DNA of 64,000 bases from Gloeocapsopsis dulcis (GCF_032163395.1 NZ_CP119968.1:2031501-2095500); one strand, 5' to 3'. Numbered from the stretch's first letter, positions 1-64,000 are shown. Notes: generated from the sequence alone by a model not told the origin. Made by a program: numbers and translations.

Positions 1-356
1 AGATATATTACCAAAAAGGGGTGAGGGGTGAGTTAAGAACATTCAAAACTCAAAACTCAAAACTCAAAACAAATGCCTCCGGCACCTTTCTTCGCGATCC
101 TCAGCTCGAAACTTATAACTAGTAGTGAACGCGGTCATTAGTAACTCTTTGCCTCATCCCTCACCTCTCATCTCTCACCCCTCATCTAGTGATGTCGAGA
201 GCCGCAATTTGGGAGACATAAAACGTCTTTACTCCAATCCTACATTTTTAAACGTGGGTCACTCATCCCTCACCCCTCACCTCTCATCCCTAGTGATATT
301 TGGATTGGTAGTTCTATTAAATTGTTATAGCAGGCAGAACTACTGCCTTAGTATGC
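1..356. repeat. Intergenic tract of short tandem heptamer repeats and a mini-hairpin
   Basis: No credible gene precedes thrS here. Positions 43-70 are four perfect copies of the heptamer TCAAAAC. They are followed at 74-84 by the mini-hairpin TGCC-TCC-GGCA. Two pyrimidine-rich tracts of the CTCATCCCTCACC type lie near 150-190 and 255-295. The same tract types recur at about 7.05, 22.0, 29.1 and 33.3 kb, which marks them as dispersed cyanobacterial short tandem repeats. An 83-codon open frame at 125-376 runs through the low-complexity tract and is not called. Confidence 0.75.
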
Positions 357-2180
357 TTAGAAGTTATCGTGGTTAGCGATCGCATCCTTAATTTTATGCA
401 ATACGTCATCCACAGGCATAACTCCTAACTCTCCCGTAGCACGAGTACGAATACTCAAGCTATTCGCTTCAACTTCCTTGGCACCAACAACTGCCATCAC
501 AGGAATTTTTTCCTTTTCTGCATTGCGAATTAGTTTACCAAGTCGCTCATTGCTTTTATCTGCTTCTGCACGAATTCCAACAGCACGCATTTGGGCTGCA
601 ACATCTATTGCAAAATCCCGTTGCGCGTCACTTACTGGTAATAATCGCACTTGTACTGGAGCCAACCATAAAGGAAAATCTCCTGCATACTCTTCAATCA
701 AAATCCCGATTAATCGCTCCAAGGAACCAAAAGGTGCGCGGTGAATCATTACCGGACGCTTGCGCGTACCATCCTCTGCAACGTACTCTAAATCAAATCG
801 TTCGGGCAAGTTGTAATCGACTTGCACTGTACCAAGTTGCCACTCACGTTCTAGCGCATCTCGGACAATAAAATCAAGCTTGGGACCATAAAATGCGGCT
901 TCTCCGATCCCCTCAAAGTGATCCATTCCCAAGGTTTCTACGGCACGACGAATCGCGGTTTCAGCTTTGTTCCACGCATCGTCAGAACCAATATATTTAT
1001 CTGACGTTGGATCGCGAAAACTCAGTCGGGCTTTAAAGTTTTGGTCGAGTCGCAAACTCTTAATGACAGACAAAATTAAATCTACGACGTTGAGAAATTC
1101 ACTATCTAACTGTTCCGGCGTCACAAACAAATGCGCGTCATCTTGAGTAAAGCCGCGTACCCGCGTTAGTCCTCCCAGTTCCCCTGATTGTTCGTAGCGA
1201 TATACTGTGCCAAATTCCGCTAAGCGCAACGGTAATTCCCGATAGGAACGTAACTCACTTTTATAAATCTGGATGTGAAAAGGGCAGTTCATTGCTTTTA
1301 AGACAAAGCCTTCCTCTTCCTTCTCACCCATCATCGGGAACAAGTCATCTTTGTATTTCTGCCAGTGACCTGATATTTTGAACAATTCCACCCGACTAAT
1401 ATGTGGGGTAACAACAGGTTGATAGCCTCGATTTACTTGTTCTTGCTTCAAAAAGTCTTCTAAGACACTACGCAGAATAGTTCCTTTTGGTGTCCACAAT
1501 GGTAAACCAGGACCAACTTCATCACTAAAGATAAAGAGTCCTAGTTCTTTGCCTAACTTGCGGTGATCGCGTCGTAGAGCCTCTTCTTTGCGGCGCTTGT
1601 ACTCTGCAAGTTGCTCTGGAGATTCCCACGCTGTAGCATAGATTCGTTGCAATTGTGCTTTAGTTTCATCACCGCGCCAGTACGCCCCAGCAACACTTTC
1701 TAATTCAATCGCTTTGGGATTAAGTTCATTTGTATTCTCGACGTGGGGACCTGCGCACAAATCCCACCACTCTTCTCCTAAATGATAAATCGTAATCGGT
1801 TCTTGCTTAATATCTTCCAGGATTTCTAATTTGTATGGCTCATTAATTGCTTGAATTCTGCGTTCTGCTTCTTCGCGGCTGACTTCTTCGCGAATGACTG
1901 GCAATTTCCGATTAATAATTTTTACCATCTCTTTTTGGATGGCTTTTAAATCTTTTTCAGTAAATGGTTCTGGATTGTCAAAGTCGTAATAAAAGCCGTT
2001 TTCAATCCAAGGCCCAATCGTCACTTGCGCCTTGGGAAATAACTTCTGTACTGCCATCGCCATGACATGAGACGCAGTATGACGAATTTTCTTCAAAGTC
2101 TCCGATTCACTAGTACGCGGCAATTGAATCCCAGCTTGCTGCTGTGCAGGAGATTGAGAGGCAGACATTTGTTGAACCAT
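357..2180 (-). CDS. thrS: Threonyl-tRNA synthetase lacking the TGS domain
   Basis: Charges tRNA-Thr with threonine in the cytoplasm. The 607-residue protein starts directly with the editing domain: H34/H38 (HTASH) and C142/H146 (CAGPH) match the four editing-site residues of the family. The class II catalytic core follows, with the zinc ligands C299 (MNCPFH), H350 (TQDDAH) and H480 (MIHRAPFG), then the anticodon-binding domain. Compared with the E. coli enzyme (642 residues) the N-terminal TGS domain is absent, as I recall for some cyanobacterial paralogues. The gene stands alone, facing the repeat tract at the window edge. No T-box-like leader is apparent upstream of the start. Family assignment is certain; the missing TGS domain is judged from length and residue alignment. 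Confidence 0.97.
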   Translation of the reverse strand: MVQQMSASQSPAQQQAGIQLPRTSESETLKKIRHTASHVMAMAVQKLFPKAQVTIGPWIENGFYYDFDNPEPFTEKDLKAIQKEMVKIINRKLPVIREEVSREEAERRIQAINEPYKLEILEDIKQEPITIYHLGEEWWDLCAGPHVENTNELNPKAIELESVAGAYWRGDETKAQLQRIYATAWESPEQLAEYKRRKEEALRRDHRKLGKELGLFIFSDEVGPGLPLWTPKGTILRSVLEDFLKQEQVNRGYQPVVTPHISRVELFKISGHWQKYKDDLFPMMGEKEEEGFVLKAMNCPFHIQIYKSELRSYRELPLRLAEFGTVYRYEQSGELGGLTRVRGFTQDDAHLFVTPEQLDSEFLNVVDLILSVIKSLRLDQNFKARLSFRDPTSDKYIGSDDAWNKAETAIRRAVETLGMDHFEGIGEAAFYGPKLDFIVRDALEREWQLGTVQVDYNLPERFDLEYVAEDGTRKRPVMIHRAPFGSLERLIGILIEEYAGDFPLWLAPVQVRLLPVSDAQRDFAIDVAAQMRAVGIRAEADKSNERLGKLIRNAEKEKIPVMAVVGAKEVEANSLSIRTRATGELGVMPVDDVLHKIKDAIANHDNF

Positions 2181-2368
2181 TGGCGGTAACTAAAATTAAG
2201 CGATCGCTATTATCACTGCTTCTATCTTATCGGTACTTCTCCTCAACTCGCAGCAATTTATGCTCGCCCCTCGTTCCTCGCCCCTAAAAATTCATCCCTT
2301 GGCATAATATGAACAATTGTAAATAAAGTTAAGATTAAGAAATAGGAAAGTAATTTAGTGTTTGCTTT

Positions 2369-2689
2369 ATGCTTAATTCCAATCTACCGGAACCTGAATT
2401 GCTCAAAACCATATTGCAACCGCTGCTTGAGGATTTTCAGTATTGGTTTGAGCGATCGCGCCACCTTCTAGAAACCGAACGAATCGCTTTTCTAGATAAA
2501 CAGCAACAGTTCGACTTGCTTGAGCGCGTTAAGCAAGCACAGCAGGAGGTAAATTCAGCACAAATGTTGTTTCAAGTAACAGGGGGACAAGTAGGTATTG
2601 ATATGGCAGTCATGATGCCGTGGCATCAGTTGCTTACAGAATGCTGGAAAGTTGGGATGCGATTTCGTTCAGAGCAATCTCATAATTAA
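2369..2689 (+). CDS. DUF2605 family protein
   Basis: A 106-residue soluble protein with the look of the cyanobacterial DUF2605 family: an N-terminal LLKTILQPLLEDFQYWFERS stretch followed by a predicted amphipathic helix and a C-terminal segment with Met and Trp. No signal peptide or membrane segment is visible. Function is unknown. It is followed on the same strand, after about 140 nt, by a DUF2973 gene. I recall these two families as frequent neighbours in cyanobacterial genomes, so they may work together. The assignment rests on remembered sequence pattern, not a search. Confidence 0.75.
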   Translation: MLNSNLPEPELLKTILQPLLEDFQYWFERSRHLLETERIAFLDKQQQFDLLERVKQAQQEVNSAQMLFQVTGGQVGIDMAVMMPWHQLLTECWKVGMRFRSEQSHN

Positions 2690-2832
2690 GAAAGAATATT
2701 AAGACAACTCTTAAGATTTCTGAGATACTCATGTAAATAGTGGTTGATTAGCTAAAATGCTTCCCTGCACAATCAACTGTTTAGACAATAAAACCAATAA
2801 TAAATCTGCTGGCTGCCTTGGAGAATAATACA

Positions 2833-3150
2833 ATGTTACACCTGCTTTACATTTTAGCTTTTACAATTCTTGCCTTAATTGCCGTCAGTAACTTAATTCG
2901 CAATCTCTTCATGTTTAGTCGGGAACGCGATAGAACGTATCCAGCGCGATCGCCGCAAAGTAACCAAGGCAGCTATCCTGCTTCTGCCCACTCTGTACCA
3001 CATCCAGAGCTATTAGATACTTCCGGAAACATCATTAAAGATCCACTATTAGTAATTCGTTCAATCAGTGTTGAAGATGCTCGTCAACAACTTGATGCTC
3101 TCTACGAGTCTTCTCCTGGTTACAAAGGTGAAAATCAAGAGGAAGCATAA
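2833..3150 (+). CDS. DUF2973 family membrane-anchored protein
   Basis: A small protein of 105 residues. It has one N-terminal hydrophobic segment (about residues 2-22, MLHLLYILAFTILALIAVSN), a basic and serine-rich linker, and a conserved C-terminal part with HPELLDTSGNI and PLLVIRSISVEDAR, typical of cyanobacterial DUF2973. It is probably anchored in a membrane with a soluble tail. The ATG at 2833 is preferred over an in-frame TTG at 2818, because a GGAG motif lies about 9 nt before the ATG. It sits between the DUF2605 gene and a GH1 gene on the same strand. Function is not known. Confidence 0.75.
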   Translation: MLHLLYILAFTILALIAVSNLIRNLFMFSRERDRTYPARSPQSNQGSYPASAHSVPHPELLDTSGNIIKDPLLVIRSISVEDARQQLDALYESSPGYKGENQEEA

Positions 3151-4536
<1,386 letters not shown>

Positions 4537-4539
4537 CTG

Positions 4540-5760
4540 CTAAAAATGTAAATAACTTTGAATAATCTCTACCGCCCGTTTGACTCCATCTTCTGCACGA
4601 ATGCGATCGCCTAAAGCACGGGCAGTAACCCTCATATTTTTATTGCAAATTACATTTTGAATTGCTGCCACAAACTGATCGCGGGTGAGTTCTTTTTGGG
4701 AAATTGGCAGTGTTCCTACACCTAAATCTGCAACTCGCTGTCCCCAAAAAGGTTGATCGACACCAAAGGGAATAACTATCGAAGGAACACCTGCACGTAA
4801 AGCTGCGGCTGTTGTTCCCGCGCCACCGTGATGGACTACCGCACGACACAGAGGAAACAGCCAATCATGAGGAATGTTACCAGTAATTGGAAATACATTG
4901 TCTGGCAAACTAACATTTTGTAGCCCTCCCCAATTGGAAAGCAAAATGCCGCGCTGTTTTGTTTGCATCAAGGCATCTAGCACTAAACTTGTTACAGTTT
5001 CTGGATTTCGTTCGCTCATGCTACCAAAACCGATATAAATTGGTGGTGTTCCTGATTGAATAAAATCAACTAAATCTGCTGGTGGTTGCCATTGGAACTC
5101 TTTTAGAAACCAATAGCCCGTAACATATGCCCCATCTGACCAATCTTTCGGCTTGGGAATCACAGTCGGGCTGAAACAATGAAGAATTGGTATTTGCCGC
5201 TGTTGTAGTTGAGAGTAAAAACCTGTAAAAGGTATCAGTGGTAAGTTTAAGTCCTGTCGCCAGCGATTAATCTTTTTTCGTACTGATTGCCAACGTAGTT
5301 GTTCGTGAACGACATACGTTAACCAGTTGTAAGTGCCACCGAAGTTGATCGGAGTTGTGTAAAGTGGGTGGGGAAATGCCCGCGTCCGAGTTAATGGATT
5401 GGTAAACGCCGCAAAGCATGGTACTTGTAACTTTTCGGCAATATGATAGCCAGGTAAGGCAACTTGAGAATAAATAATGGCTTCTGTGCCTTGACAGCAA
5501 CTCCAACAATCTTCTAAAAGTTGTTCTAAGTTATCGCAGAAGATTTGCCAGTAATCAACATTTTTTGCCAAAGCTTGGATATATTGTTGGGGATTTGTGC
5601 CTACTGCTGCAAAGTTTAATCCGTGACTGCGCACAAAATCCGCAAATCGAGCATAAGACGCAATTTGTATTTGATGACCAGCTGCTTGTAAACCTAGCCC
5701 TAACGCTACATAGGGCTGCACATCACCTCGACTACCAATTGCTAAGATCGTAATTTCCAT
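4540..5760 (-). CDS. UGT/GT28-like glycosyltransferase (GT1 superfamily)
   Basis: A 406-residue GT-B fold glycosyltransferase of the sterol/macrolide UDP-glycosyltransferase type. The N-terminus shows MEITILAIGSRGDVQPYVALG, the usual acceptor-domain start. The C-terminal donor site is the HHGGAGTTAAALRAGVPSIV stretch, followed by PFGVDQPFWGQRV. It likely transfers a sugar from a nucleotide sugar to a lipid or small-molecule acceptor. It is convergent with the GH1 beta-glucosidase; a conjugation/deconjugation pair is possible, but this is only inference. It starts at an ATG and has no signal peptide. Confidence 0.88.
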   Translation of the reverse strand: MEITILAIGSRGDVQPYVALGLGLQAAGHQIQIASYARFADFVRSHGLNFAAVGTNPQQYIQALAKNVDYWQIFCDNLEQLLEDCWSCCQGTEAIIYSQVALPGYHIAEKLQVPCFAAFTNPLTRTRAFPHPLYTTPINFGGTYNWLTYVVHEQLRWQSVRKKINRWRQDLNLPLIPFTGFYSQLQQRQIPILHCFSPTVIPKPKDWSDGAYVTGYWFLKEFQWQPPADLVDFIQSGTPPIYIGFGSMSERNPETVTSLVLDALMQTKQRGILLSNWGGLQNVSLPDNVFPITGNIPHDWLFPLCRAVVHHGGAGTTAAALRAGVPSIVIPFGVDQPFWGQRVADLGVGTLPISQKELTRDQFVAAIQNVICNKNMRVTARALGDRIRAEDGVKRAVEIIQSYLHF

Positions 5761-6071
5761 ACTGTTTTCTGGTCATTTTGATTAAAAATAGGCAGATTAA
5801 TTCTTGATTAAAAGAATTTACGCGCAAATCTAACGATAGATAGAGGAAAACTAGTTAATCTTCGTGTTTGCTCGTGATTGTGGTTTATGCTAAGACTTGT
5901 ATGAAACATTTACAATTTTTTTTAATTTGTCTTAAAGTTATATTTTTTGCTTAGTTTCTAGCTATATCGAATTTGTCGCCTATCTAAAGGAGGAAGCATT
6001 ATTAGGGTTGTTTCGCTAAATATAAATAATTGTAAACAAATTTTCAGAATTCACCCACGCCACTAGGAGAA
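5761..6071. other. Intergenic region between divergent genes
   Basis: An AT-rich 311-nt gap between the divergent glycosyltransferase and TIM-barrel genes, so it should hold promoters for both. I see no convincing -35/-10 pair or operator. A good ribosome binding site (AGGAGA at about 6065-6070) precedes the downstream ATGATG start. Confidence 0.5.
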
Positions 6072-7016
6072 ATGATGCAGGGAATTCGCGTTGCTAATGC
6101 CCCTTGTTCTTGGGGTGATTTGGGAGTGCAAGGACTTGAGGGTGAAAGTATTGGTTATCAGCAAATGTTGGATGAGCTAGTGGAAACTGGCTATGCTGGT
6201 ACTGATTTAGGTGATTGGGGATATATGCCTACAGATCCAGATCAGTTAACAACTGCACTTGAGCGCCGTAATCTCACAATCATCAGTGGCTATGTGCCAG
6301 TAGCAGTCAATAATCCAGAATCACATCAACAAGCTGAAGCACAGGCTCTCAAAATTGCTCGATTGCTATCAGCAGTTGCAGATTCGAGTAACAGTCAAAA
6401 AATCCGCCCTTTCATGGTGGTGATGGATCAAATTGGTGCTGTTCCTGTACGAACGCAAAATGCAGGAAGAGTTGAGCCAAGTATGGAGTTAAGTGATGAG
6501 GAGTGGCGTAAATGCATTCAGGGTGCAGAACGTATTGCACGTGCGATTCGGGATGAAACAGGAATGCGGACAACTTTTCACCATCATTGCGCTTCTTATC
6601 TAGAGACACCAAAAGAAATTACCCGTTTTCTAGAGCAAACTGACCCAAATTTGATTGGACTCACTTTAGACACTGGACACTATGCTTATGGTGCGGCGAC
6701 AGATGACGGACAGTGCGTGATAGACGCTTTTGAGCGCTTTGGCGATCGCATCTGGCACGTACATTTTAAAGACTGTGACTTTGAACTTGCCCAAGCCTCT
6801 CGCCAACAGGGTTGGGATTATTTTGAGGTTGTGCGTCGCGGGCTATTCTGCGAACTTGGCAAAGGCGGCGTAGATTTTCCAGGGGTAGTTTCTTGGCTAC
6901 GCGAACACAACTACGACGGTTGGATTGTTGTTGAACAAGATGTGCTTCCTGGCATGGGAACTCCTAAACAAAGTGCTCAACGCAACCGAGAATATTTAAA
7001 GCAATTGGGATTGTAA
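6072..7016 (+). CDS. Xylose-isomerase-like TIM barrel, inosose dehydratase (IolE)-like
   Basis: A 314-residue sugar phosphate isomerase/epimerase superfamily protein. Visible family elements are VANAPCSWG at the N-terminus, FHHHCASYLETP, the metal-site segments LTLDTGHYAYG and WHVHFKDCDF, and VEQDV near the C-terminus. IolE-type enzymes dehydrate scyllo-inosose; other members isomerise or epimerise ketoses. No other inositol catabolic genes are visible nearby, so a standard iol role is not supported. It is the nearest upstream plus-strand gene to the cyclitol cluster about 1 kb away, separated by a minus-strand small gene, so a cyclitol-related role is possible but unproven. Start at ATGATG after AGGAGA. 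Confidence 0.8.
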   Translation: MMQGIRVANAPCSWGDLGVQGLEGESIGYQQMLDELVETGYAGTDLGDWGYMPTDPDQLTTALERRNLTIISGYVPVAVNNPESHQQAEAQALKIARLLSAVADSSNSQKIRPFMVVMDQIGAVPVRTQNAGRVEPSMELSDEEWRKCIQGAERIARAIRDETGMRTTFHHHCASYLETPKEITRFLEQTDPNLIGLTLDTGHYAYGAATDDGQCVIDAFERFGDRIWHVHFKDCDFELAQASRQQGWDYFEVVRRGLFCELGKGGVDFPGVVSWLREHNYDGWIVVEQDVLPGMGTPKQSAQRNREYLKQLGL

Positions 7017-7029
7017 AAAGTTAGCATCA

Positions 7030-7200
7030 CCGCTCTCCGAGCGGAGTTATGAGTTATGAATTTTGAGTTTTGAATTTTAGAAAACATTTGTAATATTCTT
7101 AACTCAACACTCTTAAAAGCGTCCATTGCTCTATCCCCTAATTTTAAGTATGGGGATTCAACTCAACACTCAAAATTCAACACTCATAGCTCTTTTCTCT
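7030..7200. repeat. Hairpin plus GAGTTTTGA-type short repeats
   Basis: Just after the TIM-barrel gene stands a perfect 6-bp hairpin with a TCC loop (CCGCTC-TCC-GAGCGG, 7030-7044). It is followed by tracts built from GAGTTATGA / GAGTTTTGA and their complements AACTCAACACTC up to about 7190. The hairpin could end transcription, but there is no T-run after it. The tracts belong to the dispersed family also seen at 43-84, about 22.0 kb and about 33.3 kb. Confidence 0.65.
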
Positions 7201-7216
7201 TCTAGTATAGGAAATT

Positions 7217-7441
7217 CTATTGCCGACTTTTGTTTGAATCGCTGTGTTGTTGACGCAAGTTGAGTAAAGAAACTGTTACATGGTCATGAGAATCACCTGT
7301 GGAGGCGTCGGGTATCTTCTTTTTGAGTCTACGGACAAATTCACGAATGACATCTGATTGAGTCCGTTCAACTTGCACACAGTATTGCCTAAGTATTTCC
7401 AACTCATCATCGGAAAGTCTAACAAATAATCCTTTTTTCAT
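7217..7441 (-). CDS. Small ribbon-helix-helix (CopG-like) protein
   Basis: A 74-residue protein whose first 45 residues fit a ribbon-helix-helix DNA-binding fold: a short strand (GLFVRLS) followed by DDELEILRQYCVQVERTQSD and VIREFVRRLKKK, i.e. strand-helix-turn-helix. The tail is hydrophilic and not conserved-looking. Such proteins act as dimeric repressors or as antitoxins. No toxin gene is adjacent. It is divergent from the cyclitol cluster and could act on the 630-nt region between them, which is inference from position only. Confidence 0.6.
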   Translation of the reverse strand: MKKGLFVRLSDDELEILRQYCVQVERTQSDVIREFVRRLKKKIPDASTGDSHDHVTVSLLNLRQQHSDSNKSRQ

Positions 7442-8071
7442 GCTCTTGTGTTATCAAAATGATATACATTTATTATGGGTTGTTATTAGTGCGGTCTCCA
7501 CCAACAAAAAAAGCTAACAATAATTGCCAGCTGCATTGATGTGTCTATCGCTAGTATAAATAGTGACCGACACGGTAGAGGCAAAATAATTAGCAAAAAC
7601 TTTGCTTTTTGGATACATGCTTCTGTATTAACGCGCAGGTTGTAGTCAACTCCATCACAATAATCAACGTTGTTTGGATCGAGACAGCAACTGAACAAAA
7701 ACAAAAAGTAGTTCTCTGAGTATATTGCACTCTTGATTTGAATTTCTGTACGGAACCCAACCGAGACACAATTCAGCGCAAGAATCAATTTCCTCCAATA
7801 TCAAGCCATTGGCAGCGATGAGTATATAACTTGGGTGCTCTCTCTGCAAGTGCGATTGCGCTTTTCTCAGCGCCCAAGGCGATCGCAGGGACGAGTCCCT
7901 TCTGTGTACCTAGCCTTTGCTTTCCCCGTTCGGCGAAGCTGCTGCCTAAGCTTAAGTGGTTGAGTGCTTAAAAACGCTGTGTTATGTCGCAGCCACTACA
8001 ACCAAATTGCCAGCAGAGGTTTTTATTTCCGAATCACACAACTTGTTAAGTCAAGAGGATTGAAGAGGTTT
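7442..8071. other. Upstream region of the cyclitol/mycosporine-like cluster
   Basis: A 630-nt gap between divergent genes. It contains a perfect small hairpin GGGAC-GA-GTCCC at 7888-7899 and a degenerate GC-rich palindromic patch at about 7910-7955. Minus-strand open frames at 7486-7788 and 7664-7849 have no family look and are not called. An in-frame GTG at 7964 could extend the cyclase by 36 residues, but the ATG at 8072 is better placed. Promoters for the cluster are expected here; none can be named. Confidence 0.5.
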
Positions 8072-9217
8072 ATGAGTGCCAAGTGGTCAGTCAAGACACA
8101 ATTACCAGTTCATTACACTGTATTTGAGAGTTTCGACCTATTCAATCCTGAAAACAACGCATTGTTGTTCGATGGGCAGAATTCGAGCCTACAGTCTTTG
8201 CGTCGAGTCGTTGTTGTAGATGACTATGTTGAACGTCTTCACGGAGAACGTATTCGCCAGTACTTTCAGTATCACGAAATTGAATACCGCTTGATCTCGC
8301 TTTCAGTATCTGAAGACAATAAGTCGATGGACACGGTTTTTCAGGTAATTGAAGAACTTAATGCTTTTGAAGTTTCACGGCGATCAGAACCAGTGATTGC
8401 AATTGGTGGCGGCGTACTGATGGATATTGTCGGCTTGGCTGCTAACCTTTTTCGACGGGGAATTCCATATATCCGTGTTCCTACAACCTTACTAGGAGTT
8501 GTCGATGCGGCAATTGGTGCCAAAACAGCGGTAAATTTTCAAGGTCATAAAAACCGCATTGGAACATTTTATCCTCCACTTGCGGCAATACTTGATACAA
8601 CGCTGTTACAAACCTTAAGTGACAGACAAATTAGTAATGGTATTGCCGAGATCTTAAAAATTGCACTCGTTAAAGACGCAGAATTATTTGTGTTATTGGA
8701 AAATCACGGCGCAGCAATGCTGAGTAGCAAGTGCCAAAATCCAGAAGCCATGCCAATTATTCAGCGTTCGGTGCAAGGAATGTTAGAAGATTTGGAATCA
8801 AATTTATGGGAGGAGAAACTCGAAAGACTCGTAGATTACGGTCACACTTTCTGCCCTACGCTAGAGTTGAAAGCTGTACCAAAACTATTACACGGGGAAG
8901 CTGTTGCCGTTGATATGGCAATTTCAGTGATGCTTGCCTATCAAAGAAGTTTAGTGTCTTATCAAGAAGTCGAACGCGTTTATAACTTGATGCACAGTCT
9001 GCGTTTACCGTTACTTCATCCAATTTGTACACCCGAATTACTCTTTGCCGCATTACAAAGTACAACAAAACATCGCAATGGGCTACAACGCTTTCCATTA
9101 ACTGTAGGAATTGGTTCAGCACAATTTTTCCACGATATTACCTACGAAGAAATCAAAACAGCTGTAAAAGCAATCGGGCAATTAGAACCAGACGCAGCAA
9201 TGCAAACTTCTTTGTAA
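8072..9217 (+). CDS. Sugar phosphate cyclase, 2-epi-5-epi-valiolone synthase (EEVS) type
   Basis: A DHQ-synthase-like NAD/metal-dependent cyclase of 381 residues that should cyclise sedoheptulose 7-phosphate. Seen: GGGVLMDIVG (about 112-121), VPTTLLGVVDAAIGAKTAVN, KNRIGTFYPP, metal-site residues E193, H258 (DYGHTF) and H274 (LHGEA). Known: EEVS and the MAA enzyme DDGS are told apart by three active-site positions, Leu/Asp/His in EEVS versus Glu/Ala/Thr in DDGS. Here they are L241, D255 and H334 (TKHRNG where DDGS has TRDG), and SNLWEEKLERLVDYGHTF is EEVS-like. So the product is predicted to be 2-epi-5-epi-valiolone rather than desmethyl-4-deoxygadusol; 2-epi-valiolone synthase activity is not excluded. 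ATG 8072 follows GAAGAGG; an upstream GTG at 7964 is less likely. First gene of a tight four-gene plus-strand cluster. Confidence 0.85.
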   Translation: MSAKWSVKTQLPVHYTVFESFDLFNPENNALLFDGQNSSLQSLRRVVVVDDYVERLHGERIRQYFQYHEIEYRLISLSVSEDNKSMDTVFQVIEELNAFEVSRRSEPVIAIGGGVLMDIVGLAANLFRRGIPYIRVPTTLLGVVDAAIGAKTAVNFQGHKNRIGTFYPPLAAILDTTLLQTLSDRQISNGIAEILKIALVKDAELFVLLENHGAAMLSSKCQNPEAMPIIQRSVQGMLEDLESNLWEEKLERLVDYGHTFCPTLELKAVPKLLHGEAVAVDMAISVMLAYQRSLVSYQEVERVYNLMHSLRLPLLHPICTPELLFAALQSTTKHRNGLQRFPLTVGIGSAQFFHDITYEEIKTAVKAIGQLEPDAAMQTSL

Positions 9218-9249
9218 TTCATATCAACGTTATCGCTTTTGCAAAAGAC

Positions 9250-9906
9250 ATGACCACAGTCAACGAGACGATCGAATACAACGAGCAACTCAGTCAATAT
9301 ATTCGCAACTTATTCGTTGTTGAAGATGAAACCTTACAACAAATTCGCGAACGACCACCAAAAGAGGGTTTACCTCCCCACGACATTAACCCAGAAGAAG
9401 GGCGCTTTCTGCAACTGTTGGTTCGCGCTAGCAATGCAAAATCGGCAGTAGAGTTTGGCACACTTGTAGGGTATAGCAGTATTTGGATTGCCCGTGGCTT
9501 AGCACCAGGTGGTAAATTGTTCACCTTTGAGAAAGAACCAATGTGCGTGGACATTGCTAAAGAGAATTTTGCCAAAGCCAATGTTGCTCACCAAATAGAG
9601 ATTCTTTGTGGCGATGCTCACACCTTAGTTGATTCTATTGCTGAAGCACCTTTTGATTTCGTGTTCATCGACGCGGAAAAGACAGGTTACATTGATTACT
9701 TTGATTGGGCATTAGAAAATACCCGTCCTGGCGGGTTTATTGTTGCTCATAACGTATTCCTCCACCGCACCATCCTTGATTCCGATACAACCGATGAAGG
9801 AGTCAAAGCAATGCAGATGTTCCATAAACACGTTGCTGCCTCTAACCGTGTCATGAGTACTGTATTTCCGGCAGGAGATGGAACTCTTGTTGCGGTAACT
9901 GCCTAA
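9250..9906 (+). CDS. Class I SAM-dependent O-methyltransferase (COMT/CCoAOMT-like), cyclitol cluster
   Basis: A 218-residue methyltransferase of the caffeoyl-CoA/catechol O-methyltransferase family. SAM-binding VEFGTLVGYSSIWIA lies at about 67-81. FVFIDAEKTGY places metal ligand D141. The usual second Asp of the D-D-N metal site is His here (H167-N168, in IVAHNVFL). It sits 32 nt after the cyclase and 24 nt before the ATP-grasp gene, in the place MysB has in MAA clusters. It is shorter than MysB and lacks the long MysB N-terminus, so it is probably not its orthologue. Likely methylates the cyclitol ring. ATG 9250 was chosen because the open frame upstream overlaps the cyclase gene. Confidence 0.85.
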   Translation: MTTVNETIEYNEQLSQYIRNLFVVEDETLQQIRERPPKEGLPPHDINPEEGRFLQLLVRASNAKSAVEFGTLVGYSSIWIARGLAPGGKLFTFEKEPMCVDIAKENFAKANVAHQIEILCGDAHTLVDSIAEAPFDFVFIDAEKTGYIDYFDWALENTRPGGFIVAHNVFLHRTILDSDTTDEGVKAMQMFHKHVAASNRVMSTVFPAGDGTLVAVTA

Positions 9907-9930
9907 ATCCGTTTTCTAGGGCATGCAATC

Positions 9931-11295
9931 ATGGAATCAGTACAAACTATCCGCAAGCAGACTTTTGCTTTACTCAAAAGCCTCAGCACCTTAACTTTAC
10001 TTTTACTTGCTTTTCCATTCTCTTTGAGCATTGTTGTTGTCACGCTGTTATGGAGTTCGCTGACAAGTTTATTTCAACAGCGTCGCCTACAGGCAGAGAA
10101 TCCGAAGAGGATCTTGCTCACTGGTGCCAAGATGACAAAATGCTTAACCCTGGCGCGATCGTTTCATGCCGCTGGGCATCGCGTTTTCATGGTAGAAACC
10201 AAAAAGTACTGGTTATCAGGCAATCAGTTTTCCAACTGCGTAGCAGCTTTATACACTGTTCCTGCGCCACAACATGACGCTGAAGGTTACATCCAAGGGC
10301 TACTGGATATTGTCAAGCAAGAAAAAATTGATCTGTTCATTCCCGTCTCTAGCCCAGTTGCTAGTTATTACGACTCTTTAGCCAAACCAGCATTGTCGCC
10401 CTATTGCGAGGTGTTTGCTTTTGATGCTGAGACAACTAAGCTACTAGACAACAAGTTCACTTTCAACCAAAAAGCACATTCTGTAGGGCTATCTGCTCCG
10501 AAAACCTTCTTAATTACAGATCCAGAACAGGTTCTCCAATTTGACTTTGCATCTGACGGCAGCCAGTACATTCTTAAAAGCATTGCCTACGACTCAATTA
10601 ACCGCTTGGCTTTGCTCAAATTGCCCTGTTCTGCTGACAAAATGGCTGAATATGTTTATGCTTTGCCAATTAGTGAGGCAAATCCCTGGATTATGCAGGA
10701 GTTTCTCAAAGGGCAAGAGTATTGTACTCACGCTGTTGCTAGAGATGGGCAGTTACTGCTTTATGCTTGTGCCAAATCTTGCGATTTCTTGGTGAACTAC
10801 GAGCATGACTATAATCCCGCAATTCTCGATTGGGTGACTCGTTTCGTCAAAGAACTCAACCTGACAGGACAAATTTGTTTAGACTTTATTCAAGCAGCGG
10901 ATGGCACAGTTTATCCCATTGAATGTAATCCGCGAACGAGTACCTGCATCACAATGTTCCACGACCAACCGAAGGTAGTGGCAGATGCTTACCTCAGTAG
11001 TAGTGCGCCACCAAAAGAACCCGTGCAGCCTTTACCTGATAGTAAGCCTACTTATTGGACATTCCATGAGCTTTGGCGGTTACTGAATATTAAGTCTTGG
11101 CAAGATCTTCAGCATCGGCTCAGCATTATTTTCAATGGCATAGACCCAGTTTTTCATCCTCGCGATCCACTGCCATTTCTTGGAGTCAACCACTGGCAAA
11201 TTCCTTTGCTAATTCTTTACAACGTGCGTCAATTTAAAGGCTGGGAACGCATTGACTTTAACATTGGCAAGCTAGTGCAGTTGGGAGGCGATTAA
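9931..11295 (+). CDS. MysC-like ATP-grasp ligase
   Basis: A 454-residue protein closely resembling MysC, which joins glycine to 4-deoxygadusol in mycosporine-glycine synthesis. It has an N-terminal hydrophobic segment (about 17-45), the MysC-like stretches TGAKMTKCLTLARSFHAAGH and YTVPAPQ, then SPVASYYDSLAKPAL, the ATP-grasp core with LKSIAYDS, IMQEFLKGQEYCTH and LDFIQAADGTVYPIECNPRT, and a C-terminal IDFNIGKLVQLGGD. Metal/ATP residues of the ECNPR motif are present. It lies 24 nt after the O-methyltransferase and is surely co-transcribed. With an EEVS-type cyclase upstream, its acceptor may be a gadusol-like or valiolone-derived cyclohexenone instead of 4-deoxygadusol. No MysD or MysE follows. 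Confidence 0.9.
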   Translation: MESVQTIRKQTFALLKSLSTLTLLLLAFPFSLSIVVVTLLWSSLTSLFQQRRLQAENPKRILLTGAKMTKCLTLARSFHAAGHRVFMVETKKYWLSGNQFSNCVAALYTVPAPQHDAEGYIQGLLDIVKQEKIDLFIPVSSPVASYYDSLAKPALSPYCEVFAFDAETTKLLDNKFTFNQKAHSVGLSAPKTFLITDPEQVLQFDFASDGSQYILKSIAYDSINRLALLKLPCSADKMAEYVYALPISEANPWIMQEFLKGQEYCTHAVARDGQLLLYACAKSCDFLVNYEHDYNPAILDWVTRFVKELNLTGQICLDFIQAADGTVYPIECNPRTSTCITMFHDQPKVVADAYLSSSAPPKEPVQPLPDSKPTYWTFHELWRLLNIKSWQDLQHRLSIIFNGIDPVFHPRDPLPFLGVNHWQIPLLILYNVRQFKGWERIDFNIGKLVQLGGD

Positions 11296-11339
11296 TTTCG
11301 TTTAACTCTTCACCAGGCTCAAAACCAAACAACATTAAA

Positions 11340-11423
11340 ACTTACGCAAGGACTCTCTAAAACTCTTATTCCTTGGTGTCCTTTGTGTCTTTGTGGTTCG
11401 TTTTTTCATAATTTTGCGTAAGT
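11340..11423. mobile_element. MITE-like element with 10-bp terminal inverted repeats
   Basis: An 84-bp element bounded by perfect 10-bp inverted repeats, ACTTACGCAA at 11340-11349 and TTGCGTAAGT at 11414-11423. Its interior includes a phrase of the type CCTTTGTGTCTTTGTGGTTC, which I recognise as a widely dispersed cyanobacterial repeat. It encodes nothing and lies between the ATP-grasp gene and the second methyltransferase. It could form a hairpin in the transcript. Confidence 0.7.
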
Positions 11424-11453
11424 CCTGAACATTACATTCGTAGCGGAGTTTAA

Positions 11454-12512
11454 ATGACAACTACACTTGCTCAAAAAACTAACAACATGGAAGCCAAAAA
11501 GAAAATTTTTGGCATAATTCAAGCTTTCTGGGAAAGTCAGTGTTTATACGTAGCAACCCGTCTAGATATCTTTAATATATTGTCCGAAGGATCGCAAAGT
11601 ATTGAAACCTTAGCAGAAAAAACTGCAACTAAAGTAGACAAACTCTATATTATCTTGCGTGCTTTAGGACACTTAGGAGTCTTAGAAGAACAGCCAGGAA
11701 GAGTTTTTGCTGCTACAGAAGTGTCTGAACTGCTGATTACAAATGCTGGACCTTCAATTGGTCATTTTGCGATGCACATTATTGAACCAGCACAGTGGGA
11801 TGCTTGGAAAGTGTTGGAGACTTGTTTACATACTGGTGAAGTGCCGTTTGAGCGTGCTAATGGCAAGACGGTTTATGAGTTTACACGAGATGAAGACTGG
11901 AGTGGCGATGTTTTCATCAAAGCTATGAGTTTCTTAACCGATCATGCTGTTGATGCATTGCTCGAGGTTTTTGATTTTAGCCGCTTTAATACAGTGATGG
12001 ATGTCGGTGGTGGTCAAGGCGGACTCATTTCTAAGATTGTCAAGCGCTTTGGCTGTAAAGGGATCTTATTTGATTTACCGTATGTTACAGAAACAGCACC
12101 CGCATATATTGAAAAACAGGGTGTTGCGGCTAATGCACTCCAAATTGTAACAGGTGATGTCTTTCAAGGGTTGCCGACTGGGGCTGATGCCATTGTGATG
12201 AAGTATTTCTTATCTTCATGGAAAGATGAGGATGCTCTGATGATACTGCGTCATTGTAGAGAAGCACTACCAAAACATGGCAAGGTAGTTTTATTACAGT
12301 GTATTGTTCCAGATTTAGGTGAGCCGACAGTTTGCCCTGATGGAATAATTCCATCACTATTTGCTACACAAATTATGGTGGCAGTTCCTGGCGGTGCGTG
12401 GCGTACTCAGAAAGAATATGAACGCTTATTTACAGCGAGTGGTTTCCAACTCGAAAATGTCGTGCATACAGGAACTAATCTCTCAGCACTGGAATTTGGT
12501 TTAGTCGATTGA
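11454..12512 (+). CDS. Class II O-methyltransferase (acetylserotonin/hydroxyneurosporene type)
   Basis: A 352-residue SAM methyltransferase with an N-terminal dimerisation/winged-helix part (about 15-100) and a C-terminal Rossmann domain carrying VMDVGGGQGG at 181-190. Family members methylate hydroxyls on polyketides, carotenoids, phenolics and similar compounds. In most relatives a catalytic His stands in an HDW-D-E motif; here that motif reads SSWKDED, so the His is replaced. It lies about 160 nt after the ATP-grasp gene on the same strand, beyond the MITE-like repeat, with GGAG before its ATG. It may add a second methyl group to the cluster product, or serve a separate pathway. Confidence 0.85.
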   Translation: MTTTLAQKTNNMEAKKKIFGIIQAFWESQCLYVATRLDIFNILSEGSQSIETLAEKTATKVDKLYIILRALGHLGVLEEQPGRVFAATEVSELLITNAGPSIGHFAMHIIEPAQWDAWKVLETCLHTGEVPFERANGKTVYEFTRDEDWSGDVFIKAMSFLTDHAVDALLEVFDFSRFNTVMDVGGGQGGLISKIVKRFGCKGILFDLPYVTETAPAYIEKQGVAANALQIVTGDVFQGLPTGADAIVMKYFLSSWKDEDALMILRHCREALPKHGKVVLLQCIVPDLGEPTVCPDGIIPSLFATQIMVAVPGGAWRTQKEYERLFTASGFQLENVVHTGTNLSALEFGLVD

Positions 12513-12618
12513 AGCTTTAAAATTGAAGAGCTGAGGAAGTTAAGGCTGCAGGTGAACAGGAAAAGAATAATACGATCAACTTCTCTTGCACTAGCCCCTC
12601 GCTCCTCGCTCCTCAACT

Positions 12619-15579
12619 CTAGCTTTCACTACAAACAAGCATCTGAGATTGTTCTAGCTCTATTAGAAGTTGTTGCCACTCTAGCCCAGCTAAGTTGTCA
12701 TGCACAATATGAGCATTACCGATACGTTCTACTGGACCAAGTCCCAAAACCCACATTCCAGCAGATAATCCGGCGGCAACTCCCGAACCAGCGTCTTCCA
12801 CAACTAGACATTCGTGTGGCTGCAATCCTAACTGCCCAGCAGCATACAGAAATACATCAGGGGCTGGCTTATGATGTTCCACACTGTAACCATCAGCGAT
12901 CGCATTTAAGCGCTCTGCAATTCCTAAGCGTTGACACACCAGGCGGGCGTTTTTACTCGATGAACCGATCGCAACTTTAATATCCGCAGCTTGTAGTTCA
13001 TCTAACAAAGCAAGTGCCCCTGGAAGTAAATCGGCTGGCGTGAGGTTTTGAATTAACTGCTCATAGTAGCTGTTTTTGCGTACCATCATCTCCTGAAGTT
13101 CCGCTTCACTCACTGCGCAATCACCCAACATATGCAACAGTGAATCGCGGCGTGACAATCCCCGCATTTGCTCGTTAGCTTGACGGTCGAAGGCAATGCC
13201 GATTTCATCTGCGAGTTGTTTCCAGGCTAAGTAATGATACTCTGAAGTATCTGTTAAAACACCATCTAAATCAAAAATGACGCCTCGAAGTGGAGTTATC
13301 GTAGAGCGATCGCTCAGTACCACATTTGGTTTTACTTGATTTAACCCCTCAGCAGATATTCCTGATGCTTCTGGTTTTTGTGTTGTCATAATTACGGCAT
13401 CGGATGAAATGTCAAAGTTGTACCATTGCTGACGCCATTGCAGCTTAAACTGCAAACGTGTCCAGTTAGATGGTAAATGAGGTCTATCGACAATTGGTCC
13501 TGCTTCAGTCAAACGTATACCGGCAAAACCAAAGACAACAGCTTGCCATACTCCACCAGATGAAGCCGCATGAACACCTTCACCGGCATTACCACGGACA
13601 TCTTTGAGATCTACTAATGCTGCCCGCATAAAATGTTCGTAAGCTGTAGCAGGTTCATCTAATTCACAAGCCAAGATTGCATGAATTGCAGGTCCTAAGG
13701 AAGATCCGTAGGTGTGATCGGTACGAGGAGTATAATAATTCCAATTTGCTTGTAATAACTGACGCCGCTGTTGGGCTGTTATCTCAGTTTTCAACGGCGT
13801 ATCTCGCAGCAGGTACAACAGCATTAAGATATCAGGTTGCTTCAGAATTTGCTTTTCATTTGTTCCTTCAACACCGAGAATCGCTTGCATCGACTGCGTA
13901 CGCCATTGATAATCTGTCCAGTCGATGTCTTCTAAATCAAAGAAACCTTCAAATTGCTCGATAACTCCTGTGTCTGTCGGTTGAGCCACTAGCATATGGC
14001 GGATAATATGCGACCACCGCTTTGTCCGTTCTGGTCTAATATCCAACTTCTGTGCTAACTCCGCTGCTCGTTCTGGATAGTGTTGATGCAACCAATCATA
14101 TACAGTTAAAGCAATTTCCAAGTGCCACTGCGCCATGCGGTTGGTAAAAGTATTGTTATCGACGCGCTCGTGGTTTTCATCTGGACCAATGACATCGCGA
14201 ATTTCATAACATTGGCGATCGCTATTCCATTCGACGCGGCTACCCCAAAAGACTGCGGTATCAAGGATGATTTCTGCGCCCTCGCGTTGCATCCAATCGT
14301 CATCGTGCGTTGCTTGCCAATAGTGCCAAACCGCATAAGCAATATCTGTATTGATATGAACTTCAATATCACCACACCAGATGCGTACAGGTTCGCCCTC
14401 AGGACCAAATACCCAACGCGGAGTCACTTCATCACCTGTATTTGCACTTTCCCAGGCAAAGATTGCGCCTTCATAGCCTGCGGCTTGGGCTTTACGTCTG
14501 GCACCTTCTAAGGTGTGGTAGCGATAAGACAGTAAGTTGCGGGCAATTTGTGGTTGTGTAAATGTAAAGAAGGGAACTATAAAGACCTCGGTATCCCAAA
14601 ATACGTGACCGCGATAAGCAAATCCTGATAGCGTTTTTGCCGGAATGCTGACGCGGTTGTTATGCCGTGGTGCGGCGGCGAGGATTTGAAACAGATTATA
14701 ACGAACCGCAATTTGGGCTGTGGAGTCGCCACTAATGACAATATCGCAGTCTTGCCACAAATCATCCCACACTGCACCGTGAGCTGCGAGTAAAGTTGTA
14801 TAACTCGGCAAACTCGCCAGTCGTTCTTGGGCTGCAGATACAGGTTGGTCTGCTTCGAGTGAAGTAAAAACAGTCACGATTTTTTCTAAGGTGACAGTCT
14901 TACCTGGCTGTGCCTGAAATACTGTTGTTAATGTCGGACTACCAAGCTCTCCTGTAAGTTTAACGGGTGTTGCTTCCGAACACGCAAGTTGAAATGCCAT
15001 CCCTAGCTCAATTTCCGAATGGCTACAGCGCTGGCGTAACCAGGCGTTATTATTGCTACCACCTTGTTCGAGCCAATCCCAATGTTTGACACCGTGATTA
15101 TCTACGTTACCATTGATGCTAGCTTCGACCGCGATCGCTCCTGTAAAGTCTAGCGGCGTTATCTGGCAGTGCAGCACCAAAACATGATCGTCTGCCATGC
15201 TGATTATGCGCTCAAAGTGGAGCTTTACGGTATGCCCACCAGGACTACGCCACAACACGTCACGGCTAACAATACCCCAGCGCAGGTCTAGCTGGCGCTG
15301 ATATTCTAATATCTCGCCTTGATTTAGACAAAAGCGATCGCTTCCTATGTATACTGTTAATGGCAGCCAATCTGGACAGTTGACTAGTTCCGTATGCATA
15401 ACGGGAACATGATCGTACACGCCATTAATTAAAGTGGCTGCACTGGCGTTTGGGTAGCCCTCTTCAAAGCTGCCGCGCGTGCCAAGGTAACCGTTACCCA
15501 AGGTAAATAAAGTTTCCTTGTGGTGCAGTTCTGCTGGGTCAAATTGAGTTTCAAAAACATTCCAACCGCTGTAGTCCAT
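12619..15579 (-). CDS. GH65 disaccharide phosphorylase fused to beta-phosphoglucomutase
   Basis: A 986-residue two-domain fusion. Residues 1-745 are a GH65 inverting phosphorylase of the maltose/trehalose/kojibiose type: LFTLGNGYLGTRGSFEEG, FWDTEVFIVP, the general acid E468 in GPDENH and a phosphate-site HAASSGG. Residues 763-986 are a HAD-superfamily beta-phosphoglucomutase with nucleophile D770 and D772 in FDLDGVLTDT, then IGSSSKNA, HHKPAPD and VVEDAGSG. The pairing makes chemical sense: the phosphorylase releases beta-glucose 1-phosphate, which the mutase turns into glucose 6-phosphate. Disaccharide specificity cannot be read. It follows a debranching-type gene and a GT4 gene on the same strand. 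Confidence 0.9.
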   Translation of the reverse strand: MDYSGWNVFETQFDPAELHHKETLFTLGNGYLGTRGSFEEGYPNASAATLINGVYDHVPVMHTELVNCPDWLPLTVYIGSDRFCLNQGEILEYQRQLDLRWGIVSRDVLWRSPGGHTVKLHFERIISMADDHVLVLHCQITPLDFTGAIAVEASINGNVDNHGVKHWDWLEQGGSNNNAWLRQRCSHSEIELGMAFQLACSEATPVKLTGELGSPTLTTVFQAQPGKTVTLEKIVTVFTSLEADQPVSAAQERLASLPSYTTLLAAHGAVWDDLWQDCDIVISGDSTAQIAVRYNLFQILAAAPRHNNRVSIPAKTLSGFAYRGHVFWDTEVFIVPFFTFTQPQIARNLLSYRYHTLEGARRKAQAAGYEGAIFAWESANTGDEVTPRWVFGPEGEPVRIWCGDIEVHINTDIAYAVWHYWQATHDDDWMQREGAEIILDTAVFWGSRVEWNSDRQCYEIRDVIGPDENHERVDNNTFTNRMAQWHLEIALTVYDWLHQHYPERAAELAQKLDIRPERTKRWSHIIRHMLVAQPTDTGVIEQFEGFFDLEDIDWTDYQWRTQSMQAILGVEGTNEKQILKQPDILMLLYLLRDTPLKTEITAQQRRQLLQANWNYYTPRTDHTYGSSLGPAIHAILACELDEPATAYEHFMRAALVDLKDVRGNAGEGVHAASSGGVWQAVVFGFAGIRLTEAGPIVDRPHLPSNWTRLQFKLQWRQQWYNFDISSDAVIMTTQKPEASGISAEGLNQVKPNVVLSDRSTITPLRGVIFDLDGVLTDTSEYHYLAWKQLADEIGIAFDRQANEQMRGLSRRDSLLHMLGDCAVSEAELQEMMVRKNSYYEQLIQNLTPADLLPGALALLDELQAADIKVAIGSSSKNARLVCQRLGIAERLNAIADGYSVEHHKPAPDVFLYAAGQLGLQPHECLVVEDAGSGVAAGLSAGMWVLGLGPVERIGNAHIVHDNLAGLEWQQLLIELEQSQMLVCSES

Positions 15580-15862
15580 GACTAGATCGTCTCGCTGTGG
15601 GTATCGTACAATACAAAAATCTCTTTCTATAGCATTCCCCTTTAGATAGATGACTGCAGGGAATTTATGAAAACCGAAGTAAAACTATACAAAACGCAAT
15701 AAAGTGTTGTTAAAATTTGCAGTTAATAACGCAGGAAGTTAGTAGCACTTTGCTATCTACTAAGTTAGAGAAAATGGCAGATGGATTATATTGTAATCGT
15801 AGCTATTTCTCCTGCCTTCTATCTATTGGGTTTCCCGATCCCATGCCGACCTCCGACCTCTT

Positions 15863-18241
15863 TTAAGCTTCAATAACAACTCGGAGGTTTCCGCGTTTTC
15901 TGGCAACGCGACACGCAGTAGTATTGCCCGAACGCTCAAATTCCAGATCTAATAAAGTAGGTCCAACGCGCAAGTTGTGTACAGACAGGGTATTAATTGA
16001 TTCTGGCAAAGCAGGGTCAATGATTCGCAAGCAGTTGTTTTTAGCATCAGGAACTAAATTCACCATCATTTGCAAAAGTTGAAAGATACTTCCTGTTGCC
16101 CAAGCTTGTGGCGAACATGCAACTGGATACTGTACGGGATCGTTATCGTTTGTGCGTTCGTAGCCGCAAAACAATTCTGGTGGTCGTTGATAAGGCTGAC
16201 GTTGGGTCATTTCTAAAATACTTTGAGAAAGCTCAAGAGCTTGATCGATCAATCCTAGCGATCGCACACCCATAGCAATCATTGAGTTGTCATGTGGCCA
16301 AACTGAACCAATGTGATACCCCATCGGATTATATGCTGGGGACAAGCTACTCAGAGTGCGAATGCCCCAACCGTTGAACATATCAGGTCCTCGTAACCGT
16401 TCTGCTACACTGTAAGCTTTTTCTGGTGTGAGAATGCCCAGGTGTAGACAATGACCAGGATTAGAAGTGATACTATCAACCTGCTTGCCTTCACCATCTA
16501 AAGCTAAAGCACAGTAATCTTGCTCCTTCATCCAAAAGTCACGATTGAATCGTTCTCTAAGAAGATTGGCATCTTCTTGCCAGCGTTCTGCTAAGTCGAG
16601 CCGCTTTTTCATCCTGGCTATTTCTGCTAAGCGGACTTTTGCTGCATAAACGTACGCTTGAACTTCGCATAATGTAATAGAACCATTAGCTAAGTGCCCG
16701 TGCCGATCTACAATACAATCATCTGAGTCTTTCCATCCTTGGTTAACTAAACCACGTCGGGAAGTACGAAAATAGCTAAGATAACCTGTTTTTTCACAAT
16801 TCAGGTCAATCCACTCCATTGCAGCTAGCGCATTCGACCACAGTTGCTCTAGGGTTTCGTTGTCGTGCGTCCAAGCATAGTATTCTGTGTAGAGCATTAA
16901 CCACAATGGGGTTGCGTCTACTGTGCCATAGTAAGGTGTATGAGGAATTTCTTGGCAACGTGCCATTTCACCCATACGCAACTCGTGCAGAATTTTACCT
17001 GGTTGTTCTTCCCGCCACTCATCTTCTATTTTACCTTGATAAGCAGCAAGAATAGTGAGTGTTTCCCGCGCGATCGCAGGGTTCAACATGAGCGTTTGTG
17101 ACGCTGTAATCAGCGAGTCGCGCCCAAATAATGCAGAAAACCAGGGAACACCAGCTGAGACGACTTTGCAGCTACCAAAACTTTTGCCAATTGATTGTCG
17201 CAAGAGATACAAATCTTGCTCGGCGCGTTCGATTGTCCGATTAAAAATAACTTTATCTGAGCGAATTTGCGTAATATGGTGTCGCCAATTTTGCTCTTCT
17301 AATAACTCAGCAGCTTTCGCCTGTACTAATGTCATTGGAGCACTGACAGTTGAAGTCTGCTGATGGTTAGTCAGCATTTGTAGCCGATAGCCCAACTTTT
17401 GCGTTTGGTGAGAAACTAGTTCTATTTGCCAAATTGCCGTGTAGCCTTTAAAAGATTTCGGTTGGAGGTATTGGAACTGAATACGTGATTCTAGCAGCGA
17501 TCCATCTAACCCTTGATAAGCTAGTGTCAGTGCGTCTTGATAACACAATAGGTAAGCACCATCATTTGATGAGGCGTCATCATCTTGAGGTTTGGTTGAT
17601 GGTTCAGCCAGGCGCAGAAGCCTACCGCGTTTTTCTCGCTGAAAGCCTCGAATTTCAAATAAATCAATAAAATCGGCATCAAAGCTAAGACTTAGCTCAA
17701 AACTCACTGAGCTAGTACTATAATTTGTAATTTCGATTTCTTCAAATAACGCTCCACCCAGCGCCATTTCTCTACGAATTCCTAGTGCATCAGCTTTTAA
17801 GCGGTCTTCAATTGTCGGATTGGTACATAGAATTGACAGTGAGAAACCTTTATCAGCAGTACTACTCAGCAGCACTGGCGATCGCCCTTCAATTTGCAAC
17901 TCTAGCCGACTGAGAAACCGAGTATCATTGCAAAAAAGCCCCATGCTTGCTTTTTGTTCATCTGTTGCGCCTATACAGCCAGAAATATTCCCTAGCGTAT
18001 CAGTGACTAGGAATAAATCGTCATCTTTGACTGTGAGTGTCGGTTGCGGTCGTTCACTTAAGACACAAGGCCACTCGGGAATCGGTAACTGCTGTGCTGG
18101 AACAAAAATTCTCCCATCTAGTTCGAGTTTGTCTGTTGTCATCAGCGTATCTGGTGTCATGCCAAATATTTCCGCTTCCACAATGTGATTTACATTTCTC
18201 AGGCTGTTAATTGCTTTCACAGTGTTTGACAGGTCAAACAA
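15863..18241 (-). CDS. Glycogen-debranching-type amylo-alpha-1,6-glucosidase
   Basis: A 792-residue protein of the cyanobacterial amylo-alpha-1,6-glucosidase family: an N-terminal beta-rich domain (about 60-300, with the NDTRFLSRLE element) and a C-terminal (alpha/alpha)6 domain (about 330-740) with PWFSALFGRDSLITA, DATPLWLMLY and GYHIGSVWPHDNSMIA. It probably trims glucose branches from glucans or hydrolyses short oligosaccharides. The longest frame opens at a TTG. Internal ATG codons at residues 28 and 34 (18160 and 18142) are alternatives, and the true start is uncertain. It is 283 nt upstream of the GH65 fusion on the same strand, fitting a storage or compatible-solute sugar locus. Confidence 0.85.
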   Translation of the reverse strand: MFDLSNTVKAINSLRNVNHIVEAEIFGMTPDTLMTTDKLELDGRIFVPAQQLPIPEWPCVLSERPQPTLTVKDDDLFLVTDTLGNISGCIGATDEQKASMGLFCNDTRFLSRLELQIEGRSPVLLSSTADKGFSLSILCTNPTIEDRLKADALGIRREMALGGALFEEIEITNYSTSSVSFELSLSFDADFIDLFEIRGFQREKRGRLLRLAEPSTKPQDDDASSNDGAYLLCYQDALTLAYQGLDGSLLESRIQFQYLQPKSFKGYTAIWQIELVSHQTQKLGYRLQMLTNHQQTSTVSAPMTLVQAKAAELLEEQNWRHHITQIRSDKVIFNRTIERAEQDLYLLRQSIGKSFGSCKVVSAGVPWFSALFGRDSLITASQTLMLNPAIARETLTILAAYQGKIEDEWREEQPGKILHELRMGEMARCQEIPHTPYYGTVDATPLWLMLYTEYYAWTHDNETLEQLWSNALAAMEWIDLNCEKTGYLSYFRTSRRGLVNQGWKDSDDCIVDRHGHLANGSITLCEVQAYVYAAKVRLAEIARMKKRLDLAERWQEDANLLRERFNRDFWMKEQDYCALALDGEGKQVDSITSNPGHCLHLGILTPEKAYSVAERLRGPDMFNGWGIRTLSSLSPAYNPMGYHIGSVWPHDNSMIAMGVRSLGLIDQALELSQSILEMTQRQPYQRPPELFCGYERTNDNDPVQYPVACSPQAWATGSIFQLLQMMVNLVPDAKNNCLRIIDPALPESINTLSVHNLRVGPTLLDLEFERSGNTTACRVARKRGNLRVVIEA

Positions 18242-18421
18242 CCACTCTTAGCAATCCTTACATAATTTTTTTACACGACTGAAGTAAGTTATACAACTTA
18301 CCACTTAAAATGAAAAATTGACAAGATTCTTCATGACTTATGCTGGAGTCAAAAGCCTGGGGCGATCAGCAGTGACTTTTGACTTCTAGACATCTACATT
18401 TTGGTTGACACTACTCAGTTG

Positions 18422-19447
18422 TCAAGAGCTTATCATTTGAAACGCTTTTTCGTATTCATCTGTCATCGATTGAACACTAAAATGGTTCACAACGTAATCT
18501 CGGCAAGTCTGTCGGTCAAGCTTAAGTGCTTCTGGAATTGCCTCAACCATCTTCTCAAGTGAACGGCAGACAAAACCAGTTTTGCCGTGAGCAATAACTT
18601 CTGGTACCGAGCCAAGTGCCATCCCAATGACTGGGGTACCTGTTGCCATAGATTCAATCATCACCAACCCAAAAGGTTCGCGCCAGGTGATGGGAAAGAG
18701 TGTTACTGTAGCTCCACTAAGCAACTGTACTTTCTGTTCGTGAGAAACCTCGCCTAAATACTGAATTTGCTCGCCATCGATTTCTGATTCGACCTGTTCG
18801 CGATAAAAGTCGCGGTCAACAGGATCAATCTTGCCAGCCATTTTCAATGGTAAGCCAGCTGCCCGTGCGATTTGAATAGCTTGTAGCGGTCCTTTTTCAG
18901 GGGAAAGCCTGCCGACAAAAGCAAGATATGCAGGTTGTGCAGGTTCAGGTTGAAACGGATAGACAGACGTATCAATACCGTTGTAAACCGTATGAATGTA
19001 GTTTAACCCCAACCGAGGTTCTCTTTGTGCCTCACTGATACTGATATATGGTTGCCAAGCAAAACGGCGGAACATTTTTTCGTTATCAGGGGTGAAGATC
19101 CCATGCGTCGTGTGTACTGTCGGCGTTTTGCTAAAACTTGTGTATGGCAGTGCTGCACAGCCAATATGTGAATGAATGATATCAAAATGATGGGCTGAGC
19201 TATATACTTCAGTCAGCATCAATTGCTCATAAATTCCAGGTTCTTTAATGCCAGGATCGAGCCGTAAAGCTTGTTCGTGCACTGACACTAAATTTGCTGT
19301 TGTAATCGAGTCACCAGAAGCAAACAAAGTTACTTCATGACCGCGGCGAACCAATTCATCTGTCAGTAAACTGACAATGAGTTCAATGCCACCATAGCGA
19401 AAAGGCGGAACACGCTCCCATAAAGGAGCAACTTGGGCAATTTTCAT
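18422..19447 (-). CDS. GT4 family glycosyltransferase
   Basis: A 341-residue GT-B glycosyltransferase of family 4. N-terminal MKIAQVAPLWERVPPFRYGG contains the usual glycine turn, FVGRLSPEKG opens the donor domain, and EPFGLVMIES gives the E-x7-E motif for the nucleotide sugar. Donor and acceptor are unknown. It is the first gene of the minus-strand sugar block, 180 nt ahead of the debranching-type gene, and I recall such GT4 genes with glucosidase neighbours in other cyanobacteria. Soluble, no signal peptide. Confidence 0.88.
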   Translation of the reverse strand: MKIAQVAPLWERVPPFRYGGIELIVSLLTDELVRRGHEVTLFASGDSITTANLVSVHEQALRLDPGIKEPGIYEQLMLTEVYSSAHHFDIIHSHIGCAALPYTSFSKTPTVHTTHGIFTPDNEKMFRRFAWQPYISISEAQREPRLGLNYIHTVYNGIDTSVYPFQPEPAQPAYLAFVGRLSPEKGPLQAIQIARAAGLPLKMAGKIDPVDRDFYREQVESEIDGEQIQYLGEVSHEQKVQLLSGATVTLFPITWREPFGLVMIESMATGTPVIGMALGSVPEVIAHGKTGFVCRSLEKMVEAIPEALKLDRQTCRDYVVNHFSVQSMTDEYEKAFQMISS

Positions 19448-19906
19448 TACAAGGTATGCACCAATAACAGGATCATTAACCGGACTGGCACTATACTTAA
19501 TGCCAGTATAATTTGTTTATACTTAACAAAGCATCACCGTCTCTATGCAGATATACCACTAGATGGATGTAGTCAGTATAAGTTTTTAAGTAACAATCTA
19601 AAGTTCCAGCATTGTAGCTTGGGTTGCCCTACTTTGAGCAGGGGGAAATTTCAAATCCATAGTTGATGTAAAGAAAATGCAACAAAAGCGATCGTTGGTC
19701 ATCACTAATTTCTCTAAGTAAATCGCAATGATTAACAACGCGATCGCACCAAGATCGGTAGGATAATTTGAGAGGAATGTCATTTTAGCTAAAAATGGTA
19801 ATGCCTCCGCTACAAAAACTTACAGTAGTGGAAATCAAGTTCCAGATAGCTATGATGGCGAAAGAGAGCGGTGGGAGATTCAGGTGCAGTGAGAGAGAAA
19901 GACCGC
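19448..19906. other. Intergenic region between divergent GT4 and kinase genes
   Basis: About 460 nt separating two divergent genes. Short open frames on both strands here show no family features. Three GCGATCG-type sites occur. The kinase start is set at the ATG at 19907 after the purine-rich GAGAGAGAAAGA; an in-frame GTG at 19871 is a weaker alternative. No defined promoter or operator can be named. Confidence 0.45.
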
Positions 19907-21952
19907 ATGAGCATCAAAACTTCAGTGCTGAGTGAGCTGCTGCAAGCTGTACCTCAACTGCGAACCCAAATTTATTTCAAATCTTCTTTAACGGCTCTGT
20001 CTCACGCCATGGAAGATCAAGTGTTGGCGACGGCTGCTGAGAACCCGTTACTAATTGCTAGCTTCCAAAGAGAAAGTTTTTATCGTCAAGAAGCAAATCG
20101 TTATCGGCGACTTGCCCGCCAAAGCAATCAGGTCTATGTTCTTGCAGCAGCAGAAACTGATTTTAGCAATGCCTCAGAAGACTATGAAACAATAGCTTTT
20201 GATCCGCAACAAGATGGTCTACGGTACGAATGGCATTTAGTCGTCATTGCGCGGCATTATACAACTTGTTTAGTGTGCCGCGAACGACAAAACCCAGCTC
20301 TAGAACTCTATTCAGCCGAGTTGCCAGTAAGTTTTGATATGGATCCAGCACGCCAATTTGAGGGAATTTGGACTTCAGATCGAGAAGTCAGTCACATTGC
20401 TGCGGATATATTATTACAACGAATTGCGGCATATAGACCTGAATTGCAGACTAAAATTAGCCAAGTACAGCGTTACTTTGGTCTTTTTCGTTTTTCTAGG
20501 AGTGCCGCTTCCTCAACCAAATCAACGCGCCAGGTTATCGCCAAGCAACAAAGTTTGTCTGAGCAGGTTGACTCCGATCCTTTTGTCCAGCGATTGGTGA
20601 CATATCTTCAAGCAAGTCAATACAAACTTCTCAAAGCCTACGGTTCAATCGCGTTGCAAGAGCGCAAAGAACGTTTAGTGAACTCAATTACTGCAGCAAT
20701 TCGCCGTGGGAGTGATACAGGTCAACCGCTACATCCTCAAGAAATTTTGAAGGTAGCAGTACAACAGTTAGGACAAGCAGTTTATGCAAGCCGATGTATT
20801 ATTTATCGGGCGCAATCAACAGATACTACAGCAACGATTAGTCATGATGTCAGTTCCTCCGTGCCTTTGCTCAGTGGGCAAACGGTACCTTTACAGCAAA
20901 ATCCTTTGTTCCAAACAGTTGTACAGCAGCAGGAGCAAGTTTATATCGCTGATACACAGACAAACGAACAAATCAGCAGCTCTCAAGCTTTAGCAGCGTT
21001 TGTTGAGCAAGCGGCTATTCATTCTTGGTTGATAGTCCCGATATTGTATCAAGGTAAATTGTTGGGAGTTATCGAGTTGCATCACTGTGGCGCGACTACT
21101 TATCAATGGCCAAAAGATGACGTAGCGTTGGTAGAAGCGATCGCAACTCAGGTTGGTGCTACCCTGATTCAAGCTGAAGCGTACACCAACTTGGAAGACT
21201 TAAATCAGCAGCTAGAAGCCTTAGATCGAACCCGTAGCAACTTAATTGCGATTACTGGTCATGAGTTACGTACACCACTATCTACTATTCAAGTTTGTTT
21301 AGAAAGTCTAGCAACTGAACCTGATATGCCGCTCGAACTGCAACAGGTTATGCTCAATACTGCCTTAGCAGACTCAGAGCGGATGCGGAAATTGATTCAA
21401 GATTTCCTGACATTATCAAATTTAGAAAGTGGAGGGATTCAGTGGCATTTAGAGTCTTTACCTTTAGAAGAGTGCATTAGCCTCGCAATTAGCCGCATCC
21501 GTACGCGGACGATCGCTGAAGATTTACCAGAAATTGTTATTCAAGTACCTGAAACATTACCATTGGTGCGAGTTGATGGCGATTGGCTTGTAGAAGTCAT
21601 AGCTAAACTACTCGACAATGCTTGTAAATTTACTCCAGCAAATGGTCAAATTACGATCGATGCCCATTGCCACGACCGTCAGATGGTTGAAGTTACTGTA
21701 GCTGATACAGGGCGTGGAATCGAACCTAAGCGCTTAGAAGTTGTTTTTGACCGCTTCTATCAAGAAGAGGGCGCACTACGTCGTACAGCGGGTGGTACGG
21801 GTCTAGGATTAGCAATTTGTCGTCAAATTGTAAACAATTGGGGTGGTCAAATTTGGGCAGAGTCTGCTGGGAAAAATCAAGGCAGTCAATTTCACTTTAC
21901 AGTTCCCATTAGTGAAAATCGTCAAGAGCAGTCGTTGGTGACTAGTGGCTAG
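19907..21952 (+). CDS. DICT-GAF sensor histidine kinase
   Basis: A 681-residue cytoplasmic histidine kinase. The first 210 residues fit a DICT sensory domain, a cyanobacterial light/redox-type sensor module. A GAF domain follows at about 265-430 (AVQQLGQAVYASRC to LVEAIATQVGATL). HisKA has the phospho-acceptor His in ITGHELRTPLSTIQ. The HATPase domain shows LLDNACKFTP (N box), VADTGRGIEP (G1) and GGTGLGLAIC (G2). No transmembrane segment is seen. No response regulator is adjacent, so its partner is unknown. Followed by repeats and psaD. Confidence 0.88.
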   Translation: MSIKTSVLSELLQAVPQLRTQIYFKSSLTALSHAMEDQVLATAAENPLLIASFQRESFYRQEANRYRRLARQSNQVYVLAAAETDFSNASEDYETIAFDPQQDGLRYEWHLVVIARHYTTCLVCRERQNPALELYSAELPVSFDMDPARQFEGIWTSDREVSHIAADILLQRIAAYRPELQTKISQVQRYFGLFRFSRSAASSTKSTRQVIAKQQSLSEQVDSDPFVQRLVTYLQASQYKLLKAYGSIALQERKERLVNSITAAIRRGSDTGQPLHPQEILKVAVQQLGQAVYASRCIIYRAQSTDTTATISHDVSSSVPLLSGQTVPLQQNPLFQTVVQQQEQVYIADTQTNEQISSSQALAAFVEQAAIHSWLIVPILYQGKLLGVIELHHCGATTYQWPKDDVALVEAIATQVGATLIQAEAYTNLEDLNQQLEALDRTRSNLIAITGHELRTPLSTIQVCLESLATEPDMPLELQQVMLNTALADSERMRKLIQDFLTLSNLESGGIQWHLESLPLEECISLAISRIRTRTIAEDLPEIVIQVPETLPLVRVDGDWLVEVIAKLLDNACKFTPANGQITIDAHCHDRQMVEVTVADTGRGIEPKRLEVVFDRFYQEEGALRRTAGGTGLGLAICRQIVNNWGGQIWAESAGKNQGSQFHFTVPISENRQEQSLVTSG

Positions 21953-22090
21953 TGATTAGTTTTGAGTTTTGAGTTTTGAGTTGAAGAAGTAGGAGTTTTG
22001 AGTTTTGAATATCGATAAAGCTGGGAAAAGTTTTGAATTTTGAGTTTTCTTAACTCATAACTCAACACTCATAACTCATAACTCTCCAAG
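21953..22090. repeat. GAGTTTTGA short-repeat tract with inverted arms
   Basis: Directly after the kinase stop, repeated GAGTTTTGA units (about 21958-22050) are followed by complementary ACTCATAACTCAACACTC units (about 22051-22084). The two arms could pair in a transcript. It is the same dispersed family as at 43-70 and at about 7.05, 29.1 and 33.3 kb. It lies between the kinase and psaD. Confidence 0.7.
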
Positions 22091-22176
22091 CTCAACTGTA
22101 ACAGTTCCTAACATAGTAGTGAGATAAGGGCGATCGCGGTGTTACGATGCCCTAAAAACCTCAAGGAAGTTAACTT

Positions 22177-22683
22177 ATGGCAGAAGAACTTTCGGGTCAA
22201 ACACCAATTTTCGGTGGCAGCACCGGCGGATTATTAACAAAAGCATATCGAGAAGAAAAGTACGTCATTACTTGGACTAGTCCTAAACAGCAAGTATTTG
22301 AGATGCCTACTGGTGGTAGTGCCATCATGCAGCAAGGTCCAAACAAGCTGGAACTTGCCCGTAAGGAGTATTGCATTGCTTTAGGAGGTCAACAGTTACG
22401 CACAAAATTCAGGATCACGGACTATAAAATTTACCGTGTTTATCCGAATGGTGAAGTTCAGTACCTCCACCCAAGTGATGGTGTCTTCCCTGAAAAAGTC
22501 AATGAAGGGCGTCAGAAAGTCAATTACGTTGACCGTAACCTTGGGAGAAATCCCGATCCTGCTAAGTTGAAGTTTAGCGGAATGAACACTTACGATGCAC
22601 CAAGTCCAAGTTCCAGTGAAGCTGGAAAAGGCTCTCAAGATACAAAGTCTGGCTCACTGCCTCGACAAGGTATTGAGATGTAA
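22177..22683 (+). CDS. psaD: Photosystem I subunit II with a C-terminal extension
   Basis: Stromal (cytoplasmic-side) photosystem I subunit that docks ferredoxin and stabilises Psa[69 protein letters not shown] and [12 protein letters not shown] are all diagnostic. At 168 residues it is about 27 longer than the usual 138-142: after FSGMNTYDA it continues with a Ser/Gly/Lys-rich tail to its end. It starts at ATG 22177 after AAGGAAG. A single-gene unit is likely, ended by the hairpin at 22861-22908. Confidence 0.97.
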
Positions 22684-22860
22684 GGTGTCCTTGACTAAGC
22701 CTCTATAGGACAGGAACAGGATTAAGGTCAACAAGTACGTGCATGGAAACGGCTAAGCGCAACTGAAGCAATGCGTCGATTGCGTCAAATTTTCTAGTTT
22801 AATTAGGAAAATTCTCCGATTCCTAACCCCTGATCCCTGACTTCTCAATTTATGAGTAGG

Positions 22861-22908
22861 AGCCAGAAGTTAGAGTAGCTAAAAGCCCAACTCTGCCTTC
22901 TGGCTTTT
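22861..22908 (+). terminator. Rho-independent-like hairpin between psaD and trpE
   Basis: AGCCAGAAG at 22861-22869 pairs perfectly with CTTCTGGCT at 22897-22905. An inner AGAGT/ACTCT can extend the stem, and TTTT follows at 22905-22908. It lies 178 nt after psaD and 56 nt before trpE, so it can end the psaD transcript. A trp attenuator is less likely, because no Trp-rich leader peptide is seen. Confidence 0.6.
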
Positions 22909-22963
22909 ATGCTTGCAAAATTTAACGACAGATAGCTCAATTCGTGGCTGATAACTCATCATT

Positions 22964-24481
22964 ATGGTTTTTCCCGATTTTTCCCAGTTTTCAGCCTTAG
23001 CTGAGCAGGGCAATTTTGTGCCAGTGTATCAAGAATGGGTTGCTGATTTGGATACACCTGTTTCTGCATGGTACAAAGTTTGTTGGAATCAGCCGTATAG
23101 CTTTTTATTAGAATCGGTAGAAGGTGGAGAGAATATTGGACGTTATAGCTTTGTCGGATGCGATCCTTTATGGATTTTAGAAGCAAGAGGAAATCGCACA
23201 ACACAGCGCCATCGAGATGGTTCGGAGATTGTCTTTGAGGGCGATCCCTTCACAGCTTTAGCCGAGTGTTTAGCGCCTTGTCATCCCGTTAAGTTACCTC
23301 AACTTCCACCAGGAATTGGCGGATTGTTTGGTTTTTGGGGTTATGAATTAATTCGTTGGATTGAACCGCGAGTTCCAGTCCATGAAGCAAGTGAAATAGA
23401 CTTACCTGATGGGTTGTGGATGCAGGTCGATCATCTTCTGATTTTCGATCAAGTCAAACGAAAAATCTGGGCGGTTGCTTATGCTGATTTACGCGAGGCG
23501 CAAGGCGATCTTCAGCAAGCGTATCAAAAAGCTGAAAGCCGTGTTGCTCAAATGGTCAGCAAATTACAGCTTTCTTTATCGCCCCAAAACACAGTTTTAG
23601 AATGGACTCCGCCAAATACTAGTAATAGCCCTAAGCTAGATTACACCAGCAACACCTCGCGCAGCGCCTATTGTGCTAATGTCCAAAAAGCAAAAGAATA
23701 TATTCATGCTGGAGATATCTTTCAAGTTGTCCTCTCACAGCGACTATCTACCAAATACTCAGGCGATCCGTTTTCGCTGTATCGTTCTCTGCGCTTGATT
23801 AATCCTTCGCCATACATGGCTTACTTTCACTTTCATGATTGGCAGATTATTGGTTCTAGTCCAGAAGTGATGGTTAAGGCAGAACGCGATGATAGTGGTA
23901 GCCTCATAGCAACAGTACGACCGATCGCCGGAACGCGCCCCCGTGGTAAGACACCGCAAGAAGATGCTGCTTTGGCTGAAGATTTATTGCAAGATCCTAA
24001 AGAAGTTGCAGAACACGTGATGCTTGTTGATTTAGGACGCAACGATCTCGGACGTGTTTGTCAAAGCGGTACGGTGAAAGTTGATGAATTAATGGTAATT
24101 GAGCGTTATTCTCACGTTATGCATATCGTCAGTAATGTTGTAGGAAAACTTGCTTCTGGACAAAGCGCTTGGAATCTACTCAAAGCTTGCTTTCCGGCTG
24201 GGACAGTCAGTGGCGCACCAAAGATTCGCGCGATGGAAATTATTTATGAACTGGAAAAATGCCGTCGCGGTCCTTATTCTGGTGCATATGGTTATTACGA
24301 TTTTGAAGGACAACTCAACAGCGCGATCGCAATTCGGACAATGATTGTCCGCAACCAGACGGTGAGTGTTCAAGCTGGGGCCGGTTTAGTTGCTGATTCT
24401 GACCCCAATCGCGAGTACGAAGAAACCTTGAACAAAGCGAGGGGTCTTTTAGAAGCAATTCGCTGTTTGCGCCCAAGTTAG
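22964..24481 (+). CDS. trpE: Anthranilate synthase component I
   Basis: First committed enzyme of tryptophan synthesis, converting chorismate to anthranilate with the TrpG amidotransferase. The 505-residue protein shows the tryptophan feedback site LLES (48-51), then the chorismate-binding domain with [67 protein letters not shown] and [19 protein letters not shown]. The intact LLES motif argues for TrpE rather than PabB. trpG is not in this window. Isolated on the plus strand, 155 nt ahead of the PhzF-like gene. Confidence 0.93.
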
Positions 24482-24636
24482 AATATTTGGGAGATATATA
24501 GGGCAGGCTAATTTAGAAGTTATTTGCAAGGAAGGTTCACAAGCGATCGTGACACTCCAGAGGCAAATAATTGCGGCTATAGCAGAGGTCAAAGGTTAGA
24601 GGATGCGAATCGCGCACTACGGTTCAGGACAAAACA

Positions 24637-25515
24637 ATGAAATTTTACATTGTAGATGTATTTACACAAGAAAAATATGCAGGCAATCAACTAGCAGTTG
24701 TTATTGAAACAGGTTTGCTTTCAACTCAACAAATGCAGAAAATTGCTAAGGAGATGAACTATTCAGAGACAACCTTTATCACGTCAACAAATGTCCGAGA
24801 AGGAGGTTACGATGTACGGATTTTTACACCAGAACAAGAATTGCCTTTTGCTGGACATCCTACTCTAGGTACAGCTTACATACTGCAAAAAGAAATTATA
24901 AAAAACACAGTTAATAAGATTGTCTTAAATTTACAAGTTGGGCAAATACCTGTAACCCTCTATTACTTAAATGAGAGTGTAGAAGAATTATGGATGCAAC
25001 AAAAGCCACCAAGCTTTCATCAAACTTTTGCAGCAGATGTACTTGCTCAAGTTCTTAGTTTAGATTTAATAGAGATTGATTCTAAATACCCAATTCAAGA
25101 AGTTTCTACAGGAATACCATTTATCATTGTTCCTTTAAAAACACATGCAAGTTTGCAGCGCATTAAGATTAACAGAGATAAATACTTTGAATTAGTCAGG
25201 AATACTCAAGCAAAAGCAATTCTTGTCTTTTGTCCAGAAACCAATAAATCTGAAAATGACTTGGCTGTTAGGGTGTTTGCTGATGCTGTCGGAGTCCCAG
25301 AAGATCCAGCGACAGGAAGTGCAAATGGTTGTTTAGCAGGATATTTAGTGAAATATTCTTATTTTGGTACTGATTCAATTGATTTACGAGTTGAACAAGG
25401 GTATGAAATAGGTAGACCTTCGCTGTTATTACTAAAAGCGCAACAAACTGATACAGAAATAGAAGTATTTGTTGGTGGTAATGTCGTTATGGTTGCTAGT
25501 GGTGAGTTTGTTTGA
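24637..25515 (+). CDS. PhzF family isomerase/epimerase-like protein
   Basis: A 292-residue PhzF-fold protein. MKFYIVDVFTQEKYAGNQLAVV, the catalytic Glu E44 in NYSETTF, ELPFAGHPTLGTAY and EDPATGSANGCLAGYL are typical. PhzF itself isomerises a chorismate-derived intermediate in phenazine synthesis, but most homologues have unknown substrates and no phz genes are visible. It is 6 nt from the following peptidase gene, so the two are co-transcribed. Codon use looks AT-richer than the neighbours. Exact function unknown. Confidence 0.85.
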   Translation: MKFYIVDVFTQEKYAGNQLAVVIETGLLSTQQMQKIAKEMNYSETTFITSTNVREGGYDVRIFTPEQELPFAGHPTLGTAYILQKEIIKNTVNKIVLNLQVGQIPVTLYYLNESVEELWMQQKPPSFHQTFAADVLAQVLSLDLIEIDSKYPIQEVSTGIPFIIVPLKTHASLQRIKINRDKYFELVRNTQAKAILVFCPETNKSENDLAVRVFADAVGVPEDPATGSANGCLAGYLVKYSYFGTDSIDLRVEQGYEIGRPSLLLLKAQQTDTEIEVFVGGNVVMVASGEFV

Positions 25516-25521
25516 TCGCCA

Positions 25522-26385
25522 ATGAATTCAGTATTACTTGATTTAAAAGAACGTTTACATTCTCATTTACAAGAGATAATACGCGATCGCGATCCTTACC
25601 TAGCAACAGCAGGGCATTTTTTTGTTCAAAAATACATCTATCAACAGTTAGAAAAATATGGAATTGTCGAAAGTTTTGAATTTACAGTTAGAGGGAAAAC
25701 GCATCAAAACTTTATTTTGAATTTGCCTGGTAGACATGGCGATCGCGCTCCTATTTTAATTGGTGCGCACTATGATACTGTGCCAGGAACACCAGGTGCA
25801 GACGATAATGCTACAGGTGTTGCAGTTTTATTAGAATTAGCCCAGATCTTTGCTAGCGAACCTGCTAAATATCCCCTGCGCTTGGTTGCATTTGATTTAG
25901 AAGAGTACGGCTTAGTTGGTAGTTCAGGCGCTTCAGAGTACGCAGCCCATTTACGTCAACACAACCAACCACTACGTTTGATGATTGCATTAGAGATGTT
26001 AGGTTACTGCGATCATACTCCAGGTTCACAACAATATCCTCTGCCAGTATTAGCACGCTTGTATCCCAACTGTGGTAATTTCATTGGCTTGATTGGCAAT
26101 TTACCTACAATTCCTGACTTAATTCGCCTGAGTCGTAGCATAGATAAAGCAGGGGTATCTAGCAAGTGGCTACCTATATTTAATCGAGGTCTAATCGTTC
26201 CTCAAACTCGGTTAAGCGATCATGCTCACTTTTGGGATCGGGGTTATCCAGCCATGATGATTACAGATACAGCAATGTTACGAAATCCTCATTACCACAA
26301 AGCTAGCGATACAATCGAAACTCTCAACCTAGATTTTCTTACAGGTGTTTGTTATGGATTAGTGCAAGGATTACGATGTTTATGA
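25522..26385 (+). CDS. M28 family metallopeptidase
   Basis: A 287-residue zinc aminopeptidase-like protein of family M28. Metal-site segments in order: GAHYDTVPG (H83), GADDNATG (D94 region), FDLEEYGLVGS (E127/E128), IALEMLGYCD and NPHYHKASDT near the C-terminus. No signal peptide or transmembrane segment is seen, so it should act in the cytoplasm or be exported by other means. It follows the PhzF-like gene after 6 nt and likely shares its promoter. Substrate unknown. Confidence 0.85.
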   Translation: MNSVLLDLKERLHSHLQEIIRDRDPYLATAGHFFVQKYIYQQLEKYGIVESFEFTVRGKTHQNFILNLPGRHGDRAPILIGAHYDTVPGTPGADDNATGVAVLLELAQIFASEPAKYPLRLVAFDLEEYGLVGSSGASEYAAHLRQHNQPLRLMIALEMLGYCDHTPGSQQYPLPVLARLYPNCGNFIGLIGNLPTIPDLIRLSRSIDKAGVSSKWLPIFNRGLIVPQTRLSDHAHFWDRGYPAMMITDTAMLRNPHYHKASDTIETLNLDFLTGVCYGLVQGLRCL

Positions 26386-27019
26386 TGCTGATATGACGGC
26401 AAAGCTGAGCGGCAGTAGGTAGACTCGAATCCGGCACAAGATTCCTCGATTGTCTGCTCCACTATCGTGTTGGGCTGCCGTGGACTACAACCACTAATGC
26501 TCTTGCTTCGTATCAATTGATAAGTCATAATCGGAATGATTACGAACTGCTGATAGTTTCTAGATATGCTGGTCGTGTGAAACAATCATTCTCTGAAACC
26601 AAAAAACGTTCTGTAAGTAATGCTTTGGAGATTGACTTTACTAGACAAGGTGAGGTTTTGCAGATTTTTCCCTCTGGTTCACTCCTTTCAAGTCAGCAGG
26701 GACAATGGCTCGTCCCGCTTTTTACAACTCCAGCTGATCCACAAGCTGATGCTATGGCTCTCTAACATATACTCTTCAAGCGGCTGCCTCAGCGTTAATT
26801 TGAAACAGCCCAAGAATTAAGTTGATTGAATTGAGAAGTATATTTCAAGTTTATTCAGGAACGAGGGTAGACTATCTATTAATTTCTTCAAAAAAATTAG
26901 TCTAGCCTACCACTCTTTTAATAGGATTTCTTAACAGCAGAACTGGAGTGTGGCTCTAGAATAAGCTTTTTCTAGCAGCCTCCTAGTATAGATATACAGA
27001 GCCACAACACAAACTACAG
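26386..27019. other. 634-nt gap without a confident gene
   Basis: No convincing gene. A TTG-initiated 82-codon frame at 26517-26765 has no recognisable family features. A T-loop-like phrase near 26415-26427 lacks matching tRNA stems. At 26949-27006 a 9-bp perfect inverted repeat (TGTGGCTCT/AGAGCCACA) encloses a second one (CTAGAA/TTCTAG, 26956-26961 and 26970-26975). This structure lies just beyond the 3' end of the repeat-protein gene and could act in termination. Confidence 0.5.
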
Positions 27020-27685
27020 TTATTGGTTACAAGCTTGCTGAGCTTGAATTATCTCTCTACTCGCTCCACCACTAGGGCTGGCAACAGGAATAGGCTCACA
27101 AGCTAAATTACCAGAAGTACTTGGGTTAGTAACAGCTGAATCTTCTGGTGTGGGAGTTGTTACTGAATCATCAGAGTCCGGAGTTGTCACACCTTCAGGA
27201 GTAGTTGCGCCATCTGGTGTAGGAGCACCATCTGCTTCTGGGGTAGTCCCTGTATCAGGAGTAGTAGAACCATCTGGGGTAGGAGTTGTGATTGACTCAT
27301 CAGAACCTGGAGTTGTCACACCTTCAGGAGTAGTAGAACCATCTGCTTCTGGGGTAGTCCCTGTGTCAGGAGTAGTAGAACCATCTGGGGTAGGAGTTGT
27401 GATTGACTCATCAGAACCTGGAGTTGTCACACCTTCAGGAGTAGTTGCACCATCTGGGGTAGGAGTTGTGATTGACTCATCAGAACCTGGAGTTGTCACA
27501 CCTTCAGGAGTTGGGCTGGCACCAGTACCAGGAGGAGTCGTAGAAGCATCTGGTGCAGGAATTGTGGTAGGTGTTTCTTCCAATTGAGCCTGCAACATCA
27601 GTTCTCTTGGTCTTGCTTGGGCAGTAACACTGCTTGTGATTAAAAAAGCAAGGACAGAACTACCAGTTAAAAGTTGCTTGAGCAT
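27020..27685 (-). CDS. Secreted Thr/Pro/Gly repeat protein
   Basis: A 221-residue protein with a Sec-type signal peptide (about 1-24, hydrophobic SSVLAFLITSSVTAQA). A low-complexity middle part (about 36-180) is built from repeats beginning EGVTTPGSDESITTPTPDG. Two unit lengths occur, 23 and 37 residues, the longer containing a 14-residue DTGTTPEADG-type insert. At the DNA level the copies begin at 27282, 27393 and 27462 (minus-strand gene, plus coordinates) and are nearly identical, so they expanded recently. The C-terminal end has two cysteines (ACEP and QACNQ). No catalytic domain is present. Likely periplasmic or cell-wall; function unknown. Confidence 0.75.
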   Translation of the reverse strand: MLKQLLTGSSVLAFLITSSVTAQARPRELMLQAQLEETPTTIPAPDASTTPPGTGASPTPEGVTTPGSDESITTPTPDGATTPEGVTTPGSDESITTPTPDGSTTPDTGTTPEADGSTTPEGVTTPGSDESITTPTPDGSTTPDTGTTPEADGAPTPDGATTPEGVTTPDSDDSVTTPTPEDSAVTNPSTSGNLACEPIPVASPSGGASREIIQAQQACNQ

Positions 27686-28046
27686 ATTGATTATCTCTCT
27701 ATCTCTCTTGTAAGTTGCCTACTTTGTCAGAAGTTAGAAATGACTGCTTGGTATGACACCTCTGAGTTGAGTTAATTCCTAGTACCTTAATGCAATTTCC
27801 TAATTCTGCCTACCGAAGATTTTTTACTCAGTTTCAAGTAGCAGTAGACACTAAGAGTAGGTTAGTTATTGCATAAATTTCCTTGTTGACTAGGATTTAT
27901 TGAGTACCCTACTTGTGTTTTTTTGTATCAAATAATGCAATTTTTCGCAAAAGCTGTTAGAGAAAGATTAGAAAAACAAATAGCTTGGAGGTACTTAATA
28001 ATAAAAATTTTCTGAGGTTAGTTAAGTCTATAATGGTTAAAAAAAT
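27686..28046. other. Intergenic region with tRNA promoter
   Basis: An AT-rich 361-nt gap between the divergent repeat-protein gene and the tRNA-Arg gene. The only clear signal is the TATAAT box at 28029-28034. No gene is seen. Confidence 0.5.
28029..28034 (+). promoter_or_regulatory. Perfect -10 box upstream of tRNA-Arg
   Basis: TATAAT ends 12 nt before the tRNA 5' end at 28047, placing a start site at about 28041. No good -35 hexamer is seen at 16-18 nt spacing. Confidence 0.6.
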
Positions 28047-28416
28047 GGGGCTGTAGCTCAGCAGGATAGAGCGAGCGCCTCCTGAACTATCGGGCACCAT
28101 AGGGGAAACTTTATGTGTGAATGCGGTCAAAGTCGGTGAACCCTAAAAAGCTGGCATCTGACGTTACGCACCTAGATTAATTTAGGTTATGGACGTTAGG
28201 GGACTTCATGGGAATACCGAGCCAAGCCCAGTTGTAGATTTGAGATTGTCGTTTCTTGGTTAACTTCAGTCCACAATCTAGAATGGGGAAGGTGTAGAGA
28301 CTAGACGATCGCCACCTAAGAGCTTTTAAGCTTACGGTGAAGGTATAGTCCAGAGAGTGAGGAAACTCACACAAATCTGAAGCGCTAGGTCGCCGGTTCG
28401 AATCTGGCCAGTCCCG
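28047..28416 (+). tRNA. tRNA-Arg(CCU) interrupted by a group I intron
   Basis: Exon 1 is 28047-28083 and exon 2 is 28380-28416, 74 nt when joined. Acceptor GGGGCTG pairs with CAGTCCC (one G-U), D stem GCTC/GAGC, anticodon stem AGCGC/GCGCT, T stem GCCGG/CTGGC with loop TTCGAAT, discriminator G. The joined anticodon loop reads CT-CCT-AA, giving anticodon CCU for AGG codons. The intron sits right after the last anticodon base. CCA is not encoded. Confidence 0.93.
28084..28379 (+). ncRNA. Group I self-splicing intron in tRNA-Arg(CCU)
   Basis: The 296-nt insert follows a U and ends in G, as group I introns do. Core elements can be read: a Q-like AATACCGAGCC at about 28212, an R-like GTAGAGACTAGACG at about 28293-28306 and an S-like GAAGGTATAGTCC at 28339-28351, which form the P3/P7 core. 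AGGGG at about 28099-28103 can pair with the end of exon 1 as the guide sequence. No homing endonuclease is encoded; the small minus-strand open frame inside is incidental. Known relatives are the tRNA-Arg(CCU) introns of cyanobacteria and alpha-proteobacteria. Confidence 0.9.
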
Positions 28417-28438
28417 TTGCCTGCTAATCTAAATAATC

Positions 28439-29095
28439 GTGCTGTTGAGTAAAAGTAGCTATTTGAGGAAGCAACGTTATTCGTCCTTGAACAGACGCAA
28501 ATCTAGAAGCAGGTCAGCTAACAATGCAAGGAAAACCTCCGCATTCGCAGCTATGTCATTTCAGTGTTTCATGGTAGTTCTACCACTGCTTTTTTTGTTG
28601 GGCTACAAAGAAATCAAAAGTCGGTTTGAGCCACCTCAAGCTATATTGGTACTTGGCGGTTCTACTAAACGAGAAAAGTTCGCGGCGCAATTTGCGCGAA
28701 AGCACCCAGATATTCCAATTTGGGTTTCTGGAGGAACCCCAAAAGACTACGCAGAAGGTGTGTTTACCGATGCAGGGGTCGATTTGAATCGTTTATATCT
28801 AGATTATCGCGCTGTAGACACGGTGACAAACTTCACCACGTTGGTTGATAAGTTTCAATCTCAAGGAATTAGTAAAATCTATTTAGTGACTTCCGACTAC
28901 CATATGCGGCGCGCCAAAATTATTGGCAGTATTGTCTTAGGAAGTCGAGGAGTTGAATTTCAACCTGTGTCTGTACCATCAGACGAATCTCCCGAACCTG
29001 TTGAAAAAGCTATACGGGATGGAGCCAGAGCTTTACTTTGGGTAACAACTGGTCGTACAGGTGCTTCTCTGCCTAGTTTGGGAAGAAAGGAGTAG
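28439..29095 (+). CDS. DUF218 / YdcF-like membrane-anchored protein
   Basis: A 218-residue protein with a very basic N-terminus, one membrane segment (about 39-56, MSFQCFMVVLPLLFLLGY) and a DUF218 domain: AILVLGGSTKREKFAAQFAR, PIWVSGG, DYRAVDTVTNF and YLVTSDYHMRRAK. The charge pattern predicts a cytoplasmic N-terminus and an outside domain. DUF218 proteins are tied to cell-envelope metabolism (ElyC/SanA/YdcF relatives), but the reaction is unknown. The longest frame opens at a GTG only 22 nt after the tRNA; the start is uncertain, with ATG 28553 as the first ATG. Confidence 0.75.
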   Translation: MLLSKSSYLRKQRYSSLNRRKSRSRSANNARKTSAFAAMSFQCFMVVLPLLFLLGYKEIKSRFEPPQAILVLGGSTKREKFAAQFARKHPDIPIWVSGGTPKDYAEGVFTDAGVDLNRLYLDYRAVDTVTNFTTLVDKFQSQGISKIYLVTSDYHMRRAKIIGSIVLGSRGVEFQPVSVPSDESPEPVEKAIRDGARALLWVTTGRTGASLPSLGRKE

Positions 29096-29099
29096 AGGG

Positions 29100-29145
29100 T
29101 GGTTAGTTTTAAGTTTTGAATTTTGAGTTTTGAGTTTTGAATACA
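29100..29145. repeat. GAGTTTTGA short-repeat tract
   Basis: A short run of AGTTTTGA/AATTTTGA units right after the DUF218 stop. Same family as at about 22.0 and 33.3 kb. Confidence 0.6.
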
Positions 29146-29173
29146 GCTTTCTTTACCTTCTGACCCCTAATCT

Positions 29174-29470
29174 CTACTCAGCAGGTAATTCTTGAATAAG
29201 AACGAAAGGTTGGACGATTAAGCTATTGAACCGCTTTGTGCGATCGCCATTCCAATCTGACAGTTGACTGACTGAAGGTTTGTGGATCAGTTCCTTGTCA
29301 ATCCAGCTTTGTACTGATGCTGTATTGTCACTAGCAAGTGCTACGCCAACATCGACTAGATCGAGTTGTTCTGTCACAACAATTACCGCATCACGCTGCA
29401 CATGAGGAATTAACCAATTCCATTCTGCTTCATCTAAGCCTTCTGCTAATTCCGCTCTTAAATCTTGCAT
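29174..29470 (-). CDS. DUF2288 family protein
   Basis: A 98-residue soluble protein with the DUF2288 pattern: MQDLRAELAEGLDEAEWNWL, IPHVQRDAVIVV, LDLVDVGVALASDN and the C-terminal WNGDRTKRFNSLIVQPFVLI. Function unknown. It is convergent with the DUF218 gene and about 110 nt ahead, in the same direction, of nothing else; the permease gene lies upstream of it on the same strand. Identification is from remembered family pattern. Confidence 0.8.
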   Translation of the reverse strand: MQDLRAELAEGLDEAEWNWLIPHVQRDAVIVVTEQLDLVDVGVALASDNTASVQSWIDKELIHKPSVSQLSDWNGDRTKRFNSLIVQPFVLIQELPAE

Positions 29471-29587
29471 TATTCAAAAATTTGTTTATCTCTATGCTAT
29501 TTTACTATTCTAATAAGGATGGTAATTGGTAACTGGTAATTAGTAATTGGTAGTGAGAAGTATGATCTCTATGTTAAACTCACCTAC

Positions 29588-30625
29588 TTATGCTTCTGCT
29601 TTCATCTCATTGATTTCAAACAAAGTAACAATCACTCCTGCTAAAGGAATCGCAATAAAAATGCCTAAAATCCCAGCAACTCTTGCTCCCACTAATAAAG
29701 CAAAAAACACGACAACAGGATTAAGATTAAGTGAATCTTGCATAACACGCGGAGCTATTAAATTATCTTGAATTTGTTGTAAAATCACACAAGCAGCTAA
29801 AACATTAAAAGCTAACCAAACACTTTGCGATAAAACAATTAGGGTAATGATGCTTACACCTAAAGTCGCTCCAATACCAGGAATAGCATCAAAAACTCCT
29901 ATAATGATTGCTAAGACTAGCGGAAAAGGCACTCCTAACACGACAAAAACTAGAAAACTAGAAATTGTTAAAAATACCATTAAGATGAACTGACCTCTAA
30001 AAAAACCTAAAAACTTACGTTTGATTACTCCTGTTAAGCGTGCCCGCTGCTGGTTTGGGACAAATTTTAAGAGCAGTCTCCACAGTCGCTCACCATCAAG
30101 TAGCATAAACAAGGCAACAACTGCAATCAAAATCATTATGACTAGATTAGCCAGAAATACTTGTAGAGTAGCCAAACCAGAAAAAATTAATCCTAAAGCT
30201 TGATTGCGGATTTGTTCTTCAATTCCCTCTAAATTTACCTGTAAATTACGTTCGCGCAAAAAAGTTTCAATTTGACTAACTAATGGTGTTAAAGAATTCA
30301 AAAAAACTGTTACGCTATCAATTAACTGCTGACCTTGATATAAAACAGCTAACCCTACAGTAATTGTTAGACCAGCAATCACTACAAGACTGAGTAAAAA
30401 AACAAAAATTACAGCCAAACCATGAGGTAAAAAGCGTCGCAACCATTGCACTGGATAGCTTAACAAAAAAGCTAAGATTGCTGCTGAAGTAAAGATAATA
30501 ATAACAGTTTGAAAGTAATCTAAAAGTAAAATTAAAGCCCAACCACAAGCAAACAGTAACAAAAAGCGAACTAGAACTGAGTTGTTTAGTCTGTCCCAAA
30601 AATGTTTTGCAGGTGGTTCACTCAT
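29588..30625 (-). CDS. AI-2E transporter / PerM-type permease
   Basis: A 345-residue polytopic membrane protein of the AI-2E transporter (UPF0118) family. Hydrophobic segments occur at about 18-75 (2-3 helices), 68-95, 150-180, 210-290 and 295-335, with the family's conserved DAIPGIGATLG and IAPRVM..LNLNPV regions. Members export autoinducers or act as Na+/H+ antiporters; the substrate here is unknown. It lies 32 nt downstream of plsC on the same strand and may be the last gene of the plsX-fabH-fabD-plsC transcript. Confidence 0.85.
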   Translation of the reverse strand: MSEPPAKHFWDRLNNSVLVRFLLLFACGWALILLLDYFQTVIIIFTSAAILAFLLSYPVQWLRRFLPHGLAVIFVFLLSLVVIAGLTITVGLAVLYQGQQLIDSVTVFLNSLTPLVSQIETFLRERNLQVNLEGIEEQIRNQALGLIFSGLATLQVFLANLVIMILIAVVALFMLLDGERLWRLLLKFVPNQQRARLTGVIKRKFLGFFRGQFILMVFLTISSFLVFVVLGVPFPLVLAIIIGVFDAIPGIGATLGVSIITLIVLSQSVWLAFNVLAACVILQQIQDNLIAPRVMQDSLNLNPVVVFFALLVGARVAGILGIFIAIPLAGVIVTLFEINEMKAEA

Positions 30626-30657
30626 GAATAAAGGTCAGGAGATACTAAAAATGATGG

Positions 30658-31290
30658 TTAGCGCCCCAAATCGTGTAGAGATGCGATCGCACTTGCACAT
30701 TGTTGTGTTACTGTAAGAAGTTCTGCTTTGTCTGTCGAACTTGGCGGAGGTATAACCTGACCAATTCGGACTGTAATTGGTACTGAACGTGGTACGGCTG
30801 AACTTTGAATATTTTGAGTTCCCCATAAACTAACAGGTAACAGTGGTGCGTTTGTTTTAGCAGCAATCAAGGCTGCGCCGAGTTTTGGTTCTGTAATTCT
30901 GCCATCAGGTGTGCGAGTACCTTGCAAAAAAACCCCAGCAGCCCATCCATCTTCAAGATACTTGACAGCTGCACGGATTGCACTGCGATCGGCAGAACCG
31001 CGCTTAACTGGATAAGCACCGTACAATTCGATTGCTTTACTGAAAACAGGAACGCGAAACAATTCCTCTTTTGCCATGTAAGCAACAGGTCTTCTCACAC
31101 AACACGCAAGAATTGGTGGATCGAAGTCACTTGCGTGATTACTGACGACTACTAAGGGTCCCTTGTGGGGGACGTTTTCTGCACCATAAACACGACCCCG
31201 AAAATAAATGCGGAGCATGGGGTTAACCACTGACCACTTGAAGGCGTAGTAGAAGAGTAGACTAACAAAAGGTTCGCGGCTTCGAGCCAT
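30658..31290 (-). CDS. plsC: 1-acyl-sn-glycerol-3-phosphate acyltransferase
   Basis: A 210-residue membrane-associated acyltransferase making phosphatidic acid from lysophosphatidic acid. The NH-x4-D motif is H52/D57 (NHASDFD), followed by FLQGTRTPDG as motif III. It is the fourth gene of a plsX-fabH-fabD-plsC order, 29 nt after fabD, which supports a glycerolipid role. A second acyltransferase of this superfamily lies at 40172-40918. Confidence 0.88.
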   Translation of the reverse strand: MARSREPFVSLLFYYAFKWSVVNPMLRIYFRGRVYGAENVPHKGPLVVVSNHASDFDPPILACCVRRPVAYMAKEELFRVPVFSKAIELYGAYPVKRGSADRSAIRAAVKYLEDGWAAGVFLQGTRTPDGRITEPKLGAALIAAKTNAPLLPVSLWGTQNIQSSAVPRSVPITVRIGQVIPPPSSTDKAELLTVTQQCASAIASLHDLGR

Positions 31291-31319
31291 AGAAGGGATC
31301 AGGAGTCAGAGGTCGGGGA

Positions 31320-32213
31320 TCAGAGGGTAAAGAAAGCAGAGAGATCTGCTGCACTACTAATATTCTTTAAGATTAATTCAGAGTGGGTGCGTTTGATCAA
31401 ACCAGTTAGCACATTACCAGGACCAATTTCTACAACTTGCTCAATACCTTCCTGACGGAAGCACTCAGAAGTTTCACGCCACCTGACAGCGCCAGTCATC
31501 TGACGACGCAAGCGTTCTTTGAGTACGTCGCCGTCAACAGATGGAGTTGGTTCAACGTTTGATAGCACAGGTACTTGAGCAGAATTAAAAACCACTGATC
31601 TTAGAACTTCCTCAAATTCAGCTGCAGCAGCCGCCATTAAAGGTGAGTGAAATGCTCCTGATACGTTTAGGGGAACAGCACGCTTTGATTTCACCTGCGA
31701 TAGCACTTTATTCACAGCTTCAGGAGTTCCCGAAATCACTACCTGGGCGGGGCTATTGTCATTTGCTAGGACAACATCAGGGGTTTGTTGAATTTGCTGT
31801 TCGAGTTGGTCGCGGTCAAAGCCAATTAAAGCTGCCATCATACCACCAGCAGCATTATCCATCAATTCGGCTCGCCGCTTGATCAAGGTTAATCCTGCCG
31901 CCCAATCATAAACTCCCGCAGCGTATAGGGCAATGTATTCTCCTAAGCTGTGACCAGCAACAAGATCAGGATGTTGACCCTGTTGTTGCATCAAGTCAGC
32001 AAGAATGCTTTCAATCACATAAAGACAAGGTTGAGTGTAAAGTGTATGGGAAACTTTATCATCCTCACTTTGACAAATTTCGGTGACTGACCAGCCTAAG
32101 ATTTCTTCAGCTTGTGCAAATTTCTGTTTAGCTGCGTCTAGTTCTAATAGATCGATTCCCATTCCAATTTTTTGAGAACCTTGCCCTGGAAATACCCATG
32201 CAGTCTTAGTCAT
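31320..32213 (-). CDS. fabD: Malonyl-CoA:ACP transacylase
   Basis: Loads malonyl groups onto acyl carrier protein for fatty acid synthesis. The protein has 297 residues with VFPGQGSQ at 7-14, the active-site S89 in AGHSLGEY, and the catalytic His in SGAFHSPLM at about 198. The frame extends upstream to a TTG at 32231, which would overlap fabH; the ATG at 32213, 11 nt after the fabH stop, is preferred and gives the standard N-terminus MTKTAWVFPG. Middle gene of the lipid operon. Confidence 0.93.
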   Translation of the reverse strand: MTKTAWVFPGQGSQKIGMGIDLLELDAAKQKFAQAEEILGWSVTEICQSEDDKVSHTLYTQPCLYVIESILADLMQQQGQHPDLVAGHSLGEYIALYAAGVYDWAAGLTLIKRRAELMDNAAGGMMAALIGFDRDQLEQQIQQTPDVVLANDNSPAQVVISGTPEAVNKVLSQVKSKRAVPLNVSGAFHSPLMAAAAAEFEEVLRSVVFNSAQVPVLSNVEPTPSVDGDVLKERLRRQMTGAVRWRETSECFRQEGIEQVVEIGPGNVLTGLIKRTHSELILKNISSAADLSAFFTL

Positions 32214-32224
32214 GTTTCTAGCAA

Positions 32225-33241
32225 TTAGCAATTAGCATTAGGTTTACCTGTGCCCCATTCAAAGATTGCAGCACCCCAAGTTAATCCGGCACCGAATCCA
32301 GAGGTGGCAATGATATCACCAGGCTTGATTTTATCTGCACGCACAGCTTCATCAAGTGCTAAAGGAATAGAAGCAGCTGAAGTATTGCCATGATGAGCAA
32401 GATTGCTGATGACTTTGTGGCTGGGAATATGCAGGCGTTCTGCTACAGCGTCGAGGATACGTTGATTTGCTTGGTGTAGTAGCAGCCAATCAATTTGCTC
32501 AACTTTGAGGTTAGCGCGAAACAGTGCTTTATCGATGACCTCTGGAACACGTTGTACGGCAAAGCGATAAACCTCTTTCCCGTTCATTGTAATCGGTTGG
32601 TAATTTCCTTTAGCAACATCAATCCCATTAATGAGTGGTTGAGACTGCGCGCTGTAGGCAAGATTAAGGCATTGATTTTGGGTGCCGTCGCTTTTCAGTT
32701 CAAATCCTAGTAAGCGATCGCGCTCAGTAGCTTGCATTATTACTGCTCCTGCGCCATCACCAAACAAAACACACGTCCGCCGATCTTGCCAATCTACCCA
32801 ACGTGAGAGAATATCTGCTCCAATTAAGAGAATATTTTGGTAAACACCAGTTCTGATGTACTGTGCAGCAGTCACCAATCCAAACACAAAACCTGAACAA
32901 GCTGCTGTCATGTCAAAGGCAACGGCTTGAGTTGCGCCTAAAGCTGCTTGAATCTGACACGCACTGCCGAATAAATCATCAGGAGTCGAGGTTGCCAGAA
33001 TGATCAAGTCAATGTCTAGTGGTGTAATTCCTGCCATGGCGATCGCCTGCTGACTTGCTTGAGTGGCGATCGCTTGCAAAGAGTCATTCGCTGCTGCTAA
33101 CCGTCGCGAACAAATTCCTGTTCGTGTTGCAATCCATTCATCTGAAGTTTCCACAAGTTGACTGAGTACTTGGTTGCTTAGGGAATTAGTTGGTACTGCT
33201 GAACCACTCCCTGTAATTGCTACCCCAAAATTTTGCAACAT
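32225..33241 (-). CDS. fabH: 3-oxoacyl-ACP synthase III
   Basis: Condenses acetyl-CoA with malonyl-ACP to start fatty acid synthesis. A 338-residue thiolase-fold protein with catalytic C115 (TAACSGFVFG), LLHQANQRI for the His and NLAHHGNTSAAS for the Asn, plus the C-terminal GFGAGLTWGAA. It follows plsX after a 214-nt gap rich in short repeats and precedes fabD by 11 nt. Full length and intact. Confidence 0.95.
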   Translation of the reverse strand: MLQNFGVAITGSGSAVPTNSLSNQVLSQLVETSDEWIATRTGICSRRLAAANDSLQAIATQASQQAIAMAGITPLDIDLIILATSTPDDLFGSACQIQAALGATQAVAFDMTAACSGFVFGLVTAAQYIRTGVYQNILLIGADILSRWVDWQDRRTCVLFGDGAGAVIMQATERDRLLGFELKSDGTQNQCLNLAYSAQSQPLINGIDVAKGNYQPITMNGKEVYRFAVQRVPEVIDKALFRANLKVEQIDWLLLHQANQRILDAVAERLHIPSHKVISNLAHHGNTSAASIPLALDEAVRADKIKPGDIIATSGFGAGLTWGAAIFEWGTGKPNANC

Positions 33242-33289
33242 TCTTCTCCATAGTTCAGATGTGGGTTGTGAAGATTGAGAGAGCGAGTG

Positions 33290-33440
33290 AAAGAGGGGTG
33301 AGGAGTGAGGGGTGAGTGATTAGTTTTGAGTTCTAAAGAGTTTTGAGTTTTGGAAAGCGCAGCGTGCCGGAGGCATTTATTGAAGAGTTTTCTTAACTCA
33401 ACACTCAACACTGAGAACTTATAACTCCTAGTCTCCCTCA
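33290..33440. repeat. Short-repeat block between plsX and fabH
   Basis: GGGGTGAG-type units (33297-33320), GAGTTTTGA units (33324-33355), the mini-hairpin TGCC-GGA-GGCA (33365-33375) and complementary AACTCAACACTC units (33395-33428). The hairpin is the reverse complement of the one at 74-84. The block lies inside the plsX-fabH spacer, so it should be transcribed with the operon. Confidence 0.7.
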
Positions 33441-33455
33441 GCTCTAAAAACCCTA

Positions 33456-34502
33456 CTAACCCCTGATCCCCGATTCCTGATCTCTAACCTCTAAATTTAC
33501 GCCTCTATTTTGTGATTGAATTCGCTCCAATACTTGATTATCAATTGCTTCTTTTGCCAAGCGAATGGCATTAAAGATTGATGGTGCTTGGGAACTGCCG
33601 TGACTAATAATGCAAACTCCAGCTACACCGAGAAGCAATCCTCCACCATGTTCGGCGTGATCGATCCGCTGCTTGATCCGCTTTAGGTTTGATTTGAGTA
33701 AAGCTGTACCAATTTGTCCGTGCAATCCTTGAGGTAACTCTTCTCTTAAAATTTGAATTGCGACCTCTCCCACAGCTTCAGCAAACTTCAATAGAATATT
33801 ACCTGCAAAGCCATCACATACAATCACATCAAATCGACCGGAAAGGACATCTCGACCTTCCGCGTTTCCGATAAACGAAATGTTCTTGTTGACTTTCAGC
33901 AGTTGGTGAGTCTTCACTGCTTGGTCGTTTCCTTTTGATTCTTCCTCGCCGATGTTTAACAACCCTACTTTGGGCTGCGCGATTCCTAATACATATTGAC
34001 TGTAAATCGTTCCCATCTGCGCGAACTGCTCTAAAAACTTAGGACGACAATCTACATTTGCTCCTACGTCAAGAATGAGTACTGGCTTACTGGCAATCAT
34101 TGTCGGCAAAACTGCACCAATAGCAGGACGATCAATCCCTCGCAGGCGTCCCAAGCGTAGCAAAGCAGATGCCATTGCCGCTCCAGAGTGACCAGCTGAA
34201 ACTACTGCATCTGCTTGTTTTTGTTTCACTAAGTCCATCGCTACATTGATTGAAGCCTTTGGTTTGCGTTTGATAGCGCTGAGCGGCTCCTCATGCATTT
34301 CTACCGTTCCTTCTGCTGGAACGATGGCGATTTGATCTAAACGATTTTGATGTAAAACAGATTTAATTTGCTGGGGATCTCCCACCAAGACAACTTCTAC
34401 TCCTAATTCCTCTCGTGCCCGCAGTGCGCCAGCAACAATTTCGGTAGGAGCAAAGTCCCCCCCCATAGCATCAATTGCAATCCGTGCGCGAGTCGCTCCC
34501 AT
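33456..34502 (-). CDS. plsX: Phosphate acyltransferase
   Basis: Makes acyl-phosphate from acyl-ACP for glycerolipid synthesis. The 348-residue protein has the family N-terminus RIAIDAMGGDFAPTEIVAGAL, then AGHSGAAMASALLRLGR, DVGANVDCRP and NIGEEESKGN, and FDVIVCDGFAGNILLK. The last residues (EVRDQESGIRG) are read from a dispersed intergenic repeat of the GATCAGG type and are not part of the conserved domain. First gene of plsX-fabH-fabD-plsC. Confidence 0.95.
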   Translation of the reverse strand: MGATRARIAIDAMGGDFAPTEIVAGALRAREELGVEVVLVGDPQQIKSVLHQNRLDQIAIVPAEGTVEMHEEPLSAIKRKPKASINVAMDLVKQKQADAVVSAGHSGAAMASALLRLGRLRGIDRPAIGAVLPTMIASKPVLILDVGANVDCRPKFLEQFAQMGTIYSQYVLGIAQPKVGLLNIGEEESKGNDQAVKTHQLLKVNKNISFIGNAEGRDVLSGRFDVIVCDGFAGNILLKFAEAVGEVAIQILREELPQGLHGQIGTALLKSNLKRIKQRIDHAEHGGGLLLGVAGVCIISHGSSQAPSIFNAIRLAKEAIDNQVLERIQSQNRGVNLEVRDQESGIRG

Positions 34503-34816
34503 TGCTCAAAGTTCTAGAAACCTCCAAAATTCTATCAGATTAAGCGTTATAGGTTGGGAATTAAAAGTCTTAAAGTAGATAAATATCTCGCTCAGATGCC
34601 CACTGTAACAGGAATTGGAGAATTTTAGTTCAAATAATAGAGAAAGTGAAAATTAGGGTTCAGGGTTATTTTCTACCGCAGATCTTGTGCTCATTGTCCC
34701 CTTTCAAGCTGAAACTCTTTACTGCCATTTATCGACACGTAATTAGAGTTAAAATCATTTCCTGAATTGGAAGAAACTTCAGGTTTTGAATTAAGCACTG
34801 CTGAGGAAAGTTGAGA
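34503..34816. other. Intergenic region between divergent plsX and dacB-like genes
   Basis: 314 nt, AT-rich, with promoters for both flanking genes expected. GAGGAAAG at 34802-34809 is the ribosome binding site for the downstream ATG. Nothing else stands out. Confidence 0.45.
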
Positions 34817-36127
34817 ATGCTGCAGCTATTTGGGTCAGGACTGATTTCATTGTGGTTGGAAATGGCAGGGTTGCAACCAAAGCCCGTAGACGCCTTGGAA
34901 TTTTTTACTTTAAATAGTCGTCCTGGGTTAGTTCTGACACCTGATGCTCATCCTTTTGCAGCTAACACCGTACAAGAGTATCTGCGGCAATTAGAGGCAA
35001 CTGGCTTAGTTAGTAACGCTCAGGGAATTTGGCTGCAGTCTGGACCAGTACTACTCGCGAACAATCAAGGAACTGAACCTTTACCTGCGGCTTCGATTAC
35101 TAAAGTGGCAACATCGCTTGCTGCTTTAAAAACTTGGGGATCAAATCACCAATTTGAAACTCTCGTTGGAGCAACTGGACCAATTATCAATGGTGTCTTA
35201 CAGGGAGATTTAGTCATTCAAGGAGGGGGAGATCCCTTTTTTGTGTGGGAAGAAGCGATCGCACTTGGTAACAGTCTTAACCGCATGGGGATCAAGCAGA
35301 TTAGAGGCAATTTGGTGATTAGTGGCAATTTTGCCATGAATTACAAAACAAACCCCTTACAAGCTGGTCAGTTGTTACAGCAAGCCATCAACGCCAAAAC
35401 CTGGTCGCGAGAGGCAACTGCACAATACTTAACAATGCCCCAAGGAACACCACGCCCGCAAGTGGCGATCGCAGGTACTGTCCAAGTCACATCCTTACCA
35501 AATCCCAAACAAATTTTGCTAGTGCGTCACCGTTCGTTACCCTTGTCAGAAATTCTTAAGGAAATGAACATTTACAGCAACAACGAAATGTCGGAAATGC
35601 TGGCACAAAATTTGGGAGGAGCGCAGGTGGTACAATCTACGGCAGCAACTGCGGCAGGAGTTCCATCCCAAGAAATTCAATTGATCAATGGTTCAGGCTT
35701 AGGAGTCGAAAACCGGATTTCGCCAAGGGCTGCTTGCGCAATGTTAATGGCAATTCAACGCGAGTTACTGCCTTCCCAACTAAGTGTTGCCGATTTGTTT
35801 CCTGTTTCAGGACGCGATCGCCGTGGCACAATGGAAGCGCGACGCATTCCCCAAGCTGCAGTAATTAAAACTGGGACGCTGCGCGATGTCAGTGCTTTAG
35901 CCGGAGTTCTGCCCACACGCGATCGCGGTTTGGTTTGGTTTGCCATCATCAATCGCGGCACTAACGTCGAAGGCTTACGTGCTAGACAAGATCAACTACT
36001 ACAACGCCTATTAACGCAGTGGCAAGTTGCTTCTACAACTCCTGCGGCAATTACGCCAAAATCTTTAAATAGCACTCCTATACCGCTTGGCGCAGCAAGT
36101 CGCAACGAAATTTTGTATGGAGGGTAA
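34817..36127 (+). CDS. dacB: D-alanyl-D-alanine carboxypeptidase/endopeptidase, PBP4 (S13) type
   Basis: A 436-residue periplasmic penicillin-binding protein that trims or cleaves peptidoglycan cross-links. The three active-site motifs are SITK (93-96), SNN (in YSNNEMSE, about 252) and KTG (in VIKTGTLRD, about 352). An N-terminal hydrophobic stretch of about 20 residues likely serves for export, though it is not a textbook signal peptide. ATG 34817 follows GAGGAAAG; an in-frame TTG two codons upstream is less likely. It is convergent with lptC. Confidence 0.88.
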   Translation: MLQLFGSGLISLWLEMAGLQPKPVDALEFFTLNSRPGLVLTPDAHPFAANTVQEYLRQLEATGLVSNAQGIWLQSGPVLLANNQGTEPLPAASITKVATSLAALKTWGSNHQFETLVGATGPIINGVLQGDLVIQGGGDPFFVWEEAIALGNSLNRMGIKQIRGNLVISGNFAMNYKTNPLQAGQLLQQAINAKTWSREATAQYLTMPQGTPRPQVAIAGTVQVTSLPNPKQILLVRHRSLPLSEILKEMNIYSNNEMSEMLAQNLGGAQVVQSTAATAAGVPSQEIQLINGSGLGVENRISPRAACAMLMAIQRELLPSQLSVADLFPVSGRDRRGTMEARRIPQAAVIKTGTLRDVSALAGVLPTRDRGLVWFAIINRGTNVEGLRARQDQLLQRLLTQWQVASTTPAAITPKSLNSTPIPLGAASRNEILYGG

Positions 36128-36170
36128 CAGGGTAAGCAATTAGCTGTTAGCTTAATTGCCAATCGCTTGA

Positions 36171-37331
36171 TTAAGGAATAATCTCAGTCACAACTCTATT
36201 ACCACTCCCACTACTTACCACAAGACTTTCATCTTGAAGTTTACCCACAGCTTTATCACCTGTAAAACTCACTGGAGGTTTAGTTTGACGATAGACAACA
36301 TTGCCTTGGGCTTCAACTAACTGAGTGGGAATTGTCCAAGTTAGCCTTTGAGAGTTAATTGTCTGACCTTTTTGCCCAGTTCCCGCAACATCACCATTAA
36401 GATAAGCAATTTGCTTTTGCAAATCCATCCGTCCCTGTTTTGCTGTCATCGTCATTTTTTCTTGATGATGTACTACTCGTACTGGTTGATCGGTGGTGAC
36501 AATTTCTGTATTCAGATCCCAGATAGCGGAGTTGCTGGCGACTTGTACAGGCGGATTGATAAGTGCAAGTTGGGCATTTTGTTTCAACGTGGCAATGTTG
36601 GTTTTTAAGTTGAACTCGCCAGAATCAGCAGTCGATCTTGCTGTAATTTTTTTGTCTTGATAACGATCAATGGCGATCGCGCGATCGGCAATCAATCTTT
36701 CCTCTTCAATTAACCATGTCAAATGTTCAGTCCGCAGTTGCGTAGTGGGATCAGTTGTGTTTGCAACTACTTTTCCTTGCAACTCAACGTGCTGTTTGCG
36801 GCTAAACACGCGTGCTTCTTGGGCTACAACTTGCACCTGTTTATGAGTCCCAGTAATTTGGTTGCGGACTATTAATAAATCTTTTTCGGGAAGCCATTCT
36901 AACTCATTGCCACGCAGTACTAAACCACTTTTAGGATCTGTCGCAACAATTTGCCCTTTGAGAAAGAGCTGTTTCCCATCTTGGTGAACTTCCCCTTCTT
37001 GTGCTTTGATGTGATACACAGGCTTACCATCTTGAAATAGCTCACCTGTGGGATTTTTGACCTGTGCTACTTGTTGATCTTGGCTGTATGTTGCCTGCGC
37101 AGCGTTAACTTTCCAGACGGTTCGTCCTTGTTCGTCTGCTTGTTCCAAATCAACGTTATTAAACGTTAATTCGGTGTCAATTTTTTGCACAGTCGTTGTG
37201 TCTGCCGACAGCTTGTTCGCAGTTTGGTTTTGCCCTCGACAACCCATAACCACTACTAGCAGCATCCCTACTAAGAGTTGCGCCCTGAAGCTAGGTCGGA
37301 GAATAGAGAATAAAAGATAGAAACGATTCAT
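36171..37331 (-). CDS. lptC: LptC-like LPS export lipoprotein
   Basis: A 386-residue protein with a lipoprotein signal ending in VVVMG-C31, followed by two beta-jellyroll/OstA-like repeats (about 50-160 and 180-370), e.g. TELTFNNVDLEQADEQGRTV and LQGKVVANTTDPTTQLRTEH. It is about twice the length of E. coli LptC, as is usual for cyanobacterial homologues. It should bridge lipopolysaccharide from the LptBFG transporter towards the outer membrane. It precedes the labA-like gene's end by 24 nt in the same direction and may share its transcript. Confidence 0.8.
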   Translation of the reverse strand: MNRFYLLFSILRPSFRAQLLVGMLLVVVMGCRGQNQTANKLSADTTTVQKIDTELTFNNVDLEQADEQGRTVWKVNAAQATYSQDQQVAQVKNPTGELFQDGKPVYHIKAQEGEVHQDGKQLFLKGQIVATDPKSGLVLRGNELEWLPEKDLLIVRNQITGTHKQVQVVAQEARVFSRKQHVELQGKVVANTTDPTTQLRTEHLTWLIEEERLIADRAIAIDRYQDKKITARSTADSGEFNLKTNIATLKQNAQLALINPPVQVASNSAIWDLNTEIVTTDQPVRVVHHQEKMTMTAKQGRMDLQKQIAYLNGDVAGTGQKGQTINSQRLTWTIPTQLVEAQGNVVYRQTKPPVSFTGDKAVGKLQDESLVVSSGSGNRVVTEIIP

Positions 37332-37355
37332 ATTTCTATCTTCGCTCCTTATTCT

Positions 37356-38006
37356 TCAATCTTGCGAAGTTGGAATAATATTTGGTATGCCATCAGGAGT
37401 AATTCCTTGTTGTGGTGGTTGCTCAATAATACTCATAGTGGGAATTGGGCGATAGAGATAGTCTTGTCTTGGAGTTTTCTGAATATCGTCTTTGATCGAC
37501 TCTAAATCAATGTAGCGATCTGAGACATTAATCAAGCTATCGCTTGTCATTGTCCGCAAACTGACAACTTCGACTCTCGCCCCACGGTAGCTGACAGCAT
37601 TTGCTGCATATGCCAAATCGCCGTCACCACTCACCAACACTGCAGTGTCATAGGAATCAACCAGCGCCATCATGTCCACAGCAATTTCAACATCTAGGTT
37701 TGCTTTTTTTGAGCCATCAGGTAGCTGGACTAACTCTTTGGCAATGACTCTGTAGCCATTACGTCGCATCCACAATAAGAACCCTTGTTGCTTTTCGTTG
37801 GTCCGGTCTACACCTGTGTAAAAAAATGAGCGTAGCAACCGAGAACCACCAGTTAGCCTGCATAAGAGTTTTGTGTAGTCAATTTCAATACCTAACTGCA
37901 GTGCAGCGTAAAATAAGTTAGAGCCATCAATAAAAATGGAAACCCTACCTCGATTCTCTAGCACCTGTTCGGCTGTGAAAATCGAATCCGATTCAAAATT
38001 TAACAT
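37356..38006 (-). CDS. NYN-domain protein of the LabA/DUF88 family
   Basis: A 216-residue protein with a PIN-like NYN nuclease fold: SIFIDGSNLFYAALQLG (acidic start), KANLDVEIAVDMMALVDSYD and LVSGDGDLAYAANAVSYRG supply the conserved Asp residues. The C-terminal 40 residues are Pro-rich and variable. LabA in Synechococcus acts in circadian output and negative feedback; several paralogues of unknown role exist, so the symbol is withheld. Same direction as lptC downstream, with 24 nt between. Confidence 0.85.
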   Translation of the reverse strand: MLNFESDSIFTAEQVLENRGRVSIFIDGSNLFYAALQLGIEIDYTKLLCRLTGGSRLLRSFFYTGVDRTNEKQQGFLLWMRRNGYRVIAKELVQLPDGSKKANLDVEIAVDMMALVDSYDTAVLVSGDGDLAYAANAVSYRGARVEVVSLRTMTSDSLINVSDRYIDLESIKDDIQKTPRQDYLYRPIPTMSIIEQPPQQGITPDGIPNIIPTSQD

Positions 38007-38170
38007 GATTTATTATGCCTCGATATTATTAAACCTGTTTATTTATAAAAAATGATTGTTTTAGATAAAGTATGTTACACCAGATTGTTATATTTCACTG
38101 ACAATTTATATTAAGACTTGATTATTTTTTGTCATTGTAAAGTTGCCAGTGTTGGTATGTCAGTAAATCG

Positions 38171-39772
38171 CTAAATTGTTTGTAGCAATTCTAGCCTTTG
38201 AAAAACAGGTTTTGGAGTACCTAATTTTTCATCTACGCTTAATAGTCCCCACTGAGAGTGAGTCATAAATGGTGTCGAAGCAGCAATTTGTGTTTTTTCA
38301 TTGAAATTGATTGCAAAACCAAGTTGTTGATAAATCTCGCTTGACACGTTAGGAGTGATCGGTGATAGCAAATATGCCGCTAATCTAATTGATTCCAATA
38401 CAGTGTATAGCACTTGTTCTACTTGTTGCTGATGTCCTTGTTTATAGAGTGTCCAAGGTGCTTGTTCGTCAATAAACTTATTACCAGCCCGTACTAAAGA
38501 CAAGATAGCATCGCAAGCTTGGTTAAAAGCTAGCGCTTCATAACTCTGTTTAACTTTTTTTCCTAAAGTCAAGCCAATCGCCTTCAAAGGATGTTCTGAG
38601 GGAATATCGTCGCTAGAACAATCAGGAACATTTCCGTTACAGTATTTCTTCACCATATTTAGCGTCCGGTTTAGCAAATTGCCTAAATCGTTAGCTAAAT
38701 CTGCATTTAGTACATTAATAAAGCGAGTTTCGTTAAAATCTCCGTCTTTACCAAATTCAATTTCTTTAAAAAAGTAATACCGTACGGCATCCGCACCATA
38801 GCGTTCAACTAAAGCAACGGGATCAAGCGTGTTGCCAAGGCTTTTGCCCATTTTTTGACCATCTTTAGTTAAAAATCCATGTCCAAAAATTTGGTGAGAA
38901 ATAGGTAGCTTTGCAGACATTAGCATTGCAGGCCAGTAGACGGCATGGAAGCGTAAGATATCTTTGCCAATTAAATGTAAATTAATCGGCATCCATTGAC
39001 TTAGTGCATTTTCTAGACAAGGTTCGTCATTCGCATCGAGTAACGCGGTAAGATATCCAACTAAAGCATCAAACCAAACATAAATCGTTTGAGCGGGATC
39101 AACTGGTATTGGAAAGCCCCACTGTACGTTTACACGTGAAATTGAAAAGTCTTGTAGTCCCTGACTAACAAAACTGAGGACTTCATTACGACGACTTTCG
39201 GGTTGAATAAAATCTGGGTGCTGTTGGTATAGTTCTTCTAGTTGTGACTGATAGCGCGACAGGCGAAAGAAGTAGTTTTCTTCATCGCGCCACTCAGCTG
39301 GCTTATTGGTATGAATCGGACAACGATGTCCATCTAATAGTTCGCGTTCTTCTTTGAACTCTTCGCAGGCAACGCAATACCAGCCTTGTTGTCTATTTTT
39401 GTATATATCTCCTTGATCCCAGACACGTTGAAAAAAATCTTTGACGATCGCTTCGTGTTTAACGCTTGTCGTACGGATAAAGCTATCGTACTGAATATCT
39501 AGTTTTTCCCATAGCAAAACAAATCCCGCCGCAATTTCATCGCAGTAAGCTTGTGGCGATCGCGCTTTACTTTCTGCCGTGCGCTGAATCTTTTGTCCGT
39601 GTTCGTCGGTTCCTGTCACTAACATGACCGACTTGCCTTGTAACCGAGCAAATCTTGCTAGTATATCGGCTGCGATTGTTGTGTAAGCACTACCGATGTG
39701 CGGTAGGTCATTCACATAATAAAGTGGTGTTGTAAGCGCAAATGTTTCTGTTGTTTTACTCGCAGATATCAT
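38171..39772 (-). CDS. metG: Methionyl-tRNA synthetase
   Basis: Charges initiator and elongator tRNA-Met. The 533-residue class I synthetase has the HIGH-type motif HIGS (25-28), a zinc knob (WYCVACEEF ... HRCPIH, about 127-150), the KMSKS-type loop KMGKS (about 310, in the cyanobacterial form with Gly) and an anticodon-binding helical domain. It lacks the C-terminal EMAP-like tRNA-binding domain found in longer MetRS. Monocistronic as far as can be seen. Confidence 0.95.
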   Translation of the reverse strand: MISASKTTETFALTTPLYYVNDLPHIGSAYTTIAADILARFARLQGKSVMLVTGTDEHGQKIQRTAESKARSPQAYCDEIAAGFVLLWEKLDIQYDSFIRTTSVKHEAIVKDFFQRVWDQGDIYKNRQQGWYCVACEEFKEERELLDGHRCPIHTNKPAEWRDEENYFFRLSRYQSQLEELYQQHPDFIQPESRRNEVLSFVSQGLQDFSISRVNVQWGFPIPVDPAQTIYVWFDALVGYLTALLDANDEPCLENALSQWMPINLHLIGKDILRFHAVYWPAMLMSAKLPISHQIFGHGFLTKDGQKMGKSLGNTLDPVALVERYGADAVRYYFFKEIEFGKDGDFNETRFINVLNADLANDLGNLLNRTLNMVKKYCNGNVPDCSSDDIPSEHPLKAIGLTLGKKVKQSYEALAFNQACDAILSLVRAGNKFIDEQAPWTLYKQGHQQQVEQVLYTVLESIRLAAYLLSPITPNVSSEIYQQLGFAINFNEKTQIAASTPFMTHSQWGLLSVDEKLGTPKPVFQRLELLQTI

Positions 39773-40171
39773 GCAAAGTTTATAAATAAATTTGAAATTT
39801 TCTTTATCATACCTCAGAGTTTCTGAGTATGTATTTTTGTTACCAACTTCTAATTGACCAACGAGATATTCTAGCGTAAGACTAAGGTAATAAGAGATAA
39901 AATGAAGCAGTTAGAAACAACCGCGAAGTATATCGATTATTTTTGTCTAAAAGCCGTAAAAAACAGATGATTGTATCAATTTTAAGGATTTTATTTTTAT
40001 AAGGATATCAGAAAATACTACTTCATCCACCAAAATCGAACAAAGAATGCCAAATTTGCGATAATTCCTACTTCTGGTACTCGCCACCAAAGATAAATAA
40101 ATGTAACGATTTAGTTAAGTAAAGCTAATTTGCTTACAGACATCCTAGACGCATAATTGATATTGCAACGC
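39773..40171. other. Intergenic region between divergent metG and acyltransferase genes
   Basis: About 400 nt, AT-rich, with no recognisable gene, RNA or palindrome. A 22-codon frame at about 39902 has no support. Confidence 0.4.
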
Positions 40172-40918
40172 ATGAGTGCAAACAACGCCCTGCAGGTTTC
40201 TCAAGGGTTTCTCGCTTCTGTGGGAACTCAAATGTTTCGTTACTACGAGGATCGCATTCCTCGCAGCGGTCCTGTGCTTGTGGTGAGCAATCATCGCAGC
40301 TTTATGGACGCGCCAATTCTGATGACAACTCTAGAACGACCAATTCGCTTTGCTTGCCATCATTATATGGCTCAAGTACCAGTCATGCGAGAAATCGTTA
40401 CTGACCTGCTAGGATGCTTTCCGCTAGAGGCAAAGGAAAAAAGACAGCAGGGTTTTTTTCAGCAGGCTTTAAATCTGTTAAATAGTTCCCAAGTCGTTGG
40501 CATCTTCCCTGAAGGGACTAGACCGATGGTGACGTTCACCCAGCCTGATCATTTAGGCGAGTTTCAGCGTGGTTTTGCGCACTTGGCTTTACGGGGTACC
40601 ACGTCCGGCGTAGTGCCATCAGTACAAAATTTAACGATCCTACCAATCGCGATCGCGTCTTTAGAAGAAGTGAACACTTCGGCAGTACCTTTAAAGTTAC
40701 TCAGCTTATTTGATCCTTCTGAACCTTTATTCAATCAGTCTGGCTGGCATCCGTTAGTGATTTATCGTCGTGTCGCCGTTTTAGTTGGTCGTCCGTATTG
40801 GATTTCACACCAACAGCAGATGGAATATCAAGGCAAGCAGGCGAAAAATGCAGTGGCTGATTTAACTCACTACTGTCAAGAAGAAATTGCGCAACTGTTA
40901 CGTCAAGGATTTTATTAG
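40172..40918 (+). CDS. Lysophospholipid acyltransferase (PlsC superfamily)
   Basis: A 248-residue LPLAT protein with the NH-x4-D motif H41/D46 (NHRSFMD) and FPEGTRP at about 115-121. It lacks predicted membrane helices beyond a few hydrophobic stretches. The substrate is not certain: it may acylate lysophosphatidic acid or another acceptor. It is 215 nt upstream of a phytyl-ester-synthase-like hydrolase on the same strand; in plant PES proteins these two domains are fused. The ATG at 40172 is preferred to a TTG five codons upstream. Confidence 0.82.
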   Translation: MSANNALQVSQGFLASVGTQMFRYYEDRIPRSGPVLVVSNHRSFMDAPILMTTLERPIRFACHHYMAQVPVMREIVTDLLGCFPLEAKEKRQQGFFQQALNLLNSSQVVGIFPEGTRPMVTFTQPDHLGEFQRGFAHLALRGTTSGVVPSVQNLTILPIAIASLEEVNTSAVPLKLLSLFDPSEPLFNQSGWHPLVIYRRVAVLVGRPYWISHQQQMEYQGKQAKNAVADLTHYCQEEIAQLLRQGFY

Positions 40919-41133
40919 GAGTTGAAGATGAGGAGTCAATAAGTCAGCACGATCCTTTTTTTTACTTGCTTCAGGGTAAAATCTAACGTTTGGATAATTT
41001 TTATTTATTCAATACATCAGAAGTTTCTAATAGCTAGTTGCTGAATAAATATCAAAGCTCGATGTTTTTCATTCTTCTCACTTGATTCCTAACCTACTAA
41101 CAGCAAGTTTTTTGAGCTTATCCAAACTTAACA

Positions 41134-41955
41134 ATGTCAGAAATTGATAGCAAACCCGTTTTTTTGACACCCAACAAAGTTCAACCAGAGTATCCCTTGT
41201 TTGTATTCTTACCAGGGATGGATGGAACTGGACGACTACTGCGTTCGCAAACCGAGGGCTTAGAAGTTGCGTTTGATGTCCGTTGTTTATCGATTCCCCT
41301 GAATGATTTAACAAGCTGGGCAGATCTCACCCAACAAGTTGTTGATTTAATTGAGCTAGAAATTGAAAAAACCCCTCAACGACAAGTTTATTTGTGTGGC
41401 GAATCGTTTGGTGGTTGTCTAGCAATCAAAGTTGCGCTGTACTCACCGCGCCTCTTTGACAAGATTATTTTAGTTAACCCAGCATCTTCTTTTCATCGCC
41501 GATCTTGGTACGATTGGGTATCACAGTTAATTCATGTAGTTCCTCGCTGGCTCTATCCCTTTGGAGCGTTAGGGCTACTAGCATTCATCGCTTCACTCGA
41601 TAAAATGGCACCAACGGATCGCAAAGATCTACTACACGTAATGCGTTCTGTCCCGCCGGAAACTGTTTTATGGCGGCTGTGTTTGGTAAGAGAATTTGAC
41701 GTTAGTGATGCGCAGTTACGCGAGCTAACTCAACCTGTTTTAGTTGTTGCTAGTGCGCGCGATCGCTTATTACCATCCGTATCTGAAGCACGACACCTCG
41801 TCAGAGTCTTAGAAAATGCCAAGATGGTTACTTTACCATACAGTGGACACGCTTGCTTAGTCGAAGAAGATACCAACCTTTACGAGATTATGCAGGCAGA
41901 GGATTTTTTAGATAATGTCACTAAAACCGAACTGCCGTATGTAGTCGATTATTAG
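41134..41955 (+). CDS. Alpha/beta hydrolase similar to the N-terminal domain of phytyl ester synthase
   Basis: A 273-residue alpha/beta hydrolase. FVFLPGMDGTGRLLRSQTEG forms the oxyanion region, the nucleophile is S91 in CGESFGGCLA, the Asp is in SARDRLLPS (about 210) and the His in SGHACLVEE (about 238). Spacing and wording of these motifs resemble the hydrolase half of plant PES1/PES2 and related cyanobacterial proteins that make acyl esters of phytol, plastoquinol or diacylglycerol. Here it is a stand-alone domain downstream of a separate acyltransferase. Substrate unproven. Confidence 0.75.
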   Translation: MSEIDSKPVFLTPNKVQPEYPLFVFLPGMDGTGRLLRSQTEGLEVAFDVRCLSIPLNDLTSWADLTQQVVDLIELEIEKTPQRQVYLCGESFGGCLAIKVALYSPRLFDKIILVNPASSFHRRSWYDWVSQLIHVVPRWLYPFGALGLLAFIASLDKMAPTDRKDLLHVMRSVPPETVLWRLCLVREFDVSDAQLRELTQPVLVVASARDRLLPSVSEARHLVRVLENAKMVTLPYSGHACLVEEDTNLYEIMQAEDFLDNVTKTELPYVVDY

Positions 41956-41972
41956 AACGATGATGACGAGTG

Positions 41973-43445
41973 TTAATCGGGTTGCAAGTGGGAAAATGAA
42001 TTTTCACTAGAAGTTGGAGTGCTACTTTCTGCTTTGACTTCAAACGTTACATTACAAGCTTCGGGTTGTTCTAACACTTGCAAGCAAAGTTCAGCGATTG
42101 AATCGCGACTGACTTTACCTTTAATGTTGTCTCCTTGATCGAAAACTAACGGTTGGACTCCCGATTCCTCAGTTAAAGCACAAGGTCGAATAATTGTGTA
42201 AGGAATACCACAGTGTCTGAGAGATTCTTCTCCACGCCACTTCCACGTTAAAATGCCACCTAGTTGATCGTTTAATCTTACCGCCGGAGGTTGTTCCTCT
42301 AAGTTAATTCCTGGACGTCCAGGACGAGTCACTCCTGCCGAACTGACTAAGATAAACTGTGGTAACTTAGCACCACCATAAGCTTTGATTGATTCGACTT
42401 GTAAGGCAAAGCCACCAGATGTAAATTTTGGGTTGAGTTCGCCATCATACTCAAACTTACTCAACATTAATTGCAAAGAAGCGATTTTACTTGGATCAAT
42501 CGCAGGCGCATCTTTCAAAGTTTTGGCACGAAACACCGCAGTTAAATCCGCAAAGGGAATACAGACATCTATCCAAGTATTGCTAACTGTATCGAATGAA
42601 TACGAGTAAGCTGTACCATCCCACTTAGTGTCTGTGCGGATGAAGCACTTGTAGCGTTTTCCGTCGCCTCTAACGCGCAGTTTAATCCCTTGATAGCCAG
42701 ATAAGTTTAACTTTGGCTCCAAGTTTTTAGTTCTGACAGAAGCAAAACCACCTGAATTCGCAGTTGATACATTACCAGTAAATAAGGCGGTATCTTCAAC
42801 AAATCTAATTTCACTCTGACTTACACCGCCCATGACAACATCATCTACCGCACCCCAAATGCGTTTTAACTCCTCAGAGGGATGTGCAAAATCAAAAATT
42901 ATCTTGTCAGATGGAACCGTAGCAAAATGCTGAGCAGCTACTTCGACTAAGTTCTTGACTCCTAGATATTCTACAACTTCGGGAGTATCTCCAACGATTT
43001 CGGGTTGGTAGAATTTGACACCTTGATTGTACTTCGCGCGATCGGGGGTGTCTCCTTCCACAGGCTGAACGCGCACGGCAGTGCAACAAATAACCGCTGT
43101 GACATCTGCCATCATTTCTAGAGTGATTTCAGGTTTGGTAATGTCACCAACATATAATTCAACGTTGTCGCCGAGAATTTCTTTGGCTTTTTCTGCATCG
43201 CGGACAAGCGATCGCACTTTGTACCCACGATCAATTAGCCGTTGTACTACACGCCTACCAACACCGCCTGTTGCCCCAGCGACTAACACGACTCCCACTC
43301 GTTTTTCTCCTGTTGATACTACCTGAGAATCTTGAGATCCTGGAATAAACCGCTGTAACCATCCGATAAAAGGAATCACCTCAAAAAAGGTAAGGGTTTG
43401 TACAAACCTACCCAAATCCCATTGAGAACGATTTGTTTCAGTCAT
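41973..43445 (-). CDS. Atypical SDR with inserted CIA30 domain (HCF173-like)
   Basis: A 490-residue protein in which an NAD(P)-binding atypical short-chain dehydrogenase (VLVAGATGGVGRRVVQRLIDRG near the N-terminus, and a C-terminal half with FILVSSAGVTRPG and YTIIRPCALTEE) is split by a CIA30-type beta-sandwich (about 185-350, FDFAHPSEELKRIWGAVDDVVMGGVS). The same architecture defines plant HCF173, which promotes psbA translation. A role in photosystem assembly or translation is thus plausible. ATG 43445 follows GAGG; the longer frame opens at a GTG at 43460. Confidence 0.82.
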   Translation of the reverse strand: MTETNRSQWDLGRFVQTLTFFEVIPFIGWLQRFIPGSQDSQVVSTGEKRVGVVLVAGATGGVGRRVVQRLIDRGYKVRSLVRDAEKAKEILGDNVELYVGDITKPEITLEMMADVTAVICCTAVRVQPVEGDTPDRAKYNQGVKFYQPEIVGDTPEVVEYLGVKNLVEVAAQHFATVPSDKIIFDFAHPSEELKRIWGAVDDVVMGGVSQSEIRFVEDTALFTGNVSTANSGGFASVRTKNLEPKLNLSGYQGIKLRVRGDGKRYKCFIRTDTKWDGTAYSYSFDTVSNTWIDVCIPFADLTAVFRAKTLKDAPAIDPSKIASLQLMLSKFEYDGELNPKFTSGGFALQVESIKAYGGAKLPQFILVSSAGVTRPGRPGINLEEQPPAVRLNDQLGGILTWKWRGEESLRHCGIPYTIIRPCALTEESGVQPLVFDQGDNIKGKVSRDSIAELCLQVLEQPEACNVTFEVKAESSTPTSSENSFSHLQPD

Positions 43446-43669
43446 AAGTAGCGTCCTCACTGCTGTTCTTAGTCTAACTGTTTGGGGAGGGGTCAGGATT
43501 TAGGGCTTGGTTGTGTTTTCGTGAAATCGACTCCGCGGGAGAAGGCGATCGCAATTAGCAATTAGCAAACTATTCATTATCCCACCGCCCTGTAACTTTC
43601 TATTCACAAATAGGGTGTTTTTGCCTGTTAAGATGTAACTGATTCACATTAATAAATAAGTCGTCAATT

Positions 43670-44548
43670 GTGACTGTTAAGCCAGATTGGTTGCGAGTCA
43701 AAGCGCCTCAATGGGAGCGTGTTGGCAGCGTTAAAGAAATTTTACGAGATTTAGCACTCAATACGGTGTGCGAAGAAGCATCTTGCCCGAATATTGGCGA
43801 GTGTTTCAACGCAGGTACTGCAACATTTTTAATTATGGGACCAGCGTGTACCCGTGCGTGTCCGTATTGCGATATAGATTTTGAGAAAAAACCCAAAGCC
43901 CTCGATTTTACCGAACCGGCAAGACTTGCGGAAGCAGTACGCCGAATGCGACTTAATCATGTTGTGATTACCTCGGTGAATCGGGATGATTTGCCCGATG
44001 GTGGGGCGTCGCAGTTTGTGCGGTGTATTACTGCAATTCGGGGAGTATCGCCACAGACAACGATTGAAGTGCTGATTCCGGATTTGTGTGGCAACTGGGA
44101 TGCGTTGGAAATTATTCTGCAAGCACAACCAGAGGTACTTAATCATAATACCGAAACGGTGTCTCGACTTTATCGCCGAGTCCGCCCGCAAGGAAATTAC
44201 GATCGCACTTTAGAATTACTCAAGCGTTCTCGCGATTTAGCTCCTTGGGTTTATACTAAATCAGGCTTGATGGTTGGACTTGGAGAAACTGATGTAGAAG
44301 TTCGTGCTGTGATGGCAGATCTCCGCGCGGTTGATTGCGATATTCTGACACTGGGACAATACTTACAACCAAGTCAAAAACATCTGAACGTCGCTCAATT
44401 TGTCACGCCAGAACAGTTTGATGCTTGGAAACAGTTTGGTGAGGAATTAGGTTTTCTGCAAGTCGTATCTTCCCCATTAACACGCAGTTCTTATCATGCA
44501 GAACAGGTAAGAGAATTGATGCAACGTTATCCACGCAGTCGATTTTAG
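43670..44548 (+). CDS. lipA: Lipoyl synthase
   Basis: Radical SAM enzyme that inserts sulfur into octanoyl groups to make lipoate. The 292-residue protein has both iron-sulfur motifs: C34/C39/C45 for the auxiliary cluster ([12 protein letters not shown]) and C60/C64/C67 for the SAM cluster (CTRACPYC), and the C-terminal RSSYHAEQ with its conserved Ser. It starts at a GTG. gpsA follows after 3 nt on the same strand. Confidence 0.95.
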
Positions 44549-44551
44549 TGA

Positions 44552-45520
44552 GTGATTAGGAGTGAATTTGATTCTCCTACAGACAACGGGGGAATTCAAC
44601 CAAAATTAGTTGCAGTTTTGGGTGCTGGTGCTTGGGGTTCAACTTTGGCAAACCTGGCAACCGCAACGGGTCATACTGTAAGTCTATGGTCGCGTCATCT
44701 TGACCGTAGTTTAGCAGAAACCGTTGAAGGTGCAGATATTATCGTTTCGGCAATTTCGATGAAAGGCGTGCGATCGGTTGTCGAACAAATTCAATCTTTG
44801 TCGTTTGCACCAGAAACAATTTTTCTGACAGCGACTAAAGGGTTAGAACCAATGACAACGTTAACTCCAGCACAGATTTGGCAAGCTGCATTTCCACACC
44901 ATCCAATTGTCGTTCTTTGCGGTCCCAATTTATCAAAAGAAGTTCAGCAAGGTTTACCCGCTGCAACAGTTGTCGCAAGTACGAATATTACAGCAGCAGA
45001 AGTGGTGCAAACGGTGTTTTCTTCGCATCGGTTTCGCGTTTACACTAATTCTGATCCAATTGGAGTAGAACTCGGCGGGACGATCAAAAATGTGATTGCG
45101 ATCGCCGCTGGTGTCTGCGACGGTTTACATTTGGGAACGAACGCCAAAGCCGCACTTGTGACGCGGGGACTTACCGAAATTATTCGTATTGGTGTTGCTT
45201 GGGGAGCAAAAATTGAGACTTTTTACGGTTTATCAGGATTAGGAGATTTGCTGGCAACGTGCAATAGTCCCTTAAGTCGTAACTATCAAGTTGGTTATCA
45301 GCTAGCGCAGGGTAAAACTTTAGCAGAAATTCTCGAACATCTTGAGGGAACAGCCGAGGGAGTTAATACGACGCAAGTTTTAATTGCAAAAGCACATCAG
45401 CAGCATATTTCTGTACCAATTACAACTCAAGTTTACAGATTATTACAAGCAGAAATTACACCACGACAAGCATTAGAAGAATTAATGTTACGCGATATCA
45501 AGCCAGAGTATAATTTTTGA
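44552..45520 (+). CDS. gpsA: Glycerol-3-phosphate dehydrogenase [NAD(P)+]
   Basis: Reduces dihydroxyacetone phosphate to glycerol 3-phosphate for lipid synthesis. The 322-residue protein has the Rossmann motif VLGAGAWGSTLANL, GPNLSKEV, and the catalytic-lysine stretch GGTIKNVIAIAAGVCDGL, then NAKAALVTRGLTEI. It starts at a GTG 3 nt after the lipA stop, with about 20 extra residues before the Rossmann fold, so a tight lipA-gpsA unit is likely. Confidence 0.93.
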   Translation: MIRSEFDSPTDNGGIQPKLVAVLGAGAWGSTLANLATATGHTVSLWSRHLDRSLAETVEGADIIVSAISMKGVRSVVEQIQSLSFAPETIFLTATKGLEPMTTLTPAQIWQAAFPHHPIVVLCGPNLSKEVQQGLPAATVVASTNITAAEVVQTVFSSHRFRVYTNSDPIGVELGGTIKNVIAIAAGVCDGLHLGTNAKAALVTRGLTEIIRIGVAWGAKIETFYGLSGLGDLLATCNSPLSRNYQVGYQLAQGKTLAEILEHLEGTAEGVNTTQVLIAKAHQQHISVPITTQVYRLLQAEITPRQALEELMLRDIKPEYNF

Positions 45521-45671
45521 GAATTGCCTAGCGACTGAAGTTGCACTTCAAATAAACACCAGTTATCTTAGGTTTTGTGTATAATTCATTACACTTAATT
45601 TGTCAATCGTGACACTTCAGAAAGAGTGATGCAACAGCTTTATTTATTCATCTAGTATAAAATGATGGTCG

Positions 45672-45893
45672 CTACTGCGTTTTCCATTCGCTTTCTGGAA
45701 TATTCGCAGTAGTCATAATGTTTCGGAGTGTGCCAATCGGTAAGTCCTTACCTTTATGAGAAGGTACGATTACCTGAACTTCTGCTACATTGCGCCATTT
45801 ACGATGACTGCCTTTTTGTGAGACTAATTCAAAGCCATAGCGTTGTAGAATACGCTCAACTTGATCAGCACTCATCCGTCGGATGCGAGTCAT
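45672..45893 (-). CDS. hicA: HicA-type mRNA interferase toxin
   Basis: A 73-residue YcfA/HicA protein with the double-stranded RNA-binding-like fold and catalytic His H30 in QKGSHRKW, then IVPSHKGKDLPIGTLRNIM. It overlaps the hicB stop by 4 nt (ATGA), so the two are translated together. Known HicA toxins cleave mRNA and are neutralised by HicB. Order here is antitoxin first. Confidence 0.9.
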   Translation of the reverse strand: MTRIRRMSADQVERILQRYGFELVSQKGSHRKWRNVAEVQVIVPSHKGKDLPIGTLRNIMTTANIPESEWKTQ

Positions 45894-46093
45894 CCAATAC
45901 TAACCTCTCGAATAATTGCTCCAGGAGCTAATTGAATAGGAGTAGGTTCAAGGTAGAGTTCAATTGCCTCCTGAATATTTTCTATAGCTTCTTCTTCCGT
46001 GTCTCCCGCAGACACACAGCCTGGTAACTCTGGACACCAAATTGCCCAATCTCCAGTTTCTGAATCGGGTTCAAGCACCACACGCCATTTCAT
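45890..46093 (-). CDS. hicB: HicB-type antitoxin
   Basis: A 67-residue partial-RNase-H-fold antitoxin: MKWRVVLEPDSETGDWAIWCPELPGCVSAGDTEEEAIENIQEAIELYLE is the HicB core. No C-terminal DNA-binding domain is present. The ATG at 46093 is chosen; a TTG at 46114 would add 7 residues. It is 32 nt downstream of another HicB-like gene on the same strand and overlaps hicA. Confidence 0.88.
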   Translation of the reverse strand: MKWRVVLEPDSETGDWAIWCPELPGCVSAGDTEEEAIENIQEAIELYLEPTPIQLAPGAIIREVSIG

Positions 46094-46125
46094 AAAATGT
46101 ACTTCATAATACAATGCCTATTCGA

Positions 46126-46344
46126 TTATCGGCGATCGCCGCGTGTACCTTTGATATTACAAGCGAATAAATTAATAACTTTAGAACGACTTTGCTCATC
46201 AGGAAAATGGCAATGAACTGCATCGCGTACCATCTCCCGTAAGGTTTTCAAGTCCGACGCTTGAGTGAATATTGACTCACCTAATGCTCTAGCCGTATAG
46301 CCACCTTCAATATCATCTTCAACTAGAAACACAATTTCAGTCAT
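46126..46344 (-). CDS. Second HicB-like small protein
   Basis: A 72-residue protein with a HicB-like start (MTEIVFLVEDDIEGGYTARALGESIFTQASDLKTLREMVRDAV). I recognise this as a common cyanobacterial small family, often found upstream of a HicA partner. Here the next genes are a full hicB-hicA pair, 32 nt downstream in the same direction, so this one may be a spare antitoxin or have lost its toxin. Confidence 0.75.
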   Translation of the reverse strand: MTEIVFLVEDDIEGGYTARALGESIFTQASDLKTLREMVRDAVHCHFPDEQSRSKVINLFACNIKGTRGDRR

Positions 46345-46418
46345 TGCTGATTGTTCCTATAGTTGTGTAGTCAAAATTTGCTTGATTTAATTATCGGCGA
46401 TCGCACTACTTATCTTCA

Positions 46419-46787
46419 TCAGATAGCAGAGGTGAAATTTCTGAATGCGACAGCATCACGGTTGCTTGCATAAATCACCTCGTGAGTTTTTAAGATCTCA
46501 GATCTACGATAGGGATTTTTTAATCCGCGTTTATCTACTAGATCAACTTTTCGTTGGAACATAGTTTCAAGTTCTTGCTGCATATCCAGCCAGTCAAACA
46601 AACTCCAACCGTGATTAGGAGCAAGTGTGATTAAAATATCAATATCGCTATCAAGTCGAAAGTTATCGCGTAAAACTGAGCCAAACAGAGCAAACTCAAC
46701 AATTTTCCATCGCTGGCAATAATCGGCAATTTGTGATGGCGAAGCCTGAAGACGCTCACTAATTATAGTTTGGATTGCTGCAGTCAT
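46419..46787 (-). CDS. MNT-type nucleotidyltransferase (antitoxin-like)
   Basis: A 122-residue minimal nucleotidyltransferase with the GS-x10-DxD motif (G36-S37, D48, D50 in FGSVLRDNFRLDSDID). In MNT/HEPN modules such proteins AMPylate the HEPN toxin. No HEPN gene is adjacent on either side, so it is an orphan here. It clusters with the HicBA module in a small defence/TA patch. Confidence 0.82.
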   Translation of the reverse strand: MTAAIQTIISERLQASPSQIADYCQRWKIVEFALFGSVLRDNFRLDSDIDILITLAPNHGWSLFDWLDMQQELETMFQRKVDLVDKRGLKNPYRRSEILKTHEVIYASNRDAVAFRNFTSAI

Positions 46788-47167
46788 TATCTTTTTAAAG
46801 GTTTTCTCGTTATAGCTGAGATGATGCGATTCTATGAAAGCGATCGCTTCCGAACACGCTCAGCTTATACATAGACATAAATCGATGCAAAGCATTACTT
46901 GAATTGATAGTTAGTGAGTAGCATAGATAAAAATCAATGATTACTATTAATAAACTCCGTGATAGGCATTACTAATAAACAAAAATTATAGAAACTATCG
47001 TATATTCCACTGAAGCGATAATTTATTTTTAACACTCAAAAAGTTAAACTTTTATTTAAATCAAATAACGAAATAACTAAAGCGTGACTTGGTACTATTG
47101 CAGTTTCGTAAGTCTCATGCGTTAGTGTAAAAAATTTTAGTCGTTTCGAGAATTAGAGGCAATTCCA
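46788..47167. promoter_or_regulatory. Upstream region of ndhF3 with a possible NdhR/CcmR half-matching site
   Basis: A 380-nt AT-rich gap. The known NdhR (CcmR) motif is TCAATG-N10-ATCAAT. At 46934-46955 the first half matches exactly and the second half reads ATAAAC (4 of 6). This fits a low-CO2-regulated operon but is a weak match in AT-rich DNA. AGAGGC before the ATG is the likely ribosome binding site. Confidence 0.3.
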
Positions 47168-49054
47168 ATGGAATTTCTCATCCAGAGTGTCTGGGTTGTA
47201 CCTTGCTATGCCTTAATTGGCGGACTTTTGGCTGTACCTTGGTCGCCGGGAATATTGCGGCGTACGGGACCAAGACCCGCAGGATATGTCAATTTTATAA
47301 TGACATTTCTGGCATTTTTACATAGCTTACTTAGCTTGCCAGCAACTTGGCATCAACCACCCCAACAAATATTTATTCCTTGGTTGAATACTGCGGGTTT
47401 AGACCTGACGATTGCAATAGAAGTATCTTCGGTTAGCGTTGCCGCACTTGTTGTCATTACGGGGATAAATTTGTTAGCACAAGTTTACGGATTTGGCTAC
47501 ATGGAAATGGACTGGGGTTGGGCAAGGTTTTATTCCCTACTCGGTTTATTTGAAGCTGGATTATGCGCGCTGGCATTGTGCAACTCGTTGTTTTTCAGCT
47601 ATGTGATTTTAGAAATCCTCACGTTAGGAACTTATCTTTTAGTGGGGTTGTGGTTCAGCCAACCGTTGGTAGTTACAGGTGCAAGAGATGCATTCTTAAC
47701 CAAGCGCGTCGGTGACTTGTTTCTGTTGATGGGAGTGTTGGCACTGTTACCACTAGCAGGAACTTGGAACTTTACCGAACTTGCAGAGTGGGCGGCGACC
47801 GCAAACGTCGATCCGACAGCGATCGCACTCATCGGTTTAGCCTTAATTGCCGGTCCAATGGGTAAATGTGCCCAGTTTCCTTTGCATCTGTGGTTGGATG
47901 AAGCGATGGAAGGACCCGTTCCTAGCACAATCTTGCGGAATTCAGTCGTTGTTGCTAGTGGTGCTTGGGTATTAATTAAATTGCAACCTGTGTTGGCATT
48001 ATCTCCGATTGTCATGTCTGCATTGGTGGGGATTGGTGCGGTTACTGCGGTTGGTGGTTCTTTAATTGCGATCGCTCAAATCGATATCAAACGCTGCCTA
48101 TCGTATTCTGTTAGTGCCTACATGGGCTTGGTATTTATTGCAGTTGGTACGCAACAAAGTGAAGCTGCATTGTTATTGGTACTGACTCATGCTGTAGCGT
48201 CAGCCTTGTTAGTCATGAGTACGGGTGCAATTGTATGGAATAGCATTACCCAAGATGTAACGCAACTTGGTGGATTGTGGTCGCGTCGTCCGGTATCCGG
48301 TATCGCCTTTATTGTGGGTACGTTAGGGTTAATTGGCTTTCCGCCGTTAGGTAGCTTTTGGGCATTACTTGAACTTGCTTCAGCACTGTGGGAAACGCAA
48401 CCTTGGTTAGTGGGATTAATTATCGTCGTAAATGCTTTAACCGCGTTTAGTTTAACCAGAGAGTTTAGTTTAGTGTTTGGTGGTAAGCCCAGGCAAATGA
48501 GTGAGCGATCGCCAGAAGTTCATTGGCCTATGGCATTACCTATGATTGTTTTACTCGCTTTCACATTACATCTTCCCTTAGTGTTGCAAAGCTTAGCGCT
48601 ATTACCTAGTTGGGAACTACTCAATAAAGATGTTGCTTTACTATTAATTTGGTCTAGTATCTTTGGCTGTAGCATTGGTGGTGTTGTTTACCTGGGCAAT
48701 GTAATTTCTAAACCAGTGCGTCTACCTTGGAAAGGTTTGCAAGACCTCATTGCTTATGATTTTTATACGCCAAACTTGTACCGTCTCAGCATTGTTTTTA
48801 GTGTCGATGTGATTTCCAAAATCACCGATATTGTTGACCGCTTTGTTGTCGATGGTATTGTCAACCTAGTTGGTTTGATTTCAATCTTTGGTGGAGAAGG
48901 ATTAAAGTATAGCACTTCTGGACAAACACAATTTTACGCTTTTACTGTATTACTAGGTGTAGGTTTATTTGGAGTTTTGGTGAGTTGGCAATTTTGGGGA
49001 GATCAGTTTTTGAATTTGATGTATTCATATATTTCCTTAATTCTCAGTTTTTGA
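47168..49054 (+). CDS. ndhF3: NDH-1MS subunit NdhF3 (NADH dehydrogenase subunit 5-like)
   Basis: A 628-residue polytopic thylakoid membrane protein of the antiporter-like NDH-1 family. GPMGKCAQFPLHLWLDEAMEGPVPST is the conserved core, followed by DIKRCLSYSVSAYMGLVF and a long C-terminal lateral-helix part. It has the NdhF3/F4 character and is followed by ndhD3 and cupA, the order of the CO2-inducible high-affinity CO2 uptake complex. Choice of F3 over F4 relies on the downstream CupA-length protein. Confidence 0.88.
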   Translation: MEFLIQSVWVVPCYALIGGLLAVPWSPGILRRTGPRPAGYVNFIMTFLAFLHSLLSLPATWHQPPQQIFIPWLNTAGLDLTIAIEVSSVSVAALVVITGINLLAQVYGFGYMEMDWGWARFYSLLGLFEAGLCALALCNSLFFSYVILEILTLGTYLLVGLWFSQPLVVTGARDAFLTKRVGDLFLLMGVLALLPLAGTWNFTELAEWAATANVDPTAIALIGLALIAGPMGKCAQFPLHLWLDEAMEGPVPSTILRNSVVVASGAWVLIKLQPVLALSPIVMSALVGIGAVTAVGGSLIAIAQIDIKRCLSYSVSAYMGLVFIAVGTQQSEAALLLVLTHAVASALLVMSTGAIVWNSITQDVTQLGGLWSRRPVSGIAFIVGTLGLIGFPPLGSFWALLELASALWETQPWLVGLIIVVNALTAFSLTREFSLVFGGKPRQMSERSPEVHWPMALPMIVLLAFTLHLPLVLQSLALLPSWELLNKDVALLLIWSSIFGCSIGGVVYLGNVISKPVRLPWKGLQDLIAYDFYTPNLYRLSIVFSVDVISKITDIVDRFVVDGIVNLVGLISIFGGEGLKYSTSGQTQFYAFTVLLGVGLFGVLVSWQFWGDQFLNLMYSYISLILSF

Positions 49055-49070
49055 GTTATATCATGGGCTG

Positions 49071-49085
49071 CAGGCATTTTGCCTG
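49071..49085 (+). other. Perfect hairpin in the ndhF3-ndhD3 spacer
   Basis: CAGGCA-TTT-TGCCTG, a 6-bp perfect stem in the 78-nt spacer of the operon. No T-run follows. It could be a transcript-processing or partial termination point between the two genes. Confidence 0.5.
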
Positions 49086-49132
49086 TGACAAAACTAGCAA
49101 AACACCATCAAAAATCTTAAGGTAAATATCTT

Positions 49133-50632
49133 ATGCTTAGTGTTTTAATTTGGCTGCCTATTTTCGGTGCAGCAATAATAGCATTTCTTCCCAAAAATAT
49201 TCCAACAGAACGCATTCGACTTGCAGCATTACTCATTACAGGTTTCACGCTTGCGTGGAATATTTTTCTTCTACTCAAGTTTGACATTACTAGTCCAGGA
49301 ATGCAGTTTTTAGAAAACATTCCCTGGAATGAAACTTTAGGCTTAAGTTATCAATTGGGAACCGATGGTTTATCAATCCTGATGTTAGTACTTAATAGTT
49401 TGCTAACCTGGATTGCAATATACAGTAGTGCCAAACAAACCGAACGTCCGCGACTTTTCTACTCACTCATTTTGTTTGTTAGCGGTGGGGTAGCAGGTGC
49501 ATTCGCTGCACAAAATTTATTGCTATTTTTCTTGTTCTACGAACTTGAATTAATTCCTTTTTACTTACTAATTTCAATTTGGGGTGGTGAAAAACGAGCC
49601 TATGCTGCAATCAAGTTTTTAATTTACACTGCTGTATCTGGTGCGTTGATTTTAGCCGCATTCTTGGGTATGGTTTGGCTTACTGGTGCTTCCAGTTTTG
49701 CTTACGATACCCTGACAACGCAAAATTTATCTGCAACACTACAAGTTATACTTTTAGCAGGTATCATCCTCGGTTTTGGCATCAAGATTCCTTTAGTTCC
49801 GTTCCACACTTGGCTACCCGATGCTTACGTCGAAGCTTCTGCACCAATTGCGATTCTGCTTGGTGGAGTCTTAGCAAAGTTGGGAACCTATGGCATTTTA
49901 CGCTTTGGTATGGGTTTGTTTCCCGAAGCTTGGGCAACTCTCGCACCAACGCTAGCGATTTGGGGTGCAGTAAGTGCTATTTATGGGGCATTAGCTGCGA
50001 TCGCCCAAAAAGACATCAAGCGCATGGTAGCCTTTAGTTCAATCGGTCATATGGGCTACATACTATTAGCTGCGGCGGCTAGCACTCCTTTAGCGCTTGT
50101 CGGTGCTGTATCTCAAATGGTTAGCCACGGCATCATCCTAGCGTTTTTGTTCCATTTAGTCGGAGTCGTAGAAACTAAAGTCGGTACTCGTGAGTTAGAT
50201 AAGCTGAATGGATTAATGAGTCCAATTCGTGGTTTACCAATCATCAGCGCCCTCCTCGTTTTAGGTGGTATGGCTAGCGCGGGTATTCCTGGAATGACAG
50301 GATTTATTGCCGAATTTATTGTATTTCAGGGAAGTTTCTCGGCTTTTCCCATCCAAACAATTTTGTGTGTTGTCGCGACAGGTTTAACCGCAGTTTACTT
50401 TGTGATTCTGCTCAATCGCACCTGTTTCGGAAAACTAGACAACAATCTCGCTTACTATCCCAAAGTATTTTGGTCTGAAAAAATCCCAGCTTTCATTTTG
50501 GCAGGTTTAATTATCTTTTTGGGAGTACAACCAACTTGGTTAGTGCGTTGGAGTGAACCAACCACAACTGCAATGGTAGCAACGATTCCTGGATCAGAAA
50601 AAGATGTAACACCGCAAATAGCACTTAAATGA
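49133..50632 (+). CDS. ndhD3: NDH-1MS subunit NdhD3 (NADH dehydrogenase subunit 4-like)
   Basis: A 499-residue polytopic proton-pumping subunit. LLLFFLFYELELIPFYLLI has the conserved Glu, KIPLVPFHTWLPDAYVEASAP and QKDIKRMVAFSSIGHMGYI are typical of subunit 4. With NdhF3 and CupA it forms the module that converts CO2 to bicarbonate using electrons from ferredoxin. It starts after GGTAAATATCTT, with no strong Shine-Dalgarno. Confidence 0.9.
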   Translation: MLSVLIWLPIFGAAIIAFLPKNIPTERIRLAALLITGFTLAWNIFLLLKFDITSPGMQFLENIPWNETLGLSYQLGTDGLSILMLVLNSLLTWIAIYSSAKQTERPRLFYSLILFVSGGVAGAFAAQNLLLFFLFYELELIPFYLLISIWGGEKRAYAAIKFLIYTAVSGALILAAFLGMVWLTGASSFAYDTLTTQNLSATLQVILLAGIILGFGIKIPLVPFHTWLPDAYVEASAPIAILLGGVLAKLGTYGILRFGMGLFPEAWATLAPTLAIWGAVSAIYGALAAIAQKDIKRMVAFSSIGHMGYILLAAAASTPLALVGAVSQMVSHGIILAFLFHLVGVVETKVGTRELDKLNGLMSPIRGLPIISALLVLGGMASAGIPGMTGFIAEFIVFQGSFSAFPIQTILCVVATGLTAVYFVILLNRTCFGKLDNNLAYYPKVFWSEKIPAFILAGLIIFLGVQPTWLVRWSEPTTTAMVATIPGSEKDVTPQIALK

Positions 50633-50700
50633 GGACTAGGGTCTAAGGTAGTTTTCTTTATCCACAATCAACAATTACCGATTAACAATTACCTGTTACC

Positions 50701-52026
50701 ATGACTGCAACTATCCAACCTCCAACCGCTAAATTACCACCATCACAACACGAATTTGCCGAGGTTATTCATCGCCTAGAAGCTGGTGGGGCAATGTTAC
50801 CTGATACGCCAGAAAACTTGATGCAAATTATCGGCATCTATAAAGCTTATGCTGTACCAATGGATTTTTATTGGCGGGACTTGCTGTATATCGCTGAACG
50901 TGTATTTTTAGATCCTTTTCCCTTTTTTAAATACTTTATTCCCAAAGAGTATTTAGAATTGCACAATCACTATGCAGGTGACGATGCTGATTTACGGATT
51001 TGGCAAAAAGGTGAAGCCACAGCACATCCTGAACTACTAGAGTTTATGGAGAAGGGTGAAACCTTCAAAATGCCTAAACTGTTGCATCATTGGTTCCACG
51101 ATCGCATCAATATGGAATTTGCCGAAGAGTGTATGCGATCCATGCTGTGGCATCGGGGAATGTATGCACCTTACAATAAGTTTGACTCGTACTTAGATAG
51201 CGAAGAGTACAAAGCGAACGCAGATAAAGCAATTAAAGCCTACTTTAAAGGCAATCCCTTGATGCTAGGGATGTATAAACTGTTTCCTGATATGTTTTTG
51301 GAACAGTGTCGTCAGATGTCGTATTACAGTAATCTGGGCTTGTTCTGGGAAGTCATGGCACCAGTCTTCTTTGAAATGAGCGATCGCTACGATGCTGGTG
51401 ATTTTAAAACTGTACCAGATGCAATGAACTTCTTGGTAAACGGCATCTTTGCAGTAGCAGGACGTCCGATTTATCATCATGTCTACATTCGCGGTGAATG
51501 CTACGAAATCATTCCCAAATCAAAAGGTTTTACGTGGCTATACGAAGCTGCTTTACCGTATGTCGAAGCGGTTTTCTATCGCACATCACCATTCCGAGGA
51601 ACAAAGTCATACAACGCCCAAGCAAGACAAGTCCCTGACGATCAAAAAGATTTTCACTACGGTATTCTCTACGCCGATGTCTTCCCTGTTGGTACTGCGG
51701 GTATTCCTCCCACATTGTTAATGCAAGATATGTTGCATTTTCTGCCGCAATATTTAGTTGATTACTATCACCAACACTGTCGCGGTGAAGAAGATATGCT
51801 GATTCAATTAGGTATCACTTTCCAACGTTCAATGTATTGTGTAACCTCCGCCGTTATTCAAGCATTGCGTACTGCATTGTTGTATCCTTTAGACGATCCA
51901 AATCCAAAGCATTTACAAGCAAATCGCGAGTTTTTTGAAGCTCAATTAAATCGCTTCACGCGCCCAGAATATGGTATTCGCGATGCTGCACGTTTACGAG
52001 ATATTCAGCAGCAAGATTATCGATAA
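50701..52026 (+). CDS. cupA: CO2 hydration protein CupA (ChpY)
   Basis: A 441-residue soluble subunit of the NDH-1MS CO2-uptake complex, with the ChpX/ChpY pattern (FKYFIPKEYLELHNHYAGDD, LLHHWFHDRINMEFAEECMRSMLWHRGM, DVFPVGTAGIPPT). It is thought to catalyse vectorial CO2 hydration. I recall CupA/ChpY at about 430-445 residues and CupB/ChpX as shorter, so length favours CupA. It lies 68 nt after ndhD3; the spacer has AATTACC-type heptamers. Confidence 0.88.
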   Translation: MTATIQPPTAKLPPSQHEFAEVIHRLEAGGAMLPDTPENLMQIIGIYKAYAVPMDFYWRDLLYIAERVFLDPFPFFKYFIPKEYLELHNHYAGDDADLRIWQKGEATAHPELLEFMEKGETFKMPKLLHHWFHDRINMEFAEECMRSMLWHRGMYAPYNKFDSYLDSEEYKANADKAIKAYFKGNPLMLGMYKLFPDMFLEQCRQMSYYSNLGLFWEVMAPVFFEMSDRYDAGDFKTVPDAMNFLVNGIFAVAGRPIYHHVYIRGECYEIIPKSKGFTWLYEAALPYVEAVFYRTSPFRGTKSYNAQARQVPDDQKDFHYGILYADVFPVGTAGIPPTLLMQDMLHFLPQYLVDYYHQHCRGEEDMLIQLGITFQRSMYCVTSAVIQALRTALLYPLDDPNPKHLQANREFFEAQLNRFTRPEYGIRDAARLRDIQQQDYR

Positions 52027-52059
52027 TTTATTACAGACAAGAAGCGATCTGCATCTATG

Positions 52060-52081
52060 GGGTAGGCAACACGGCTTACCC
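52060..52081 (+). terminator. Hairpin after cupA
   Basis: GGGTAGGC at 52060-52067 pairs with GCTTACCC at 52074-52081 (one G-U pair, loop AACACG), followed by TATTATTGT. Well placed to end the ndhF3-ndhD3-cupA transcript. It resembles the palindrome at 54320-54342, so it may be a mobile REP-like unit used as a terminator. Confidence 0.55.
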
Positions 52082-52642
52082 TATTATTGTATGAACTAAA
52101 ATATAGCAATCACCCACAATAGGGGGCTTATATGAAGCCTACAACTGAAAGACTACGCTGGACGCCAGCTGACTTAGAGTTGTTGCCTGATAACGGCAAC
52201 CGCTATGAGATAATTGATGGGGAGTTATTCGTAACAAGAGTACCGCACTGGAATCATTAAAGTGTTTGTGGCAGAATATTTGCTGTAATCGACGCTTGGT
52301 CACAAAAGACAGGTTTAGGACAAGTAGCGATAGCCCCTGGAATTATTTTTTCTGATGCTGATAATGTAATTCCCGATGTGGTTTGGGCAAGTAATAAGAG
52401 ATTAGCCGCTTTATTAGATGATGCCGGACATCTTACTGCTGCACCAGAATTAGTTGTAGAAGTTTTGTCCTTTGGTGGTGAAAACGAACGCCGCGATCGC
52501 GAAGTGAAATTAAAACTGTATTCATCAAGAGGCGTACAAGAATATTGGATAGTTGATTGGCAAAAACAACAAATTGAAGTTTATCGTCGCGAAAAAGCAG
52601 CTTTAACCTTGAGTGCAACACTATTTGCAAACGATGAACTTA

Positions 52643-53781
52643 TACCAAGTTGCGTTCTAAGTGGTAACTATCATATGTGGGAAAAACGTCATTGACCGTA
52701 ATCGCTCAGGAGCATCAATCAGTTCCTTCAAGGCATCACACAACGTGTCCTCCACCATGTCCAGCAACTTGAATATACGATTGTCAAAATGCTTCTCGCG
52801 AATGTCATCCCATACGTGCTCAACTGGCATCACTTCAGGAGCATAAGCCGGTTGCGGCAACAGTCGATTGTTGTGTGGCACCTGCAAGTGCTTCGCTCGA
52901 TGCCAAGCGGCACGATCTACTTGCAAAATGATGAAGTAGTCGGCAAACTCGAACGACACCTGTTGCAAAAACAAAGTCATTGTCACTGTGTTGGCGTAGG
53001 GTAGAACCAGACAACTGAGCATACCCAATACGGGAGCAACAGCGACAAAGGCATAGACGTATTGCCTGACCTGTTGACGAGCAATGGTAGGGCGAAATCC
53101 TGGTGGACACCAACATGCACTCAGTTCACCTGTGCGACCAAAGCGTCCTTCATCAGCCGCCATAACTAAGACAGGGCGAGTATCAGCGGGGTCTCGTTGC
53201 TCAACTAATGATTGTACTTGCTGCTCAAAGGTGGTTTTGAAGCTCTCTTGCTCATCGGTGTCAGCTTTGGGATGCGCTGGTCGAGGTTTACGCTTACCCC
53301 ACTGATGCCGTTGCAGCAGTCGGTAGACCGTGCTTTTATGAACCTTGTGTCCCACTTGTCGCTCTAAGGCTTGCTTAACCCTGATTCGAGTCGTAAGTCT
53401 CCCCACTTTTGCCTCCGGGGTGAGTTGGTTCAGCAGCGTTTGCTCCTCCTCTAAGCTTAAGTAACTGCGCCGTCTGCCACCTGAACCAGGAGTTTCAATC
53501 GCGCTTGCGCCGTTGCGGTTGTACTCACTGACAACGCGATGCACCATGCGGACAGTAGTACCGACGTGTTTAGCAATCTCGGCGGCGGGTCTAGGGTCAA
53601 CTAGGGCATTGTAGACAATCCGCCACTTTTGCTGTCGTTTGAAGTTGCTGGTGGTGCAAATTTTTTCTTCAATTTCCGATTGGGATAGATGCGGGAGAAC
53701 ACGACTAACACGTGCCATAGCTTAACGAAAGTGGAACAGTTTTACGATTGGCTCTATATTACCTTTTTGATAGCAACTTAG
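52643..53781 (-). mobile_element. IS630-family insertion sequence
   Basis: A 1,139-bp element flanked by TA (52641-52642 and 53782-53783), the target duplication of the IS630/Tc1 group. The ends are imperfect inverted repeats: CCAAGTTGC (52645) against CTAAGTTGC (complement from 53781), with about 17 of 23 positions matching. It carries one full-length transposase gene. Removing the element with one TA restores the Uma2 reading frame exactly, which fixes the boundaries. Confidence 0.88.
52657..53718 (-). CDS. IS630 family transposase
   Basis: A 353-residue DDE transposase. An N-terminal helix-turn-helix (about 40-80, RPAAEIAKHVGTTVRMVHRV) and a second homeodomain-like part are followed by the catalytic domain: first Asp in MAADEGRFGR, second Asp in ILQVDRAAWHRAK, and Glu in VMPVEHVWDDIREKHF. 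No frameshift is visible, so the enzyme is probably active. It nearly fills the IS element. Confidence 0.92.
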   Translation of the reverse strand: MARVSRVLPHLSQSEIEEKICTTSNFKRQQKWRIVYNALVDPRPAAEIAKHVGTTVRMVHRVVSEYNRNGASAIETPGSGGRRRSYLSLEEEQTLLNQLTPEAKVGRLTTRIRVKQALERQVGHKVHKSTVYRLLQRHQWGKRKPRPAHPKADTDEQESFKTTFEQQVQSLVEQRDPADTRPVLVMAADEGRFGRTGELSACWCPPGFRPTIARQQVRQYVYAFVAVAPVLGMLSCLVLPYANTVTMTLFLQQVSFEFADYFIILQVDRAAWHRAKHLQVPHNNRLLPQPAYAPEVMPVEHVWDDIREKHFDNRIFKLLDMVEDTLCDALKELIDAPERLRSMTFFPHMIVTT

Positions 53782-53847
53782 TATTACTTCACCAATACTC
53801 ATAAATTTACAAATTCCTGTCAGGCAGATATTTGCTTAATCTAAAAG

Positions 53848-54270
53848 CTACCCGTGAACCAGCGCGATCGCGCATTTAATAAGTTCGTTTCGATCTATCC
53901 TCTGCTCAATTTGTCGCGTATCGTATATACCTTCTGCGGCTTCAATTGAGGCTTGATCAATTGCACTATCTGCTGCACCCGCAATCACTTCATACAATTC
54001 TTCGTTGTTGAGGTACGTTCCTTTGCTTGACGGACGAGTATTAAGGTCTTTAATTTCCCTGATACTGTTGCGAATCGATATATCCCAAGTCTTGGTAGTA
54101 CGCTGCTCAACTTGTTGTTTGATAAGGTGAAAAAGTAATACTTTAGCATAAGAGCGAATGTTTCGAGCAACGCCTTTTTTTCCCATTTCTTCTAAGTCTT
54201 CAACCAAAGCATAAGCACCTTCAAAATCTTTATGAACAAGAAGTTCTTTGAGTTCTAGTAATTCTTCCAT
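53848..54270 (-). CDS. DUF29-like small protein
   Basis: A 140-residue protein from the ATG at 54270 (MEELLELKELLVHKDFEGA). The core IRSYAKVLLFHLIKQQVEQRTTKTWDISIRNSIREI resembles the DUF29 family, common and multicopy in cyanobacteria and of unknown function. It ends 9 nt from the Uma2 pseudogene stop, on the opposite strand. A longer frame reaching 54321 is less likely. Moderate confidence in the family. Confidence 0.6.
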   Translation of the reverse strand: MEELLELKELLVHKDFEGAYALVEDLEEMGKKGVARNIRSYAKVLLFHLIKQQVEQRTTKTWDISIRNSIREIKDLNTRPSSKGTYLNNEELYEVIAGAADSAIDQASIEAAEGIYDTRQIEQRIDRNELIKCAIALVHG

Positions 54271-54319
54271 TGTGTGAGTGCGATCGCTATGGCACAAATG
54301 ATTTACGTATACGTTTGGC

Positions 54320-54342
54320 AAGGGTGGGCAATGCCTACCCTT
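54320..54342. repeat. GGGTGGGC-AAT-GCCTACCC palindrome
   Basis: A 10-bp stem (AAGGGTGGGC/GCCTACCCTT, one G-U pair) with an AAT loop. It lies between the FAS1 stop and the DUF29-like start, both on the minus strand. Its core matches the hairpin at 52060-52081 and a dispersed cyanobacterial palindrome type. It could end the FAS1 transcript, but no T-run follows. Confidence 0.6.
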
Positions 54343-54347
54343 TAAAT

Positions 54348-54749
54348 CTATCCCATAAGAATAACTGTATCAATTACGTGAATGACACCATTATCGGCTT
54401 CAATGTCGGGCGCTATTACAGTAGCATTCTTCACCTCAAACCCATCAGAACAATCAATCTTAATGGGTGAACCTTCAACTGAAGTCACAGAATCAACTTT
54501 CGCTAAATCAGCCTTCATGAGCTTACCAGGAACAACGTGAAATGTCAGAATCCTTGTAAGTTGAGGAATATTCTGCACCAGCGTTTGCACAGTACCAGGT
54601 GGAAGTTTCGCAAACGCATCATCATTCGGTGCAAAAACTGTAAAAGGACTAGGACTTTTAAGCGTATCTACTAAACCAGCTGCTTGTACCGCTGCCACTA
54701 AGGTATTAAATGAACCCGCACTCACCGCAATATCAACAATGTCCGCCAT
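54348..54749 (-). CDS. Fasciclin (FAS1) domain protein, CupS-like
   Basis: A 133-residue single FAS1 domain: [49 protein letters not shown] and [11 protein letters not shown]. There is no signal peptide, so it is cytoplasmic. CupS, the small fourth subunit of NDH-1MS, is a FAS1 protein of about this size encoded after cupA in some cyanobacteria. Here the gene is 2.3 kb beyond cupA on the opposite strand, with a pseudogene and an IS between. Other cytoplasmic FAS1 proteins look alike, so the CupS identity is tentative. Confidence 0.85.
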
Positions 54750-55376
54750 GAATTTGCCTCTTTCAAAACTATTTTATTGTTGGTGTTAATAATTAATTTA
54801 GCTTATTTATTATTGCAGTAAACATAATGCATGAATTTCAAGACTAATTTATTCTCATCAGAAACATAAAAAATGTATTAGTCAGTTGTAGTTTATTGGT
54901 AGCTTAAAACGTAATTATTTATTGTTCTTATGACTGATCTCACAACATATTTATCAATAAAAAGCTGATTTGTCATAAAAACCCACTTTGAGTACATTAC
55001 TTAAGTAACATTGATAAATAAAACTTAAGTTCACTATTTACTAAAAAGAGGCAAAGCTTGTATCCCTAAATATCCCTATACATAGCATTTAATTTTTCAT
55101 TCATAACTTATGGTTTTAGGTAAACCAATTATTGATTAAAGATGATAAAGTTACATTTAACGCACAGCTAACTGTGAAAAATAACAGCTAGCGAATGTTT
55201 TTACAAAGTAATTGAAGTATTGACTGCAAGTTTTTTAATAAGTTTGCAGCAGAATTTTAGTGGGCGCATTTCTTTATTCAGTTAGTAGAGTAATCTTCCT
55301 TTTGCAGAACTTCTTACTAATTAGAGTTTTCAATCAATAGCTGTATTTAGGTTATCAAAGTTTTCTTGGAGAGAGT
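54750..55376. promoter_or_regulatory. Long upstream region of cmpABCD with several palindromes
   Basis: 627 nt, very AT-rich, between the divergent FAS1 and cmpA genes. Two copies of ACTTAAGT, each inside a larger perfect palindrome, lie at 54997-55008 (TTACTTAAGTAA) and 55022-55031 (AACTTAAGTT), 24 nt apart. A further inverted repeat GCTAACTGT/AACAGCTAGC lies at 55167-55192. No exact CmpR (TTA-N7/8-TAA) or NtcA (GTA-N8-TAC) site was found by eye. Which protein binds is unknown. Confidence 0.35.
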
Positions 55377-56738
55377 ATGAGCGAATTTCTAAATCAATCC
55401 CGTCGTAAGTTTCTTTTAACTGCTGGAGCCTCTGCGGTAGGTTCGATATTTCTCAAAGGGTGCTTAGGAAATCCGCCTGGGACAACAGGTAGCGTAACTC
55501 AAGTTAAGCAAGTTGCTGCTACTAATATTAATCCTGCACAAGCCCCAGAAACTCCCAGAATTAAGTTAGGCTATGTCCCCATTGTCGAATCTGCTCCATT
55601 AATTATTGCCCTAGAAAAAGGCTTTTTTGCAAAGCATGGCATGACAGAAGTAGAGCTTTCCAAACAAGCGTCTTGGGGTTCAGCAAGAGACAACGTAGAA
55701 ATCGGAGCAGCTGGAGGTGGTATTGATGGCGGTCAATGGCAAATGCCAATGCCACATCTAATTAGTGAAGGCATTATCACCAAAGGTAACGTCAAAATTC
55801 CCATGTATTTGTTAATGCAATTAATTACTCATGGGAATGGAATTGCAGTTGCATCTAAATGGGAAGGTAAGGGCATCAATCTGAAGCTAGCACAGGGAGA
55901 AACAATTATAAGTCAGTTGAAATCGTCGAATAATATCTTTAAAGCGGCACATACATTTCCTCACGTTAACCAAGATTTTTGGATTCGTTATTGGTTAGCT
56001 GCTGGTGGTATAAATCCCGATGCAGATATTAATTTGATGCCAGTACCATCAGCCCAGACTGTTGCCAATATGAAAACAGGAACAATGGATGCGTTTAGCA
56101 CTGGCGACCCTTGGCCCTACCGAATTGTTAAAGACAAAATCGGCTACATGGCAGCTTTAACAGCAGAAATTTGGAAGAATCATCCTGAAGAATACTTAGC
56201 AATTAGGGCAGACTGGGTTGATAAAAATCCCAAAGCTACAAAAGCCTTGCTAAAAGGTATTATGGAAGCCCAGCAGTGGTTAGATAATTTTGACAACCGT
56301 GAAGAAGCCGCCAACATTCTAGCTGGACGAAACTATTTCAATCTACCAGTAGAAATTCTGACCGAACCATTTCAAGGAAAATACAACATGGGCGATGGAC
56401 GCACTATTGATGATAGATCAATGGCAGCGTTGTACTGGAAAGATGAAAAAGGCAGCGTTTCCTACCCCTACAAGAGTCACGACCTGTGGTTTCTCACTGA
56501 AAGCGTACGTTGGGGCTTTTTACCTCCAGACACCCTCACAAACGCCACAGCCATCATTGATAAAGTCAACCGTGAAGATTTGTGGAAAGAAGCAGCCCAA
56601 GAATTAGGCGTTGCTGCTGCTGATATTCCCACGAGTACATCCCGTGGTGTAGAAGAATTTTTTGATGGTATCAGGTTCGATCCAGCAAACCCTACCGCTT
56701 ATCTCCAGAGTTTGAAAGTCAAGCGAGTCAATATTTAA
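55377..56738 (+). CDS. cmpA: Bicarbonate-binding lipoprotein CmpA
   Basis: The 453-residue substrate-binding protein of the bicarbonate ABC transporter. The N-terminus has a Tat-like SRRKFLL motif and a lipobox LKGC, so it is anchored on the periplasmic side. [26 protein letters not shown] and [12 protein letters not shown] are family motifs. NrtA (nitrate) and CmpA are close homologues; a Lys in the nitrate site is replaced by Glu in CmpA. Here the segment reads [20 protein letters not shown], which is the CmpA form as I remember it. No nirA or narB is nearby, and the CO2-uptake operon is, which also favours bicarbonate. Confidence 0.82.
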
Positions 56739-56793
56739 GCGGTAATGAGAAAGCAATTAGGTTTAGCAATTCCCAATTAGGAGAACTAAGTTA

Positions 56794-57633
56794 ATGACAA
56801 CGTTACGCACACGTCCCGCTAGAAGCTTACAAAATCCGTGGATATCGCGGATCAACAAGCAATTTCCCGATCTTGTACCGCCAGTTATTGCGATCGCGAT
56901 CTTCCTAATAATCTGGCAATTATTTTCTTTAACTCCTGGTGCAACCTTACCAGGACCAATTCAAGTTGTTCAAGATACTTGGATACTCATTTTCTGGCCT
57001 TTCTTCGATTTGGGCGGAACCAACAAAGGTTTATTTTGGCAAATTCTTGCTAGCTTACAGCGAGTAGCAATTAGTTATGTTTTTGCTGCAATTTTTGGCA
57101 TCGGCTTAGGCATTTTGATCGGTACAAGTAAAGTCATGTCCAAAGCTTTAGATCCCCTTTTTCAACTACTACGAACTGTACCACCTCTAGCTTGGGTTCC
57201 CATTTCCCTAGCCGCATTACGCCAAAACGAACCCGCAGCATTATTCGTGATCTTCATCACAGCAATATGGCCTATTTTAATTAACACTGCGGTAGGTGTT
57301 AAACAGATTCCCCAAGACTACAACAACGTTGCAAAAGTACTGCAACTGACACGCAAAGAGTATTTCTTTAATATTCTCATTCCAGCTGCACTACCCTACA
57401 TTTTCACCGGATTGAGAATCGCGATCGGCTTAGCATGGCTAGCAATTATCGCTGCAGAAATTGTTATGTCCGGAATCGTCGGCATCGGCTTCTTCATCTG
57501 GGAAGCATATCAAAACAACAACGTTAGCGAAGTCATTTTAGCCCTCGTTTACATCGGCATCGTCGGCTTACTCCTCGACAAATTAATGGCATGGATCGAA
57601 ACGAGAATTGTGCCACAAGGACAAAAAAGCTAA
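56794..57633 (+). CDS. cmpB: Bicarbonate ABC transporter permease CmpB
   Basis: A 279-residue permease with about six membrane segments and the EAA-type loop (about 170-200, KQIPQDYNNVAKVLQLTRKEYF followed by the conserved Gly region). It is of the NrtB/CmpB/SsuC class, 55 nt after cmpA. The permease forms a homodimer in known systems. Substrate is taken from cmpA. Confidence 0.83.
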   Translation: MTTLRTRPARSLQNPWISRINKQFPDLVPPVIAIAIFLIIWQLFSLTPGATLPGPIQVVQDTWILIFWPFFDLGGTNKGLFWQILASLQRVAISYVFAAIFGIGLGILIGTSKVMSKALDPLFQLLRTVPPLAWVPISLAALRQNEPAALFVIFITAIWPILINTAVGVKQIPQDYNNVAKVLQLTRKEYFFNILIPAALPYIFTGLRIAIGLAWLAIIAAEIVMSGIVGIGFFIWEAYQNNNVSEVILALVYIGIVGLLLDKLMAWIETRIVPQGQKS

Positions 57634-57668
57634 TCCGTAATAGCCCAATTACCAATTACCAAATCACT

Positions 57669-59675
57669 ATGTCTGTATTCGTTGCTGTTGATAACATTGA
57701 TAAAGTTTTTGATTTAGCCGGTGGTGGGCAATATGTAGCCCTCAAAGGAATAGATCTGCAAATTAAAAAAGGTGAATTTGTTTCCTTAATTGGTCACTCT
57801 GGTTGCGGTAAATCAACATTATTAAATATGGTGGCGGGTTTAGATTTACCCTCAGAGGGTGTCGTCACACTCGAAGGACAACGTATTACCAAACCAGGTC
57901 CTGATCGCATGGTCGTCTTTCAAAATTATTCGCTGCTACCGTGGCGCACAGTGCGCGAAAATATTGCCTTAGCGGTGAATGCAACGATGAAAGATTTACC
58001 AGCAGGTGAACGACGCGCGATCGTCGAACACCATATCGATATGGTAGGGTTGCGTCCTCATGCCGATAAACCGCCAGAGATGCTATCAGGCGGACAAAAA
58101 CAGCGGGTTGCGATCGCCCGCGCCTTAGCAATTCGTCCAAAATTACTATTACTTGATGAACCCTTTGGGGCGCTGGATGCGTTGACGCGGGGTAACTTGC
58201 AAGAACAACTGATGCAGATTTGCGAGGAAAACCACGTTACCGCAATTATGGTGACACACGATGTCGATGAAGCCGTATTGTTATCCGATCGCATTGTGAT
58301 GTTGACGAATGGACCCGAATCGAAGATTGGTCAAATTCTCGAAGTTGATATCCCGCGTCCCCGCAAGCGCATGGAAGTTGTCGAACACCCCAGCTACTAT
58401 AGCTTGCGCAGTGAGATGATTTACTTCCTCAACCAGCAGAAACGCATTAAAAAGATTCGGGCGCGGAAAACTGCGGCGATTTCTCGTCACGGCTTAGAAA
58501 AAGTCAATCTCGAAATCGGTTTCGTTCCCCTCACGGCTTGCGCCCCTGTGGCGGTAGCTAAAGAAAAAGGCTTTTTTACGAAGCATGGTTTAGACGAAGT
58601 GACTCTGGTACGCGAAACCAGTTGGCGCGGAATTGTCGATGGTATAACTGGCGGATATTTAGATGCCGCACAAATGCCTTCAGGAATGCCGATGTGGTTA
58701 ACCTTGGGAGGACACGAAAACCGTCCGTTACCTGTTGCTACCTCACTGACAATGACTCGTAACGGTAATGCGATCACGCTTGATAAACGCTTTTATGAGC
58801 AAGGTATTTACACGTTATCTGACTTTAAAGCATATCTGCATTCGACTGCAAACAAACAGCATCGCATGGGCATGGTGCATCCGAGTTCGATGCATAATCT
58901 CTTACTACGTTACTGGCTAGCCGCAGGTGGTATCGATCCAGATCGTGATGTTTCTCTCAAAACGATTCCTCCCGCACAGATGATCGTAGATTTACAAGCC
59001 GGAACAATTGACGGTTACTGCGTCGGAGAACCTTGGAATATCCGTGCCGCGGAAGAAGGCGTTGGTTTTACCATAGCTACCGACTTAGAAATTTGGCTAG
59101 GACATCCAGGAAAAGTTCTCGGCGTCCGCGAAGATTGGGCAGCAAAATATCCTAATACGCATATTGCGTTAGTTAAAGCACTCTTAGAAGCTTGTCGTTA
59201 CTGTGCAGATCCTGCGAATTCTGAAGAAGTACGCGAAATTGTGGCACGGCGGGAGTATGTTAGTACTGATTTAGATTACATCCAAATTGAAGCTCCAAAT
59301 CATTCTACATGTAGCCTAGATCGTCCGATGCGAGAGTATGCGCATCACCAATTTTATGCAGACTCTGCAATCAATCGTCCCAGCCGTACCGAACAATTGT
59401 GGATTATGACGCAACTGGCGCGTTGGGGTGATACTCCGTTTCCAAGAAACTGGGTGGAAATCGTCGAACGCATCTGTAAAGTTGGTGTCTTCAGTACCGC
59501 CGCCAGAGAATTGGGATTAGATATCAGTTATACTCGTCAGCCGATTAAGCTGTTTGACGGTACTGTGTTTAATGCTGACGATCCGATTAGCTATCTCAAT
59601 GATTTAGCAATCAAACGCGATTTCTCGATCGCTGAAGTTTTACTTGATGCGCGACTTCCTCTTGTAGCGGCGTAA
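57669..59675 (+). CDS. cmpC: ATPase-SBP fusion CmpC
   Basis: A 668-residue fusion: an N-terminal ABC ATPase (Walker A GHSGCGKST, signature LSGGQKQRVA, Walker B LLLLDEPFGALD, about 1-260) and a C-terminal substrate-binding-protein-like domain (about 280-668, GFVPLTACAPVAVAKEKGFF). In NrtC this second domain senses substrate from the cytoplasm and regulates transport. The site corresponding to HPEE of CmpA reads HPGK here. Start at ATG 57669; the longer frame would overlap cmpB. The cmpB-cmpC spacer contains AATTACC heptamers. Confidence 0.87.
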   Translation: MSVFVAVDNIDKVFDLAGGGQYVALKGIDLQIKKGEFVSLIGHSGCGKSTLLNMVAGLDLPSEGVVTLEGQRITKPGPDRMVVFQNYSLLPWRTVRENIALAVNATMKDLPAGERRAIVEHHIDMVGLRPHADKPPEMLSGGQKQRVAIARALAIRPKLLLLDEPFGALDALTRGNLQEQLMQICEENHVTAIMVTHDVDEAVLLSDRIVMLTNGPESKIGQILEVDIPRPRKRMEVVEHPSYYSLRSEMIYFLNQQKRIKKIRARKTAAISRHGLEKVNLEIGFVPLTACAPVAVAKEKGFFTKHGLDEVTLVRETSWRGIVDGITGGYLDAAQMPSGMPMWLTLGGHENRPLPVATSLTMTRNGNAITLDKRFYEQGIYTLSDFKAYLHSTANKQHRMGMVHPSSMHNLLLRYWLAAGGIDPDRDVSLKTIPPAQMIVDLQAGTIDGYCVGEPWNIRAAEEGVGFTIATDLEIWLGHPGKVLGVREDWAAKYPNTHIALVKALLEACRYCADPANSEEVREIVARREYVSTDLDYIQIEAPNHSTCSLDRPMREYAHHQFYADSAINRPSRTEQLWIMTQLARWGDTPFPRNWVEIVERICKVGVFSTAARELGLDISYTRQPIKLFDGTVFNADDPISYLNDLAIKRDFSIAEVLLDARLPLVAA

Positions 59676-59744
59676 AGGAGGGGTGAGAGGTGAGTGTTGG
59701 TGATATCTACTTTGTTAATCCAAAATCTATAATCCGAAATTGCA

Positions 59745-60593
59745 ATGCTTAACCGTACTTTTGCTTATACCGAGACAGCAAGTCAAACTGTGTCAGTTGC
59801 GACACAACGCGAACCTTTTTTGGTGATGGAAGATGTCTCGAAGGTTTATCCCACATCAAAGGGTCCTTACACTGTTTTAGATGGTGTTAATCTCACGGTT
59901 GCTGAAGGTGAATTTATTTGTGTTATTGGTCACTCTGGTTGTGGTAAATCGACACTACTCAATATGGTTGCAGGGTTTAATCACCCAACTTCGGGAGAAG
60001 TGCGGCTAGGTTCTAAACCGATTACCAAACCAGGACCCGATCGCATGGTAGTCTTCCAAAACTACGCTTTACTACCGTGGCGGACAGCGTTTGAAAATGT
60101 TTATCTAGCAGTTAATGCAGTTCACCCAAATAAACCTCAAGCCGAAAAAAGAGCGATCGTTCGCGAACACCTAGCAATGGTAGGACTCAGCGAAGCTGCT
60201 GATAAAAAACCACCGCAACTTTCGGGAGGTATGAAACAGCGGGTAAGTATCGCACGGGCTTTGGCAATTCGTCCGCAAGTGCTGATTTTAGACGAACCTT
60301 TCGGCGCGTTGGATGCGATTACCAAAGAGGAATTGCAAGAAGAACTGTTGAAAATTTGGAACGATCATCGCTGTACAGTGTTGATGATTACGCATGATAT
60401 TGATGAAGCATTATTCCTCGCCGATCGCTTGGTGATGATGACGAATGGTCCTCATGCGAAAATTGGGGAAGTGATGGAAATTCCGTTTCCCCGCCCGCGC
60501 GATCGCGCCCGCATTATGGAAGATCCGCAATATTACAAGTTACGCAACTATGCGCTTGATTTCCTCTACCATCGTTTTGCTCATGATGAGTAA
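59745..60593 (+). CDS. cmpD: Bicarbonate ABC transporter ATPase CmpD
   Basis: A 282-residue ABC ATPase with Walker A GHSGCGKST, signature LSGGMKQRVSIA, Walker B LILDEPFGALDA and the H-loop ITHDIDEAL. It pairs with the ATPase half of CmpC on the CmpB dimer. It lies 69 nt after cmpC on the same strand and ends 117 nt before the ArsR gene. Confidence 0.87.
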   Translation: MLNRTFAYTETASQTVSVATQREPFLVMEDVSKVYPTSKGPYTVLDGVNLTVAEGEFICVIGHSGCGKSTLLNMVAGFNHPTSGEVRLGSKPITKPGPDRMVVFQNYALLPWRTAFENVYLAVNAVHPNKPQAEKRAIVREHLAMVGLSEAADKKPPQLSGGMKQRVSIARALAIRPQVLILDEPFGALDAITKEELQEELLKIWNDHRCTVLMITHDIDEALFLADRLVMMTNGPHAKIGEVMEIPFPRPRDRARIMEDPQYYKLRNYALDFLYHRFAHDE

Positions 60594-60649
60594 TGAGTAC
60601 ATACAGGCTTGCTTGTAACCAAATGTACTTTGCATTTTTTTATTGCCAT

Positions 60650-60671
60650 TATATTACTTATGCGCAATATA
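60650..60671. promoter_or_regulatory. Possible operator upstream of the ArsR gene
   Basis: A perfect inverted repeat TATATT-N10-AATATA, 39 nt before the ArsR start. Spacing and symmetry suit a dimeric winged-helix regulator and could mark autoregulation. AT-rich sequence makes a chance match possible. Confidence 0.35.
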
Positions 60672-60710
60672 GTGGCATTTCATCAATCTTATGCTGTTCT
60701 AAGGATATTC

Positions 60711-61070
60711 ATGCAATCTCCTCAAACTCTCACCCCTGTTGCAGAATATTTTAAAGTCTTATCTGAAGTTAGTCGATTAACAGTTTTGAGCAGTCTCACT
60801 TCAGGAGCAAAAAATGTTACCGAAATTATTACAATCACTGGATTAGGACAAGCGAATGTCTCTAAGCATTTGAAAGTCTTGTTACAAGCAGGGATTGTGA
60901 CTCGCACTCCCCAAGGCGGTAATGTCTTTTACCAAATTGTTGACCCGATCGCCTTTGAGTTGTGTGAATTGGTGTGCGATCGCCTTTCGATTTGCCTCAA
61001 TGAACAAGCAAAACAAATAGCAGCATTGCAGAGTTTACGCTCTGGATCATCTTATAGCAATCGGATTTAG
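60711..61070 (+). CDS. ArsR family transcriptional regulator
   Basis: A 119-residue winged-helix regulator: AEYFKVLSEVSRLTVLSSL, VTEIITITGLGQANVSKHLKVLLQAGIV (recognition helix) and the wing RTPQGGNVFYQI. The metal-binding ELCVC motif of ArsR is absent; instead three cysteines C85, C89 and C95 lie in the C-terminal helix. It may sense metal, redox or a small molecule. ATG 60711 follows AAGGAT at 7 nt; an upstream TTG at 60609 is rejected because the added residues look non-coding. Position directly after cmpD suggests it belongs to the carbon-uptake locus. Confidence 0.85.
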   Translation: MQSPQTLTPVAEYFKVLSEVSRLTVLSSLTSGAKNVTEIITITGLGQANVSKHLKVLLQAGIVTRTPQGGNVFYQIVDPIAFELCELVCDRLSICLNEQAKQIAALQSLRSGSSYSNRI

Positions 61071-61086
61071 GAAACTTTTTTGAGAC

Positions 61087-61116
61087 GTAGACGCATAGCG
61101 GCTTGCCGCAGGCTAG
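61087..61116. repeat. REP-like GCGGC-TT-GCCGC hairpin
   Basis: Perfect 5-bp stem at 61098-61109 within the wider phrase GTAGACGCATAGCGGCTTGC, which I recognise as a frequent cyanobacterial dispersed repeat. It sits between the convergent ArsR and DUF2459 genes. Confidence 0.6.
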
Positions 61117-61176
61117 CACAGAGTTACAGAAAAGATAGGAAGAGATTTTTATACATACAGAGGTAAGTAGGAAGAA

Positions 61177-61848
61177 TTACTGAGGATTTCTGCTTACATG
61201 AAACATAACAGCTTGAGGAATTCCAGCCCAAAGGGGTGTATTAATGTTTGCTTTTCTTAATCCTTCGGCTGTCCAATTATTGCTATTTCTGAAAACTGAA
61301 TATTGACCTTCTGCTTTATAATAGCTAGCCTCTGATTCCTCACTACGCACAAATAATATTATTTGTCTTTGAGGTGTTAATTCAAAGGAATTTTGAATAA
61401 ACTGTACAGTGTTTAGATAATTTGCAGTACTAACTCCTACGCAATGGATCTCATGATTTTGTGGAAGTTCTGGATAACCTTCTACTCGCATGACTGAACC
61501 ACGAGAAAAGAATAAAGCTTGTACACCGAGTGTAATGATCTCTTGGAATTGGCTAGGATTTGTCGGATAAAAGTCGCGATCGCCCCAACCAAAACCTAAG
61601 TATTGATAATTTCCTGAAGGTTCTTTACCGATTTCTTTGAGATTTAAAAATTGTTGCCAATTATATATATTATGCTGAATAGGTACAATAATGTTAGTAT
61701 GAATACCAACTTGATTAACGCAAATTGTTACATCATCTTCTTGGTAAGAAATTGCCCATCTTCTTGGAAGTAATGAAACCAGTAAAAGTAAGGAAAAAGT
61801 ACCTGTAAAAACAGCTAAGAAGTAAAAACAAGCTTTTTTTAAAAACAT
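61177..61848 (-). CDS. DUF2459 family protein
   Basis: A 223-residue protein with one N-terminal membrane segment (about 8-28) and a DUF2459 domain with GIHTNIIVPI, GFGWGDRDFYPTNP and the C-terminal NNWTAEGLRKANINTPLW. The soluble part is likely periplasmic. The family may have a papain-like (NlpC/P60-related) fold; I can see H and N/T residues that would fit but cannot prove activity. Convergent with the ArsR gene. Confidence 0.78.
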   Translation of the reverse strand: MFLKKACFYFLAVFTGTFSLLLLVSLLPRRWAISYQEDDVTICVNQVGIHTNIIVPIQHNIYNWQQFLNLKEIGKEPSGNYQYLGFGWGDRDFYPTNPSQFQEIITLGVQALFFSRGSVMRVEGYPELPQNHEIHCVGVSTANYLNTVQFIQNSFELTPQRQIILFVRSEESEASYYKAEGQYSVFRNSNNWTAEGLRKANINTPLWAGIPQAVMFHVSRNPQ

Positions 61849-61932
61849 TAATTTATTAAAAGTTAATGCATATTGGCTAACTTATAAACAAAGATTTATC
61901 ATTTAATTATACTTGTAAGAGCAATAGCGCTT

Positions 61933-62517
61933 ATGGCTAACCTTACTCTAAAGCACTTCACCATTACAGAATATCATCAGTTAGCAGAACTAGGAATTAT
62001 TGGTGAAGATGACCGAGTTGAGTTGATCTGCGGACAAATAGTTGAAATGACAGCTAAAGGAACAGCCCATGAAGTCTGCATTACTCGACTCATTAGGGAG
62101 TTAGCACAATTAGTAGGCGATCGCGCAACTTTACGCAGTCAATCGCCTATTATTCTTTTTGAAGACAGCGAACCGGAACCGGATTTTACGATTGTACAAA
62201 ATCGGATAGATGACTATCTCAGTTCGCATCCAGGCGTAACTGATGTATTGCTAGTAATTGAAGTGGCTGATTCCTCTCTCAATTATGACCAAGAAATTAA
62301 ATTACCTCTCTATGCTGAAGCAGGAATTTCTCATTATTGGATATTTAATTTAGGAGAAAACCTTCTAGAAGTCTACAGCGAGCCTTATCAAAGTTCACAA
62401 GGCAAATACGGCTATGGAATAAAGCGTATTATATTGCCTCATCAAGCGATCGCTCTTCCCTATCCACCAAATTCATTACTGAATTTATCCAAAATTCTTC
62501 CTATTATTCGAGTTTAA
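61933..62517 (+). CDS. Uma2 family PD-(D/E)XK nuclease-like protein
   Basis: A 194-residue Uma2 protein. EYHQLAELGIIGEDDRVELICGQIVEM, then PEPDFTIV and the nuclease-like core VLLVIEVADSSLNYDQEIKLPLYAEAGISHYWIFNL with E, D and K residues. Function of the family is unknown despite many copies per cyanobacterial genome. Followed without a gap by a second Uma2 gene. Confidence 0.85.
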   Translation: MANLTLKHFTITEYHQLAELGIIGEDDRVELICGQIVEMTAKGTAHEVCITRLIRELAQLVGDRATLRSQSPIILFEDSEPEPDFTIVQNRIDDYLSSHPGVTDVLLVIEVADSSLNYDQEIKLPLYAEAGISHYWIFNLGENLLEVYSEPYQSSQGKYGYGIKRIILPHQAIALPYPPNSLLNLSKILPIIRV

Positions 62518-63138
62518 ATGATGTCTCAATCGATAACTCCCACTTCAACCAAGCTAACTTTTGCTGAATATCTTTTCTATCAAGGAGAACCCGATGTTTT
62601 ATATGAACTGTTTAGGGGACAATTAGTCTCTATGGCAACGCCTACGGCTTTACATACTAGGATCTGTAATTTTTTAGTCTATCAGTTTCAACGCTACTTT
62701 GCTAATGCCGGTTTATCATTAATAGCTACATCAACTGGAGTGAGAACTGAAGAAAACTCATCCCGAATTCCTGATGTTGTCGTTTGTACTCAGAACTTAT
62801 GGGAGCAAGTATGTCATAGATCGGGTGCTGGTGTACTAGATTTTGATGAAGTACCTATATTAGTAGTTGAAGTTGTCAGTGACAATTGGCGAGAAGACTA
62901 CATTCGTAAACGTGCAGAGTATGCTTTAATTGATATTCCTGAATATTGGATTGTCGATCCTAAAAAAGAACGAGTATGGGTTTTAACTCATCCTGAAAGT
63001 GAAGAGGGATATGAAAGAAGTGAGTTTAAGCAAGGACAGCAAGTAGTTTCGCTGCAGTTTCCAGAACTTATTTTATCTGTCGATCTAGTTCTATCTCCTC
63101 CTGTTGTAGAAGATTTAATGAGGGAAGAACAAATTTAG
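62518..63138 (+). CDS. Uma2 family protein with truncated tail
   Basis: A 206-residue Uma2 protein (FAEYLFYQGEPDVLYELFRGQLV, SRIPDVVVC, ILVVEVVSDNWREDYIRKRAEYALIDIPEYWIVDP). It stops at TAG 63136-63138, but the same frame stays open for 33 more codons to TAA 63240. That stretch codes for a coiled tail ending RSERLAAKLREMGIDPDTLE, which is the usual Uma2 C-terminus. So the TAG is probably a recent nonsense mutation that leaves the core intact. It starts 0 nt after the previous Uma2 stop (ATGATG). Confidence 0.85.
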   Translation: MMSQSITPTSTKLTFAEYLFYQGEPDVLYELFRGQLVSMATPTALHTRICNFLVYQFQRYFANAGLSLIATSTGVRTEENSSRIPDVVVCTQNLWEQVCHRSGAGVLDFDEVPILVVEVVSDNWREDYIRKRAEYALIDIPEYWIVDPKKERVWVLTHPESEEGYERSEFKQGQQVVSLQFPELILSVDLVLSPPVVEDLMREEQI

Positions 63139-63290
63139 AAACAACTACTTGAGCAACAAGTAAATCAAGAACGTCAACGTTCAGAAAGATTAGCCGCGAA
63201 GTTAAGAGAAATGGGAATCGATCCTGATACTCTTGAGTAAGATGGGCGATCGCCTTCACAATAAACAAGCGATCGCATTATCATTGATTT

Positions 63291-64000
63291 TTATTCAGGC
63301 TGGGGAGTAACTGGGTATTGAGTTTGCCCTTCTAGACTATCAGTTTGCGGTTCTCCAGTAGGTTCTGGCGGTATTGGGGAAGCGGGTAGCGTAGGTACGA
63401 CTATTGATGGTGCTTCATCAGTGGGTGAAGGTTGTACTGATGGTGATGGTGATTCACTAGAAGGTTGTGGAGTGTCTGCTGGAGAAGGCGATTCGGGTGA
63501 TGGATCTGGTGCAGGAGATTCAGTAGGAGATGGAGATGGTGTCTCTACTGGTGTAGCTGATTCTTCGGGTTCAACGCGGTTACGTGGACGCCAACGAAAA
63601 GGAGAAGTCGGTTCTTCTGCTTGTGGAGATGGTGTGACTTCTGTGTCATTTTCACCAGTTTGTTGAATATTACTTGGTGGAACTACAGCAGGTGCAGTTT
63701 GTTGAGGACTGTCATCTTCAGATAACACGCTACCAACCGCGACAGCAGCAATACCCGCGATCGCTGCGACTCCAATACCGAGTAAAATTCCAGATAATCC
63801 TCGTTTCCGCTGGGCGACAACCCGTGGTGGAGGTTCAATTGATTGTGGTTGGGGAATCACTGCAACCGTTGCGGCAGTGTGAGTAGGCGATGGTTGTGTT
63901 TGGATATCTGCTGCTGTAAAAGACTCCGAGGGTAATAAAGCAAGCCATTCTGAAACCGTCGCTGGGCGAAACTTAGCTTCTACCGCCATACCACGCATGA
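63291..64000 (-). CDS. Ser/Thr protein kinase, C-terminal part (runs off the window)
   Basis: About 235 residues are visible. They begin with the end of a eukaryotic-type kinase domain (RGMAVEAKFRPATVSEWLALLPS), then a linker, one transmembrane helix (about 70-92, GLSGILLGIGVAAIAGIAAVAVG) and a long Pro/Ser/Thr-rich tail. The tail (PSPSPTESP-type repeats) should be outside the cytoplasm. The gene continues beyond position 64000; the Met at 63998 is internal. Identification as a kinase rests on the short C-terminal kinase remnant and the overall layout. Confidence 0.75.
   Translation of the reverse strand, partial: MRGMAVEAKFRPATVSEWLALLPSESFTAADIQTQPSPTHTAATVAVIPQPQSIEPPPRVVAQRKRGLSGILLGIGVAAIAGIAAVAVGSVLSEDDSPQQTAPAVVPPSNIQQTGENDTEVTPSPQAEEPTSPFRWRPRNRVEPEESATPVETPSPSPTESPAPDPSPESPSPADTPQPSSESPSPSVQPSPTDEAPSIVVPTLPASPIPPEPTGEPQTDSLEGQTQYPVTPQPE

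Follow-up and report, generated by a model that had tools for sequence, protein, structure and literature searches.

The window analysed here is a stretch of 64,000 nucleotides from Gloeocapsopsis, a cyanobacterium with a genome of 5.6 Mb. It holds an MAA-like cluster whose span, 8072-12512, was upheld and whose genes all lie on the plus strand. They encode, in order, a sugar phosphate cyclase of the 2-epi-5-epi-valiolone synthase (EEVS) type (8072-9217, 381 aa), a class I SAM O-methyltransferase (OMT) at the position of MysB (9250-9906, 218 aa), a MysC-like ATP-grasp ligase (9931-11295, 454 aa) and a PF00891-type methyltransferase, OMT2 (11454-12512, 352 aa), separated by gaps of 32, 24 and 158 bp. 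The conserved cluster probably reaches further upstream, to a plus-strand gene for an IolE-like TIM barrel of the myo-inosose-2 dehydratase family (6072-7016), which lies about 1 kb from the EEVS gene and outside the tight operon, and perhaps also takes in the adjoining, divergent gene for a GT28-type (macrolide-like) glycosyltransferase (4540-5760, minus strand; Pfam EryCIII-like_C/Glyco_transf_28). An Rfam search of 5700-12700 returned no match.

Close relatives of this EEVS were found in only 6 of the 391 genomes of the order, all in 2 genera of a single family, Gloeocapsopsis and the Gloeocapsa PCC 7428 group, and in a sample of 386 genomes covering the phylum they occurred in the window's genus only. 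The two genera are closely related, tough cyanobacteria of rock and hot springs that tolerate desiccation and heat. One of the six genomes (G396) is that of Gloeocapsa sp. PCC 7428 (100% identity to plasmid NC_019746), with an EEVS 96% identical to the one in the window. The order EEVS-OMT-MysC-OMT is kept in all 6 genomes, which also share the wider arrangement thrS, beta-glucosidase, GT28, iolE-like gene, EEVS, OMT, MysC, OMT2 and GH65. Other genera of the family carry instead a desmethyl-4-deoxygadusol synthase (DDGS) with about 40% identity to the window's cyclase, usually with MysB and MysC behind it; an in-place swap of mysAB at one locus is unsupported, since the DDGS loci of these relatives have other neighbours. 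Comparison of three of the six genomes gave dN/dS values of 0.02-0.04 for the EEVS, 0.03-0.07 for the class I methyltransferase, 0.06-0.08 for the MysC-like ligase, 0.04-0.05 for OMT2, 0.08-0.13 for the IolE-like protein and 0.15-0.18 for the GT28 glycosyltransferase. Given these low ratios, the cluster is maintained by strongly purifying selection, and its decay is ruled out by the values of 0.02-0.08 in the four core genes together with their intact reading frames.

The succession of cyclase, O-methyltransferase and MysC ATP-grasp ligase is that of the cyanobacterial mysA(DDGS)-mysB-mysC clusters, but the cyclase is of another type. An earlier note on this DNA had read it as an EEVS standing in place of DDGS in a MysC cluster, on the strength of Leu241, Asp255 and His334, and the positions proved correct and the reading was supported. 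These residues (codons 8792-8794, 8834-8836 and 9071-9073) align with the Leu, Asp and His of the solved EEVS 4p53 and with the Glu, Ala and Thr of the solved DDGS 5tpr, and the latter signature is absent from the window cyclase. When cyclases from the retrieved loci were aligned with these two structures, the three positions separated 37 EEVS-type from 16 DDGS-type sequences without exception. We also considered 23 columns that tell actinobacterial EEVS from cyanobacterial DDGS, each group having a different residue with a uniformity of at least 95%; here the window cyclase is EEVS-like in 19, DDGS-like in 2 and like neither in 2. It aligns over its full length with 4p53 at 394 bits versus 241 bits with 5tpr.

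Phylogenetic analysis agreed with these comparisons. An earlier tree that included AroB and EboD had very long branches and an untrustworthy root, so a tree rooted on DDGS was used instead. In this tree DDGS forms one clade (support 100/100) with the window cyclase outside it, and the latter groups with its five relatives in a clade of their own (100/100) among EEVS; clustering with DDGS, the outcome named beforehand as contrary to an EEVS assignment, did not occur. The exact place of this clade among EEVS is weakly supported, as is its grouping with rhizobial EEVS (77/54). A PF01761 search of the window genome gave 3 matches, namely AroB, an EboD-like gene beside a UbiA-type gene, and this EEVS, with no DDGS among them. 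The assignment to the EEVS type, which fish use for gadusol and Streptomyces for acarbose-like sugars, is thus strongly supported, and residues, bit scores and tree together rule out a DDGS identity.

The second gene departs from the mysABC pattern as well. Its product, a PF01596 protein with 3dul as its nearest PDB sequence, is only about 31% identical to the MysB of DDGS clusters, lacks the MysB N-terminal region and has one of the usual metal-ligand positions altered (AHN for DN). The comparison indicates that it is not a MysB ortholog and that a methyltransferase of a different lineage occupies the MysB position. Taken with the EEVS-type cyclase, the low identity to MysB and the proximity to 3dul lead us to assign the first two genes to non-MAA lineages, while MysC is of the MAA lineage. 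The same observations bear on whether the cyclase could have kept or regained DDGS activity despite its residues, making ordinary MAAs by the standard route. The MysC and OMT2 neighbours, which are of MAA-cluster type, and the 2 DDGS-like columns of the 23 would fit such a route; the LDH triad, the 19 EEVS-like columns, the position in the tree and the replacement of the MysB partner too all speak against it, and we regard it as very unlikely.

The ligase, in turn, is clearly MysC-like, as had been proposed before. It scores 476 bits against NF005315, above the cut-off, and shares 52-61% identity with 15 MysC copies adjoining DDGS, which are 57-95% identical among themselves. It keeps 133 of the 154 residues invariant in DDGS-linked MysC, and the 21 changes are shared by every one of the seven locus copies compared, which come from the six genomes. 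Such a ligase would attach an amino acid to the cyclic core. MysD was absent from all six EEVS genomes, where the search gave only weak Ddl-like matches whereas three control genomes were positive, and the product therefore probably carries a single amino acid. A search for MysE met many NRPS, none of which could be singled out as MysE. Homologues of OMT2 also lie behind MysC in two DDGS loci, L064 (65% identity) and L052, a further likeness to mysABC clusters. In OMT2 the catalytic His is replaced by Ser (FLSSWKDED), while the matched PF00891 O-methyltransferases carry the His of the LHDW motif, and for this reason OMT2 may not be an ordinary O-methyltransferase. Because klebsormidins bear an N-methyl group, we suspect, as a reasonable guess, that it acts as an N-methyltransferase.

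We consider it very likely that the EEVS step and the MysC ligation step form one pathway. An alternative is that the locus does not produce a sunscreen and that the EEVS feeds a valienone- or streptol-like C7-cyclitol, from which the MysC-like ligase and the methyltransferases would make an aminocyclitol such as an osmolyte or enzyme inhibitor. Most bacterial EEVS clusters make C7-cyclitol-type compounds, rhizobial and Streptomyces EEVS loci resemble that type, and a glycosyltransferase adjoins the cluster. Against this stand the MysC-invariant residues retained by the ligase, the presence of an OMT2 homologue behind MysC in DDGS clusters and a block that encodes neither an aminotransferase nor a cyclitol kinase, and we regard this outcome as very unlikely.

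The IolE-like gene sets the locus further apart from mysABC clusters, from which it also differs in its lack of MysD and in its genomic neighbours. Its product scores 185 bits against TIGR04379, below the equivalog cut-off of 290, but it shares family and fold with IolE (myo-inosose-2 dehydratase): the nearest PDB sequence is 3cny (IolE), the predicted model (pLDDT 82) best matches 3cny and 9zmu-9zmw (IolE), and of the 44 residues that do not vary among four true IolE it keeps 40. Among the proteins of similar fold are IolI, an inosose isomerase, and AsbF, a 3-dehydroshikimate dehydratase, both of which act on ring ketones. The best plasmid relatives (48% identity) belong to complete iol operons of Deinococcus and Thermus, whereas the window's gene adjoins an EEVS gene and has no iol genes beside it. 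A role in ordinary inositol catabolism is unsupported, since no IolD was found in the window genome above the cut-off of 715 (best scores, 219 and 198 bits). The gene is present in all 6 EEVS genomes and in none of 13 other genomes of the family, and in the 386-genome sample no other genus gave a strong match, with two distant weak matches as the only hits elsewhere. Xylose-isomerase-like TIM barrels are encoded next to EEVS on plasmids of Rhizobium and Agrobacterium and at a small number of actinobacterial loci; they are not orthologous to the window's protein, and no similarity was found between it and the barrels beside rhizobial EEVS. Orthologues of the GT28 glycosyltransferase with more than 80% identity are confined to the six genomes that carry the EEVS, the best match elsewhere reaching 48%, and it is a possible tailoring enzyme of the cluster, of uncertain membership.

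From these elements a functional hybrid mycosporine pathway, with an EEVS start, a dehydratase, an O-methyltransferase and MysC, appears reasonably likely. The EEVS would close sedoheptulose 7-phosphate to 2-epi-5-epi-valiolone (EEV), as its sequence predicts. EEV would then be converted into a 1,3-diketone core, a step for which the IolE-like enzyme is the best candidate, by removing water through the isomerase and beta-elimination chemistry of the IolE superfamily, so that EEVS and dehydratase together would do the job of DDGS. Keto shifts and beta-eliminations are typical of the IolE/IolI superfamily. Moreover, loss of water from EEV (C7H12O6) gives C7H10O5, the formula of desmethyl-4-deoxygadusol, with no change in redox state, and since the two differ by just one water, an EEVS plus a dehydratase could rebuild the ordinary core. 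In detail, a 2-keto tautomer of EEV would lose the C4 hydroxyl to yield desmethyl-4-deoxygadusol. The class I methyltransferase, replacing MysB, would next add the 2-O-methyl group, the MysC-like ligase would, judging from homology, join one amino acid to give a mycosporine, and the PF00891 methyltransferase, probably by N-methylation, and perhaps the GT28 enzyme might, more speculatively, finish the product.

The assignment of the IolE-like enzyme to the conversion of EEV into the core is plausible at somewhat less than even confidence, and we hold only tentatively to the fuller reading in which an EEVS and a dehydratase recruited from inositol catabolism convergently replace DDGS and make the deoxygadusol core ahead of MysC. 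The co-occurrence of the IolE-like gene with the EEVS lies within one clade and across a gap of about 1 kb, and hitch-hiking is possible. In addition, IolE chemistry acting on EEV would first remove O-3, and desmethyl-4-deoxygadusol also needs a C1/C2 keto shift.

UV absorbance among the relatives also bears on the nature of the core. According to PMC12967839, absorbance at 325-330 nm was seen in a partly purified extract of Gloeocapsa BRSZ, which is closely related to PCC 7428, with no mass given, and at 326 nm in Gloeocapsa C-90-Cal-G. The former range agrees better with a gadusol core, or with a second amino acid, than with mycosporine-glycine, which has its maximum at 310 nm (PMC7118736). 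Prasiolin and the klebsormidins, in which a single amino acid is joined to a gadusol core, have their absorbance at 324 nm (PMC4698291, PMC7118736). A gadusol-core mycosporine would arise if EEV were taken by an oxidoreductase encoded elsewhere and the class I methyltransferase to gadusol, to which MysC adds the amino acid; the product would resemble prasiolin or klebsormidin, with one extra ring hydroxyl and a maximum near 324 nm, and the IolE-like protein would be a bystander or have another role. The absence of MysD for a second amino acid suits this scheme, and because the six genomes lack MysD, a mono-substituted compound absorbing at 325 nm would favour it. So does the natural cluster of EEVS, Mt-Ox, MysC-like protein and OMT proposed in green algae for klebsormidin-type compounds (PMC7826186). 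However, the conserved block contains no oxidoreductase, no oxidase domain is fused to the single-domain class I methyltransferase, the BRSZ spectrum comes from partly purified material of undefined mass, and a MysE-like NRPS could add a second amino acid. We consider the gadusol core less likely, though the main competitor to the deoxygadusol core. The expectation in the earlier note of a valiolone- or gadusol-derived product, not ordinary mycosporine-glycine, may not hold: a gadusol core fits the 325-330 nm absorbance, but the IolE-like dehydratase encoded upstream, which the note had overlooked, could still give the usual core.

The combination of EEVS and MysC is less new an idea than the same note had suggested, for the green algal proposal and the gadusporines made synthetically with vertebrate EEVS/Mt-Ox and bacterial mysC/mysD came earlier (PMC7826186). 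Like the green algal neighbourhood, the cluster combines an EEVS with a MysC homologue and has a further methyltransferase, the algal OMT being related to cyanobacterial OMTs near mysABC (PMC7826186), but it is bacterial and has a single-domain methyltransferase and an IolE-like gene in place of the Mt-Ox fusion. With the vertebrate gadusol pathway of EEVS and MT-Ox (PMC4426668) it has in common an EEVS first and a methyltransferase next, and it differs in lacking an oxidase domain and possessing a ligase. In the literature surveyed, the EEVS-MysC hybrid of cyanobacteria appears not to have been described, and the same holds for its exact restriction to two genera, the replacement of MysB and the presence of an IolE-like partner. 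The cluster would represent a natural bacterial hybrid of gadusol and MAA biosynthesis in cyanobacteria that withstand desiccation and heat. It offers a way to test if a gadusol core is taken by MysC in nature, and if the complex DDGS reaction can be replaced by an inosose dehydratase.

The MAA cluster of Gloeocapsa sp. BRSZ and PCC 7428 is very probably the same as that of the window, and a 325-330 nm sunscreen has been seen in this group of cyanobacteria. In the available parts of PMC11636366 and PMC12967839, the BRSZ cluster is given as EEVS, O-methyltransferase and ATP-grasp with no remark on its oddity, and the set in BRSZ and PCC 7428 is reported as an ordinary mysA-mysB-mysC, the swapped cyclase and the IolE-like gene passing unremarked there. 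Automatic mysA-mysB-mysC calls can in this way mask a different chemistry.

Clusters of Rhizobium, Agrobacterium and some actinobacteria also carry xylose-isomerase-like TIM barrel genes adjoining or close to the EEVS gene. Those at loci L151 (11571-12392) and L152 (13044-13886), together with those of the actinobacterial loci L074, L081 and L091, belong to a second family that is not orthologous to the IolE-like protein of the window, and 2-epi-5-epi-valiolone may be modified by this second TIM-barrel family. The spacer between the IolE-like gene and EEVS in the window contains an imperfect (85%) 33-nt inverted repeat at 7044-7192.

A minus-strand gene of the window (12619-15579) encodes a fusion protein that combines a glycoside phosphorylase/hydrolase of family GH65 with a beta-phosphoglucomutase domain (bPGM, 229 bits, above the cut-off). 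This gene adjoins a glycogen-debranching-type gene (15863-18241). This pair possibly serves disaccharide metabolism in a desiccation-tolerant strain.

Among the DDGS loci, L052 (5420-7860; genome G401, same family as the window) has MysC and the OMT2 homologue each in two frames, reflecting either decay or an assembly error, and L053 (6087-8845; G386) has one DDGS-MysB pair followed by two tandem MysC genes.

Outside the window, the window's own genome contains a MysE-similar single-module NRPS that appears in two pieces (57% and 41%) at G000:C1:1825009-1826871. In genome G398 such an NRPS is intact (50% identity), and the two-piece gene is possibly a decayed MysE-like gene.
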